DNA from: Takashimella koratensis
Taxonomy: Eukaryota > Basidiomycota > Tremellomycetes > Trichosporonales > Tetragoniomycetaceae
NCBI GenBank assembly: GCA_003116875.1
Contig: BCKT01000002.1
Span: 620,001 to 684,000 of the forward strand
DNA length: 64,000 bases
Direction: 5' to 3'
Shown here piece by piece: positions 1 to 64,000 of this stretch. The notes under the pieces are model-generated. The model was not told the DNA's origin and ran no database searches. It was given only the letters and a program-made list of their open reading frames with translations. The first letter of the stretch is position 1, and every line of letters starts with the position of its first letter. Position numbers and translations under genes: made by a program.

Positions 1-849
1 TGAGAGCTGCCTCCTGAGCTTGGTCGGGGGGACAACGTTGGGCCCAGTGACAACGATCCCAATGGTCCACTTCCTCCTCCACCTCCAGTACTACCGCCGC
101 CCCCACCTGTTCTGCTCGTTGTGGACTCTGAGAACCCCGACCCACCTCCCGACCCACCTCCCAGACCCCGCGCGCCCGCCGGCTCCGCAGTCAAATCCGA
201 GATCAGGCTCGCATACGTCGGGTTCTCGAACCGCCGCGTGTGATGTTCCAGCGCCGTCTTGAGTAACAGCGACGTGAGCTCTGGAGGGAGGTCGAGAGGG
301 AGTGACTCGTATGATGTTCTCAGGGACTTGAGGGAAGTCATCTCGGATGTCTTGTCAGGGGACATGACATCGAGGAGGTACAGCCAGACCTCCTGAACGA
401 TTGAGTAGGTTAGAGGTCAAGTCAGTCTCAGTGATACAGAGACAGCTAGAAGATGTTTATCAAACTCACTCCTCGGACCCTAGCGGCGATCCCATTCTTG
501 GCAAGTTCCTGTAACCGATCCACTTGCACATGTTGTTCCGCCGTGAGCAGCTGTTTCCATATCAGTATCCTTATCCGTCTCTTCACATATTGTTGAGCCC
601 TCCTACCACATCCCCTCTGTCATGCTCAACGCCCAACGCTCATCACTCCTCTCCCTACCACGTCAAATCGGCCAGACTCATCTCTTCATTGCAACTCACC
701 TCGACGAAATCCTGTAGGTGCGCGCTCATCTCGACGTGAGCGATGAGCTTGGTCTCACGAGCTCGTATGAATGCGCAATCTTCGATGTTACTCCGCGAAC
801 TTGACTGTTGTGCAGCTGAAGCAGGAGAGCTGATATTGCCCCTGCGGTG
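1..849 (-). CDS. TBC-domain (Rab-GAP) protein, N-terminal part, runs off the window
   Basis: Three minus-strand coding blocks read together. Block 1 starts after an acceptor near 849 and ends with residues LQDFVE before a GTGAGT donor near 700. Block 2 covers about 554-470 and contains LAKNGIAARVRG. Block 3 opens with EVWLYLLDVM near 390 and runs past position 1. The string GIAARVRG-EVWLYLLDVM, interrupted by an intron, is the typical opening of a TBC domain, which stimulates GTP hydrolysis by Rab GTPases in membrane traffic. A Gly/Ser-rich low-complexity segment follows at about 180-1. The family resembles fungal Oca5-type TBC proteins, but that assignment is inference. The start codon is unresolved: an ATG at 901 is out of frame with block 1 unless an extra short intron is removed. 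The gene is divergent from the one at 1022. Confidence 0.68.
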
Positions 850-1021
850 CTGTAGATAGATATTGTTGACGTTGGTCCAAGTGCTTGATTCCGACTGTCA
901 TGTTGTCGAGAGGCGTTGCCACGTGCGCACCACGTGGTCTGCAAACATCCACCCAGTTCCCAAAAAAAAGTCTGAACAGCAGCTCTCAAGTCATTTGTCA
1001 TTTGTACCAACCCATACCGCT

Positions 1022-1541
1022 ATGCCCTCTCCACAACCGCCGGTCTCTTCAGACGCACCTCGTCAGTCCCCTTCGTCGTCGTCCACCTCTCAGCCACGGC
1101 GACCACTCCAACCCCGCCAACCACTTCAACCTCCACCCACCGCTTCCAGCTCTCGTTCCGTACCGACTCGAACACCTTCCGGCCGGGTCGTCTATTCCTC
1201 TTCTCCAAACCAACCTGTCGCTCCTAACCCTCGGTCCAAGTCCATTGTCGATTCTTTCCGCTGTACGTTGGATTATCTCCTCTACCTTCTCAAAATCTCC
1301 TTCTCGTCATTTCGTCGACTCGGCTCCTATTATTCCACCATCGGACACCTTCTAACCCCCTTACACGTCGCTAACACCTTCAGCGCTGTCGCCAAATCAG
1401 CGGATACTTGTCGGTCTCGCGATTGGCGCATGTGGTTTCGCGGGTCTATACTTTGATCGACTGGTGCCCCCTGCTGCGGAAGGGAGCAAAGAGGAGCAAG
1501 TGGCGCATGTCGCGATCCGCGTTGTCGACAAGCCGCGATAG
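1022..1541 (+). CDS. Small single-pass membrane protein with Ser/Pro-rich N-terminus
   Basis: Two exons, 1022-1262 and 1384-1541, join in phase across a 121-nt intron (GTACGT...TTCAG) to give 132 residues. Residues 1-80 are Ser/Pro/Gln/Arg-rich and probably disordered. Exon 2 supplies one hydrophobic helix, RILVGLAIGACGFAGLYF, then a short polar tail ending VVDKPR. This layout fits a single-pass or near-tail-anchored membrane protein with a small C-terminal tail. I do not recognise a family. The splice model is supported because only this acceptor keeps the hydrophobic helix in frame. It lies divergent to the TBC gene and is followed after about 200 bp by the 3' end of a minus-strand membrane protein gene. 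Confidence 0.6.
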
Positions 1542-1746
1542 GTGGCTGGGGATAGTGGTTTGAGGGGAGGTTCACGACCATCTGCTATCCTTTTGGAATT
1601 TGCTATCGATGAGCTCGCTCATTGTTGTGACTACCATGCATTGACACACTACAAGCGAAGAAAGACGAAACCAAGGGCTCAAAGGCCAAACAACTGTGGT
1701 ATTACCATTACTCCTTTAAGCTATATCCCGATTCCTCTAACCTTTC

Positions 1747-3355
1747 TCATATCCTCCCCCACCGCGGCGCCTCGCCGGTGAGCCGGTAATAACTCGGCAA
1801 CCAAGTACTCTGCAGCCCGCTCCCGTTTGTATTTGATCGCTGGAGATGTGCCTGGGCTCGGCCTAGGTTTTGACGCGGGGAGGAGAGGTACTCGGCCGAT
1901 GAGGATGATGGGGCCGCGGTGGCTAGTGTGAATCGAGGAGGAGGAGAGGTCGGGATTGGGTGAGTCTGGGCGAGGGATTGGGATTGAGATTGGGATTGGA
2001 GCAAGAGTTGTGATTGAGCATATGCTTGGGCTGGGGTTTGAGGTGATGTTCGTGGTTCGGTCTGAGACTGTGATTGAGAATGCGGAGAAGGTCCCGGGCC
2101 GACTCGTCGCGATGGCATATCGTATTCAGTTTGGAGAGGGTGAACTCGGCCGTCGGCGGAAACCGGCTGGTTGGGCGAGAACGAAGGCGGTTCTATCCCC
2201 ATTCGCCTTAGTCCTTCCTCGTAGGTGATCATGACGACGCTACTTGGTCTATCTCCCGAATCTCTTCGTGCCACCTGCACCTCTCCGGCAGGTACTGGTG
2301 TCGCTGTGGATGTGGATGTGGGTCCCAACGCGGGAGCTGGTGGTGATCTCCCTGGAGAGTTCTTCTTCAATCTCCCTCTTGAACCGGGTGACTGTCCGGA
2401 TCCTGGCGAGTTCACCGTCTCCCCCGTCCCTGCCGACCTAACCAACGGCGACCCCGACAGTCCCGCCCCTCCTGAGGCTATACCAGGACTCCCGTGCGTT
2501 CCTGGTATCTGTCCCGGGCGTGAACTCACGCTCGACGGAGGAGTCTTTGAGGACGCGTGGGATGTCGAGTGTTTCAGGAGGTATGGGTTCGATGGGTCGA
2601 TTGAGATCTCGATACGCTCTGGACCGTGTCGGTTGGATGGGTCAGCGTGACCGGTGTGGTTCGGGGAGTTGTGGGAGTGGGAACGGGAGTGAGAATGAGA
2701 GTGAGATGGGAGTCGGTGGGAGTGGCGAGAGTGGCGACGGAGTAAGTGAACGGTCGTGGCGATGAGGACGACTAGGATGGCGAGACCAGCACATGCGATG
2801 GCGACGATCTCGACTGAGAGGAGTTGGCGTCGGTGTCAGTCGTTGCTTAAAATGTGGGAAAAGGGGGGGGGGGGGGGNNNNNNNNNNNNNNNNNNNNNNN
2901 NNNNNNNNNNNNNNGGGAGTCCAAGACGAGGAGGTGTGGTACTTTGACTCACTAGGTTGGAGAGTAAAGTCCCGCTTGACGAGTAAGCGTACTCGTGTCC
3001 CTCCGTCCTCACCCGCGACGACCATATCGCGTGCGAGTGGGCGATTGGGCACCACCAGTATCTCTGGTCTACCCGTTTCCCGCAGATCGATCTTCCTCCC
3101 TTCTGCACAAAGACGGTGTGCTTGGTTGTTTGGCGTCGGGGTCTGGAGAGGGTCACTGGGGCATATCTCCCGGTCGGTAGGGGGTAGGTCGTTAGGAGAG
3201 AGGAGTGAGTGATGGTAGACGGTCAACGGTGGTGGCGGTAGCGGCGGTGGTGGCGAGGAATGGACGGTGAGCGAAGACGAGGCGACAATAGTTGAGCTAT
3301 CCAATGGTCGTGCACGATGAAGGGGTCGCTTCAAATCGTCGATACCACCTACCAA
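1747..3355 (-). CDS. Single-pass membrane protein with long Ser/Pro/Gln-rich tail; interrupted by an assembly gap
   Basis: The well-supported part is the minus-strand frame from about 2830 to the stop at 1747. A hydrophobic helix (VEIVAIACAGLAILVVLIA) is followed by a His/Arg/Ser-rich juxtamembrane stretch, then about 330 residues of Ser/Pro/Gln-rich sequence with SQSQ repeats. The upstream exon (about 3040-2960, ending FTLQP before GTGAGT) appears to join it across an intron that contains a poly-C run and 37 Ns, in phase as QP-I-E-I-V. The part before that, up to 3355, is an open frame of doubtful quality and may include introns. The true start is unknown and could lie further upstream. The shape resembles fungal surface sensors or adhesins with a disordered cytoplasmic tail. 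No enzyme domain is visible. Confidence 0.5.
2863..2914. other. Assembly gap at a homopolymer: G15 followed by 37 N
   Basis: A run of 15 G (2863-2877) leads directly into 37 undetermined bases (2878-2914). On the minus strand this lies in the inferred intron just before the transmembrane exon. The gap was probably caused by a long G/C homopolymer like those at 15714 and 35331, so the true length is unknown. Confidence 0.95.
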
Positions 3356-4665
3356 GTTCCCCCCTGGGACGTATTGCCTTGTGGTAGTAGATGGCTAGAG
3401 TTCCCGAACTCTCACACTCCTCGCCGAGAGTGTTCTACCCCGTGCCCTGGGTGCTAGATCCTAGGTCGAACGAGCTGGAAAGGGTATAGTCACGACGGGG
3501 TTGTGGTTGTTGAGTATCGTGCGATTGACAGTCCCATGGGGAGGTGAAAACCTCCTCTCTCCACCGGGCATCCCTACATCCCTACCTCCTCTCCCCTCTT
3601 GCTCCTCCCCTCTGTCCTCTGTCCTCCCTCCTCTGTCCTCCCTCCTCTCCCCTTTTCCCTATGTCTATCATTCCCCACTCACATCCACCCATCCCCCATC
3701 TCACCCGCTGCCAATCCGCCTTGGACCTGTCCCACTTATCGTTGCTTTGTCTTTCCCCCCGCTGTCCCTCCCTCCCTCCTTATTATTCACCTTTGACCAC
3801 CCACCGCGTCTCAAAGGAGCATACAGGGGTGGGCAGGGAGAAGGGAGAGGGGAGAGGACAGGGTAAGCCGACTGTTGTAAGGTGTCGGGGAGGTTCAGTG
3901 GTAAAGCAAGCGACGGGGGGGTCGTCGCCATTGGCCAATCTCCTCTCACTCTATCTGCCCCACCTTGAAGTCGTGCCGCCCCCGGCGCTTCCCGCGGCAT
4001 GAGAGGCGAGAGCGACAGACGAGAGCCCGAGATAGAGTAAGCGACGACGTCGACTCGACCCCTTGTTATGAGAATGAAAGGATTGAATCCCTTTGTTGTC
4101 CGACTACCCCAGCTGCCTTTCGCTTCACCCCTCTGTCCCCATATCTGTCTCGGTGAGTCTTGCTGGACTGGCTCCCACTGGTCTTGGAGGATACGTTGGC
4201 ACCTCACACGAAGGGAGAGGACCGTCGACCACCGTCGGCGTCGGGACCGGCCCATCCTCCCATCTTCGTCTGCGCCCCTATCTTGAGGCGTTTAGCTCGG
4301 GAAATCAGTTTAAAGGACAAGGGACCTGGATACGGCCGATCGAACGGATCGATCGGATCCAGCGGGCCGGCGTAGGAAGGTAGGCGGGTAGCGGCAGGAA
4401 GGTAGGTGATCTAGATACATAACATGGGGGCCTAGGATTTCAAGAGATACGGGAAACGAGATGACAGTCGGTGAGAAAAGTGAGCTGAAACGAAACGAAA
4501 CGGAATGAAGCGGAACGGGACACGAGTTCAATTGTCCTTTCAATCACTCGGGAACATAGATTGGAAAGGTGTCGAGGGGGGAGTAGGTTTAGACCAGGGG
4601 TACGATGGACGATGAGAGTTGGTTGCCGTCGTTACCCTTTCAACCTAGATTACCCAGCTGTCATC
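3356..4665. other. Intergenic, pyrimidine-rich, no gene supported
   Basis: About 1.3 kb. The block 3560-3790 is strongly C/T-rich (CCTCTGTCCTCC-like repeats). A 16-base string near 3892 resembles a tRNA A-box, but no matching anticodon arm or B-box follows. All open frames are low-complexity. The C/T-rich block could be promoter DNA of the minus-strand gene ending at 1747, if that gene starts further upstream than annotated. Confidence 0.5.
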
Positions 4666-6089
4666 TTACAAAGTGACAGCTGCGGCACCGACGAGGGAGC
4701 CAGCGACGGCGACTGCAGCGACTGCGAAGGGTGCAACGGACCAAGCGACGCGAGTGCCGGAAGACTTGGATGCCGATGCCGAGGCAGCTGAAGACGATGC
4801 GGCGGCTCCCGAGGTGGTAGCGATAGTCGAGGGAGAAGCCTCTGTGACAAGTTAGTATAGACCGAGAGTGAATATTTGGGGGGTCTGGGAGATTTGAGAT
4901 CTGGATATGGGTATGATTCAACTTACGGAGGAAGGAAGCGCCGCACTGCGATGAGAGTGCAGAGGCGATGGTGGTGTTGGCAACGGTAGCGTTGGCCTTG
5001 ACGACCTCGTAGTAGATTCTGTCATAGCCAGTTAGTCACGAGGATTGACAGAATAGTTGTGGAGGGTAAAGCCGAAGAACGGGCTTGAGGCCATCACTTA
5101 CCCCTGGACACAGCCGGTGCAGAGGTTGCCGGTAGCAAACGCCGTCTCGAGAGACGAAATGCTCGACTGGTCCCCTGCGAGCAAAGAGGACAAGGACGAG
5201 ATGGTGATGTTGGTGTTCGTATCAGTCTGCACCGTGTTGAGGGTATCGGTCACACAGTAGTCTCCGGTCCTACACGTGCGAGTCAGTGAACCCATTCCTT
5301 GTGTTCACAGTCTACCCAAGCTAGTGCAAGTCATTACTCACGTCGAGTTCTTGGAACATGCCGCCGCGTAAACCTCGGGGTAGAATTCAATGATAGTGAG
5401 CAAACCCTCGACTTCAGCGGCGTTAGTCCCGCCGCCAGAGATGTCGGAGGAGCATGACGAGTTGAGTGACGAGGCGGCGGAGGAGAGAGTCGAGTTGGAG
5501 CAAGTGGGTGTGGAGGAGGAGCAGAGCGAGGTGAGGTAGGTGTTCAAGTCGGAGACGATGGAGCCCGAGTCCTAGGTTGGGTTATGAGTGTGAGTTGCGT
5601 TGGCGAAGGCGAGGGAGGAAGAGGAGGATGAGTAGGGAAAGTAGGAGGAGAAGAGGATAAGTGAGTGAGTGAGGTGGATGAGGAGGGAGTTGCTCACAGA
5701 GAGAACAGGGAGGAGGCTGGTGAGTTGGAGACACGAGCCGAGACTACCAAGTGCCAACGCAGCGAGCTCGGTCGTGCACCCACTGAAGGGAATTAGCGTC
5801 GCTCTTGGCAGACAGCAGTGATGACAGTGATGGAGGCTCTACCAGCGAGCGTAGGATACAGCTAACGATGAAATGACTTACGTTGAGAGGCTGTGCATGA
5901 GACGTGGAAGGACCAAAGGAAGGGAGGAGTTAGCTAGGTCTAGAGAAGTAGCATTTGGCCGACGCCGACCAGGCTTGGTAATGACGGAGACGCAAGTAGT
6001 GGTGTGGGTGGGAGGTGTACTGTGGAAGAGGTCACTCACGCCTGGGCCGAAGCGGCGAGGGTAGCGAGAGCGACGAAACGAGTCAACAT
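4666..6089 (-). CDS. Secreted Cys-containing protein with GPI-type C-terminus (DUF7729-like)
   Basis: Seven exons (6089-6040, 5890-5882, 5782-5698, 5571-5342, 5269-5102, 5018-4927, 4841-4666) total 810 nt, 269 residues. It begins with a signal peptide (MLTRFVALATLAASAQA). The body has regularly spaced cysteines (CTTEL, LGSCLQL, SLCSSS, PTCSN, SSCSSD, AAACSKN, DYCVTD, LCTGC, QCGASF) and N-glycosylation sequons. The C-terminus has a Ser/Ala-rich stalk and a final hydrophobic helix ending AAAVTL, as expected for a GPI anchor signal. The second exon is only 9 nt, supplies Leu-Ser-Thr and is flanked by good splice sites. The family assignment is from memory of fungal secreted proteins with this cysteine spacing; function is unknown, probably wall or surface associated. 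Confidence 0.8.
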
Positions 6090-7148
6090 GGTGAGTGCGG
6101 TAGCCGAGGTAGAGGTAGAGGTAGTGAAGGGGTTGCCGATGAGTTGAAACGTTGCAGTAGAGTCTCTGCTTTTCTGTGATCCGTGTAAGATGTTGCTGCG
6201 GGCAACTATGCGGTGTTTCTCTGTGTCTGTCTGTGTATGAGGGTGTGGAAATAGCCAAGGACAAGTTGAGTTTTGACTGCGCCAATTGTGCAGTGGGTCG
6301 ATGGAGAGGTAACCGGAGTAAAGTGGGTCGATCGACAAGTAGGCAATGAATGGATCTTGTGTTTGGGGAGTAAAGTGGAGGAGGGTTTGAGGGTGTAAGG
6401 AGGGTGAAGAGAAATGATGAGAGATGTATGTATGTATATAGAGATGGAGATGGAGATGGAGAGATGACTACGGCGTCGATGACGAGCGTTGGTCGTGGTG
6501 AACGCGGGGCCTTTGCAGGTCAGCGCCGGTCAGGGATGCCAAGGAGTGCAAGGAGGGCAAGGGGGACAGGAAGGGCAGAGGTAAGGGTATGGCTGAGCTC
6601 TGAGACAGACGGAGACGGGGTAGCCTGTGGACTGGACTCGGACACACTCTGCAGACTGCCAGGATTCGAGGACGTCACTACCAAGCCCGACTTCCTGAAC
6701 CAGTCCCATTCCCCCCGAAAACCGGTGCACACGTCGTCCGCAGCGACGTCACGTGGGGATCACTGTGACACCCTCTTTTCGCTGCGTCTCCTGGCGGCGA
6801 TTGAGTGGCGAGAAAGCAAGCATACATCCACTCAAAGCACAACGACCACTTTCAATCTCGACTAGCATTGCCCCACTCTCCCGACTCCCTAACCCTCCAC
6901 TCCCTAGGTATGGTGGTAGCGTCATATCCCAAGATCCAGCTGCATAATGTACAAGATTGCATTTGCGTAAACAGGCGCAATCAGACCAGTCAATGTCGTC
7001 GTCGTTGTCGATGTCGTTACTGTTGGTCGTGGGATGATGTGTGACGTGGGATCTATGATAAAAGTACAGTATACGACAAACACTCTCGCAACTCTCAGTC
7101 TTCTCCTTCTGACCCCAGACAATCCTCATCAGCCACTGGGATCGTGGC
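6090..7148. other. Intergenic between the GPI-type gene start and the OCH1-like gene stop
   Basis: About 1.06 kb containing the promoter of the minus-strand secreted-protein gene. It holds a few short GAGATG direct repeats near 6443-6463. Open frames here are low-complexity and lack splice or family support. No RNA gene was seen. Confidence 0.45.
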
Positions 7149-9225
7149 TCAATCAAAGTTTAATACCTCTCTCTCCATCTCCTGTTCAAGCTGTCTTTCC
7201 CGCTCTTCCTCTACCTCCTTGCGCTTCTTCTCCTCTTCCTGAGCTTGGATCGCCGGATCCTCGGCCCTCCATCGTCCGCTGAACCCATGGAAGACCGCCG
7301 CCCAATCTCGTTGGGGTTCGTCCGAGAATGGCGAGATGGACGAGTACGATCCGGCCGGCAGGATTCTGTGATCGTGTCAGTTCACAGGGCGATAGGTTCG
7401 GAGCGATGGCAGCCATGAGAATCCTTCGTCAATGTCATGTCCTCAAGAGGTGGGTTCACTCACAAGACGTCACCGACCCGAATAGGAGTCTTCTGGTGGA
7501 TCAAGTCGTCTGGCGAAAACCCCCATCGTGCCAGAAGGTACCGATACACTGCGTCTGTGCTACTTGGTGTCAACTGTATCCTCACCAACTCTACTCCATC
7601 CTACTCCATCCTACTCACAAGACACCAGGTCCCGTCCACTCAAGCTGTGTGTGAACCTCATCAGCACCCGACTCTCTACCCTTCACCCTTCCCTAAGCCC
7701 CGTTTCGACTCACCGCATTCTCAACCTCTCCGTTCCGTGACTCGCGTTCCACCGCCTCGGTCTTACGTAGCGCTTGTCCCAGAGCATCAAGAAACACCGG
7801 GTGTCCTGGTCTTGCCATGAACGTCCACTGAGTGATCTGGACAGCTCGACTTAGCCCGATCTCGCGCTGGCACTATTCAGCTAAACCCTTACGTTTAACC
7901 CAAGGATTAAAGAGAAGACGGCGATGGATCTACTTACCCAATTGTCCCATCCGAAATCAATAGCGTCCGACTCGACGCTGATCACGAGACCAGGAGGTCC
8001 AGTCATTCGTTCGTCCGTTGCCGTTTCGTACGCCGACGATCCTCGTGTCCCCTCGATCTCTGCTGACTCGGAAGCCGAACCGGAGAAGCGGGAAGAGGAC
8101 AAGGAGAGCAAGCGCGAGAGGTGATTAAGGAGCGGTGGGGTCCTGTCCTCGTGTGGGTATCCCCAGTCGTCGGCACGTATGATAGGGGCGGCTGAGGTTT
8201 GTCAGGTAGACACGGGCTTGGCCTGAAGACGCGTTTAGAGCTGAACTCACTATCGCTATCTGTGTAGATCCCGCCGTCCGCCAACATAGCCATGTACCTA
8301 AATCCCGTGAGCTTGTGTCTAGTCCCTCCCGTCTCTCCCGTCTCACACCATCCTCGATCTCTGCCTTGACTCACCTAAACACATCCGTCTTTAGCACCTG
8401 TCTCGGCAACCTCTTCCAAACCTCCTCCGCTCTCGTTCCTCCAAACCTCTCCTTCACCCATCCTCTCAACGCCTCATCATCAAAGTACCTAATCTCCCAA
8501 TCCGGCATGATCTCCGACCACCTCTTAAACTCCTCGGGCAGATCGTCCACGTCGGTGTGTTTGTCCGTTGTTATGATGTGTTTAGGGCACGGCGGGAGAG
8601 GGGAAGAAGGGAGGCGGAGGTTGAGGCGGGACAGTAAAGGCGTGAGGAAAGAGTGTGAGGGTGAGTTGGAGCTGGATGAGTCGAGGAGGGAAGAGGTTGG
8701 GTCAAAGTACTCGTGGTAGATTGATAAAAGGGACAAAGTGTAAGCCGACAACGAGAGGTCTGAACGGTCACCCATGTGTAAGCCGTAATCCGGATACCGC
8801 TCAAAGTCTTGAGCAGCAACAACGTCGTCTAAGAAGGCGGCGCCGTAGTCTTCCAGGTCGGGAACAGTGACGATGTCGACGCGGCCTGAACTGACGCCTT
8901 CGTTGGAGCTACTACTGCCGCTGCTGGATAGACTAGAAACGCTGGACCAGCCAAACCAGCTCTTGAGTCTTTCAGCTGTACTCGGGTTATTCGTATCCCA
9001 GATATCCACACCGATCTCGTTCTCCGCCTCGAGCTTGTCCCCGTTCACGGGAAGGTAATCTGGGTAGGTAGACCCAGACCCAGACCCAGAGTGCCATGGT
9101 CGGGCGGTGGGGTCGGATACCTCGCCGGCCGAGTAGCGGAGGTACAGAGGGATAGTGACTGCTGGGACCCCGATGAGGGCGAGGGCTGTGAGCCTGACCC
9201 GTGCAAAGGGGCTGTTGGCGAGCAT
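7149..9225 (-). CDS. OCH1-like glycosyltransferase (DXD sugar-binding family)
   Basis: Seven exons (9225-8375, 8297-8251, 8191-7938, 7866-7714, 7644-7619, 7559-7464, 7365-7149) give 547 residues. It is a type II Golgi enzyme: a short N-terminus, a signal anchor (LTALALIGVPAVTIPLYL), a Ser-rich stem, then the catalytic domain. Family hallmarks are PKHIITTDK, FRYMAMLADGGIYTDSDT with the metal/nucleotide-sugar DSD motif, SVESDAIDFGWDNW, ITQWTFMARPGHPVF, EWTGPGVFTDAVYRYL and LPAGSYSSISPFSDE. The family transfers mannose or related sugars in N-glycan outer-chain or glycolipid synthesis; the exact acceptor cannot be told from sequence. A Glu/Arg-rich coiled tail ends the protein. Several exons are very short (26 and 47 nt), and the DSD motif is split by an intron. 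Confidence 0.9.
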
Positions 9226-9286
9226 CTACCGAGCGAGAGGGAGGGATAGCAGGATAAGAGGGACGAGGGAGAGGTTATAGTAGACG

Positions 9287-9353
9287 GTGGACAGTGGACA
9301 GTGGACAGTGGGCAGGGGGCAGGGGACAGGGGACAGGGGGCAGCAGGCAGTGG
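9287..9353. repeat. Imperfect GTGGACA / GGGGACA tandem repeat
   Basis: Tandem copies of a 7-nt unit (GTGGACA, drifting to GGGCAGG and GGGGACA) lie 60-130 bp upstream of the OCH1-like start codon. The other strand is C/T-rich, as is common in fungal core promoters. Confidence 0.75.
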
Positions 9354-10570
9354 AGAGAGGAGAGAGGACAGAGGCAGCCGCTGTGACATGATGCATCAAG
9401 CAAAGGTGCAGGTGGGTGTCTCGCATCCGCACCGCAGTGACCGGGTAGCCGCAGTGACCTGTGACAGGGTGAATGTTTGATGTGCAACAGGGATGGGATG
9501 TACGACTACTACTACGACTACGTGACGACTACGATTCGCAGCAGTAGTAGTAGTAGTGCACCTTACACCTTACAGCACAACCGCCCTCCACCCTGCCTCC
9601 ACCCCTTCCACCCTCCAGCCTAGCGCGAGTTTGTAGAGCCAGGGGTCCAGGGATTCACCAAAACTCACCCTCACAGTTAACCCCGCATCCGATCCGACAC
9701 TCACTCACACGTGACTCTTTTCTCCTCCACCATCCCACACGGGCGACTCTTTTCTCCTCGGCGCTGACTGATGAACAATCTGACTGATTGACAGAGCGAC
9801 GAGCGACAGAGTCACAGAGCTGCGATCAACTACGCCCGCGGTAGATGAGGAGGTGACGCAACCCGGCAAGGAGACCAAGAGCGGGGTTGTGTTGCAAGGA
9901 GTATAGAGAGTAAGGAGTGTGCTACAAGTGCACGCGAGGATTAAAGGAAGGCCTTCTTCACGCGGTGAGATCAGTCGCCGATCAAGAGAAAGGGATATCG
10001 CACACGAGGGAGTAAATGGATCACAAAGAGTGCTACTCATCGCAATGCATACTGTGTCTCGGGCAGGAGTGACCAGGGGGCAGAAGTGGTTAATCCGAGG
10101 GCGAGGTGGGTCACACATAAATGATAAACATCGTACCGTCCAGCTCGGGTCAAAAGATCGGACGACCGAGGATGCCCGGCGGCTAGAGTATGATCCACGC
10201 GACGTGTCCCATGATATTCTGGCGCACTGCTATCGCCACTACTGCTGCTGCCTGATCACTTGGCAGGTCCAGGGATTCACAGGCTCCTCGGTCTCGCTCG
10301 CCCGGTACTGCGACCAGGTCAATGCAGGTGCTGTGCAGGAAATTGGATACATCGTAAACAGCCCGTAGCGGTGGTCTGAATTCGGTCAACTGCGTGGATT
10401 TTTTGACCCTCCGGTTCGACTGCGTCGTCGCCACCCGGATTTAGTCTCGGTCGCCGCCTCGGTCAGTTTTTTTTTTTTTGGCATCCCGCGGGTGGGTTTC
10501 ACAGGCCGCCGGTCGGGTCTCACCGCCTGTCAGCCGAGTCTGCCAGTAAGCTCGCTCGTCTCTAAGCCTG

Positions 10571-10705
10571 CAGTCAGTCACAGAGTCAGAGTCAGTCAGT
10601 GAGTCAGTCAGTCAGTGAGTCAGTGGGTCAGTGGGTCAGTGAGTCTGTGAGTCTGTGAGTCAGTGAGTCAGTGAGTCAGTGAGTCAGTGAGTCAGTGAGT
10701 CAGTC
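10571..10705. repeat. Octamer tandem array (GAGTCAGT)n containing eight TGAGTCA motifs
   Basis: An 8-bp unit GAGTCAGT recurs roughly 16 times with drift to GGGTCAGT and GAGTCTGT; the last six units are perfect. Each perfect junction creates TGAGTCA, the AP-1/Gcn4-type bZIP core, and I count eight exact copies. The array lies 1.35 kb upstream of the OCH1-like start and about 200 bp downstream of the Ser-rich ORF stop. Confidence 0.9.
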
Positions 10706-10910
10706 CATCAGCCAGTCGATACCAGTCCGTGCAATTGTCGCAAGCAATATTCGGCGGCAAGAGTAGTTCACATCGCCATATCCTATGAGCTAATCACAGC
10801 AAAGTCGTGATTGTCAACAGGCAGAGTATTATAATCGTACAAGAGAACCAAAGGTCGTTGCGTCGTTAAGAGGCGTGGTGGTGGTCTATGTGATAGGAGT
10901 GGTGGTGGGA

Positions 10911-11585
10911 TTAGACTACAACCCAAGCACCGCCGTCGATGACGCTTCGGTACAGGTGGGCACCCCCGGGGACGCGGGATGACATTGTGAGGCCGAGGGA
11001 TGAGAGGGTTTGGGGTCGGGGAGTGTCTCGTCGCTTGAGTGCTGGTCGTGCTGGTGTGGCAGCGACCTCGATGTGCTCGATCTCGACCTCGGCGACGTCC
11101 TCGGTGTCCTCGCTCGTGAAGATGGGTGCTGGGAGCTCGAGAGGCTCAGCCGGGGTCGGGAGCGGTGTGGAGGGGAGTACAGGGGAGGAGATGGAGGAGG
11201 TGGTGAGGATCGACGAAGTGGAGGGCCGTCGTGGTGTAGGTGCGAGGAGCGCCGGGGTCTTGGGTGATGGGGATGGCGCGGGCGCCGAGGAGAAGGTGGA
11301 GGTGGAGGTGGAGGTAGATGCGGTGGAGAGGTTGGAAGCGGACGAGGACCGGCGCTCGAGTGTGGAGGCGGTGGAGGTGGATCGGTTGGACCCGCTCGAC
11401 GACTGGCGCTTGAGCAGCGAAGGAGGTGTGCGGCTCGGCAACTCGGGGATGGTGAAGTGGAGCGAGCGAGAGTAGTGGTGAACCGGAGCCTGGTGAGGTT
11501 TCGAGACGAGGCTCGAGGAAGGGAAAGGTGTCCCAGGTCGGTTCACACCGTACGACGAAGGCGAGGCAATGGTGAAGTAGGACAT
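10911..11585 (-). CDS. Ser/Pro/Thr-rich hypothetical protein
   Basis: Uninterrupted 224-codon frame with an ATG at 11585. The first 65 residues include SYGVNRPGTPFPSSSL and SRSLHFTIPELPSRTPPSLL, followed by long Ser/Thr tracts and an acidic patch (TSEDTEDVAEVEIEHIEV). The end, GAHLYRSVIDGGAWVVV, is more complex. Most of the protein is probably disordered. It resembles small phospho-regulated fungal proteins, with repeated R-R-S-S and K-R-x-S sites, but I do not recognise a family. It could be spurious, since an antisense frame covers part of it; the complex N- and C-terminal segments argue it is real. Confidence 0.55.
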   Translation of the reverse strand: MSYFTIASPSSYGVNRPGTPFPSSSLVSKPHQAPVHHYSRSLHFTIPELPSRTPPSLLKRQSSSGSNRSTSTASTLERRSSSASNLSTASTSTSTSTFSSAPAPSPSPKTPALLAPTPRRPSTSSILTTSSISSPVLPSTPLPTPAEPLELPAPIFTSEDTEDVAEVEIEHIEVAATPARPALKRRDTPRPQTLSSLGLTMSSRVPGGAHLYRSVIDGGAWVVV

Positions 11586-14024
11586 TGTTTGGTAGTGGTA
11601 GGTGTGGGTGGGGGTGGGGGTGTGGGAAAGTATAGTTGTTATTGCGGTGTGGTGGTGTGCAGCGGTGCTGTGGTAGCTTGGCTGATTGGTTGGGTTGTTG
11701 TTGACTTGGATGGAGGAGGGGGGAGACGTCTCGGCCCTGGGGGTTTAAGTATCATGTGTGGATCCAGTCAGCTCGAGTGGTAGCTTGGTGTACAAGGCGG
11801 CCGAGGGGTTGGGGTGCCGGGGAGCATGGTCGTCGACCGCCGTTGGCCGATGACCAAGCCGAAGTCGAGCCCGAGCGAAATAGATCTAATCAGCCAGCCA
11901 GGGGGTGATGTACGAGTCGTTTTCTCTTGGTCTCTTGGCTGCGTCGAGCTGTGCCTCCCTGGCCCCCTGCCTCCCTCCCCGAGGCCGTCGTACGGTGGTA
12001 GCAGAAGGAAAAAAGTAAAACCCTGAGTTGCGGGGTGCGGGTGCCGATTCAGTTCGCAAGCTGATGACCGTGACCGTGGCCGTGAACCGAGAACCGAGAA
12101 CCGAGACGCGGGCATAAGCTATCAATTCTCCTCGGTTTCCACCTCGCCCCCCCGTCCCCCCGTCCACACCCTAAAAAACGGCGGCCGGGGATCCCCCCGT
12201 AAGTCCATGGTCTTAGCACCTGTCCACCTGGGTCCACGACGCTCAGGGTTGGTTGGTCTTTGTCTGACTAAGCGGAGATTCCACGATTCGCATGCATCGA
12301 CTCGACCCCCCACCCAGGACCAGCGAGGACGACTCAATGTGTGTATATATTAGACTAGCGTAAACAACACCCCCTACCCACCCCCTCGCCACTCGGTGGG
12401 CTGACTGGACCGCGCTCGCCATCGCTGCTTTGATTTATTCATGCATCCAACGTCTGACTGATCAGCTTATTCAGCACAACTCAGCACAACTCACCAGTCC
12501 TCCACCCACTGAGATAATCCCATCTTCTTTCTATCTTACAAGCACGTAAACACATGCGTGCATGCATACAAGGTCTAGTCCATTCCATACTCCCTCCACG
12601 CTTCCACGCTTACACGCGTCAACTCATCCACGGTCCACGGTCCCGCACAGCTTGCCGCGGAGATGAGCTCGACTCGACGGGTCCCGAACCCAACGCGTAT
12701 GCGGATCCGGCGGCCATGGACCCTCTCGATCTCCGTGCGCACCCCCGACTCCAAACCCAAGCAGGCGAGGGGTTGGGTTTCCCGGCGCCCACGGGCGGCC
12801 ATCGTATGGCCGCGGACGATTAAACCTTACCGGATCAGGCAGTTCCCACAACCTCGGTAAACCCCATGCTTCCCCACGTCCCCATTCCCCCGCCTAGTTT
12901 CTCCTTGCACCGAGGCACCGAGGGTCAGGTCAGCGAGATGGAAACCGACGGCTGCCGAGCCCGCCAGTCCCACCCCAAGCGAAACCTTGGCCGCGCTGGC
13001 ACCTGGGGCTCGGCAACGCTGATCTCACCCCCTTGTCCCTTGTCCACCGTGTAAGCATCACGTGAGCTGGGATCGACCAAGCCCAGGACCCAAGATTTCG
13101 CCCAGACCGCACCTTAGCTTCCAAGACCTTGGCTCCTTGGCTCCGGCTATCATCCACAACCTGTCCAACACATCCATCACACACTCTCAAATCATGCATC
13201 TCACGGTCGTCAGATCTCGATACAACGATACGACCATCTCTTCCCCCCACCCCTAACCCCCATCCCGAGCTCAAATCCCAGCGGGTCCCAATCTCAATCT
13301 TCACGCGGTCGCGGGGGTCGCGGAATCGCCGCAAGCTAGTATCGGCGAGGCACCTAATATCCCTTCGGCCATCGTTAGCGTCATATGTTGACGACGAGTA
13401 GTACGAATAGTGCGAGATCTGAAAGAATCCCCTCCACCCTCCACCCTCCACTCTCCTCTCCTCCACCCTCCACATCTGACCAGGCCCGCGTTAGGCGTTG
13501 TGCCATTCGCTCACCGGCTCGCCGAGAGATATCACCTATGTACGACCACGGACACATGCATGCATACATGCACGCGATGCCGTATATGCCTCGGCCGTGG
13601 GGTCCGAGGGTAACCAGGATGAGAGTGTGCATGGATCCTCGCATGGGCCGAGGTAGTGCGCCGAGTGTACGTTGACTGCATACGATGCGTTATCTTTCAC
13701 CTCGCTTCTGTTGACCTGATATTGGTCGTCGCAACTGGCCGTCGGAAAGACGAGACACTGACACGTTGCGCAAGACGCGTGGGAGGCCGACGTGGCGTTG
13801 ATGTTGATGTTGACAGGCGGCGTTGACGCCTTGCTGGCCCTCGGCATCCATCTCCACTGGAGACCACAACCGTCGGTCAAGATCGTCGGCCTGGGGCAGA
13901 ATCACGTGATGAACCCGGCCTCGGGCAAGAGTGCCGGGGCCGGGGTGGTCGAGGCTCATAACCGACCTCATGAAAATGCATTTTTACTACCATCAGTGCT
14001 TCGGTCTAGCTCCACAGCTTCTAC
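11586..14024. other. Long intergenic stretch, nothing supported
   Basis: About 2.4 kb with no family-like or splice-supported frame. The plus strand near 11600-11720 is G/T-rich just upstream of the Ser-rich ORF and is probably its promoter. Sequence at 12055-12110 repeats ACCGTGACC/GAACCGAGAACCGAGA units, and 13425-13475 is a CTCCACCCTCCA repeat. Frames at 12554-12823 and 12930-13475 look like chance. Confidence 0.45.
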
Positions 14025-15482
14025 CTAAACGTCTAACTCGAGTCCCCAGTCGGATCCCTTCCACTCTTCCAACGACCTAAGGACCTGCTTGGATCCGTAG
14101 TCCTCTGTTGGGTCGAGGGCCCGCAATTCGGCGTCGGGAACCCAGATCACTAAGGTTGTTAGATACAGGGAAAGGTATAGAGATAGGGACAGAGACAGAG
14201 AGGGACAAGGACACGAATTAATGAACATTTACTCACCGTTCATACCTGCGGCAACACCAGCTTGGACTCCTGGTCGGGCGTCCTCAAACACGAGGCCCTT
14301 GGCGCGCTCGAGTCGTTGCGCTTCAGTACACTCAAATGCGGTTCCGACGTCGCGACCTGTGCTCGTTAGTTGTCATTATCGAAGTGGATACAGCATACAG
14401 CGTAGACCGGGTGGTACACAGTACTTGCGGCAAGACGTACCAAGCTTCTGAGCTGCCGCGAGGAAGATATCCGGGTTAGGCTTGCCTCGACCCGGTTGGA
14501 CCTCGGGTGAGTCGGCAGTGAGGATACAGTCAACTGGGAAGAGAGACATCATTTCGGTCAAGTGCGCCTGTGACAGTCAGCGATCCTACCGAGATAAAGA
14601 CACCATGGTCTCAGCTAAGGGAGGGGAGGGGAGAGATGGTCGACCTGGACTCACGGTTTTGATCTCGTAGTTGCGCCGACTGGAGCCCGTGGCTACGGCA
14701 ATAGGCACTCCGGCTTTGTGCTACTCTCGTCAGCTCTTTCTAGTAGACAGCAAGAGAAGATGAGAAAAGAAATAGAATGGAGAAACGAAGGGTGGGACTC
14801 ACCAATGACTTGATCAAAGCTACAGCTCCAGGCATCGGTGGAGCTGTAGCAAATTGCTCATCTTGCATCCTGTTTCGCTCAACGAGAAAGTCGTCGATAG
14901 GCAGTTTATCTTCAAGTCCAGGACAGTGAGAGTAGAGGTATTCTGTTGCCTGACGCTGGGCTAATACGGGTATCAGTATAGGAGTTCCGATAGCTGTATG
15001 ATCAAGATAGCCATTGGCAAAAGTCAAAGTTCATAAAAAAATACTCACGTTTACCCATGAGACCCGATTTGATCTCCCACGTCATCTCGTACCCGTACCG
15101 TCCGAGGATCGTATCTAGATCAAAGTCAGCCAAAGCCATCTTTCCAACCTTAACGATGACGGTGTGGAGCTTTGCATTTAGCTCGCACCATCGAGACAGA
15201 GCTGAAGGCGGTGGCTTACTCGTCACGACGCTCATGATCTTCTACAAAGGGGTCAACCAAATTCCGACTGAATCTGAAAAGGTCTGGCGTACCTCGGTAT
15301 CGCTATATTGCGCTTAGGGTCAGTATTGTGCCCAGAGCAGCCTTCAAACGACGCGTGTGGGAAGGACGTACACTGCAGGACTAGAGTTAGCTGAGGAGTG
15401 GGGCGAGAGAGACTTGAAGGGTCAACGTACCTAAGAGACCATCGAGGTCGAAGATGGCGTACTCTGCGTTGCCCTTGGACAT
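14025..15482 (-). CDS. HAD-superfamily phosphatase (pseudouridine-5'-phosphatase / HDHD1 type)
   Basis: Ten exons (15482-15431, 15372, 15302-15293, 15241-15220, 15114-15049, 14960-14803, 14720-14655, 14567-14441, 14356-14237, 14149-14025) give 747 nt, 248 residues. All four HAD motifs are present: I, DLDGLLVDTE (nucleophile and acid Asp); II, AVATGSSRRN; III, GKPNPDIF; IV, LVFEDARPGV. The cap begins YGYEMTWEIKSGLMGK, as in HDHD1/GS1-like enzymes that dephosphorylate small phosphometabolites. Motif I is assembled from three exons of 52, 1 and 10 nt: the lone T at 15372 sits between two ordinary introns. It makes the Val codon GTC and keeps the DxDGxxxDTE pattern. The substrate cannot be inferred. 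The gene is divergent from the Vps3844 gene at 15810. Confidence 0.88.
15372..15372 (-). other. Inferred one-nucleotide exon of the HAD phosphatase gene
   Basis: On the minus strand the sequence reads CTGCAG, T, GTACGT. The upstream intron 15430-15373 is 58 nt (GTACGT donor, CTAAC branch, CAG). The downstream intron 15371-15303 is 69 nt (GTACGT donor, CTGAC branch, TAG). Only inclusion of this single T gives Leu-Val-Asp-Thr-Glu in HAD motif I and keeps the 248-codon frame. Confidence 0.65.
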
Positions 15483-15713
15483 GGTCTCTGAGGTCTGGTT
15501 GGTGGGTTGTATAGTAGTAGTATAGTCCTAGACCAACCACCAAAGTAAGTACGTCCTACGAGGTACCTATCTCCTCGTCCCGTCATGCACGGCGAAAACG
15601 TGCCGGTGAAATATTACGTAAACATCCTCTTTCCCCTCTAGATTCCCCGTGCCACCGTTGCTCCCTTGACCTCTGACCATCCCTCGCTACATCTCATCCA
15701 TCTCTTCCTCTTC

Positions 15714-15775
<62 letters not shown>
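15714..15775 (+). repeat. Poly-C tract, 62 consecutive C
   Basis: Sixty-two uninterrupted C residues end 35 bp before the Vps3844 start codon, within the 327-bp interval between two divergent genes. The tract can form i-motif or G-quadruplex structures. Its exact length may be an assembly approximation. If transcribed it would sit in the 5' leader of the plus-strand gene. Confidence 0.9.
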
Positions 15776-15809
15776 TTTTCCCCCCTTCCCACCTCGTCAA
15801 CAGCCCACC

Positions 15810-17441
15810 ATGATCCTCTCTTCTCTCTTAACCACCCTCCTCCTCTCCTCTTCCACTTTCGCCCGCTCCCACTCCTCCTCCTCCTCCTCCTCTTCGATCC
15901 AAGTCTACCTCCATCCCGCCCCTCAACACGCTCACGCCGCATCCACCCCGCCGCCTACCCTCTCCGCCGCCCAAGCCAAGTCCGTCTTCGCTCATCATCT
16001 CGGCGAAGGCGTGAATGAGGACTCAGAGGTCGATGAGAGTGCTTGGGGCCACTTGATTGGGCTCGATCTTTGGGCAGGGAAAGATGCGTCCACACGGCCA
16101 AAGGTCGTCGTTATTGACGGTGGAGTATCGGCTCAAGGTATGTCGATTGTCTCGAGATCGAAATCGATAGGTCGATAGGGTCAAATCAGTCACGATGAGG
16201 CTCGACGTAGAAAGAAAGAGATAGAATGAGAAGGATTAAGAGAAGGACTAAGAGAAGAAGCGAAACTGACTTTATCGTTCTCTTCACCGTAGAGATCCTC
16301 CCCTCGTCCCTTGGCGCGCCGGCTTTCTACATGCCTCACGAATCATCCACCAATGCTTTGCTCAGGCCGTACCTGACCCAGGCCAAGCACTCGCTTGACC
16401 ACATCCTCGACGCTGTCCCATCCCTCCGTAAGGGATTCACGGACATCTTCGAGCTTGCGGGAACTAGTAAGCATCACCATGTGGGGTCTGAACTCGCGGT
16501 AGAAGGAGGATGGGTTAGGAGATGGAGACGCTCGAAAAATTGGCACAGATTCGAGAGAGGGATGATGATAGTCGGAGACGAAGAGTCAGGTGTTGTCAGG
16601 GCCAGAACTAGCGATACCAATTGAACCACTCACTAACTGAAACCCAGAAGCATCCGAGATCCTCGCACACGAATTGTCCTGCCTCATCGCTCTTGCCGAC
16701 TCGATCCCCTTCACACACACGGCTAAATGGGACGCGATCAAGATTTCAGGCTTGAAGGGTGTCGAGCACGGGTCTGAGATTTGGGAAACGGGGAGGCAGA
16801 GTGTCCAGGCTGGTCTGGAGTCGGTGAGTGCGAGTGCAGCGAGCACCCTAGGCGGCCTCACCATTCTCGTTGTAATCAATCGAGGCTTCCACCTCCCTCC
16901 CAACCCCCTCTCTTCGTTCCTCTTCACCACCTCTGCTGACAGACCTAGATGACGACGCCGAGCTCGCCCCCTCTCCTCCTTGTCGTGATGCCGAAACACC
17001 AGCCCCACGCACGCTCTCTGGCCTCCCCCGCCGCAGCACTCGCCAACTCTTCCGCCGTATGCTACGCGTCCAACGCTACATGCGCAAAGAGCACCGACTG
17101 CTATGGGCACGGCTATTGCGCCCAGGCTTCGGTAGGTGGCAAGGAGTGCTGGAAGTGCAAGTGCCGATCGGGCTTTGCCGGCGTCGAGTGCGAGAAGGAG
17201 GATTACACCGTGTAAGTGGGAAACTTGACTTGGGATGGGCTGGTGGAACCACTTTTGGTATCGGATGTACAAGATTGATGCTGATCTGTTTGTGCACAGC
17301 CCCTTTGTCCTCCTCGTATTCACAGTCGTCATGCTCATCGCTGTCGCGATCGGAAGCATCGCCCTCCTCTCTTCGGTCGGCGAGACCAAACTCCCATCGA
17401 CCTTGACCCTCGCCGTCGGCCCAAACCTCAAGCGAGACTAA
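15810..17441 (+). CDS. Vps3844 (DUF3844) family vacuolar-sorting membrane protein
   Basis: Five exons (15810-16137, 16293-16466, 16648-16823, 16949-17211, 17300-17441) give 360 residues. A signal peptide (MILSSLLTTLLLSSSTFA) is followed by a luminal domain. Near the C-terminus is a single EGF-like cysteine module (CYASNATCAKSTDCYGHGYC, then CWKCKCRSGFAGVECEKEDY). A transmembrane helix (PFVLLVFTVVMLIAVAIGSIALL) follows, and then the tail SSVGETKLPSTLTLAVGPN. The module, helix and GETKLP tail are the signature of the fungal DUF3844/Vps3844 domain, implicated in vacuolar sorting in the ER/Golgi system. The start was chosen because it opens the signal peptide; the frame stays open through the upstream poly-C tract but without an ATG. 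Confidence 0.88.
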
Positions 17442-17737
17442 GTTTTGAGTAGTTGAAAATGGTAGTAGGCGTGGGGGAAAGACTAGATAGCGACGAAAAG
17501 TGGAGATGCATCCGTGCTTGACTGGAGATTGCGATGGGGTTGGTGGTTTAGTGGAAGGTACATTGTTGCCCGGGATGTGGAGAGTACAAATAAACAAAGG
17601 GCAACGTGATTTGGGTCTAGTTGGGATGAAAGCAAGGTCGTCTAGCGGGATGGAAGTCCAACGATACGCAGATCGTTATCGTCATTGGCCATGAGACCAG
17701 ACTCTATCGAATAACAATGATAAATCGTCGTCACGCG

Positions 17738-18263
17738 CTATGGTCTCGATTCGAGCGTTTCCCGCTCCTTGCGCAATTCCTTCACCACCGCCTGGAACAG
17801 TCAACAAGGTCGAACCAGCAAAGTCTGCCTTTTCCTAGTCTCTCCCACTGTATCATTCCCCAGAGATCTCAGAAATCCCTCGTGGGAAACCCACAAACAG
17901 TCTCAAACTCACAGCCAAAGTATCTGGGTTCGCACCTGCTTCGATCATCCCTACGCAGATGGACAGTGTCTGTTTATCGAGGCCTGGGAGGTATCAGTCA
18001 ACCGAGCTATGCGAATGGGTCTAAGCTAGGCAAGGTAGTTGATCTGAATATGCGATCGGTATGATCAGACGGGGAAAAGGGCGTTACGGACCTGTTTGGA
18101 GGAGTTGGGAGAGGTCGTGTAGCGCTAGGTTTTTGTGTCAGCGAGGATGGATGCGGACGAGGACGAGACATGTAGTGGACCGCAAGTTGAACCAACGTGA
18201 CTCACTATCAATAGTCTCTCGCGCGTTCTGGAGCCGCGCATCGTCTGCTTGAGGCTGAGCCAT
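17738..18263 (-). CDS. MZT1: MOZART1 (mitotic-spindle organizing protein 1), gamma-tubulin complex subunit
   Basis: Four short exons (18263-18206, 18124-18092, 17983-17913, 17791-17738) sum to 216 nt, 71 residues, the normal size for this tiny family. Key residues: RLQNARETID, then LHDLSQLLQTGLDKQTLSIC, then GMIEAGANPDTLA, then VVKELRKERETLE. These match the MZT1 helical fold that binds the N-terminus of GCP proteins and recruits the gamma-tubulin complex to microtubule-organizing centres. No single open frame here is longer than a few dozen codons, so the gene is easily missed. It is divergent from the ubiquitin protease gene, with about 370 bp between starts. Confidence 0.93.
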
Positions 18264-18633
18264 GACCAGTGTACTTGTACTCTTGTATGGGTCACTGCAA
18301 GTGTAGTGTAGTGTAGTGAAGTGTGCAAACTCACAGTTGAACCAAACCCGTCCTACCAGGTCATTTCGGACGCGGAGGAAAGGATTTCGCAACGACCCAA
18401 TCCACCAAAACACCCCCTTGCCTGCTATACCCCAGTCTGAAAGGAAAAGTTGAACTCAGCCTTGTCCATCGCATTCATCATCGTTCACCCAATACTTGCA
18501 CTCACCGTACCCTCCATTCACTTGGCGCCCCCTTGAACTCGTCTCGGCGACTGAAACACCATTGCCTTCCTCAGATACACCTACCCCTACGCCCACTCTT
18601 GCCTCACCACACCGGGACTATCATGGGCCCCTG
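18264..18633. promoter_or_regulatory. Shared divergent promoter interval, MZT1 / ubiquitin protease
   Basis: About 370 bp between the two start codons. It has a short GTGTA direct repeat at 18299-18316 and a C/T-rich plus strand toward the protease gene. No specific binding site is claimed. Confidence 0.4.
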
Positions 18634-20891
18634 ATGCGGCGGCGGCGTACTTCCACATCAGCCAGCGATACCTCGGCTATCTCTTCCTCTTTACTCAACC
18701 CCACCTCGACCTTATCCTCATCTCCTACATCTCTCTCTTCCTCCCTCCTCACCTCCTTTCCTACCTCCCTCCCGTCAATACACAACCTTGTCACCCGAGT
18801 CCACGCAATCCTCTACCTCGTCTTGGTCTGGACCGGACTCGACGGAATGGCGATCGCATGGCTCGGCGTCGGCGCGCGCCGTATCGACCCAGGGTCGGAG
18901 ATGAAGGAAATGACCACGGGAACAGGGAAAGAAGGTGCAGGGAAAGTGAAGCGGAGAAGAGCTGGAGCAGGTGGACAAGTAGGGAATGGACATACCCCGA
19001 GAGAAGGGTTTTATCCCGGTATGGTCAATCTAAGTGGGACGTTGTGTTACATGAACTCGGTTCTACAGGTGAGCACGGATGTCCTCGCTGACCCTCAATG
19101 ATCCAATCTATCAAGAGGGCTCATATCGCTAACGACTATAAACCCAGTCGTTTGCATCTATTCCGTCCCTTGTGATCCACCTCGAACGTATCATCGCATT
19201 AGCTATCGAGTCTGACCTCCCTACACCCGTCACCGACGCCCTCCTCGACGTTCTCCGAGGTGAGCCTTTTGCTCTCCTCTCAGTCTTACACACGTTTACA
19301 CCTACTAATCCTTTCCCAGATCTCAACACTCCACACGCACGGCATCCGCCTGCCTTGCGCCCTACTCCACTCCTCCACGCCCTCTCTACTCTACCTCAAG
19401 TCCGCCGCCTCCTCGGCACGCGAGACCAACAAGACGCCCATGAGCTCTTCGTCGTCCTCGCCGAAGCTGTATCCGACGAAGCCGTCAAAGTCGCTGCAGA
19501 GTACGCGCGTTCCCGGGGTCTCGGTGACATTTCGACTTTGCAAGGGTATATCAGCGGTACAGTAAACAGAGCAGACCAGGAGGGACCAAAGCAGAGGCAG
19601 AGAGCGAGAGGGGTAGCTCAGCCCTGGGAAGGGTTGTTGGCGAGGAGGAGAGTATGTAAGCGATGTGGTTGGTCAGAGGCGATTAGGATGGATACCCTCG
19701 GCGGGATGGAGCTGCCCTTGCCTGTTAACGTGAGTGTCTGGGTTTAGACAAACTGTCACCTCATCACGGCTGAACATAGCTGAGAAGATGGCAATGCTGA
19801 CAATTCAATAGGGAGACGTCGCGCTCGAATCGTGTATAGCAGAGTATCTTGCGCCGGAGAACTTGTCAGACGTTACATGCGAGATGTGCTCACTTCGGCA
19901 AACGATAACACATTACGGCGCCGAGGCGGATCGGCTACTAGGTGTAGTCTCGACTGGTTCAAGTTCCGATGCGACCTCCTCTGGGTCCGGCGCATTCGCT
20001 GCTCTCGAAGACGCCGACCTCGTCACTGCTGCTACTTCGACTTCTCCCGTGACTTCGAGTCGGAAAAAGCGTGCCGCGGTCGCACGTAAAGTCGAAGCTC
20101 GGCTTCGGTCGATGCTGGAAAGCAACACGGTTTCCAATTTCGGCGAAGCGGTCTTACCACCTACTCACGGATCAGCAGGGACTGCTGCTCTCCCTATCAA
20201 ATGGCAAACTGTACGATCCGATTCGTTTCGAGAAGCTGCCGTGTCACGCCCTCCAACAATGTTGCGCCTCCACCTCGTCCGGTCCGAGTTCACACCATGG
20301 GGGAATATCGTGAAGAAAACGGCCAGAGTAGCGTTCCCGATGGTTCTTGACCTGACGAGGTTTACGACAAAGGGCGTGTGGGAGGACAGAGCGAGTATAC
20401 AGGAATTATTGGCAAAGAATCGGTTAGCAGGTGGGAGTGGGAGTGGGAGTGGGAATGGGGAAGGAGAGGGAAGTGGGAGAAGAGCAGTGTATCGACTCGA
20501 AAGTGCAATCATGCACCTCGGGTACACGCATTCGTCGGGCCACTATATCTGTTTCCGACGGATACCGAGTGAAGCGGGCAAGAGGAACGGCGAGGGCGAC
20601 GAGAGTGAGGGAGGTGAGGGAAGTGGAGATCGACGACCTATCGCAGCGACCAAATCTTGCCCAGACGGATGTGTTTGCCAATCTTGCATTTACTTTGGTC
20701 AAGTCCGACCTGACCCACCTGCTATCCCGGGTAAAGGATGGTTACAGATCAGCGACGCGGACGTGGAAGAAGTTGGTGAGGAAGTACTCTTATCTGCTCG
20801 AGGATCGGTGTTTATGCTCTTCTATGAGCTGGTAGGGGAGTATAGACCGAGACCACAGGAAGTGCAGGTACAAAGTAGTGTCGCAGAGTAG
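18634..20891 (+). CDS. Membrane-anchored ubiquitin-specific protease (Ubp1/USP30-like)
   Basis: Four exons (18634-19068, 19148-19259, 19320-19729, 19812-20891) give 678 residues. The Ser/Thr-rich N-terminus precedes one membrane segment (ILYLVLVWTGLDGMAIAWLG). The Cys box reads GMVNLSGTLCYMNSVLQSF. Then come the Gln-Asp box (GTRDQQDAHELFVVL), a zinc-ribbon pair (CKRCGW and CEMCSL), the His box (GYTHSSGHYICFRR) and the closing Asp segment (GWLQISDADVEEV). USPs remove ubiquitin; a single N-terminal anchor is shared by yeast Ubp1 and mitochondrial USP30. The usual Gly-Asn-Thr-Cys around the nucleophile is replaced by Ser-Gly-Thr-Leu-Cys, one residue longer. Upstream codons in frame lack an ATG, so the start at 18634 is the first available. 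Confidence 0.88.
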
Positions 20892-21098
20892 AGGAAATGG
20901 GGGTAGGTAGATGAATAGGGTAGGAGGTGGCTTGTTGGACTGGGATCGAATAGCTATACTATGTACGTATCCTGCACAATGTAGCCGTATCGATGTGAGA
21001 CTTGGGGAGACTTTGGAGGTATCAATGCCAAAGGTATTGGTCATGCATAGGTACATTAAGGTAAGATAGGTAGTGGTTTGTTGTCTCGACCCAACTGC

Positions 21099-22202
21099 TC
21101 AGCTGCCGAAGATCATCGAGCGGACAGCGGACCACTCGGGTGCCTAGGTTCGTCAACATCTATCCAAGACACACGCAAGCCTCGGGGGGAGGAACAGCAC
21201 GAGCCACAACTCACCTCGGCTCTGGACTCGAATTGGAGCCAATCCGCTGAACCCGTGGGTAAGATACCCATCGTTGAACACTTGTATAGCCCCAGCGCAA
21301 ATCTATCATTCATCGTCAGCCCCCAGGTCATCACACGCCAGATGGCATGACCATCAGAGCAAGGTAGCTAACAGGTGCGCCGACTTACACGAGACCCTGG
21401 CATCCGATGTATACGATCATAGGCGGGATGAGTAAAGCGTAGGAAGGGGAAGGCGTCTCTCCGTTTGCTTTGGGCGTAGGGGTCGGTCGGAACGCCTCGA
21501 ACGCTGCGTCGTCGTTTGTCAAATGCCCACGCGAACAAGAAGGCAGGAAAGTAGGTGGGGAGGGAAGTCGACGTACCTTTCAATATGTTGAAGATGGCAG
21601 TGAGAGGCCCAGTAAGGAGCATGAAGATCATACCGAGGGAGAAGATCTGGATACCTGAGCCTGAGAAGTAGAGCATGACCGCTTGCATCGGGAGTGATTT
21701 AGCAGGTCTGCCGAGGTTAGCAAGAAACAGAAGTAGGTGAATAGAGGCGATTAAAGGGAAGACGGTTGAGATGAGGGCGTATAAAGTGAGAATTTGCGAT
21801 GGAGAAGGAGACTTGGGACCTACGACAAAGCTAACTCCCATGCTCGCTTCAACTTGAGTTCCGTGTTCTTCCTCAATGTCGGTGCGGACAGGGCGTTATC
21901 GACTTTTGCGCTCTGGACCTCATCAGCACATTCTCTGCCTCACCGCCTCTCAGGGACTCCCCTCCTCACCTCCCCCTCCGCCCCTACCTGCAGATACGAC
22001 ACCGCCCCGATCATCTCATTACGCACCTTGGCATTCGCGAGGTCCCGCGCCGAAGCCGCGGGTGTAAACCCGGGCGGGTTAGGTACGTTTCTGTGCCGGT
22101 CTGTCAGCTGAGATCTCTGTGAAAAGAGGGTGAGCGCGCAGCTGCTTACTTGACCGAGTCGAGAGGGGAGTAGTCGAGGCTGTACCGCGATGAGCTGGCC
22201 AT
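21099..22202 (-). CDS. EMC4: ER membrane protein complex subunit 4
   Basis: Seven exons (22202-22150, 22090-21988, 21912-21824, 21707-21577, 21503-21389, 21302-21215, 21143-21099) total 624 nt, 207 residues. Recognisable segments: RAWELALS, AKSLPMQAVMLYFSGSGIQI, FSLGMIFMLLTGPLTAIFNI, and YKCSTMGILPTGSADWLQFE. These are the conserved EMC4 (DUF1077) helices and C-terminal signature. The EMC inserts tail-anchored and multipass proteins into the ER membrane. Every intron is under 120 nt. The gene is divergent from ERF2, with 288 bp between start codons. Confidence 0.93.
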
Positions 22203-22490
22203 TGTGGGTCGTGATGAAGAAAGTGGTGGTGTGGTTGGGGACAGTGACGAGAGGCGACACGACGGGTTGAAGGCTCAACAGGGGGACGAATGTTAGCAGC
22301 TCTACAGCTCTCGTCAGAGTCGGGGGGAGTGCTATTCTCCGTCCCGGCTGTGGAGGAGGTCTGTGTGTTTCACGATTTGAATTTGGTCCATCCCATCTAC
22401 AAGTTAGAGTTAGAGTTGCACCCCCCGGTTTACTCAAACCACGTCTTCCCACTGTCCTATCGCTCATAACCCCCTCCCTCACTCATCGTC

Positions 22491-24887
22491 ATGGACACAA
22501 AGTCCACTTCCGAGCCCATAGGCCTGTCCCTCCTCTCCCGAGGTCCAAGCGTCACTGTCCACCGCAGGATAAGCGAGAGCGACGACACTGATCCTGAGCG
22601 GGGTCAGAGTAGTTTGGATGGGACGAGGCGATATGTAAGTCGTCTGACTGGTTCAGCTGTTGATACCTCGCGTCGCGTCGTATCAAGCAAGTGTTTTAGC
22701 TTACACATACTCCATCCTCGTCTTCTAATTCTTAGTACAACGCCGACTCCACCCTCTCCCCTTCCACTTCCACTTCCTCATCCCGCCCCCTTTCCTTATC
22801 CCGAACCACTATCCGCGCCTCTGCCTCTGCCCCTTCCTCCACCTCACACGGCGAACCCACCTCTCGACCTCCATCCACGACCCCTTCAGAATCAACCCAC
22901 CACTCTGCGCGCTCTCCGACCCGAACCTCGGTCCCGCTCCCCACCCCTCGTGGGTTCTTGTCCCCGCAGAAACCGGCAGCGGCACGGCGGCTTGAGCAGA
23001 AGGAGCGTGCCGCAGCGGCAGTCAGGCAGTCATTGAGTCTCGAACCGGTCACTGTTGAAGAGATCGAAACGGGATCTCAAGTAGCTGTAGGAGGAGGCAG
23101 CCTACATCCGTCCTTGTGGCAACCAGTAGCCGAGGAGCCGCAACACGAGTCGGAAGCGTCACATACACAACATGACCGAGAATTGACCCAGCCCCCACAC
23201 TCGCCGTTCTCAGATGAACAGAGCGAACACACGGGAGGCAACTCGGGACCAGGTCTTGCTCCGGCACCTTCACGTGAACTCGCCAATGGTCGAGGAACAA
23301 TCGGGAGTATCGTCACTGACGGCTCGAGCTTGCGCCGCCAACCGCCCCCAGAAACCTCCTCATCCGACCACCTCATGGACTTTAATGCCATCGTCGAGAA
23401 AGGTCCCGGCGGAGTTCAAGCATCAAGCACCACCAACACTATCCAACACCCTCACCCGCTCCCTCCTGTCCCAGCCGCACGGACGAGGAAATACCAACAC
23501 CTTGCTTCGAACAGCTCGACCAAGTTCTTCTTCGCTGGCCACGGGATGACAGGTGGAGATTCGCCCCTGAGTCTGATCATCAGCCTCGTGGTGTTGTTTG
23601 GAGTGACGGGGGTGTGGTTGGGCACGACGGGAGCTTGGTTGTGTACCCATGGGACAGAGTATGGGATGGCCAAGGGTGGAGGAATCGCGGTCGTCGTTGT
23701 TTTCTTGTGAGTACGGTTTGGAGGGTTTTGGAGAAAAAAGCGGGAATTGGGGCTGATAAGGGAACAGGTACATGTGGGGGATCACAGTCAGCTCGATGAT
23801 CGCTGCGGCATTTAGAGACCCAGGTATCCTCCCACGTAACCTCGACCTTGACCCGCCTTACTCTCAAGTCGAGAGCTGGTGGGAAGCCGTACCTCGCGAA
23901 GTCAGAGTCGGCGATACTCGGTAAGTTTAGCGTTGTTTCCTCTTCTTCAGCCAATTATCTGTCGCTGTGCGGGTCCAAGCTGCATTGAAACTAAGAGAAG
24001 GGGCTTGACGACCTTGCTGATACATTCAGGATGACGGTCAAGTATTGCGAGACGTGCAAGATCTACCGCCCGCCTCGATGCAGCCACTGCCGCGTGGTAA
24101 GTTGACAAGAATATCTTAAGACTCAAGCGGTAGAATGCTGACAGTCACAGTGCGGTAACTGTGTCGACGGGATTGACCACCATTGCTCTTACCTCCACTC
24201 TTGTGTCGGGAAGCGCAACTACTTTCCTTTCCTCGTTTACGTCGTCTTTGTTGTAAGTCGAGTGGCTATCCTTACCTTCTCTCTTTCTTCTGCCTCTTTC
24301 TACCTTACTCTCTCCGACTCACTTACCTCTCGCCTTGCACTGACCGTTCCCCAGGCCATATCCGATATCTACGTCGTCGTCTTCTCCGCGATTCATTTTT
24401 CCATGCTCTGTCACCACGATTCAGTCTCGTTCCGGACCGCGTTGGGTGATAGTCCCGGTGCGGCTGTAAGCTTTGCCCTAGGGGTATTGTCATTACCCCC
24501 GGTTCTGTTCCTGTTGCAGTACCATCTTCGCGTGAGTGTTGTCCCCTAATCACGCCCATCTTTCCGGCCTCATACCTCTTACTCCTTCCTCTTCCTTTCC
24601 CTGAGATCAAACCATTCGCTAACACGTCCCTCACTCTACAGCTACTCGTGTGGAACCTGACCACCATCGAGAAGATCCGCGCATCAGCCAGTAAAAACCT
24701 TTTCCGAGCCAATAAACGACCTGACAACCCATTCACTCACCAATCTTTACTCGTCAACATGGTTCGTGCGTCATTCGGTAGACCACAAGTCCCAAGTTGG
24801 ATTGATCCCAGTGGTTGGTATATCCCCGATAAGAGGAAGGTGAACCCGGCTCTCACTTCACCTGAAAAGTATATTCAGCTCGTATAG
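22491..24887 (+). CDS. ERF2: DHHC palmitoyltransferase, Erf2 type
   Basis: Seven exons (22491-22634, 22736-23706, 23768-23920, 24030-24096, 24151-24252, 24355-24531, 24642-24887) give 619 residues. About 320 residues of Ser/Pro-rich N-terminus come first, then two membrane helices and the DPG motif ([12 protein letters not shown]). The Cys-rich domain ([40 protein letters not shown]) follows, then two further helices and the conserved [12 protein letters not shown] segment. The DHHC cysteine forms the acyl-enzyme. Erf2 with Erf4 palmitoylates Ras at the Golgi/ER, and the likely substrate RAS1 lies 10 kb away. The DHHC core is split over two exons. The long disordered N-terminus is typical of basidiomycete Erf2. 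Confidence 0.92.
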
Positions 24888-25162
24888 CGCGCATAAACGC
24901 TCAAGGTGTTGCTGTGGACGTCTGGTGTTTGTCGACCCTTTTGGTTGGTATCAGGCGACGAACCCTGCATGCCGTGACAGATGAAAGGGAGAAAGTGGGA
25001 GGCCTCATCGACCCCACTGACCCCTCACACCAATTACGAGGGACTTGGCCGAGCTATCAGATGTACTGTATGCATGGCACAATGTCTCCACTGATGAAAA
25101 GTTTCAAAGATCAATATGAGGCTGCTGAATTTCCTCTTGAGCGAACGGGCCTCCGGTTTCGT

Positions 25163-26203
25163 TCAAGTCGAAGCCCCTCTCTCGTTGACGGTGACTTTGC
25201 AACCTGGGAGGGCAGCCTCTATCGCTAATCGTGTTTGCGACTGCTGCTCTGTCCACCATTCCTTCACGCTAATAGTGAGTGACTCCAGACCTGGCGCTAT
25301 CGTGTCAATGTTCTCCAGTGCTTCAATACTTTCATCGGTTTGAAACTCGAGACGTTTGAGGTTTTCCATCACTGAGAAGTCGGTGTTACTGCTTCTCATC
25401 CATTCATCAATAACAATCTGGAGGGAAGTCAAATTTTCTGCCTTGGAAACGATAGGACCCAATGCCTTGAGAGAGTATCTATCGTGAAACGCAAGGCTTG
25501 TCAACTTGGGCATTTCAGGGAAACCACCAGGCAACAGTTCTTCAATGTCTTCGGACGGGGGTCTCGTGATTGCGAATGACGACAGGTTGGACAGGGTTTT
25601 CGATAACATTGTGAAATCCTGCCAGGTATTTGCCTGGATGTCAAGATTGTCCAAGTTGGTTTTCTTCTTCACTGAAGCCAGACATTCCTCCCATTTTTTC
25701 CCATGCATCGGGAGGAAGTTGGACTTTTGCAAGTGGAGTTTGACCGACCTTAAGGAATGACCACATATATTGGTGGCGTGAATGAAGACTTCAGCGGCAA
25801 GAGGATATCGATCCAACATCAAAGAGGCTTCCAAGGTGTGTAATTTGAAAGGTGGCTGCGAAGTCATCAGAGCCTTCATACGGTCCCGGAAGTCCCCTGC
25901 CAGCAATCAGCTTTACCTGGTGCTTTAAGTCGCAAATATCTGGACAGAATACGAACCGATTTTATCTATCTCTCCAGTCTCGATGGGTGTATACAATGTC
26001 ACCTTGGTGCACGTCTTGCCCATACAGTCGTGCGCTGAACGATTAAACTCTCGGCTGACCAATGAAAAAGTTTTGAGATCGGTCACTGGCAGGTATTCCC
26101 CAATGTGCACCAACACCTCGCTGGGCAAATCATGAATTTGCGCACCTGAAGAAGAGTGAGTCTAAGTACAATTTCCGTCCTCACTATACCGGGACTCACT
26201 CAT
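25163..26203 (-). CDS. F-box protein, copy 1
   Basis: Three exons (26203-26200, 26145-25957, 25896-25163) give 308 residues. Exon 1 contributes only ATG plus one base. The F-box is residues ~6-45: HDLPSEVLVHIGEYLPVTDL, KTFSLVSREFNR. A leucine-rich-repeat-like region follows, with regularly spaced LxxLxI strands such as NLDNLDIQ, KLTSLAFH and NLTSLQIV, and ends EWWTEQQ. F-box proteins dock substrates to SCF ubiquitin ligases through Skp1; the target is unknown. Its repeat region is most like copy 2 at 45440 (shared KEWW/KEWY motif near the end). It belongs to a four-member family in this window, all on the minus strand. Confidence 0.82.
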
Positions 26204-27286
26204 TGTTACTATAGTGAAAGCCTGGCGTGATAGTTAGGGGTGCCGAGAAAGCTGATCAGTTATTGGTATGAAGTCTGGCAAAGTCAAGTATGGACTAGTG
26301 TTCAGCTTTGTCCTCGATATCACGCAAGGCCTGGTTGCTTTTATATGCCGCCTCCCCCATGCCGCGACCAAGCTCGGGACTTTTCTCTCGGGCAACTAGC
26401 AAATTGCTGCCGACAATGACAGGAAGGCTTGTCGTTGTCGTTGAAAGGGGACCGGAAATGGGCCCGAGGAATCTGCGGCCGAGGCGGTAGGGTGAAAGGG
26501 AATCTTAAAAACAACCCAAAGTGCCCCCGAAGTCTAGACTCGTCCATGTCAAATACGACGCTGCAGCAGAGGAATCACGCATACCTTAGAGGGTTGAAAG
26601 ACCTCGGCTCTTTCTTTTTCCCTCTCTCCTGAACCCAAATGTGACTCGGCAGTGTTTCATTCTGATGCCAGAGAAGACAAAACAAAGCAATGTCAACCGG
26701 GCAGCAAAGTAGGTGCAAGTTGCTCCGAAGTGGAGGTGGAAGCGAAGAGGTGACCTCCTCCTCGGGAGATATTGGGGGAAACCACTGGAAGGAGCACGGA
26801 GCTGTGCGCTGGCGGTCGACTTGAGCCAAGTGACTCTTTGCCACCTAAAGCGTCACCCTCACCCGAGTACTGCTGAACAAGCACCCAAGATTTTTCCGAA
26901 TAGCGCTCGACTGTACATGACCGTCCGCCGCGGCCAAGACAAGTGGTAAAAAGTAAGTCCGTCAGCGGCTGGCCCCGAGACTTGAGATGATCTGATCCCA
27001 TTCTACCTCTGTCGAGCCTTACTTGTAGCTTCACATGTCAGTCTAACATTGTATTCCCTCCTCCTTCGCTTTAGACTCAGTGTTCTGGCTCTTCGGTTCA
27101 CATTTATCCTGCATGGGTTTTTATTATCTGATCCATTTTCTTTCCTTTCCACTCGCACTGTTTCTCGTGCGTTTTTGTTTAATCTTTCCACGACGACATT
27201 GTTCTCTACGAATCCTCTTTCACCTCGACTACCAGCAAATTTCTCCATCCGCCAAGGCAAGGCGGACGCCTATCAACGACGCCTGT
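26204..27286. other. Intergenic, nothing supported
   Basis: About 1.08 kb between the F-box copy 1 start and the M28 peptidase stop. The part near 26310-26360 is probably the F-box promoter. Base composition is lower in GC than the flanking genes, with a T-rich block at 27060-27190. No gene was recognised. Confidence 0.45.
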
Positions 27287-30200
27287 TCACGCACGCAGAG
27301 CCTTGGCCATCCCCTTCATCATCACCGCCAACTCATTTGCCTCCTTTTGCGCCAATTTCACCGACTTTTCAATAGTCAACGCCTCGGTCAAAGCCGGGAA
27401 GGTGGTCGCTCCATAACCTAACCATTTACCAGGCGAAGTCCCCTTGTGCTTGTACCATTCCCTATCAGTGATTCCTTCCTCTGAGATGAAACCGGACTCG
27501 AATGTCTTGAGTTTGAGGTTGACGGTTCGGATCTCGGCGAGGATGGCTCGGATCTTCTTGGCTTTGTCGCCCCATGGGAAGGGGATGTGAGGGATATGCG
27601 GGATCTTAGGGAACGCCGAGGTGGAAGGGTGGGAAGGTGTAGGAGTGAGAGCATCGAAGAGTTCCATCTGGTTGACGCCCTGGCAGCGGGGTCGGAAACC
27701 GAAGAAGCGCTTAACGTGGCCCATGAGAGAGAAACCGTGGCGTTTGGGGAGGAGCTCGTGGAGCTCGTCAATGAGCCGGACCTTGGTCTCGTCCAACTCC
27801 TTGGAGGCGGTCATGAGAGTGTCGATTGACGAGCCAAGCGCAGCGAGATCGAGCGAGGCAAATGCGTCGGTCGTGCTCTTGATCTTCTCAATCCTGCGAG
27901 CCGCGAGTCAAAATCAAATCCCCACATCAACCCGTCGCTCATTATTGTCCGTCTCCGCTAATTTGTACCCCACACTCACTTCTCAAGGTAGTAAGACAAG
28001 TCAAGGGTGTACTGCGTCGTGTTGAAAGGAAGAATGAGGCTGTCCACCAAACGAAGGACTGATCGCACCATCAGCTCTACTCCAGCTCTCCTTTAACACG
28101 CCTTAGAACCTACTCATTAGGCCGAAAATCTTGGCGCCGTCGGTGTGACGGTGAAAGCCCGGGTCACCGTAGAGCTGCTGCCAAGTGTGCGAGTCGAAGA
28201 TACTGTGGTAGTGGTAGACGGGGTCGTTGGGTCCACCTGGCTCCAGCGTCAGTGCAGCTCCTCTCATCCTTTTATTTCTGGATCCCAAAAGACTGTGAGC
28301 CCACCTCCGAACGACATGTCGGTCGAGGCAATACCATAGCGCATGAGGAAAGCTGTGTAATCGGACCCCGATCTAATCACCTTTAGCCAGAGTATCCACC
28401 TTACCCTAGTCATCACTCACCCAAGTGGCTTGACACCCGTCCCACCCTCGGCCTGAACATTGGACTCAAACGAGAACCCAAGAACATTGCGCCTAAACTC
28501 GTCCCAGTCCCCGCCGTCCATTCGGGTGTCCCAGACCGACTTGCCAGAGGCGGAGATGACGTCGCTCGCTGCGTCGCGGACGAGCCAAGCAAGTGACGGA
28601 GATGCTGACGCCTTGAAGTTTTGTCCAGAAGCAGAAGCGTCGAGGTTGAGGTATGCAGCGGCTGCCTTGTCAGACTATCCACTTAAAAACACACTCACCA
28701 TTCTCTTCGATCCACGAGCCAAAGTCCTCGGCCCATTCGGTACTCCCGATGAGCCCGTACTCCTCCGCGTCCCAGCTGGCAAGGACGATCGTACGGAGGG
28801 GCTTCCAGCCGTGCTTGATCAGTTCACCGAGACCACGGACAACCTCGTATTGCGACGCGGTTCCCGAGTTGGGATCAGAGCCGCCAAGGACCCAAGCGTC
28901 ACGGTGGTTACCGACGACAACCACCTCGTCGTGGATGTGACCAGGGATGACTGCCATTGTGTCTGTACAGAGTCAGCCATTGCAAGACTATGGAATGTAG
29001 CGTTACGACTTGACTCACTCCAAATCGGCATGACACGCGTGTTGACCTCGTTGACAAAGTGCAGGTCGACATCGCTGGGGCCAGAGAAGTACTCGACACC
29101 ATAGTACCCGAGTCCACCTTCGAAGCTGGCGCCAAGCTCGGACGCGGCAAATCCCTTGCCCTTGAGAGCTTTAAGGATCGGAATGGCGTCTTCGTAGGAC
29201 ATCGGGAGCCTGTAGATGAGCAACTGTCTCGGGTCAGTGCTTACGAAGGAATCGAGGGGAAGTTACCGCCCTGAATACGGCTAGCGTTCTTATAAGCCGG
29301 CTCTCCGGGCGTTGTCGGATCACCAGGGTACATCGAGAGCTGTCATCAGCGCTGAATGTGGAAGGTGGCTTACGAATTGGACACTGCCGCGCTGAACACT
29401 GCTAGGCTGAGGGTCAGCCACGTTTAGGTCGTATGACTCACCACTCGGGCCGGGCCCTTGGGGTACTGCTCGTATCCGTTGGCCTCGGTGTACTCGCCGT
29501 CGTCCGCCGGGTCGCTGTAGATGATACACCCAACCGCACCGGCCTCCTGAGCCGCTGAGTTATCAGCACCAGCTCAGAAGACGGCGTGCTTACCCTTGAC
29601 CTTGAGACCGCGGAAGACGCCACCGTACTTGACAATCGCGATGGTCCCGGTCATGTTCACACCTGTCTACTTAGCACAGGCTGCCTCACACGACAGAGCC
29701 AGCCTACCTTTCGACTCGAGGAGATCAAATTCTGCCTTGGTACCGTAACCTGCGTAGACGTATTTGCCAGTGACGTCTCCGCTAACGGAGAGGCCATGGA
29801 AGACGCGGACTTCGTCCCGCTGATTAGACTGCGAGTCGCCCTCGACTTCCTCCTCGCGCAGCTTGGCATGCACAGGCGGGTCAGTGAGGAGAGTCACAGA
29901 CGAGGTGACCGGGGTGTTCATGACCGGGTAGTACTGATGACGATCGCGTTAGTAACTAGGTGAGTCACCCTTTAAAACATTCTCTTGATACCTACAGTGT
30001 CAATCCACACGCCGAGCTTGCCCTCGCCGCCCTTGATCCGGGCTTGGCTCTTGGGCGAACCGGCATCGTAGAGGTACTCTTCGGGACCCGAGATACGGAC
30101 GCCCAGTTCACGCTCCCAGTCGTTCTTCACCATGAGCGCGGTGATCAGGTCGAACCCAGATCCAGCGGGGTGCGCGTTGGCCGTGTACCTTGCGGACGCA

Positions 30201-30657
30201 CTGGGAGTGGTCGTCTCAGCTCGTGTCTCTTCAGGAGCATCAACAGATGAGCCAAGACCTACTCGTGTACGCTCTGGTTGTTGGGGACAGAGAGGAAGAT
30301 CTTCTCAGCGGCCTTGGGCGAGAGCTTGTGGGGGAAGTGGGGGTGGTGGTGGTGGTGGTGAGCGTGGGCGTGGGCGGCGCCGTGAGAGGGCTTGGCCGAG
30401 GCGAGTCCCCTGCTAGCCACACCGTCCCAGTACGCCTGAAGCGACCCCGTCTCAAACCTGTCGGCAGCATACGAGGCAGATGATCCGCTGTTGAAATGCC
30501 AGATCGCGAGACAAGAGATGAGCGAGAATAGGCACAAACGACGGGCGAACTGAAGCTTGCGCTTGAGCGAGGGGGAAGATGCCGCGGGGCCAGCGGTAGC
30601 CGGGTGAGGGAGGGGCTGGTAGCGGTCCTCGACAGCTACCTTTTCGTCGAGTGCCAT
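27287..30657 (-). CDS. M28 metallopeptidase, glutamate carboxypeptidase II / transferrin-receptor family (Vps70-like)
   Basis: A type II membrane protein of about 13 exons. The N-terminus is cytosolic, with an anchor RRLCLFSLISCLAIWHF and a His-rich stretch. It has a protease-associated domain (MTGTIAIVKYGGVFRGLK, AGAVGCIIYSDPADDG and VQRGSVQF). The M28 core carries the di-zinc ligands in VVGNHRDAWVLGGSDPNSG (His, Asp), SWDAEEYGL (Glu pair), AYLNLDASASG (Asp) and PVYHYHSIFDS (His). A C-terminal dimerisation domain ends GMAKALRA. All catalytic positions are intact, so it should be an active exo- or dipeptidase in the vacuole or secretory path. The dimerisation domain has a Pro-rich insertion (PHIPHIPFPWG). 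An in-frame extension upstream of the ATG at 30657 exists but would precede the natural N-terminus. Confidence 0.88.
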
Positions 30658-33175
30658 GGTGACGAGTGGGTCTTGGTGGGTGAGAGAGAGCGGATGGAGA
30701 GGATGAGGATGGACTCTTATCGAGATGAGAGGGTGCATATGGTGTCATAAGCGGGTCGCCGGAGATACGGACATGGGCGAAAGGTGGGCAAGGATAAAGA
30801 GGAACTACGGATGTAGCAGGAGGAAAGTGAGTTGCAGCTTTCCCACGGTGGGACGAGTGGAGATTTGGCCCCTATTTACCTCCGTCTTCGGTGTCCCGGG
30901 CTCGCACCCCTTGCGTTTCAAAATCGCAGTGTGGCACCGTGGCAACCCATTGTCCTCTGCCTCTCGGGTGCCTATGACTAACTCCCGGACCTGCTCGCCA
31001 AGAACTCGTTGGCAGGAATAGCAGGGGGCGCAGGCGGACGAGCCCAATGAAACTTTGTTGAGTGTGAGTGTGTGTGCCGTGCAGGTAAAAGCGCTAGGTA
31101 CGGAGGCACGAGATTGACAGGGCAACGAGGCGGGCAGGTATCCCGGTCGGCAGCAGGGCAGAGGGGGTCAGGAATGATGCAGCGCACAGTGACGAGAACG
31201 GAGATGGACATGTGGTATGGGTATGGGGAACTGAGAGCTAGGTTGGGGACCTAAACGCAGGTCGACCCGGGTGGGGATGCAGGTGGGGAGGCAGGTTGGG
31301 GGGAAGGGACAAGGAGGAACGGGACAAGGATAACAAGGGTGGGGGATAAATTGAGTCTGAGGCGTCAAAGAGGGGGCTAGCGATGGGAAACAGAGGATGG
31401 GAGAGGGGCGACAGTGTCCTTTGAGTGTTGGGGGAGGGAAAGGAGTCGCGCCCCTGTACTGCTTGCTATCCCCCCGTCTACTCTGACTACTTTGGCATAG
31501 CCCTCCTCGCCGGGTTACCGTAGCGCAGCCCCCGTCGCCATCCATCCCCGTGTCAGTGCGTCCCTCACTCCCCCCTTCTACCCTGCCTCGTCCATCCCTG
31601 TCCTCACCTCGCCATCAAAACATCAAACGCTCGGGCCCCGCGGTCACCCTCCAACCTCCCCGTCCCTCCTCTCCCTATCCCTGCCCCTCCTACCTCATCC
31701 CCCTGTTATCCCAGCTGCCACCCTCCTGATCCCGTGTGACCCTTCCGTCTCATCATACAATAACCCCCACCCCACTTCTTCATCACTCATCATCACTAGC
31801 CATCTTGCGTGGATCGTGCGCGTTTCGGATCACCCCACTTTTCCCAACTGGTTTTCATCTCCTCTATTGTCCTTGTCCTCCTACTGGACCAGGTCCGATT
31901 CCGAGCCAGCAGTCAACCCGAAGGCACCGTGGACCGCCAGCCGCAGACTCACCCGACCTAGCAGCGCAAGGTGAGTAGACACGGGGACGGCGTTGTTTGG
32001 TCGCTCACGAGGAGAACGTCGAACCTTCCTTCCTTCCTCCTCTTCTTGGGAAAATTTTCCTTCTCTTCGCTCCCGCCCCGACGTCTCCCTTCCTGCCTCG
32101 CTTCGTTGTTTCAAGTCGACACTTGTAACTAATCAACCGTCTCCCTTCTACTCCCCGCCTCGCTCTCAGATCCCATCCCTACACGACGACTTGTACATTG
32201 TCTCTGAGACGACAGGATCCCAGCACGGTACACCTTATCATCGCCTCTCTTCCTTCTCTCTCTCTTTCTCTTTCTCCAAACTTTCCACGCTCGTCGCACC
32301 ATTTCTGCTCCGCTCGTACCACCTTCATCAACTTTGCGCAGGGACCATCAAGGGATAGCGTAAAGGCATCAATCGCATCACTGCTTCATCAACCAAATCA
32401 AGCCCAAACACCCCACCGCCCAAGCGCACGCTTTCAAGGCGAAAGGGAGGTTTGAGCTCAGCCTCATCATCATCAACTCCGACCGCTCGTCCCCTCTCTC
32501 TTTCTCTCTCTCTCTCACTCTCGCTCTCTCGCCGCATCCCATCAGGTGAGTGAGAACGAAGACCATTGCACTCGGCGTTCTCGCCTACCCCTTCTTCTCC
32601 CTCTTTCGTCGCTTCCCCTGTCGCATCCACCCTGTCATCCCTGTCCACCCTTTCGGACCCCTCCTTTCCATTCTAAAGTAGTGCTTTGGGTCAATTTTGT
32701 GCCCGACTCCGGAAGCAGGATGAGAGAGGGGGGAGGGGCGAGGGGCGAGGGGGAAGTGGAAGGAGATGGGTGAATTTGGTCGGTGGCGCGTGGTGCATCC
32801 GGGGCTAGGGCGTGATGAAGAGAGAACCAGAGCCGAAGGGGGGCTTGATGCCAGTATCAACCGTGCCCCCGTCACTCCTCGTCCTCTACTTTGCGCACTG
32901 GATCTGGTCTAGGCCGACCTCCTGGTCTGACCCACGGACCACCTTGTGTCCACATCAGTCTTGTCCAATATCCCACATCACTTCCCAATCACCTAACCTC
33001 GACTGACCTCGACTTCAGCTCGACTTGTTCTCCATTCCACAAAGACGACTAGAAGACTGTTCACCCCTTCATCCATTCGTTCATACAACCTTCTTCCAAT
33101 CAGCGCTCTACTCGACATTCCATTCAGCACCTCTTTGTTCCCTCTACGCCCCCACCACACACACAAGCACACAAC
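30658..33175. other. Long divergent interval between the M28 peptidase and G-alpha genes
   Basis: About 2.5 kb. The right half is strongly C/T-rich on the plus strand, with a TCTCTCTCT run near 32490-32530, as in long leaders or promoters of fungal signalling genes. Donor-like CAAGGTGAGT at 31968 and TCAGGTGAGT at 32544 hint at one or more 5'-UTR introns of the G-alpha transcript (inference). No coding region was recognised. Confidence 0.4.
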
Positions 33176-34741
33176 ATGGGCTGCACCCAGTCTACCGAAG
33201 ACCTCGAGGCCAAGGCCCGTGAGTAACAACTGCTGTCCATCACTTCCCCTTGCCCTACTCAAATAACCTCTCGCTGACCCCACAGGCAATGCCGAGATCG
33301 AGGAACAGCTTCGGCGTGATCGCCAGAACCTGCGCAATGAGATCAAGATGCTCTTGCTTGGTGCTGGTGAATCAGGAAAATCAACCGTTCTCAAGCAGAT
33401 GCGTTTGATCTACAACAAGTGCGTTTGGGTCTGTGAAAGTGATAGCGGACAGATATGGCAATTGACACCTTATCTGTACCTGACCACGTTACAGGCCATA
33501 CGACGAAGAAGAACGAGACAGCTACCGAGAGATTGTCTACTCCAACACCGTCCAATCGATGCGGTGAGTCCCGGCCCCTCTCTGCATACACTGTACTAAA
33601 CCTCATTCAGAGTCCTGCTCGAGGGTGTCGCTGGGATGGGCGTCGCCATCAACCCCGCCAACAAAGGCCGCTGGGACGTCATCCTCGCTGCCCCTGCACA
33701 GATCGAGGGCGACAGATTCCCTCCCTCTCTCTCGGACGCTGTCCAGGGTTTGTGGAGGGACGAAGGTGTCCAGCAAGCCTTTGCTCGTCGTAACGAGCTC
33801 CAGCTTAACGACTCTGCGCCATAGTGAGCACACCTCTTTACTCTCCCATACTCTTGTTTCTGAAGAAAGACGTGGCTGACAACCCAACTAGCTACTTTGA
33901 CGCTATCGTTCGCATCTCGTCGCCAGACTACATGCCCTCGGACCAAGATATCCTCCGCGCCCGTGTCAAAACGACCGGTATCACGTTAGTTCACCATGTC
34001 TTCGATCAGCAGTAGAGCTAACACATGTTCATACAGCGAGACCCACTTCAAGATCGGCGAGTTAACGTACAAGCTCTTCGATGTTGGTGGTCAGCGATCT
34101 GAGCGTCGCAAGTGGCTCAACATCTTTGACTCTGTCACTGCCCTTGTTTTCCTCATCGCCATCAGCGAATGTATGTCTCTCATCCACATCTCTCTCATCC
34201 TCTTGCTCACACAACGAGCAATCACTGATATTGCTATCTCCAGACGACCAAAAGCTGTACGAAGACGAGACCGTCAACCGTATGCAAGAAGCCATGACTC
34301 TTTTCGAGTCCGTCGCCAATTCTCGTTGGTTTATCAAGACCTCGATCATCCTCTTCCTCAACAAGATTGATCTCTTCCGTGCCAAACTCCCCATCTCACC
34401 GCTTTCCGATACTTTCCCTGAATACAAAGGTGGGAACAATTACGAAGCGGCTTGTGCGTTCTTGTTGGAGAAATTTGTAGGGCTCAACCAGAACCCGAGC
34501 AAGTCGATCTATGCGGTAAGTTTGGGAGTTTGGGATCAGAATGAGAAATGAAGTGGTGGGAGCTGAAGTTATGGGAAACAGCATTACACCGACGCGACAG
34601 ACACTCGGGCTCTGTCATTCGTCATTTCGGCGATCAACGACGTCATCATCCAGCGTGAGTATCGAGATCTTATTGTACACCAAAGGCGAATCACGTATCT
34701 GACAAGCTGCAGACAACCTCCGGGATGCTGGTCTGCTCTAA
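33176..34741 (+). CDS. Heterotrimeric G-protein alpha subunit
   Basis: Nine exons (33176-33218, 33286-33418, 33495-33563, 33611-33823, 33892-33984, 34037-34170, 34244-34515, 34582-34654, 34713-34741) give 352 residues. It starts MGCTQS, with Gly2 for myristoylation and Cys3 for palmitoylation. It has the P-loop GAGESGKST, switch [11 protein letters not shown] (arginine finger and Mg-binding Thr), switch [18 protein letters not shown], and the final helix ending NLRDAGLL. The guanine-contact TCAT loop reads TDAT here. The helical domain is intact. It couples receptors to cAMP or pheromone signalling. Which fungal class (Gpa1, 2 or 3) cannot be settled without alignment. Confidence 0.95.
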
Positions 34742-35424
34742 TGGCCATGACGTGCGGCTGAGGGCTGTTCCTCGCTTTCTCTGTTGATATTGACGACTTT
34801 CTCGATTGTGATTTTAATGACTGTACACGATGCGTCTTTGCATGCTGTCGTTCCGCTTCTCGCTTCTCGCCCTCCGTTTCACTTTGTTTCTTCTTCCCTC
34901 GCTCCCTCTCCCGGTTCACATGTTCTGTATCTTGTGCGCTTACCTCCTCTGCCATCGGCCCTTCCCGCCTTGCTTTGGTGGTCCATTCTGTTTCTACTTC
35001 CTTTGCAGCTTCCTTCGCCTTTTCCTTGCCCCTCCTTGTCCAGCTTTCAGCCTAGGTCGTTAACGATGCATAGACACGTGGGAGAGAAAGAGAGATTTCG
35101 AACTGAAAGCCGGAAAGAACCGAATGATAGATTGAATCCAGGGATCAAAAGAAAACGAGCAAATACTGAAGACGAGTCAGGCCGCCTGAAGAAGAGGTAG
35201 CAAGGACAGCCAGAGATGAGGTCGTACGTAGGGCTAGTAAACCAGTGGGAAAGTCGAGATTTTCTATGGGTAGGAGGAATCGTAAGACGACTATGTGAGG
35301 AGAAAAGTATACTAGAATATCTTCTGACGCGGGGGGGGGGGGGGGGGGGGGGGGGGGTTCAGCAGGGGACGTGCTATTCTTGCATGTTCGCTGCCGGTTC
35401 GTCATCACCCCTTGAGTCAGCCGA
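34742..35424. other. Convergent 3' interval between the G-alpha gene and RAS1
   Basis: About 680 bp holding both 3' UTRs. A T/C-rich stretch at 34850-35040 is probably the G-alpha trailer. The right part contains the poly-G tract listed separately. No gene was seen. Confidence 0.5.
35331..35357. repeat. Poly-G tract, 27 consecutive G
   Basis: Twenty-seven G residues lie 68 bp beyond the RAS1 stop codon, so a RAS1 3' UTR would contain a C27 tract. It is the third long G/C homopolymer in the window, with those at 2863 and 15714. Confidence 0.92.
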
Positions 35425-37304
35425 TTAGAGGACGACGCAGCCGCCACAGCAGCCCGAGTCGACCTGGTCGTCTCGTTTTTCAGCGGGTACACGACCGCCA
35501 GCGCCGCCGGGTGCCGACTTGGCGGGAGCCGCGATAGCCTGAGGCGGTCCAGATTCCTTCTGGTATCGCCTAATAGCACGGACAACGGCAATGAACGCCT
35601 CGTCAACGTTGACGCGCTGCTTGGCTGAGGTCTCGATACACTGCGCGCCGAATCGCTTGGCGAGGTCGCGGCCCTCTACAGGAGAAACATAGGTCAGCAA
35701 GAGCTTTAAATGTGCGCAAAGACAAATGCGATGCGGGGGAAGAAGACGAGCACAGCGGTGGTGGGTGTGAGAATGACATACCGTGGGGCTGGACCTGACG
35801 CTCGTATTCGAGATCGCACTTGTTGGCAACGACAACGACGGGGAAGTAGTCCTTGTCCTTGACCTGAGTGGTGGGAAAGGATAGCCAGAGCGAGGCGGCG
35901 AAGGGAAACCATATGATTGGCAAGAAGGGGTGGGGGAAGCGTCAGCATTGGTTCAATGGTCTTCGCTTGGCCATGGCAAGCCTGTACACTCCGAGACGTA
36001 CGCGGAGGATCTGCTGGTGGAACGTCGACACTTCCTCAAACGAGCTTCGCGATGTGATCGAATAAACGAGAAGGAACCCCTCGCCGGTACGCATGTACTG
36101 CTCCCTCATCGCGCCGTACTCCTCCTGACCCGCGGTGTCGAGCACATCGAGCAACGCGACTTCCTCGTCGATGATGCACTGCTTTCGGTACGAGTCCTCT
36201 GCGGTGATGTATGTGGTCAGCGATGGCCTATCACATATGCAGGCAAAGGAAGGCCGAGAGGTAGAGGGGGCAAAGAGGACAAGCGCTGGACAAGCAACTC
36301 ACCAATGGTTGGGTCGTACCTATTGGACACAAGTAAGGGGCAAAGGCGTCAGCACTGGCGCATGGATCATGTCTCCCGTCCCTGATCTAAACCTCGGGAG
36401 GTCTCTGCTTAAGTCTCTTTCCGTCCCTCTCTCTTTTTTAAAACGGAAAGAACTCGACGTACTCATCAACGAACTGCGAGGTGTCAGCGATTGCTCATTC
36501 CGCATGATATGGCGTTGAAGAGCGAGAACCGTGCGGGATGAAAATATGTTGTGGGGCCAGTGTGAGACTCACATGTGATTGAATGAACTGGATGGTCAAT
36601 GCAGACTTTCCAACACCTAGTTTGGGGAAAGGCTAGGTCAGCGAAAAGAAAAGGTCGGGACCTCTGATTGATGCTGGCTCGCTGCAGTGCTCCAAGCTGG
36701 ACAAGGCGGGAGATGAAGGTGGAAATGGAGATGGATCCAACTGGTCAGAGGCGAGAGCCAGTCTGCGCCCACCGCTACGCCCGCGTGCCCAGGTCTGTAA
36801 AGGACGGCTGAGGTGACATCCGGCGCACCAGCCCTCCCGCACTTCCGGTAGACGTCGACCAGATCATCCTCGCTCAGACGGGGACAGAGCTCCTATGCAG
36901 ACATAGGCAAGGCGCCGAACCTCAGCCTCCAGCTTCGGGCATACCAGGCTGCGACCTGTTTACCCCCAGCTATGACCTGGTATCCAGCTCTCCTCACGCG
37001 GCGACCTCATCAATCACACCTCGCCCTCCATCCAAACACCACACTGGAAGAGAGTAGAAGGAAGGCACGATCCGACGGGATTCTTAAAGATGTAATCCGA
37101 CACTCACCACCACCGCCAACGACGACGAGCTTGTACTCTCTCAGGAACTGGGCCTAGCGAGGAACAAAAAGGCTTGGTCAGCGATGGATGAGGAGGTGAA
37201 GGACACGGGTTGGTTGCCAGCAGCAACGGCAAGGTACAGAGTAGCCAGGAGCTAGCAAGCATGTTGGAGACTAGGTAGCTGAATCGCTTGCTCACCTTGG
37301 ACAT
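35425..37304 (-). CDS. RAS1: Ras small GTPase
   Basis: Eight exons (37304-37296, 37153-37108, 36616-36573, 36473-36463, 36319-36303, 36198-36002, 35863-35782, 35675-35425) sum to 657 nt, 218 residues. Motifs: G1 GGGGVGKSA, effector loop FVDEYDPTIEDSYRK, G3 [18 protein letters not shown], and the tail CCGGCVVL. The terminal CVVL box with Leu suggests geranylgeranylation or alternative prenylation. The two upstream cysteines are probable palmitoylation sites for the nearby ERF2. Exons 4 and 5 are only 11 and 17 nt and encode the effector loop Phe-Val-Asp-Glu-Tyr-Asp-Pro-Thr. Intron 2 is unusually long, 491 nt. The gene faces the G-alpha gene tail to tail. Confidence 0.96.
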
Positions 37305-38363
37305 GGCTGACTAGAGAAGGTAGGGAATGAAGAGTGAAGAAGGAGCAGCGAGTCACGAGTTTCTGAGGTAGTGGCGAGGATGAGCCTGTGTTTGGATACG
37401 CCCGAGGTGGTTGTTGTGGTGTTGACGACGAGGGATCGACTGAGTGAGGATGGATGAGCGACGAGGGGGAGGATTGAATGGTACTGTACTGTATGGTCGC
37501 TTGGATTGAATGGATATGGATCGTTGTCAGGCTGTATCATCCATTGGTCTTTCTCTCTCTCTCTTCCCTGCCCCTGCCCCTCCCCCTCCCGCCTCGTACC
37601 CTCCCGCTGTCTCAGCGCCCGTGCGTTTTAGTCCCAACCCCCGCGTTCCTAATCAAATCCTAATCCTTCGTCTGCCTTTGCTAATCCCCGCGGTGAACCC
37701 AATAGCATCCGTCTATTCGGGTGTCTGTCTCTGTCTCTGTCCGTTCCTCCCTCCTTTCCCTGTCCCTGTGCTTTTTCGTCTCTTTTCCTTTGAATCAGAA
37801 ACCCTGAGACTGTAATTACTGTACTGTCCCCAGCCCTACCCTAATCCCCATCCTAATCGCCGATAGTCTTATTACAGTGCGCTGCACACTCTCACCCCCG
37901 GACTACGCTCAGACCCTCGGTCATCCACTGTGGCGGACTCTCAAAGGACCCTGGCCCAACCCTCAAGCCCATCACGCAACAATCACCAATCCGAACAAAC
38001 CTGCTACCACCACCCACGTCAGTTTGCGCGATTCCGTCTCGTCAGTAACGCAAGCGATCGGCGCTACTCCTTTCGTCCCATTGGGAGCACGCGGAACACT
38101 CTAGCGCAGTCGTGTGAGAGCCGCAGGTACAATACGTACCCTTCGATCCCAGGTGCTTGGAATCATCTAGAGTGTCAGATTATTGCAGTGGTGGGCGAAA
38201 GGCTCGGAGTGAAAGACAGGCTGCGACTTCCGAATTTTCAGGAGATGGGAGACAATATGCAATGTTCACTAGGGATAGGCATAGACCATATCGTCCGTAG
38301 CTTCACCTGAATCTTTCATCCCGCTCAACCAGCTCTAGCCTATGCAGGTACTCATTCTAAGCT
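37305..38363. other. Intergenic: RAS1 promoter and 3' flank of the hydrolase
   Basis: About 1.06 kb. C/T-rich runs (CTCTCTCTTCCCTGCCCC, TCTGTCTCTGTCTCTG) at 37550-37740 lie 250-450 bp upstream of the RAS1 start. No supported gene. Confidence 0.45.
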
Positions 38364-41300
38364 TCACTCTCTGTCCATCCACGACATCTTATCACTCCAA
38401 CCCCATTCTGCATCCCAGAAACCCGCACCAACCAGTCCACCCGCAGCCTGCCACTTGCACCGAGCCGACACGACCGCCCAGTCCGGTACCTGTGTCGCAC
38501 CCATCGTCGGGGGACATTGGTCAATGTCAGCTCTGTTGAAGCGACATCTTTAATGGTACACATAACTCACGGGGACCCCAGTGCGGATCGGGAAGAGACG
38601 CGCGGCGAGCTCTAACCCCTCCGCGTCGTTACCCGCGATCAACATGGCGAGGGATTTGCGGTCTGTCGGGTGTGGATGGAGCGTGATGATCCCTGCAGAA
38701 CGTCAATACTGCTGCACGGCGTGGGCGACCTGCCGATGCTCGCAGCTTCACCACTCACCCGTTCCCTTCTCATAAACCACCGCCCCATTTACAGTGAACA
38801 ACCCTTTTGTCGGAAACCCCAGTGGCACCTTCGTCTTCGCTACCAACCAGCCTGCGAACCTATTCTCCTCCGGTCTTCCAAAGACCACCACATTACTCCC
38901 ACCCATTCCGCCATCAGCGACCGCACGCAGGGCCTCGGACTCGTCCAGAATGACGGCGTCCGTCCGGTGATATGTATACAGATCGTGAGCGATACGACGG
39001 GCGAGAGAGAGCAGGTGCAGGTTGGTATGTGGGGCCACGAGGTGGAGAGGAGATGAGGTGGAGAGGATACGGATGAGGGGACCGTAGGCGCGTGCAGCGT
39101 GGATCGGGGCAGGCTAAGTGATCAAGACGCACCGCGAATGGTCAAGGAGCATTTGTCAGTCTATGCTCTCGAGTGATCGACCGCTGCAATACCCGCTAGT
39201 GAACTCACTTTAAACCTCCCGTTTACATTGTACAGGCTCTGTACAGGCTCGCCGCTCGTCGTCACCTCTATCCGACGGATATTCATCCCGTGCAGGTCGA
39301 GGCCACCACCATTCCGCCCGTCTCTCCACTGCCGCGCATTGACGTCGAGCCTTGCGAGGCTATGAAGCTACCGTTAGCCCAACCTCTCTGCCCAGGCCAT
39401 GCATCCCAGACTCGAACCATAACTCAGACTCAGACCGGGACTCACCGACCGGGCACGGCAAGTTCTGCGATCCTGATTCCCGCTTTACCCCCACTCTCAT
39501 CCGGGTTCGCAGTAGCCAATGTGAAACCTGCTTTCCTTACTTCATCCACCGACTTCTTCGTCCTAGGCAAAGTCGCAAGCCACTGAGTTACTTGAGGTTC
39601 TCGGAACACTTCGTCCCACCAGTGATCCCTTCCTGCGACTTCGACATAGGTCACATCTGACCCTGTCCAGCCAGCCACACCGACGGTGGATTCTCCATCC
39701 ACACCGACTGCAGAGCCGGATGGCGCATCGTGTGTCCAGTTAGCAATGAGTGCGGTATGGGCCCGACCATGTCGAGGAGGTACGTTCCCGTCCACTGCTC
39801 CGTGAATGGCAAGGACACGCAAATGCGCGAGATTGGAAGCGTACAGGTCGTTGTTGTATGCTGTGAGCGAGGAGCTCAGGATACCCATGAGGGCGGGATC
39901 GGCGAAATGATTCGATATTTGCTCGATGTATGGAACATAGTGTTGGATTTTCAACCACCCAGACGCGGCGATGACTCCCACGATGCGATCCGGATACCTA
40001 GCGGCGAGGTACCAAGCCCCCTGCCCCCCGTTCGAGTGACCAATGACCAAAGTCTCCTCTGACGCCTCTTCCACCTTCCCTGTTTCTGTAACTCTTAACC
40101 GCTCCGCAACCCAGCCTACCGTCTCCCTCGCTGCCCAGGCGTCCGCCATACTCGCGCCATGCCAGTCCTCACCCCACTCTGTCCTTCCGGTAGGTAACAC
40201 CGCCCACCCATTCCCCTCACCCCCACTTCCCCTTGTGCTGGGGAAAGTCGGGATCGCGTCCGCCCAGAAGGGCATGTCGATGTCGACGCCCGCTCCATGT
40301 AGCGCGAGAATCACAGGCGGGAGTAAGTGCCCGTTGTGGTGAGTTGGCAACGAGGAGGAAGGTAAGATAGGAGCAAGGACGACGGCGTGTGAGACGCAAG
40401 CTGGGGGGAGGGATGACCTCTCTGCCTCGGGAGAGAGGGGGGGTGACGCAAATGTGACTCGGAACGAGCACCGCCCACTTCTTCCTTCGTCAGAGACAAG
40501 TGTCTTGTTCTCGATACGTCGGGTGAGGATCGCGACTTCACTTCGGCCGCCTATAATGAGGAGCATTTTGATTTGAACGTGGTCTATTCGGACGACGGGG
40601 AGGGTCTGCCTAATCCGTACTGGGACAGACCTCGTTTGTCCCGCGGAGATTTTTGTTCGCCTCCCTTTGACCAACGCGAGACCAGGAGCTAGTTCCGCTT
40701 CAACCACTTGGACCGTGACGTCGTCAAGGCCCGCGCGGAGAGCGAACGATACCCATTCGCCCATGATCCATCCCTCGACGAGGTGAGGAACCACGTCCAG
40801 CCCTGGGACACCAAAGATCGCTCGCGGCTTGCCAGAACCAGAGAGCTCGTGGTCGACCTGCACATCGACTCGGAGTCGGACGACAGGAGGCCGTCCTATA
40901 CCCGGGTCTCCAAACATCCTGATCTCGTATGCCGCGCGAACTAGGAGGACGTACTCCCCGGGCTCGACATCGATACTTCGAGCAAAGTTGGACACCGATT
41001 TGGATCCTGGGATCGCCTCGCATGCGGATACTCCGCGCTGTCCCGTTCCCGAATCGGCAAAGGCATACACGTCGCCAGTGTACCATTGAAGAGGGACGGA
41101 CTCGATGGTCTCGGGAGGCGAAACAGGGACCAAGGCATACTCGATCCCCTGGACGACGTCGATCCGAAGCCGAGTAGTCGAGTGGCTTGGATTAGGCGAG
41201 ACGCTGAGGGTTGTACGTAGGAGTGATTGAAAGTGGAGTGCTGCCCAACCATGGTCAGACCGAAGCTGGTCCCATCTGTGAATGTTAGCTCATCCCGCTG

Positions 41301-41761
41301 GGACATTCCAATAGCCTTCACGACGTAGCTCACCGGATATCGGGGTAAACAACCTCGACCCAGCCCCCATCATCTGCCTCAAAAACACCCCACCCTACTC
41401 TCCCTCCATCTCCCAACTCGCTTGGCCACACTTCTCCGGGCATGAATGGCCGCCTGGCAAATTCCACGTCCGGGTCAGGATCACCGCCTGTGTTCGAGGG
41501 GCTGTCTGGGTCTCTCGGGAACGCAGAGAGTGGGGATCCCATCAGTGGGTGTTCACGCATCCCACTTGAGGAATGAGGGGGTTTGTCAGTATGCGAAGAA
41601 GAAGGGAGCACATTTCAGGTTGAGAAGGGGAGATAGCAGGGCATACCTTGGGAACGGTCCGATAGCCTAGGAAGAATAGGCGTCAGCGCAATTGTCCGGG
41701 ACGACTGATGAGCAGACCCGGGACTCACCTCCCATCGCTTTCCGAGTGATACCGTGCTCAT
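38364..41761 (-). CDS. Large alpha/beta-hydrolase (prolyl-oligopeptidase/esterase-like)
   Basis: About eight exons, roughly 950 residues. It starts MSTVSLGKRWE (41761), then a 20-nt exon (41666-41647), an exon ending VVYPDIR, and one long exon of about 1.8 kb. The N-terminal third is beta-rich and may be a sandwich or propeller-like domain. The hydrolase core has an oxyanion-type segment ILALHGAGVDIDMPFW, the nucleophile elbow VIGHSNGGQGAWYLAARYPD, and His in VAGRDHWWDEVF. The C-terminal part (LFPIRTGVP, VPDWAVVSARCKWQAAG, AEWGWSDKMSW) forms a further domain. The stop is at 38364-38366. The substrate is unknown; similar fungal proteins are annotated as S9-like peptidases or esterases. No signal peptide is evident, so it is probably intracellular. 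Confidence 0.8.
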
Positions 41762-42004
41762 CGTCGACTATTCAACGTCTGATCAAGGCTCGATGAGTAA
41801 TAATCAGATGTCAAACAGGCCATGTGGTGAGTCAATGCGTGTGTCCCGTCCCAGTCCGGTGTCGCTTAAGCCCGATTAGATTGCGAATCAGTCACGTGGT
41901 CGTCGTCGGAACTGAAGACTGGTTTTTCTGCGTCTCCTCTGGATCTTCAAACCGCTTCATCGCCCAACGCCCAAAGCCCCCTCCCCAGCCCCAGGCCAAC
42001 GTCC

Positions 42005-42748
42005 ATGCGGGTGTCCCACGACTCGGACCCGCCGCTCGGTTGGCCCCCTTCCGTCAACTACTTGACCCGGCCCCGGCTTTCGACCTCTTTCCCACCCCTG
42101 CTGGTCCCTTTCCTCCTCTCCCGACCCACTTCCTCCTCCTCCTCCTCCTCCTCCTCCTCCTCCTCCTCCTCCTCCTCCTCCCGTCCAATCACCCACCCGC
42201 CCGCTGTACAGATCAAGAAAGTATCCACGCCTTCGCATCCCGCTTTCGGGCAGAACGGGCTCTTCGCGAAGAAGAAGATAGGAGGAGGAGAGTTGGTCGT
42301 ACCCTATCTTGGGATTATACATGCTTCGTTCGTACCTGCGACCCCTGAACCTGATTCTACGACCGATGGGGACTTGTCTACTACAACAACAACAACAACA
42401 TCTACAACTGAAGCGACGATCGCAGCTCTCGTAGGGGGGAAAGACGAACACGCCGATAGCGACTACGATCTCTCTCTCCTGCGCCTCTCGGCTTCCCATC
42501 CCTCCAACCCATTCCCAGGCATACACATCTCGATCGGCGTCGACGCTGCGAAAGCCGGTAACGCTGGCCGATTCGTGAACGACTACCGCGGGATCGGGGC
42601 GGCTCCGAATGCCGAGTTCAGGGTGGGGAGGGGAGAAGGAGGCGAGTTGAGGATGGAAGTTTGGAGTTTGAAGGGTGGGATTAATAAAGGCGACGAGGTG
42701 CTCGTGAGCTACGGAAAGGGTTGGTGGGGTGCGCGCAAGGGCGAATAG
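42005..42748 (+). CDS. SET-domain protein
   Basis: Intronless 247-codon frame from ATG 42005. After a Ser-run N-terminus, the SET-like core reads HPAFGQNGLFAKKKIGGGEL, VVPYLGIIH, then GNAGRFVNDYRGI with the NH-like Asn/Asp-Tyr signature, NAEFRVG, and ends INKGDEVLVSYGKGWW. This matches the N- and C-terminal halves of SET lysine methyltransferases with an acidic/Thr-rich insertion between. No pre-SET or post-SET zinc-binding cysteines are present. The target is unknown, histone or non-histone. It is convergent with the gene at 42835-44185. Confidence 0.75.
   Translation: MRVSHDSDPPLGWPPSVNYLTRPRLSTSFPPLLVPFLLSRPTSSSSSSSSSSSSSSSSSRPITHPPAVQIKKVSTPSHPAFGQNGLFAKKKIGGGELVVPYLGIIHASFVPATPEPDSTTDGDLSTTTTTTTSTTEATIAALVGGKDEHADSDYDLSLLRLSASHPSNPFPGIHISIGVDAAKAGNAGRFVNDYRGIGAAPNAEFRVGRGEGGELRMEVWSLKGGINKGDEVLVSYGKGWWGARKGE
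42131..42181 (+). repeat. (TCC)17 coding microsatellite, poly-Ser
   Basis: An uninterrupted TCC repeat encodes a run of about 18 Ser in the N-terminal region of the SET-domain protein. Length changes would be in-frame. Confidence 0.9.
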
Positions 42749-42834
42749 TGGTGGAGTAGGCTGGTTGTATACAATGGAAAGTGTACACAAACATTTCGAT
42801 ACGATAATCACAGCAGTCATAGCAGTTGCAGCGG

Positions 42835-44185
42835 CTACGACCATTCCCAACGCCAGCCGCGCTGCTCGTCTCGCGTCCCATCAGGTCGAGTGGGCGACGC
42901 AAATTCGGACCCACCGCAGGGGACTCGGTTCATGGCAAAGGTCTCTTTACCAACTCGCAGGGTGTGCGTGTGGGCTGGGCGCGGGTCGATACCATCCTCT
43001 TGGGACTCGGGGGCTATCGCATTCGGCATTAGTCCAGACCATTCAGCCAAGTCCTCTCTTGCCAATCTAGACACCCTCAACTCACCACGCTCAACGAAAC
43101 ATACGCTCTCGTCGCCCAAGATCCACCTCAGTCCATGCTGGATCTGTACCCGCCGCTCTCGAGCTGCTTTGGCGACGGTTTCGGAGTCAGGATGGACGAC
43201 TGGGAGGGAATCGTCTGCCCCTAGGCTGGGCTCTAGTATCATAAGCTCGGCTTTGGTGGACCTGAAAAGAGGGAAGGTGTTGTGAGATCTTGTAGTATCT
43301 TGCGTTTGATTGAGAAATGTAGATGTTGGCAGAGAATTGAAACCTACCTCTGGGAGGACGAGTGGTGCACGGCTGACCGAGCTGCAGAGACGATATCGAG
43401 ATAGTCGGAGATGCACACGCTGTGCCAAGTCAGTAATGCGCTCTAATCAGCCTTCACGCACTCTTTTCGAACCTCGCGGCCGGTAGGGGGAGGTACCCCC
43501 GGCTCAGCGTTCTCGTCCACCTCCACATCGTGCAAGAGCATCTGGGCGACGTCGTGTAGGATGATCATGGTGGGAGGTTGGGCGAGGTGAATGCTCGGGT
43601 ACGAAGGGTTGTCGGAAGTGGATAGGAGGGTGAGGAGAAGGCGGACGTGCTTGATTGACGGGCAGTACCTAGGCGAGCGCAGGGGTCAGCCATAACCCGT
43701 TAAGCTGAGCAGATCTCCTCGTCCCTTCCAGTCTAAATGCTTCATTCCCATGCTTACCTGATATCGATCCTCGCAAGTCGGTTGAGTACATCGTACCTCC
43801 CTCCATTCTCTCTCAACCAATCCTCGTCGTCCTCCTCTAAAGCAGCGTGCACCCCACCTCTGCTCCCAGTAACCACCAACACACGTTCAGTGCCTTGCTC
43901 AATCTTCCTTCCCGCTCCTCCTGCATCCACTGCTATTCTTGGCGACAGCTTGTGCGTTGCCGCATCCGCAGACGCAGTCGAGGGGTTGCCGCGCTCGAGC
44001 GAAGGGGCAAACTCGGTCAAGTCGGATAGGTGGAGGTGAGCGACCGCGAGGTGGATCGGCGCAGTGGGCGGGAGGGGACCGAGGACGGCAAGCGCAGAAG
44101 AGACGGCCGCGGCCGCGGTGGGGCTGGGGAGGGGAGGACGAGAAGATGAGGACGGAGGGAGGAGAGTGTCGAGTGCGACGACCAT
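42835..44185 (-). CDS. RecA-fold-like protein without Walker A, possibly a Rad51-paralogue/SWSAP1-type factor
   Basis: Four exons (44185-43758, 43668-43462, 43419-43348, 43261-42835) give 377 residues. Visible signals are a strand VLVVTGSRGGV, a segment NRLARIDIRYCPSIKHVRLLLTLL cut by an intron, and a hydrophobic Walker-B-like strand (PPTMIILHDVAQMLL) followed by DVCISDYLDIVSAARSAVHH. This strand-helix order resembles Rad51 paralogues and Swim-associated proteins (SWSAP1, fission-yeast Rdl1, Psy3) that lack a P-loop. No GxxxxGK[ST] motif is present. The C-terminal region (LRWILGDESVCFVERGELRV) could be the last strands. Function in recombination is inference. The upstream codons are open but non-ATG, so ATG 44185 is used. 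Confidence 0.62.
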
Positions 44186-44398
44186 GAGGCCGGATGTTGG
44201 TAGAGTGGAAAGAGAGACAAGACCTGTCGGCAACTATTTCCCAGCTTGGGGCGATTTCCACATTATGGCGTCTTCGGTAGCTGGCCTCGGCTCGGATCCA
44301 TACTAAAACTCCGGCCTGAGCCATCTTTCTCTTCTTCCCCTCTTCTTCCCCTCTTCCTCTCCCTCATTCACCACTCAACCCCATCCACACCTCACATC

Positions 44399-45182
44399 AT
44401 GCCTAGTGAGCTACCCTTCCCGAACTTCTCTTCCTTCCCACTTCTTGCTCCTGTCCTGTCCAGGCTTCCTTCACTGCTGCACATGCACAGCGACCAGAGC
44501 TAACCCTTACCCCCGCAGAGGTCGTCCACATTGTCCTCTGGAAGATCCGCAAGCCGGCCACCGGTCCCTCCGAGGAGGTCGTCGCCAAGGCCAAGGCATC
44601 CATCGCCAACCTTCTCAAGGTCCCCGGCGCCGAGGTGGTACGTATAGCCGATACCCAACTGATCATGGTCACCCTTGACTCTCTACTCCTTGTCCACCTC
44701 GTTACTCTCCATCCTGGGCTCGAGCTGACACTTTTTAGATGCGCCTCGGCCCACCTCTTGTCGACGGCCGCACCAAGGGCTTTGACTGGGGTGAGTCCTC
44801 ATTCCTTCCCCTTCCATCTTATGGAGGTCTTAGGCTGGTTCCAAGCTCTACCCGAGCCGCAGCCGAGCTGCAGCCGAGATCGGAGTGGAAGGCATTCACA
44901 GCCCGTCAAACTTCCTGACTGACCCAACCCTTTACTCAGGTCTCTACTCTGTCTTCTCTTCCCCCGAGGCCCTCCAGACCTACGCCGTCTCCGAGGCCCA
45001 CGTTAACACCGTCGCCGAGCACGTCAAGCCTGTCATCGAGGGTGAGTCACTTCGGGGGTTTTACCCGCCCCGTCCAAACCTCCGCAAACCTCCTCACTTT
45101 CATCTCCCTGGTCGGATCAGAGGTGCTAAAGACACCCTCACGAGCAGACATCTTGGCTTACGACTTCGAGCTCACCGAGTAA
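44399..45182 (+). CDS. Dabb (stress-responsive alpha/beta-barrel) protein A
   Basis: Five exons (44399-44405, 44519-44637, 44739-44790, 44940-45041, 45121-45182) give 113 residues. The first exon is only 7 nt (ATG CCT A). Core: VVHIVLWKIRKPATG, AKASIANLLKVPGAE, GLYSVFSSPEALQTYAVSEA, HVNTVAEHVKPVIE, LAYDFELTE. The HxxxxK start and the Y-x-x-S-x-x-H segment before the last strand are typical of Dabb dimers, found in stress proteins and some cyclases. Its paralogue lies at 51916 with the same exon phases and three F-box genes between them. Confidence 0.88.
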
Positions 45183-45439
45183 GGCGCTTGGAGAAATGTG
45201 AGGCCCAAAGGGAAGCGCACGGCGCATCATTCCGCGAGCAGCCTAGATCATGCATCAACATTGCTTCAAATGACCCTGCGAAACCCTGATTGGTCTGGCT
45301 CGAATCTATGGTGCACTCAGCCCAAGTGCTTCAACGCCTCATCTCGACACCTCCGACTCCAACCCATCAACTAATTTGGTGCGTGTCATAATGTGTCGGT
45401 CGCATACCCAACACCGTTTCTCAAAAGGAACGGTGAATC

Positions 45440-46340
45440 CTACTCAAACCTATCTTCACTCGAGTCTTGGGGTTGCCAAATTTGTTCTCCTGCGTGATTT
45501 CTCGCGACCAGACAGCCACGGCGCTCTCTTCGCGTGATTGATACCCATTCATCGTCCTCTGCATACCATTCTTTCAAACTCACTGCGAGAGTCCCCAAGC
45601 TTGGTGCGTAGGGGACAAACCTTGGTAGCGGTCCAAGCCCAGACGAACTGCGGAAATCGAGTATCTTCAAATTCTTCATGATAGGGATATCACCTTTGAG
45701 TTGTCCGGCAGAGAAGTTACTAGACCAGCGCATCTTAAGCCTCAGCCATTCCACAGTTGTCAAAGCGTTCCCCAGCAATGCAAGGTCCTGGGAGACCCGC
45801 ACGTCCATGGTGAGGTTCTGCAACCGCGTTGTGCTTCCAATCGCGCGCAGGCAATTCTCCCACTCTTGCACTTGGAGGGTACTGCATCCATCCCATTTAA
45901 GCGACAGGTCCACCGATTTGAGCTCGTCTTTGAAGATTGCTGTAGCTGCAGAGAAGGCCGTGCTCGCAAAGGGATACTGGACACTCATCTTTCCCAACAA
46001 GTTACTAATCGTTTTGAAAGGCGGGTTTGTCGTTGATAGCACTTGCAGGCGAGTCTGGTAAGCGGCTACAACCATCGACAGCAGTCAGCAAGGCACATAT
46101 ATGGTGTGCACTCACTGTCCTCCTCGCCTCGACGCGGATACAAAAACACCGTGTCGCACTTTCTAAACATGGGCTCTTGCCCCAGGTCTTTGAAATGTTT
46201 GAGACGATGATGAGTGATTTGTAATCCTCTACTGTGTCAAGGTGACTTATCATGAGCAGCAAGACTTCATTGGGAAGCTCTGTCAAATTTATCCTTGAAG
46301 GCGAGGCCGACCCTGCTAGGACTGCAGATGGTTCACTCAT
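45440..46340 (-). CDS. F-box protein, copy 2
   Basis: Two exons (46340-46116, 46054-45440) give 279 residues; the intron is 61 nt (GTGAGT...CCAG). The F-box is LTELPNEVLLLMISHLDTVE followed by YKSLIIVSNIS. The C-terminal region has LRR-like strands (LKSVDLSLKWD, LQNLTMDVR, LKILDFRSS) and a KEWY motif near the end, shared with copy 1. Copies 1 and 2 therefore form one subgroup and copies 3 and 4 another. It is probably an SCF substrate receptor of unknown target. Confidence 0.8.
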
Positions 46341-46893
46341 TGCGCGATCTTTCAGTAATGTTTAATTGTGTATAGACGGATAATAGGTGTGGTCGTGAGA
46401 CAGTACAGGAGGGAAAAAGGCAGAACCAGGGCATGCCAACGCTACTCTTATATGACAGTCGACATCGTGTCTGGTCCACCTTCCGCGTCTTGGTCAGAGC
46501 TCCCGCCTTCTACCAAGATGTGTCAAAGGGAAGCTGAAACGTATCCCAGACAACGAGACTTGTCCAAATTTGGAATTCTAGCAAAACGGAGTGCACCCAA
46601 GGACCATCTGAAACACGTCTGTCTTACTGTCAAAGGTGTGTCTCGGCTGAGAAAGGATTGCGGAGGATGCAAAGGAGTCCGATAGTGGGACAGTTTATGC
46701 CTGGGATCAGAAGGACGAGCAGTCGAGAGATGCTGAGAGATGTTGAGAGGAGTGAGCTTTCTGTATGTCACCTCGAAAAGGTATAGAAAGGCTACAAACA
46801 CAGCGTGGACTGCAAACCCTTCTCGACATGCTCAGCTGTTGCCTATGGGAAAGTACAGATATCTACATCACTTCTACCAGTTCCTTGTCCTTG
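46341..46893. other. Intergenic between F-box copies 2 and 3
   Basis: About 550 bp, promoter of copy 2 plus 3' flank of copy 3. An imperfect AGAGATG repeat (AGAGATGCTGAGAGATGTTGAGAGG) occurs near 46728. No gene seen. Confidence 0.45.
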
Positions 46894-48466
46894 TCAAAGT
46901 TGAACCTCATTGAACAGTGGGGGTTTTTTTGTTTGGAGCTCCTTCGCCCATCTCGTACTCTCCTCAACCCAGCTACCGCCCTCATCCCAGCGACTGTCTG
47001 TCAATTCCACTTTCAAAGACTTCAACGCTGACACCTTCTTGTTCAACCACTCTTGGCCATCCAATGTCAAAGACCGGAAGTGCAACTCCAACGAGTCTAC
47101 ATTTGGCGCCCGCTGAAAAAACTGCTCCAGCTGGACGATTCGTCCGTCACCCTTGAAACCGATATGTCTCAGATTATTGTAGTCTTGAAGATCGATGTCC
47201 GTAGTGCCCGCAACGTTGTTTGAGCCTTTGAATGACGCTGACCTCACCGAGGGAGCGTTGTTCAGAATCGTTTGGAAGTCCCTCAAAGTTATGGTGCCAC
47301 CGACTACGAGTTCCTCCAAGCATTCCGGAATCGAAAGATGGGGTATCGCTTCGTAGTCGGAGCGCCGCAAGCAAAGTTGCAAAGCTTTCAAATTTGGAGC
47401 ATTTTCTAAGATCGATTGCGCGGCGTCTAACTTCCGGAATCCGATGAATATGAATCTTGTCAGGGAGTTCATGAGAGAAGGCGGCTCTTGGAACGTTTCA
47501 CAATCCTTCTCGGTACCCAACGACAAATTTTGCAGCTTGGAAGCCTGGCGAAGGAGCTTGACGAGAGTGTTCATTGATTCGACGCTAAAATAGCTCAGGT
47601 CCACCATCTCCGGCATTGGTGGAATTTCGTCTCGGAGTTCCAGGTCGCCTTGGAAGTAATCGATGCCCTCCGAGAGCCCACGCACTTTTCCTTCTGTGAA
47701 AGGAAATGTTATGATCAATTCCTGTACTTCCTCGAAGCTATCACCAATCGTAATGAGATCCTTCGGAGCCATCAACGGAAAATCGAGACGCTTCCATTTG
47801 CGCTTTCTCTCTGCCTTGATGTGTTCTAACCAAGCTGGCCATTTGTGCAAAGTCGCAAACGAGCTGTGATCCAAAAGCTCAAGACTCAGCTCATCCACTC
47901 GGTCGGACAAGAATTGGTGGATCGCAAATAGATCGTCGACGCCAGTTTCGACCGCGTAATGTGGATCCCAGATTACGTTCATCGTGCGAATGTTTGTTGG
48001 AATCGACCGGATTTTCAAGTCCTTGACAATTTCGCTCGATGTGGGGTCTTAAGAAGAGGTCAGCAGTATCCCTCTTCAAAAATAGAACAACAACACAGTC
48101 TCGTCACGTACAAGTGGAGGGGAGATCGGGATAACCATTGGCAACTTGGAATGTCAGTTTGCCAAATCTGTATCCGGACGTCGCATCATAGAACTGGTTG
48201 TTGACTGTCGATGCATCTTTGAGACTTTTGGCGTCCAGAAAGCTCACTGCCATCACGAGTAATTCATGTGGCAAAAATCTATGGCGAAGTCCCGGAAGGG
48301 TTGCCGGCTCTGAGTATTCCCAATTTCGTTTGTAATTGGAAATTCGATCGGCCAGGGACATGTGAACAGTATGTTCGTTGTACTTGAGCGTTTTGTCGAA
48401 TGGTCGTGACGAGGAAGGGCTTGTGCCGAGACGGGTGTCGTTTGTCATGGTTGGTTGAGATGACAT
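46894..48466 (-). CDS. F-box protein, copy 3
   Basis: Two exons (48466-48112, 48047-46894) give 502 residues. The acceptor is CTTAAG, an uncommon AAG. The F-box (residues ~60-100) reads LPGLRHRFLPHELLVMAVSF, then LDAKSLKDASTVNNQFYD. A long LRR-like domain carries repeated NLxxLxL strands (NLKALQLCLR, APNVDSLELHFRS). It is the intact tandem paralogue of the broken copy 4: both share FPF[ST]E..VR, M[PA].P[ED]M..LSY and the end WDEG....RAKELQ-like. It is probably an SCF adaptor; target unknown. Confidence 0.85.
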
Positions 48467-49448
48467 TGAAGGACGAGAGGCTGGTAGATCTGGGTGAAGC
48501 TGATGGTGGTTGTGGTGAGGCGCTGCGTGTAGTCGAGTTGATGGGTTGTGTGGCAGGGCTGCGTTGGTGTGTACGTTTTCTCGTGCTTTGAACGAAGTAA
48601 TGAGAAGTGGGGGAAAAGAAAGAGTTCAACCAGACTGGTCAGCTGTTATGTGACAGGCAAGCTCCCTGCTCTTCCAAACCCCGTCCAAACTTGTATGACT
48701 CAAGCGGCTCCACTCCAGCCAAAGGAGGAGCAACAACCCGTGACGAATAAAGGATTTCAAGAAGCCCCAAAGCGTTCACGAACATGTCACGTTTCACCTA
48801 TAAGAATGGACACTGCGCAACGTCTAAGACTGAGTAAGCGAGAGGGTGCGGTCCAAAGTCTGAGGAGGAGTGCACGTTGAACATGAGCCAGCGCAACGCC
48901 CAAGGCCCAACGAGGTAAAAGGGGAGAGCAGAGGGTGAGACAACAAGGGACGGCACGACGCTCAGACAAATGCTGACTTGTGCGGCGGTCGATTGTTGGA
49001 GCGCTGATCGACACAAAGGTGTGATGTTGGAAAAGCGTTATCAAAGGTCTGCTACTCGACTTTGCTGCTCCAACACGGGAGAAGTTTGGGGTGGCGGTAG
49101 CGGTTGCCTCTTGATAAGTCTGTAATTGTAATTTTTAATTGTTGGTGAATGAAGGACAAGATATCCTTTCGAACAAAAGGCGTCTACTATTTCTTACACA
49201 AGACTGTAGTGTACTGTATATATGCTCTTCATCTCTTGCCCAACGTTGTTTATCAAAAGACTAACAAGGGTTTGACGCTATGACTCATGGATGGATCTGC
49301 ATGTTGCACAAACTGTACACGTATAAGGCAAATCATCAAAGAATCCCCTGCTTGAGTTTATGTATACCTCAACACTGTGCAAACGCGACAACTGTACACA
49401 AAAGTGGACAAACACCGGAGCAAAGATACCGAAAATGCTGCCCTCCGC
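48467..49448. other. Intergenic between F-box copies 3 and 4, includes duplicated promoter DNA
   Basis: About 980 bp. The part 48645-49075 is the upstream flank of copy 3 and matches the upstream flank of copy 4 (see repeat entries). The remainder, 49080-49448, is AT-richer and shows nothing recognisable. Confidence 0.5.
48645..49075. repeat. Duplicated upstream flank, unit 1 (F-box copy 3 side)
   Basis: Colinear with 51130-51540. Shared short blocks in the same order include GTGACAGGC, GCCAAAGGAGGA, GAATAAAGGA / AAATAAAGGA, GCGTTTCACCT / ACGTTTCACCT, GAGAGGGT / TAGAGGGT, ACAAATGCTGA and ATCAAAGGTCTGCTACTCGA / CTCAAAGGTCTGTTACTCGA. This is diverged duplicated noncoding DNA. Confidence 0.8.
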
Positions 49449-50938
49449 TCAGACCCACTGAACCTTGTGAAGCTCCATACTACAAGAGGGATTTTGACTC
49501 TGGAGTTCCTTCGCTCGTTTTTCGTAACCCTCGTCCCATTCGTTCGTTGTGATTTTCAAAGAAGCTAGCTTCGACACAATGGTGCCCAAGAAATCCCACA
49601 TCTGCGACGATGAATATGTGACCTCCAGTCCCAACGAGGCCACATTTGGAGCAGACTCAAAAAAGAGCGTGTAGTGGTGCAATCGTTTCGAGACTTTTGA
49701 ACGTGACACAAGTCAGCTTGTTAAACTTTGCAACGACGAGCTGAAGTTTGCTGTCGTCACCCATCGGTAGGTTGAACTCGATCGATTCCACATTGGGAGC
49801 TCCGTTCAAAAGTTTTCGAAAGGCTCCGAGCCCGACACGGCCGTAACACTTTAGCGTCCTCAATTTCGTCAACTTGGTGTCGCCAAATGGGCTCGCGCCG
49901 TCCAGAAAGTGTGTCGGGTGAAGTGTCAAGAACTCCAAGTTTGGAGCGCTCTGAATGATCGACGCTGCTGACGTGATATCAGCGCGGCCCAAAAAGGTGA
50001 ATTTTTTGAGCTTCGGATTTTCGGGAGGCGTCTCAGTGAACGATGTCGGAGAGTAACCGGTTTCCAGCGTCAATTCTTGGAGACCAGAGGCGGCGTGAAG
50101 AAGTTTCAGCAAAGGTTTGAGGTCCCCGTTCTTTAGATACGACAAAGAGAGCATATCGGGCATGGAAGGAAGCTCGTTTTCAAGCCTCAAGCTGCCCTCG
50201 AAGTAAGGCACGTCCTTGGTCCAAGAGCGGACGTCAGCCTCCGAGAAGGGAAATTCGATGTCGACACGAGCCACGCGAGACAGGAGATTAAAGATCGTGT
50301 TGATGTCCTTTGCTGCCATCAAAAACGACTTGAAGGCTTCGGGATTGTTTTCGTTGTTTTTGCTCTGGTGACGCACTGGAGCCATTCTTGCCATTTCGAC
50401 AGAGCTCGAGGCTGTAACGAAGTAGCCGAGATAAACTCTAGGCTAATGGATCGAAGATGGTGTGAAATTGAGTTGGTGATCGTAATCAGCTGGCCGAAGT
50501 TGACAGCTTCTGCAAGGTCACCGTGACAAATTGCTTCTTTGTTATTCATGCTCGTAGGTGGCGGCCCAGCCTCAAGAAGACTGACAAGCTTTCCGGATGC
50601 TTGGGCTGAGGAAGAATTGAATCAGCGATCTGTCCACAAAGCGACTGTGGCGTGACGTACGACAGAAGCTGTACACCTCGTCTCTCTCATCCGCCAGTCG
50701 GAACCGGAGAGTAGTAAAATCTCTGTGGCTGTATGCCCAATTCCAAAACCGCTTGTTTGTGAGGGAGAATGCGTTGAAATCTGCCCAGGGCAGGAACCGG
50801 CGAATCCCATCCAAAATTTCGTTGGGGACTGGTTAGGGAAAGAGTGGGCGTAGGGCTCACACCCTGGGAGACCTCACGAGAGGGGTCGAGAGACATGCCA
50901 GAGAAGGACATGATGAGGTCGAATTCGTTGGATGACAT
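49449..50938 (-). pseudogene. F-box protein, copy 4, with two homopolymer frameshifts
   Basis: Exons 50938-50863 and 50828-50661 carry the F-box (VPNEILDGIRRFLPWADFNA, FSLTNKRFWNWA). Exon 3 runs from 50605 to 49449 but changes frame twice. At the minus-strand A5 run (50361-50357) the frame shifts between WLQCVTRA and KNNENNPEAFKSFL. At the T6 run (49664-49659) it shifts back between PLHALF and ESAPNVASL. One A more and one T less would restore colinearity with copy 3. Either the gene is decaying or the assembly has two homopolymer errors. Everything else, including splice sites and the C-terminal WDEGYEKRAKELQ, looks functional. Confidence 0.72.
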
Positions 50939-51915
50939 GTTGACAAAGAGCTTGGTTGGGTTCGAGTGGTCGAATGAGAGTGTCTCGAGCGTACGGGTCG
51001 CCAATGATCGTGCGTTGTCGATATTGATGTTGGTGTGGGTGTTAGTGTTGGTGTCGGTGTTGGTGTTGGTGATCTTGTTGTACCAAAAAGCGAGGAATGG
51101 GGGGAAAGAAAGCGTCACGCCAGAGGAGCCTCTCTTAAGTGACAGGCTACCAACTCCCCTCTGAACGCCCTCTCGTACTGGCAAGGTTGTAATCGCCCCA
51201 CATGGCCAAAGGAGGAACACGAACGGCCGACAAATAAAGGACTTTACGAGCCACTTGGATCACCACGAGTGACTTGCGTTTCACCTGGCGAGCATGGAGG
51301 GTGCACAGCGTCCAAGGCTTACTAAGCTAGAGGGTATCATCCAAGGTTTGAGGGGAGATTGAGGACTGAAGATGGGCGCACCACCTGAAGCCAAGCCGGG
51401 GGAGGTGGAACAGCAGAGGGCAAGGCGTAAGGGGTGAATGAGGTGTGAACAAATGCTGAATTGTGCTGCGTGACGATCACAAAGGTGGGTTGTTGACCCG
51501 AATACTCAAAGGTCTGTTACTCGACTCGGCTGCTCGAAGGCGAGAGAGTTCGGCCGACAAGTAACTGTGGTCTGATGCGTAGGACCAGAGCGGGCGTTTC
51601 TCGACGGCATACTAAAGTGTGTTGGTGGAGCAACCGACGAGCAAGGCAGGTGAGTGAGCACTTGTAAGAAGGCGTGGCAAGACCAACTGGTTCAAACCTG
51701 CCTTTCACTCGGGGCAGCGAGAGAGACATAGCAAGGTCGAGAGCAGGTGCCACGGTTGGAGGGAGGAGGATGATAATGAGCCCCACCCGCGGCGATTTTC
51801 CCGGTTAGCTGGTGACCGGTTGGTGCTGGCCGGTTCGCCGGACCTAATGTTGATGCTTCCAGCTTCATGCCGACAACGTTTCTGCAACTCGCAACTTTAT
51901 CCACGTACACCGACC
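50939..51915. other. Intergenic between F-box copy 4 and Dabb B
   Basis: About 980 bp. It contains a GTTGGTGTTGGTGTCGGTGTTGGT-type minisatellite at 51025-51070 just upstream of the copy 4 start, then the duplicated flank 51130-51540, then the Dabb B promoter. No gene was recognised. Confidence 0.5.
51130..51540. repeat. Duplicated upstream flank, unit 2 (F-box copy 4 side)
   Basis: Partner of 48645-49075, same orientation and same distance class from its F-box gene. The pair shows that promoter plus gene were duplicated together, not the coding sequence alone. Confidence 0.8.
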
Positions 51916-52683
51916 ATGGGAAGTGAGTATCTGCCTACTCAGTCCGATCTCGACGCGCGGCAGCATGGACAACTGGTTCTGCCCCTCAAGTCGTGCTTAT
52001 CCTGCTTGACTTGCTTGTCCCGCTGACCTCTCTCCCACCCTGCCCGTGCCCCTATCTCATCCTTTACCTCGGCCCTCCTTTTTCCGTCACCTCTAGAAAT
52101 CATCCACATCGTCCTCCTCAAGCTCCGCAAGAGCCCATCCGCGACTCACGACACCGAGGACCCGTTTGCTGAGGCCAAAGCGTCCATTGGCAAGTGTCTC
52201 AACGACCCGAACGCCGAGTCGGTAAGTCGATACGCGATGCCTGGCTCTCCGGCTCCGCTGGTATAAGCAAGGCTGCCTGATTTTTCGGTTGCTAGGCTGA
52301 CCTATATGACTGGAAGATGTTCTTGGGTCCTCCGATGTTCGACGTCCGGGCAAAAGGGTTTGACTATGGTAGGTTGGGCTTTCTTCCTCGGCGAGTCTAT
52401 ACCGGATGACCCGTCCCAAGCTGACTACCGCCGACTTAAACGACAGGCCTGTACTCGGTGTTCGCTTCACGCGAGAATTTTGACACGTATGCCAAGTCCG
52501 AAGCTCACGCCAACGCAATCAAGGAGCATATCTTGCCTCATATCGAGGGTGAGCCAGCTGCATTTCACCCTCGGTCCGAAGTGTGAAGGGTGCATGGCCT
52601 TCGAAAACCCCTCCCCCCAGTAGAATGTGACGAACTGATACCCTGCAGACAGCCTCACGTACGACTTTGAGCTGCCCGCTTAG
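51916..52683 (+). CDS. Dabb (stress-responsive alpha/beta-barrel) protein B
   Basis: Five exons (51916-51922, 52097-52221, 52296-52368, 52447-52548, 52649-52683) give 113 residues, the same total as Dabb A. Exon 1 is again 7 nt, exon 4 again 102 nt, and all phases are identical. Core: IIHIVLLKLRKSPSATHD, AEAKASIGKCLNDPNAES, GLYSVFASRENFDTYAKSEA, HANAIKEHILPHIE, LTYDFELPA. It is clearly a paralogue of Dabb A about 7 kb away. The biochemical role is unknown; dimeric Dabb proteins act in stress responses or as small-molecule cyclases. Confidence 0.88.
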
Positions 52684-52757
52684 TTCACGATCGGTGTATG
52701 ATGACCCAATGCAAGTGCATATACAACAATGCTATCGATACAACTGCGAATGTTCTG

Positions 52758-54189
52758 CTAGACCCGTCCCAATCTCTCAGCTATCCTGACCTCCCCTCCA
52801 CACCGCAGACAGCTCCACCCTGGTTCGTCTCCGCTTTTAATCTTCACCATCTTCTTCCCCCGCTCTTCGACTTCGCGTTGATGCTTGACCAGCTCCTCGG
52901 CGATGCAGTAGTAGCAGTACACGCACTGACCCCAACAATCTGCCTCTGCGGGGACGAACACTGCGGTCTCCGTGTCCTTCACTTCCTCTCCTTCGGTGGA
53001 TGCGGGATGATCTGGCACGTCCGTGGCAATTGCTGGCAGGCTGACGTGTGCGGAGAGCGGTACCGGCACTGAAGCGTCTCGGCGGTAACAAATTGGACAG
53101 GTAGATAGGGGCAGGGAAGCGAATGGCCCAGAGTGTGCGGCGGTGGATTGCTTGGAGTGAGGGTCGGGTTTGAGAGGCGGGAGAGAGGAGTAGTCGATCT
53201 TCGTGGTGGACATGAGCGATTTGATGGGTTGAATCAGGGCCGAGGGGGTGAGCAAAGGTGGGAGTGGTGGGAATAGCGGTAACGAGAACATGAGGAACTC
53301 CTGAGTAGATGGTTTGGTCAGCACTGACACCTGATGGAACGCTGGGAAGGGTATAGCCAGCCAAACCAGATGCTCACGGTGAAAGCACCCCAGACAAGCT
53401 GCCTGTTCATGTACTCGTACGATACCATGCGGGCGAGGTGAGGAGAGGCCGGAACGAGTCGTAGCCCGAGAGCGCGCATGACTACCGAGGGGTATCTGTG
53501 GAATGCACCGCTCAGCTCTTGTTCCTTGGAAGAGGGTTGAGAGTCATTGTACTCACCGTCCATCCCAGAGGAAAAGCAACCAGCCGAGGAGATCAACTGC
53601 TCGACCAGCGTTCTCTGCACGAATAAGGGCAGACCATGCTCGAGAGCGCCAGTCATGTGTTGGCAAGTCTGGCCATTGCCGTGACAAAGCGTGTTGTCGG
53701 ATCCGCGTCATGAGGTACTGGGGGACGACAGGTGGGTGGAGGAGAAGGTATAGCAGGAGGATACGTCGTGTAGCTGCAAAGATATTCGTTTAGTCGATCG
53801 AACCCCGTTGAACTCTGGGACTCACGAATTTGCGATGGACGCGATGAGGAGACGAGCTTGAGGTTTTGGAGAGAAGCGCCTGGCGACGCTCCTTTCCGGA
53901 AGACTCCAAAGTACATGATGATTAGTTTAAGGACGAGCTTCATCTCTGGCTTTGCGTCCCAGCTCAACTGCAGAGTGAGTCAGATGGGAGCAGAGAATGT
54001 CCAACGCCATCTACCTACCTTGAAATTCGTCAGAGACCGCTCGAGCCGTTCACCGAGCATGCTGACTAGCCCATCGTCCAGCTCGTCTGCGTCGACCTGG
54101 CTGACCCTTGGCGCTCGGGGGCCTGGATCATGCCCGACCATGTCCGCTGTATCGCTCGGCGCAGATGCGCTCGGTTCAGGCGCGGGCAT
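52758..54189 (-). CDS. PEX2: Peroxisome biogenesis RING E3 ligase Pex2
   Basis: Five exons (54189-54019, 53967-53826, 53773-53557, 53495-53378, 53300-52758) total 1191 nt, 396 residues. The Pex2/10/12 membrane domain shows LLLYLLLHPPVVPQYLMTR, VDLLGWLLFLWDGRYPSVVM and the Pex2 hallmark VSYEYMNRQLVWGAFTEFLM. The C-terminal RING has STCPICYRR, DCWGQCVYCYYC and WSCLRCGGEV. Pex2 with Pex10 and Pex12 forms the peroxisomal ubiquitin ligase channel that recycles Pex5. Start ATG 54189 gives an acidic N-terminus; an upstream ATG at 54256 could add a 6-codon exon spliced in frame. It is divergent from the TRAP-alpha-like gene, 260 bp apart. Confidence 0.92.
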
Positions 54190-54449
54190 GGGACCGTGGG
54201 TCTGAAGAGGATGAGCAAGACGAGGGAAGATAAAGCAACAGTGAATTGCCGGATCATGGTGATTGACGGTGTGTCACATAGTAAATTGTGATTACCAAAT
54301 TCTCGATTGGTCCACGTCGTTTAGCAAGAGCTCCACCCAGCCACCTCCCGACTTTGCTTCGATCATCTTCGACCTCGCTCCATCTCATCCAAGTCACCCC
54401 TCATCACCTCGCACGACCAAGCATCTCTCCCCACTCTATCCATTCAACC

Positions 54450-55481
54450 ATGGGTGAGTCCTTGTCCTGCGCTTCAAGCGACGATGCGCTAGCGACTGCA
54501 AACGCTGGCCGAGATCTGGTCGAATCGATCCACCGGTCCTAACTTCGCGCAGGTCTTTTCACCACCGATGTCTCGGACGAGGTCCAGGTCACTGCCTCTT
54601 TCCTCGACTCGAACCCCTTCGGTCGTGAGTGTCTTCCCACAAGCCAGGTTTTTCTCCTGTTCCTGTCCTCCTTCTTGACTCCCTTCCCCTTACATCTCAC
54701 TATCCTCGTTGCCTGGCGCGAATCATACCTAACCTCTCGCAGTCGTTGTCAATGGCGAGCAAACCGGCCTCTTGCTCCACCTTAACAACGTCAGCCCCAA
54801 CAACTACACTCTCGTCTCTGCCGCTGCGAGCTACCACGACCCTGCGCGTGACTGGGCCCTCGTCAAAAACGTTACCGCGCTCAAGTACAACGTTCCTATC
54901 ATCACTGGCTCCAACCTTAGCGCGCCCTTCAACGTCTTCAGCGAGTAAGTCGGACTCGTTCTCAAGTTTAGAATGCCGCTAACGCACCCAGGTTCAAGCC
55001 TCAAGAGATCGGTCTCACCGTATGGGTCAACCTTCGTGACGCCTCCAACGGCGTTCACAGCGTGACTGCTCTCAACCAGACCGTCTCTGTCGTTGAGCCC
55101 GCTTCGACTTGGTTCGACCCCGGCCTTCTCTTCCTCTACCTCATCCTGTCTACGGCACTCCTCGGCGGCGCTTACGCGGCTTACCAGGCCTTCTTCCCTG
55201 CTCCCAAGAAGCGCCGCGGCCCGACCAAGTCGACGCCCTCAGGCACCAAGGTCAAGGCTGTTGTTCCGAACGACAAGAGCACCAAGTACCCGGATGTCAA
55301 GCCGTACGAGGAGGAGTGGATCCCCGAGCAACACCTCAAGAGCCGCGCAAGCAAGCTCAAGGCGACCCCCGGCGGCGCGAGCTCGGGCGGCGAAGAGCTT
55401 CTCAGCGGCGGCGAGGCGACAAGCGGCGGAGAGCAGAGCGGTGCCGAGGGCAAGACCAGGAGGAGGAAGAGCAAGAAGTAG
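54450..55481 (+). CDS. TRAP-alpha / Irc22-like ER membrane protein
   Basis: Four exons (54450-54453, 54553-54624, 54743-54944, 54992-55481) give 255 residues. The luminal beta-domain reads VTASFLDSNPFG, VVNGEQTGLLLHLNNVSPNN, FKPQEIGLTVWVNLRD, with N-glycosylation sites. A transmembrane helix (GLLFLYLILSTALLGGAYAA) and a basic cytosolic tail rich in Gly/Ser and ending RRRKSKK follow. This matches the translocon-associated protein alpha / Irc22 family at the Sec61 translocon. The 4-nt first exon gives an N-terminus without a signal peptide, which the family normally has. An upstream or alternative exon may have been missed. Confidence 0.8.
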
Positions 55482-55829
55482 GTATATGTTGGGAACAGTA
55501 GTTGTTGAATAAAGAGGGAAAAAAGTAGTTGTGATTAGTCGCAAAAAGACAACGCAAGGAGGGGAAATGTCGAAGTGCACACACGGAGAGAGTACAATCA
55601 AATAGCATGCAGAAGTCAACACAAGTGGGGCAAGTCGGGAGCGATCATTGGAGGAACGAAAAATCGTCTTGAAGACGATATGCAACGGTGCTAGCCTTCT
55701 GACAGAGCGGTGCATCAAGTACTAAATACTTTGTGATGTTTCCTTCCCTCTTGATTGCGATTGTTTGCGCGTGATGCTTCGCTAAGTACTACACACTCAG
55801 ACGTTCATCGATTCCGGGGTCAAGCCATG
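55482..55829. other. Convergent 3' interval
   Basis: About 350 bp between the TRAP-alpha-like stop and the MAM33 stop. AATAAA lies near 55508 on the plus strand, a plausible polyadenylation signal. No gene. Confidence 0.5.
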
Positions 55830-56987
55830 TTACAAGTCCACAAAGGTCTTGACCTGGTCGAGCCATGCGACGTAGTCCTGAAATATGTCAGCGTTGTTTC
55901 ACACTGGAAGCAGGCGAGAACTAGAGAGCAGATGGCATTGATCTGGTATATTCGGGTAGACGCACTTTTTGCTCCTTGTACTCGCTGTAGGAGACGATGA
56001 ACGCCGCAAGGGACTCGTCGACGCCACGCTCGGCGAGGTACGCGGTGAAAGCCTCTTGAACACTCGAGTCAAGGGTATCGAACTCTGCAAGGGGTCAGTG
56101 AATCCCTCCCTTCTGATCAAATCCAATCTATAATGGGCCAAACAGGGCCCAGCCACTCACGAGGACCCATGTACTTGCTCCTCCTTGCCCAGTCGCCCTC
56201 CGATCCTTCCGCAATCGCCACACCCTTGTCAAACACGGCAACATTCGTCACCTCGAGCCCGTCCACACCAGCCTCAAGGTCAATGGCGAGCGCCGAGTCC
56301 GAAGCCGACTTGGTGACAAGCAAAGACAAGGTGATGTAAGGCGACGAGACAGATTCTTCTTCAACGGGGTTGCCGTTGTCATCGAGCGTCTCGAGAGGCT
56401 CAGCGTTGTCGAGGTCGGAGATCTGGAACGTGAGTTTGAGTCTGGAGCAAATCAGCAACCAAACAACAATATCAGGCGTGTGGGGACTGAAGGTCTCTAA
56501 ACCTTTCATGGGTCAATACTCACGTCTCGTTACCGAATTGGCGGAGGATGGAAACGTCGTCAGAACCTGGCTGGTCCTCGATCGTCCACACGCCCTGGGC
56601 GATAAAGTTCTCGAGGAACTCGGGCTGCTGGCCGTTGAGCGCCGAGGCGGACTCGAGCTCGTATGCGTGCTCAGCGGCGAGCGCGGCGGAGAGCTCGCCG
56701 TCGTCTATTGTTTACAGAGTCGAGGGAAAAAGGTGAAGAGGGGTATATCAGCTTCTGTCGATCTCACAAGGACTGGATTGAAGAGGGTAGGGTAGAGCCG
56801 ACTCACTCTCGCCAGGCCCGAGACGGCACGGTGTCGAGCTGAAGAGGCGAGGGAAAGCCGGAGCCCGAGCAGCGTTCGCGGCAGCAGGGACGAACCTGCG
56901 CGCGAGCGGGGCAGAAGCGGCGCGCGCTGGCGCGGAGGAGGCAGCAGTAGCGGCGCGGAGGAGGGGGCGGAGAGACCTGAACGACAT
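55830..56987 (-). CDS. MAM33: Mitochondrial acidic matrix protein (p32/gC1qBP family)
   Basis: Five exons; the first two are 56987-56807 and 56704-56524, and the stop is at 55830-55832. The N-terminus is an Arg/Ala-rich mitochondrial presequence (MSFRSLRPLLRAATAASSAP ending FSSTPCR). The mature acidic fold reads DGELSAALAAEHAYELE, GVWTIEDQPGSDDVSILRQF, LKLTFQISDLDNAE, LDLEAGVDGLEV-like, KYMGPR, FDTLDSSVQEAFTAYLAERG, SEYKEQK and YVAWLDQVKTFVDL. This is the trimeric p32 family, a matrix protein supporting mitochondrial translation and respiration. The C-terminal helix is on its own short exon. Confidence 0.92.
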
Positions 56988-57246
56988 GGTATAGGTTTTT
57001 GGTTGGGTCGGAGGAGGACGGAGGGGAGAGTAGGACAGGAGATGGTTGCGATTTTTTGGAAGCGGGCCTGCCCGGTCACGTTCGCGGCAATGGACGGGAC
57101 GAGGTTTAGCAATTGACAGGATGCATCCGGATTCTTCCTCGACGTCCCCGGTAGCAATAGATGCAGCTATGTATACAGCATGGACAAGGGAGTGGCGTCT
57201 TCAGCGCAGGTCTGAGAGAAGACTTCCTCAAGGTAAGCAGAGGTGT

Positions 57247-58754
57247 TCACTCGGCGACAGTGAGAACCTCTGCGCCGTCGTCTGTGATCAATACCTGGTG
57301 CTCAAACTGCGCCGACCGTGCCCCCGACTTTTCCGACAGTTAGCCACAGGCGTGTCCGTTCCGTACTCTATCCGCGACAACAACCCAACTCACTTCAGTA
57401 GCCACTGTCCACCCGTCGTCCCATAGTGTTCCACGCGGGTTGGTTCCCTGCACCAATGGTGGTTCTATAGTGAAGCAATCACCAATCTCCATGACGCCTT
57501 CTTCTCGATTCCCTGTGACCTCCATCAGTATTGAATCCAGGCATGGAATTAGCCGCAGTTGGGAGCATTTGGAGTTGATCTATGGTGATCGGCCACTCAC
57601 GATGATGCAGGATGTATGGGAACTGGTGAAAGTTTCTCCCGATTCCGTGGCCTGAGAACTGGGTATTGATGACGAGTCCTACTCTATCTGCAAAGTCGCT
57701 GCGAGGGACCTCTGTCAGCACACTCGATCACAATCCTGGATTTCACCCTTGTCCGTTACTGTGACCATCACGGCGACTGCACGCGGCGAGCCCGAAACAT
57801 AGGACTCACTGGATGATGTCTCCAATCGTGGTATATGGAACACCAGGCCCCGACGCCTCAAGAGCCCGAGCTAACGCCTCCTGTGTCCGCTCGACCAACT
57901 CGTGTCCCGCATCGTCTACACGGGGGAGCATGAATGTTGCCGAGGTATCACCGTGGTACCCGTTGAGAAAGACGGTGACGTCGAGGTTGACAATGTCCCC
58001 TTCCTGAAGTGGTCGGCTGCGTGGTGTCAGTTCGGCCATGCCTTGCCCTTGTGTTGGTGCTCACTCGTCAGGTATTCCGTCTGCCCAACGATATAGGAGA
58101 CACAGTCAGCACATCTGCTCAACTGATCATGCCCAGGCTAGACCTAAATTCAACTCACGAGCAATGATATTGTTCACACTCGTCGTTATACTCCGTGGAA
58201 AGGCCGAGTAACCCAATGGGGACGGGTAAGCTCCCGCGGCGACGATGAGCTCGTGTGCTGCCTTGTCCAGGTCATCTGTGGTCACTCCAGGCTGGGATCG
58301 ACAGCGATCAATGAAGAGCTGTTAGCGTCGCATCTCACCTCATGGTTTCAGCCTTCAGCCCGTGACACTTGCTTACCTGGACCAACTGTCCGACCTGCTT
58401 CAATACGTTCGCCGCGAGCTTTCCAGCCTTGCGTGCCCCCTCAATTCCTTCGTTCCCAAGCGGCGCTGCCCGTGAACTCATCAGCGCCGCCATATCGAGG
58501 TTCGGCTGATCATGTTCCCATATTGGCGCAGTGAAGAAATTGGCAGGGACGTAGGCCGGCCGAGGGATAGAGGCAGGGACAGGTCGAGGGGGTGGGTAGG
58601 CGGTTAGGCAGGAGGCCGAGGAGAGGACGTCGTACCTGCCGTACCGCGACGAAGCGGACGAGGTTGACGACAAAGGAAGAGTAGCAGAGGAAGATGCGCG
58701 AGCGGTAGGCGTGACGAAGCGCTTGAGGCTGGTGCTTATCCGTGGTCGATGCAT
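57247..58754 (-). CDS. Methionine aminopeptidase type I, mitochondrial
   Basis: Start ATG 58754 opens a basic Ser/Arg-rich presequence (MHRPRISTSLKRFVTPTARA), so it is mitochondrial. All five metal ligands of MetAP are visible: two Asp in NLDVTVFLNGYHGDTSATF, His in FSGHGIGRNFHQFP, Glu in FTIEPPL and Glu in SAQFEHQVLIT. It removes N-terminal Met from nascent mitochondrial proteins. A 16-nt exon (58080-58065) encodes the His-Gly-Ile-Pro-Asp-Asp loop with the catalytic His; without it the enzyme would be dead and out of frame. The protein ends GAEVLTVAE at 57247-57249. No SH3-binding or zinc-finger N-terminus is present, which separates it from cytosolic Map1. Confidence 0.9.
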
Positions 58755-59089
58755 GACGGTTGGTGTCAACAAAGAGGAGAGGGATCTTGAGGTTTGATTC
58801 AGAGGTTACCAAGATAGCCAAGGGGGCCCCGCGCTGCATCAGCAACACAAATCCGAAATTTTCAGCCTAGTTGCCGATAAGTCAACACCTCCTACCTCGA
58901 CCTCGAGCCCACCCGCCCTCCTCGCTTCGAGACCTTGACACTGTCACTTGCTGGCTATCGACGCTCGCTCTATCCGCTTCGATATTGCCGGAAACGGGCG
59001 GTGGGCATATCAGTTCACGTATCGCTGGACACGAAGCGGTCTCGAGTGAGAACGGGCTGAAAGCGGGCTCGACCGAAAGGAGAGTGAGA
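58755..59089. promoter_or_regulatory. Divergent interval, MetAP / Gag1-clamp gene; part may be coding
   Basis: About 335 bp. The frame of the plus-strand gene stays open back to 58871 (includes ETGGGHISSRIAGHEAVSSE), so an upstream exon with the real start is likely in or near this interval, but no in-frame ATG is visible. Confidence 0.5.
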
Positions 59090-60134
59090 ATGGGAGAGAG
59101 TAACCTCAGCGGGTCGACGTCGTCGTCGCAGCTCATGACAGTGCCTAGTACCGGTACGTCCAAGGACCAAGACCCAGGATAGTAGGCAAGAGGAGAAAAC
59201 CCATTTGCCCATTTCCCAGCTGGTCCATATCGTTGTCTTCGATGACAAGCGCTGACCATTGTACCGCCCGGATCTCGATCGCTCGTCCGCTCACGCTCAC
59301 GCTCACACCTCTTCCGCCTGAACCAATACTTCCCACCTTTCACCAAATTACCACTTAGGCCTCGAGTTCTTCGAGTACCGTCGTCAATGTTTCCTCGCCG
59401 GTGTTCCTTACCCTACCGCCTCGTCTTCCCACCCTCCTTCACAACTCAACGTCCCCATCCCTCCTCCGCCCCGACCTATCCCGGTATCCGTGCCCCCTCT
59501 CACGCCCATCTCTACCTCGGGACTGACCGGTAACAACGGCGTTGGTAGCGGCAACACCAGCGGTGGGACCATGAGCAGCAGCCGAGGCGGGCCAGGCCCT
59601 TCGTCAAGCTTACATATCGCCCGCCTCGAAGCGTTGTTAGCCGAGGACGGGGCGGAAGAATCGGATAAGATCTGGGAAGCTGGAGTAGGGACAGTGTATC
59701 GAAACCTCAGCGAGGGTAGGAAACTTGCTCGTGGTCTCAAACTAGGAACAGTGGTAAGTGTCATTGTATTGCGATCACTTGCCAAAGCATCGCCCGAGTC
59801 GGTTACAAGTCAACGTGACAATGTGGAAAGAGCTCGTCAAGGCTAACGCTCTGATCAGATCAAGATCCTTAGAGGCGCTTGGATAAGAGACGGGACTTGG
59901 CCCGTTGACCCATCGACTTCCCTCGCCGCGCGTCCCCCAGACTCGCCAAGATCTCTTGCCTCACATCCACCGACCGCCGACACTCAAGTCCCACCACTCC
60001 CTCCACTCCCACCACAACGAGATCCGCAAATACCACCGCTGACTCCGGCTTTATCAACGCTCTCTTCGGTCTCGTTATCGCGCCAACCGACTCCGATACC
60101 GCCACCGTCATCATCAACCACGTCATCGTTCTGA
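59090..60134 (+). CDS. Gag1-like clamp domain (DUF4050) protein
   Basis: Three exons (59090-59153, 59359-59753, 59859-60134), 244 residues from the first ATG. Segments: MGESNLSGSTSSSQLMTVPS, GLEFFEYRRQCFLAGVPYPT, a Pro-rich linker, then ARLEALLAEDGAEESDKIWE, TVYRNLSEGRKLARGLKLGT and VIKILRGAWIRDGTWPVD. The last three, with spaced Trp and the GWxxDGTWP-like end, resemble the fungal DUF4050/Gag1-clamp family, whose role is poorly known. The Ser/Pro-rich tail ends STTSSF. The N-terminus is probably incomplete: family-like residues (ISSRIAGHEAVSSENG) continue upstream of this ATG in the same frame. Confidence 0.68.
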
Positions 60135-60409
60135 CCCCAAGCTGTCGTCTTGAGATCAGATGTGATCTAGGTGATTCATCTTGAAGGCTAGTGTTGTACG
60201 CATAAGGAGGTTTGAGAGTAATATTGCGGTCAACCCTCGGTAGGCGCAAATCATAACTATGCATTTAAGTTCAGGCTACGAACAACAGACGACTCAACGG
60301 TTCAAGTTACAAGGACCAGCATATACACAACAAGAAATGGACGCAATGAGGAGGCAAGAGTGAGAGAATTAGACAGTAGAGGAAACTCCTATCTAGTGGA
60401 CAGCGACCA

Positions 60410-63400
60410 CTAGGCTGCCGGTGCAGCCAACAGCCTAGTGAACGGAACGAGATACTCTTCAGCGATACTTGAAAAGTAAAACTCGTGTGACGCATTGTGT
60501 GCCGTCTCAAGGTTATGTGCCAACTCATGTGCTATACTCATATACCAAGAGATATACGCTTCGTTCCTTTGACCTCGGCTACAGGCTTCGTAGTGCCATT
60601 CGTTAAAGTACCGGGCGTTACAGAATACCGCACCAGCTTTGTTGAATGCGATCATGGGGCCCTCGTGGTCCCAGAAGATGTTGAGAACTTGAGGGGAGAG
60701 CTTGAAGACGGATCCGATGGAAGCGAGCACGTTGTTAAATTCGTCGTTGACTCCCATTCGCTGGGCGACGAACGTTGACTGTTGCTCGGTGGGTATGTCT
60801 ACACCTTGTTAGCTAGAGTTCTCTCATTTGGCACTCGCCGATGGGCTTAACTCACCTCGCGGGATCCAGATCTTGCTCATATTCGAGCCACGATCAAGAG
60901 CTGCACCGACCGCGTCAGCCAATACCATTGTATTTCCTTCAACCCTGCCAGACAACTCACCCAAGATGATATCCGCCTCGGCGCTCGTGTCGCAATAATT
61001 TGACTGACTCTCCGATACATCCTTCACAGCGCTCTTACTATCCGAAATCTGGGTCGCCGTCTCGGGCCGCGAAGCACTGACTGCCTTCTGGACGGTGTTC
61101 CGGATCTGCGCGAGGTCGGTGGGCCGCTTGGTTGTTGTCCCTGGACCATTTGGCGGTCGAGGTCCGTTGAACCCATTCTGGCTATGACTGTGGTTAAGCC
61201 CATCGAGGCCGGATCCCTTAGCACCATCGCCTTCGTATATCGAAGGTCCCGTTGGGAATGCGCCAGGTGGGGTGGCGTCGAGAGACTCGCGGCTGCCCTT
61301 GTTCGACATCGACTTGCGGAGCTTGCTGAGGATCGAGCTGGTAGTCCCGGAGGAAAGTCTCCGCTCGCGAGTCGACTGGTATGTGTCAAATTCTGAAGAG
61401 CACCATTTACATCCTGTGAGCTCGTTCGACTTACCGATGCAGTGGACGCTGTTCCATCATCACGCTGAACCACCTTGGTGTCCTTCTCCTTCTCTGTCTG
61501 CGCCATCTCCTGGACAGCCTTCTCGCGATCTCTCGCTGCCTCGGCGGCCATGCGCAACTTCTCCTCGCGATGCTGGTTGAGTATACGGTCCACGTTGAAG
61601 CCTGAAAAGTGAGTCATGGTCTCAGACAGGCAATTCGGACGATCATAACCTTACCCTGTTTCAGAAGTCAGCTTGCATTCATCTTGTAATTTGAGGCACA
61701 GAAACTCACTCGTTTCTTAAGAGCCATAAGAGGAGTTGTCAAGATTCTGGAAAGCGGTCAGCTTTGAGGCTGGTGCTACGTCCAGCGGAGCTCACGAGTA
61801 TAGCAATAAAGCGTCGTCGGCCTTTGGATGTTTCAACAATAGTTGCGTCAGAGCCGAGGCGATGCTAGACACTTATCAGCAACTATAATTCTACGTCGCC
61901 AAAACACAAGACTCACTCCCAATCGTCAGCGTGTGCAGTGACCGACACTGTGAGGGTGATAGCCTTTGACCTGGGCTGACGCGATGCTATCGCGTACAGC
62001 GTCTACGTAACCAAATCAGTTCAAATCCCGCCTCCCAAGTTCGAGAACTCGCTCACCTCATGATGCTGTTTCTCGACCTTGCCGTGGCGTCGATAGGTAT
62101 ACCTCACTTGCAACTGTTTAACCTCTGCGACTTCAAAGTTCCCTTCCTTCGCCAACCAATCCGACGAGTACTCGCTGTGCCTCCTGCGGGTCTCGGAGAG
62201 GAAGATGGTGATTCGGTCAAGTACGTGACGGCGCAGGGACTTGGCTTGTTCCGAGCCTGCAGGTAAAGGTCCGACGGGGATCTCTTGAGTGAAGACGAAA
62301 GAGCTGACGTTGCGGGATCCGAGGTGGGTATAGAATTCTTCGAGGAGCTGTTCCTGATATGATGTCAGTTGCTGCACAGGTCCAACCGTTCCAGTCACTC
62401 ACTTCGGGAGCAGCGAGGATATGGGTACCAAAGTATTGCACATAGGTGATGTTATCGACGACAGCGATCTGCGCCAGTCAGAGTTAGCATTAAAAACTCG
62501 GCATCCTCTCATCCAACACCACTCACGTCAGCAGCCGAGGCGAGTACCCATTCTCGCTCATACTCTTCGTCTACGCCTTTCTTGCCCCGCTTGACGGGGG
62601 CCAGCTGGGTAGCGAGGAGGAACGGGGTTTGGCTCATAGCAGATCGCATCGATGCGTCAAACGTTGACCAGTGGGTGGCGATCATTCTTAGCTCCTCGAG
62701 GTATCTAATATTCGGTTGTCAGCTCAGTGCCTTTCCGACACCGCAAGAGGCCCCGCTCACTTCTCAGGTGATCCAGCCTGTTGAAGCATGATCCGGGGTT
62801 GCTTCAAGAGCAACTTGGCAACATCTAATCGTTTGTCAGCCCGATACCTCATTGGGTCAGGGCGCCCTACTCACCTGCTACCGAGGGCTCGGGCAGGACA
62901 CCACACTGCCTCAAGAACAAATTCGCGCGCTCGCCAAAGTCCACAAAGGTGAATGCGGAACGGAAGACATTGCTACTGCTATTCTCTCGTTTCGAGACGA
63001 GGTACACTTCTGACGGCCGAGCGAGCCTCGTCACGCCCTTGTCCGCGACCGGGATGAATGCAGTCACCGCGAGCTTATTGAGCGAGGTGATGGCTGCTTG
63101 ACCAACGCGTGTGGCAAGGTACTAGCATTGTATGTCAGCGAGATCGGAGTTTCGTCTCTGTAAGAAAAGCCAATCAAACACACCTCGAAGATGGTGCGCG
63201 CTTTGGCAATGTCCGTAGTTGGAGCTTGAACAACCGCATCGACGAGCCGCTCCATTGGCGGATCGGTGGGTATCCGCAACTTTGCCGCGTTCTCAGGTGA
63301 TGAGACTGACGCATCCGCCACTGCGAACCCAAGGATCGCACATGCGGGGTTGGTGAATACCTGCATCGTATGAGCTTCGATGTTGCTTGTGAAATCGTCA

Positions 63401-64000
63401 AGATACTGGCAATCACTCACTTGGCCTGGCTTGGCGAGGAGCGGCGCGCCCGTTCCCGTTTTGGCTGGGATAAAAGCGACACCGGAGAACGCCGTCGGGT
63501 CAAAGTTGACATAATGCGTTCCCGACTGGGCAAGGAGGTACTGTAGCGCTCGTTCGTTGGTTGGTGCTCGGCCTGCTGCGATGCCTAGCAAGACATCGAT
63601 CGGAGGGTATCTCCTCAGCCCAAGGCTGAATAGCATCTTGGCTGTGTCTTGTCAGCCAGAGAACCCATTACCCACCTTGCAGATCCTCACCTTCGTCTGA
63701 CCCCGACTTCCATTTGGCTTCTCCCCAGTCCAACACTGGCAGTCCGAGGTTCTTCATCGCTTCGACTGGCTCATACAGCTCGTGTGGCTTTTTCCTTGCC
63801 ATAGGAGGCTTGGTCCCGTCTTCCAATGGCTCCTGGTACAGAGGGAACGCTCCGGTCTGCCTGAGGCGCGCCAGCTCTTCCGTAGATAGGGTGTCCCGAA
63901 CTGAAACGAGGTACTTCATCAAGTCAAGGCACGTCCATTCTCCACCTCCAACGAGCCTGTAAGGGCGTCAGCCATGCTCACCCTCACTCATATCAGCACT
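60410..64000 (-). CDS. Large DUF3684 (sacsin-type ATPase-associated) protein, C-terminal half, runs off the window
   Basis: Many short exons over 3.6 kb, stop at 60410-60412, start beyond 64000. Recognisable segments in order: RKKPHELYEPVEAMKNLGLP, LGLRRYPPIDVLLGIAA, SGTHYVNFDPTAFSGVAFIP, GVTRLARPSEVYLVSK, ATHWSTFDASMRSAMSQTPF, YVQYFGTHILAAP, RRHSEYSSDWLAKEGNFEV, RYTYRRHGKVEKQHHE, HFSGFNVDRILNQHREEK, a polar linker, and the end VNDEFNNVLASIGSVFKLSP to MSIAHELAHNLETAHN. The pattern matches long fungal proteins whose N-terminus carries a histidine-kinase-like ATPase fold and whose body is DUF3684. Function is unknown, possibly chaperone-like. The ATPase part is outside the window. Confidence 0.8.

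Follow-up and report, generated by a model that had tools for sequence, protein, structure and literature searches.

Exons of a single nucleotide have been reported from plants and from fungi. A 1-nt exon was shown in Arabidopsis APC11 (PMC4674806), and conserved 1-nt microexons that annotations miss were described in APC11 and VPS55 (PMC8831610); as far as the accessible text of these papers goes, the exon is conserved across a large clade, and gene models without it have shorter or different N-termini (PMC4674806, PMC8831610). The accessible part of a 2014 study states, from RNA-seq, that exons of Cryptococcus neoformans var. grubii range down to 1 bp (PMC3990503). In addition, a 1-nt exon with SRA read support has been described in Fusarium CYP621A in 2026, and the authors, in the part of the paper available to us, present it as the first from a fungal gene (PMC12940212).

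Here, we analyzed a 64-kb stretch of the Takashimella koratensis genome (64,000 nt, hereafter the window), in which T15372 is very probably, as judged from the genomic sequence, a real constitutive 1-nt exon of a HAD phosphatase gene. The initial annotation of this locus knew of no fungal case, which the two fungal reports overturn as far as their accessible text goes (PMC3990503, PMC12940212); the exon is thus of a kind already known and is not the first in fungi. What is new is its place in a catalytic motif, its probable age and spread, a second case in the same genome, and its loss from gene models. Going by the available text, C. neoformans is a similar setting in that it belongs to the same fungal class, its genes are dense in short introns (median 56 nt), and it has exons of one base that are hard for automatic annotation, but these 1-bp exons are given there without gene names (PMC3990503). 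The Fusarium exon, as far as described in the accessible text, is likewise fungal, places one base within a length-invariant conserved motif and was missed by gene models; it differs in being the central G of a Gly codon in an ascomycete P450, supported by SRA reads, whereas here a T in a basidiomycete HAD phosphatase is read from genomic sequence (PMC12940212). From what could be seen of the plant papers, the APC11 and VPS55 exons are also constitutive and needed for the frame, whereas they lie in other genes, between longer introns, and have experimental proof (PMC4674806, PMC8831610). Fungal stwintrons, in the accessible descriptions, similarly involve two adjoining introns that are removed in turn, but no base is kept and one intron has a split splice signal, whereas both HAD introns are complete (PMC12403724, PMC5639578, PMC6616335). 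A literature search, with most subscription journals outside its range, turned up no report of a 1-nt exon for this HAD gene or for the DUF2838 gene described below.

Gene anatomy and identity

The initial annotation had placed two complete introns (58 and 69 nt) one base apart at T15372 on the minus strand, and both their coordinates and their sequences were borne out (Table 1): a single base separates the AG of intron 1 from the GT of intron 2. Joining 52 nt, the T and the 10-nt exon confirmed that HAD motif I is rebuilt (DLDGLLVDTE), and the ten-exon model comes, as had been claimed, to exactly 249 codons with the stop included, giving 248 residues. A shorter intron 5 would yield 260 codons and scored 12 bits lower against the homologue HMM. 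When T15372 is skipped, the computed product shifts frame and stops after 23 residues.

Table 1. Features of the HAD phosphatase gene (window coordinates) and of two pattern places elsewhere in the genome (contig coordinates).
Feature	Position	Strand	Description
Exon 1	15482-15431	-	52 nt; start codon to G of motif I Val codon; ends in phase 1
Intron 1	15430-15373	-	58 nt; GTACGT donor, CTAAC branch, CAG acceptor
One-nucleotide exon, T	15372	-	middle base of Val codon (G/T/C)
Intron 2	15371-15303	-	69 nt; GTACGT donor, CTGAC branch, TAG acceptor
Exon 3	15302-15293	-	10 nt; final Val base and Asp-Thr-Glu
Intron 3	15292-15242	-	51 nt
Exon 4	15241-15220	-	22 nt
Exon 5	15114-15049	-	66 nt
Intron 5	15048-14961	-	88 nt
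Exon 6	14960-14803	-	158 nt
Exon 7	14720-14655	-	66 nt
Exon 8	14567-14441	-	127 nt
Exon 9	14356-14237	-	120 nt
Exon 10	14149-14025	-	125 nt; stop codon at its end
L019, apparent 1-nt exon A	C15:394059-394086 (A at 394065)	-	Asp codon G/A/C
L013, apparent 8-nt exon GAAGCAGC	C4:1114794-1114823	-	pattern place

The protein matches PF00702 (Hydrolase, 74.5 bits) and PF13419 (HAD_2, 71.9 bits), and the product of the ten-exon model carries motif I (DxDGxxxD[ST]E), which together place it in the HAD family. Its best PDB relatives are the pseudouridine-5'-phosphatases 9m7l (128.6 bits) and 3l5k (127.6 bits), with the next at 49.3 bits. By these similarities, the gene product is a HAD-superfamily phosphatase, pseudouridine-5'-phosphatase-like as judged by its nearest solved relative. 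The gene also has two more very small exons, of 10 and 22 nt (window 15220-15302). A paralogue in the same genome was sought as a second test and the candidates were rejected, as only remote HADs on contig C11 were found (E 6.9e-5 and 0.034).

Splice alternatives at motif I

All in-frame, stop-free solutions with one or two GT/GC-AG introns of at least 35 nt each, using sites from nt 41 up to Asp-Thr-Glu, were enumerated. The spacing of motif I is kept by 1 of the 38 solutions, that with the 1-nt exon, so that T15372 is needed for both the frame and the conserved motif. Scored with an HMM built from 143 homologues with intact motif I, this form reached 319.6 bits; of its 37 canonical rivals, the seven that were scored gave 300.9-311.8 bits. 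The non-canonical single-intron forms with Ser (316.2 bits) and Gly (315.3 bits) lay just 3-4 bits below the Val form, a point against the 1-nt exon. A further point against it is that the branch-to-acceptor distance is longer in introns 1 and 2 than in the seven other introns of the gene. Intron 1 uses an AG 14 nt past the branch A and skips a TAG at 6 nt, and intron 2 uses an AG at 17 nt and skips an AAG at 7 nt, whereas the others use an AG at 9-12 nt, two of them skipping an AG at 4-6 nt (for the 105-nt intron, the distance was measured from CTGAC and not from the TTGAT 5 nt ahead of the acceptor).

The probability that such an arrangement arises by chance was addressed at three scales. 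Dinucleotide shuffling of the inner stretch, repeated 20,000 times, gave nine sequences containing YAG-N-GTRNG with a branch site and both introns of at least 45 nt, four of them with T as the middle base. Within the window, CTRAY-N6-20-YAG-N-GTRNGT occurs once on both strands, at this very site. Across the 25.1-Mb assembly (24 contigs), CTRAC-N6-18-YAG-N-GTACGT has 9 places vs 13 for the reversed control; the acceptor-N-donor pattern is therefore not enriched genome-wide, which also counts against the 1-nt exon, and the control rate gives an estimate of about 1e-5 per 128-nt intron, counting the GTACGT donor hexamer only.

Motif I in homologues

Two homologue searches returned 567 and 668 matches, the best 120 of each comprising 177 distinct proteins. 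The nine best homologues, with 60-70% identity to the HAD protein, are all from Tremellomycetes, a class to which 29 of the listed proteins were assigned, 26 by organism name and 3 by similarity, with the class checked for eleven species or genera; we take Cryptococcus to be a member. Of the 148 listed homologues not assigned to Tremellomycetes, 143 keep the spacing of motif I, with Ile (128), Leu (13) or Val (2) at the codon in question, the exceptions being P0073, P0110, P0114, P0115 and P0154, of which P0154 could be tremellomycete. Among the listed Tremellomycetes, by comparison, the spacing is kept in 7/29, namely P0001 (Gly), P0002 (Ser), P0005, P0010, P0012, P0121 (Ile) and P0123 (Leu). 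The Fisher value for this difference, 1.5e-17, is descriptive only because the rows are not independent by descent. Gly and Ser with the spacing kept in P0001 and P0002 count against the 1-nt exon. The 22 Tremellomycetes without the spacing divide equally into 11 that have DGLL and then break and 11 that lack DGLL, 8 of the latter starting with MTWE or MTWD.

The broken models can be decoded in part and lend the exon indirect support. In P0004, P0009 and P0013, DGLL is followed by Asn and then [DVE]ILxRYG; exon 5 in the window starts in phase 1 within that Asn codon, and a jump of this kind therefore preserves the frame only from an exon 1 ending in phase 1. LL-Ser-Met in P0006 is what A/GTATG would give. 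On the acceptor side, Ser precedes DSE in P0003, P0011, P0015 and P0020, as would be expected from AG/Y GAY. Thus, a phase-1 donor (P0004, P0006, P0009 and P0013) and a phase-2 acceptor (P0003, P0011, P0015 and P0020) would fit the annotations at this codon, and such a combination, decoded from the relatives' protein annotations, leaves the codon one base short; both halves occur within one genus, Cutaneotrichosporon (P0011 and P0013). LL-Met-Tyr-Val in P0003 and LL-Leu-Tyr-Val in P0008 fit N-T/GTAYGTN with intron 1 removed and the second donor read through, a reading also expected from a plain phase-2 donor. On the other side, P0017 (Val-Ser following LL, Arg ahead of DSE) and the downstream ends of P0006 (Val ahead of DSE) and P0008 (Cys ahead of DTE) resist simple decoding and count against the 1-nt exon.

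In P0017, a gene model from C. neoformans, 21 residues take the place of the motif I Ile, and its close relatives P0010 and P0012 read DGLLIDSE. These two are full-length open frames from an intron-rich gene, which suggests that they were derived from spliced RNA.

A second apparent 1-nt exon

Three of the nine GTACGT-pattern places examined have an upstream donor together with a downstream branch-acceptor pair: the HAD locus, L013 and L019; the other six, which lack the donor, the pair or both, were rejected. L013, in a gene that presumably resembles the complex-I 75-kDa subunit, was also set aside as a 1-nt exon, an 8-nt exon fitting instead (Table 1).

At L019, introns of 60 and 69 nt flank an A and yield KDWHYFLF-D-MCYFVN, and the joined piece scores 135 bits against DUF2838. 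CYFVNILDLL is reached by 14 GT-AG solutions, of which the 1-nt exon is the only one to give HYFLFDMCYFVN; the closest rival, a single 126-nt intron with the donor GTGTCA, adds a Gly (HYFLFGDMCYFVN). Among the 120 listed of 153 matches, 101 contain HYFxx?xC[YF], all 101 with Asp. The upstream exon is overrun in seven ORFs: six run into Gly, as from a phase-1 G/GT (P0294 and P0295 being near-identical there), and P0293 runs into Glu before the ORF ends, which reads as the donor of a single phase-2 intron (GA/GT). The downstream exon is entered by five ORFs with Ser before [ML]CYFVN (phase 2) and by P0284 with Asp, and P0280, P0286 and P0287 start at the Met. In P0267, both ends lie in one ORF, where 33 codons replace the Asp and 97 nt separate G and Y, a multiple of three plus one, matching two introns and one base.

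Both apparent 1-nt exons stand in the same extended context, TCCTGCAG-N-GTACGTC (window 15366-15381 and L019), which is wider than the search pattern and is perhaps a matter of chance. No other copy of the HAD intron pair was found in the genome. A common origin of the introns was rejected: their alignment scores were matched by 232, 105, 46 and 35 of 500 shuffles, and the introns are otherwise unlike.

Alternative explanations

If one longer intron used a weak site, there would be no 1-nt exon. This explanation has two versions, both in frame and both GT-AG: the donor GTTGAC at 15426, a solution absent from the initial annotation, gives a 124-nt intron and DLDGLLGTDTE, and the acceptor CTAAG gives a 118-nt intron and DLDGLLAQYSDTE. 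Yet these add one and three residues, respectively, to a motif whose spacing is kept in 143/148 homologues not assigned to Tremellomycetes, and they score 310.6 and 308.6 bits vs 319.6 for the 1-nt exon, making this explanation very unlikely. The CTAAG acceptor, which the initial annotation had itself put forward as the rival, fared no better on position, lying 7 nt past the branch A, where the other introns of the gene use 9-12 nt, with a score 11 bits lower. Even less probable, in our judgment, is that one base is absent from a true single-intron gene, through an error in sequencing or assembly or in a real allele with a frameshift, and that the second donor arose by coincidence. Roughly 230 nt upstream from the HAD start codon there is a run of 61 C (window 15715-15775, + strand), and the region is therefore not free of difficult sequence; against an error stand the low frequency of a second acceptor-donor pair with a branch in shuffled sequence (9/20,000), the break of the relatives' annotations at the same codon, and the recurrence of the architecture in a second gene of the genome.

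Two further readings deserve still less credence. With GT-TA or TA-AG as its non-canonical ends, one intron would suffice to give DLDGLLGDTE, which keeps the spacing, lies just 4 bits under the Val form and has a parallel in the Gly of Naematelia P0001; we consider this form highly improbable, as it requires non-canonical ends where two canonical introns fit, and the residue at this codon is Ile, Leu or Val in 143/143 intact homologues not assigned to Tremellomycetes. In a [D1,2] stwintron, a type known from fungi according to the accessible text of PMC12403724, intron 1 would split an outer donor G/TGTAC and no base would be retained. Removal of intron 1 does yield TTA/GTGTAC, but the product, with 51 + 10 = 61 nt ahead of exon 4, falls out of frame, and motif I is therefore not restored, which leaves the stwintron with almost no probability. 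The 1-nt exon, as proposed in the initial annotation, is instead supported as the correct reading: it is the sole canonical solution with motif I, the annotation errors of relatives fit it, and a second gene looks alike.

Proposed splicing and implications

We propose that the motif I Val codon would be cut after its first and second bases by two ordinary introns with separate donors, branches and acceptors, and that T15372 would stay behind as a constitutive exon of one nucleotide. In fungi, short introns are recognized as units across the intron, so the spliceosome would not need to measure the exon; as each intron here is complete, ordinary intron definition would be enough, and we infer that the transcript is actually spliced in this way. 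The two reactions would be expected in turn and not together, because both would touch the same base, and the same mRNA would result whichever intron leaves first. The bases at -3 to -1 of the second donor are AGT both before and after the removal of intron 1, so that U1 pairing there would be independent of the order.

The HAD exon is apparently old and clade-wide, an age within Tremellomycetes that we infer from the protein annotations of relatives. It appears somewhat probable, in more general terms, that 1-nt exons are old, recurrent and clade-wide in Tremellomycetes, that the HAD one predates the split of Tremellales and Trichosporonales, that the DUF2838 one is common to several relatives, and that most gene models miss both. 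If so, a single base would serve as an exon in a catalytic motif hardly tolerant of length change, and 1-nt exons could last across a fungal class unseen by gene models. Motif I is lost or garbled in 22/26 organism-named tremellomycete models among the homologues listed, and in these proteomes the phosphatase is therefore listed with its nucleophile motif missing. In addition, a pair of introns one base apart may be an intermediate for apparent one-base intron sliding, because P0293 reads as phase-2 GA/GT at the DUF2838 site and six others as G/GT; such pairs would, if this is true, offer a concrete route to it and a compact test case for two spliceosomes sharing one base.

Other observations in the window

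The 61-C run may be genuine or may have arisen in assembly, and another run, of 27 G, lies at 35331-35357. Two ORFs elsewhere in the window gave Pfam matches: 19863-20888 (+) matches ubiquitin carboxyl-terminal hydrolase (PF00443, 2.9e-15), and 39445-41133 (-) has weak alpha/beta-hydrolase matches (PF00756, 5.4e-06).
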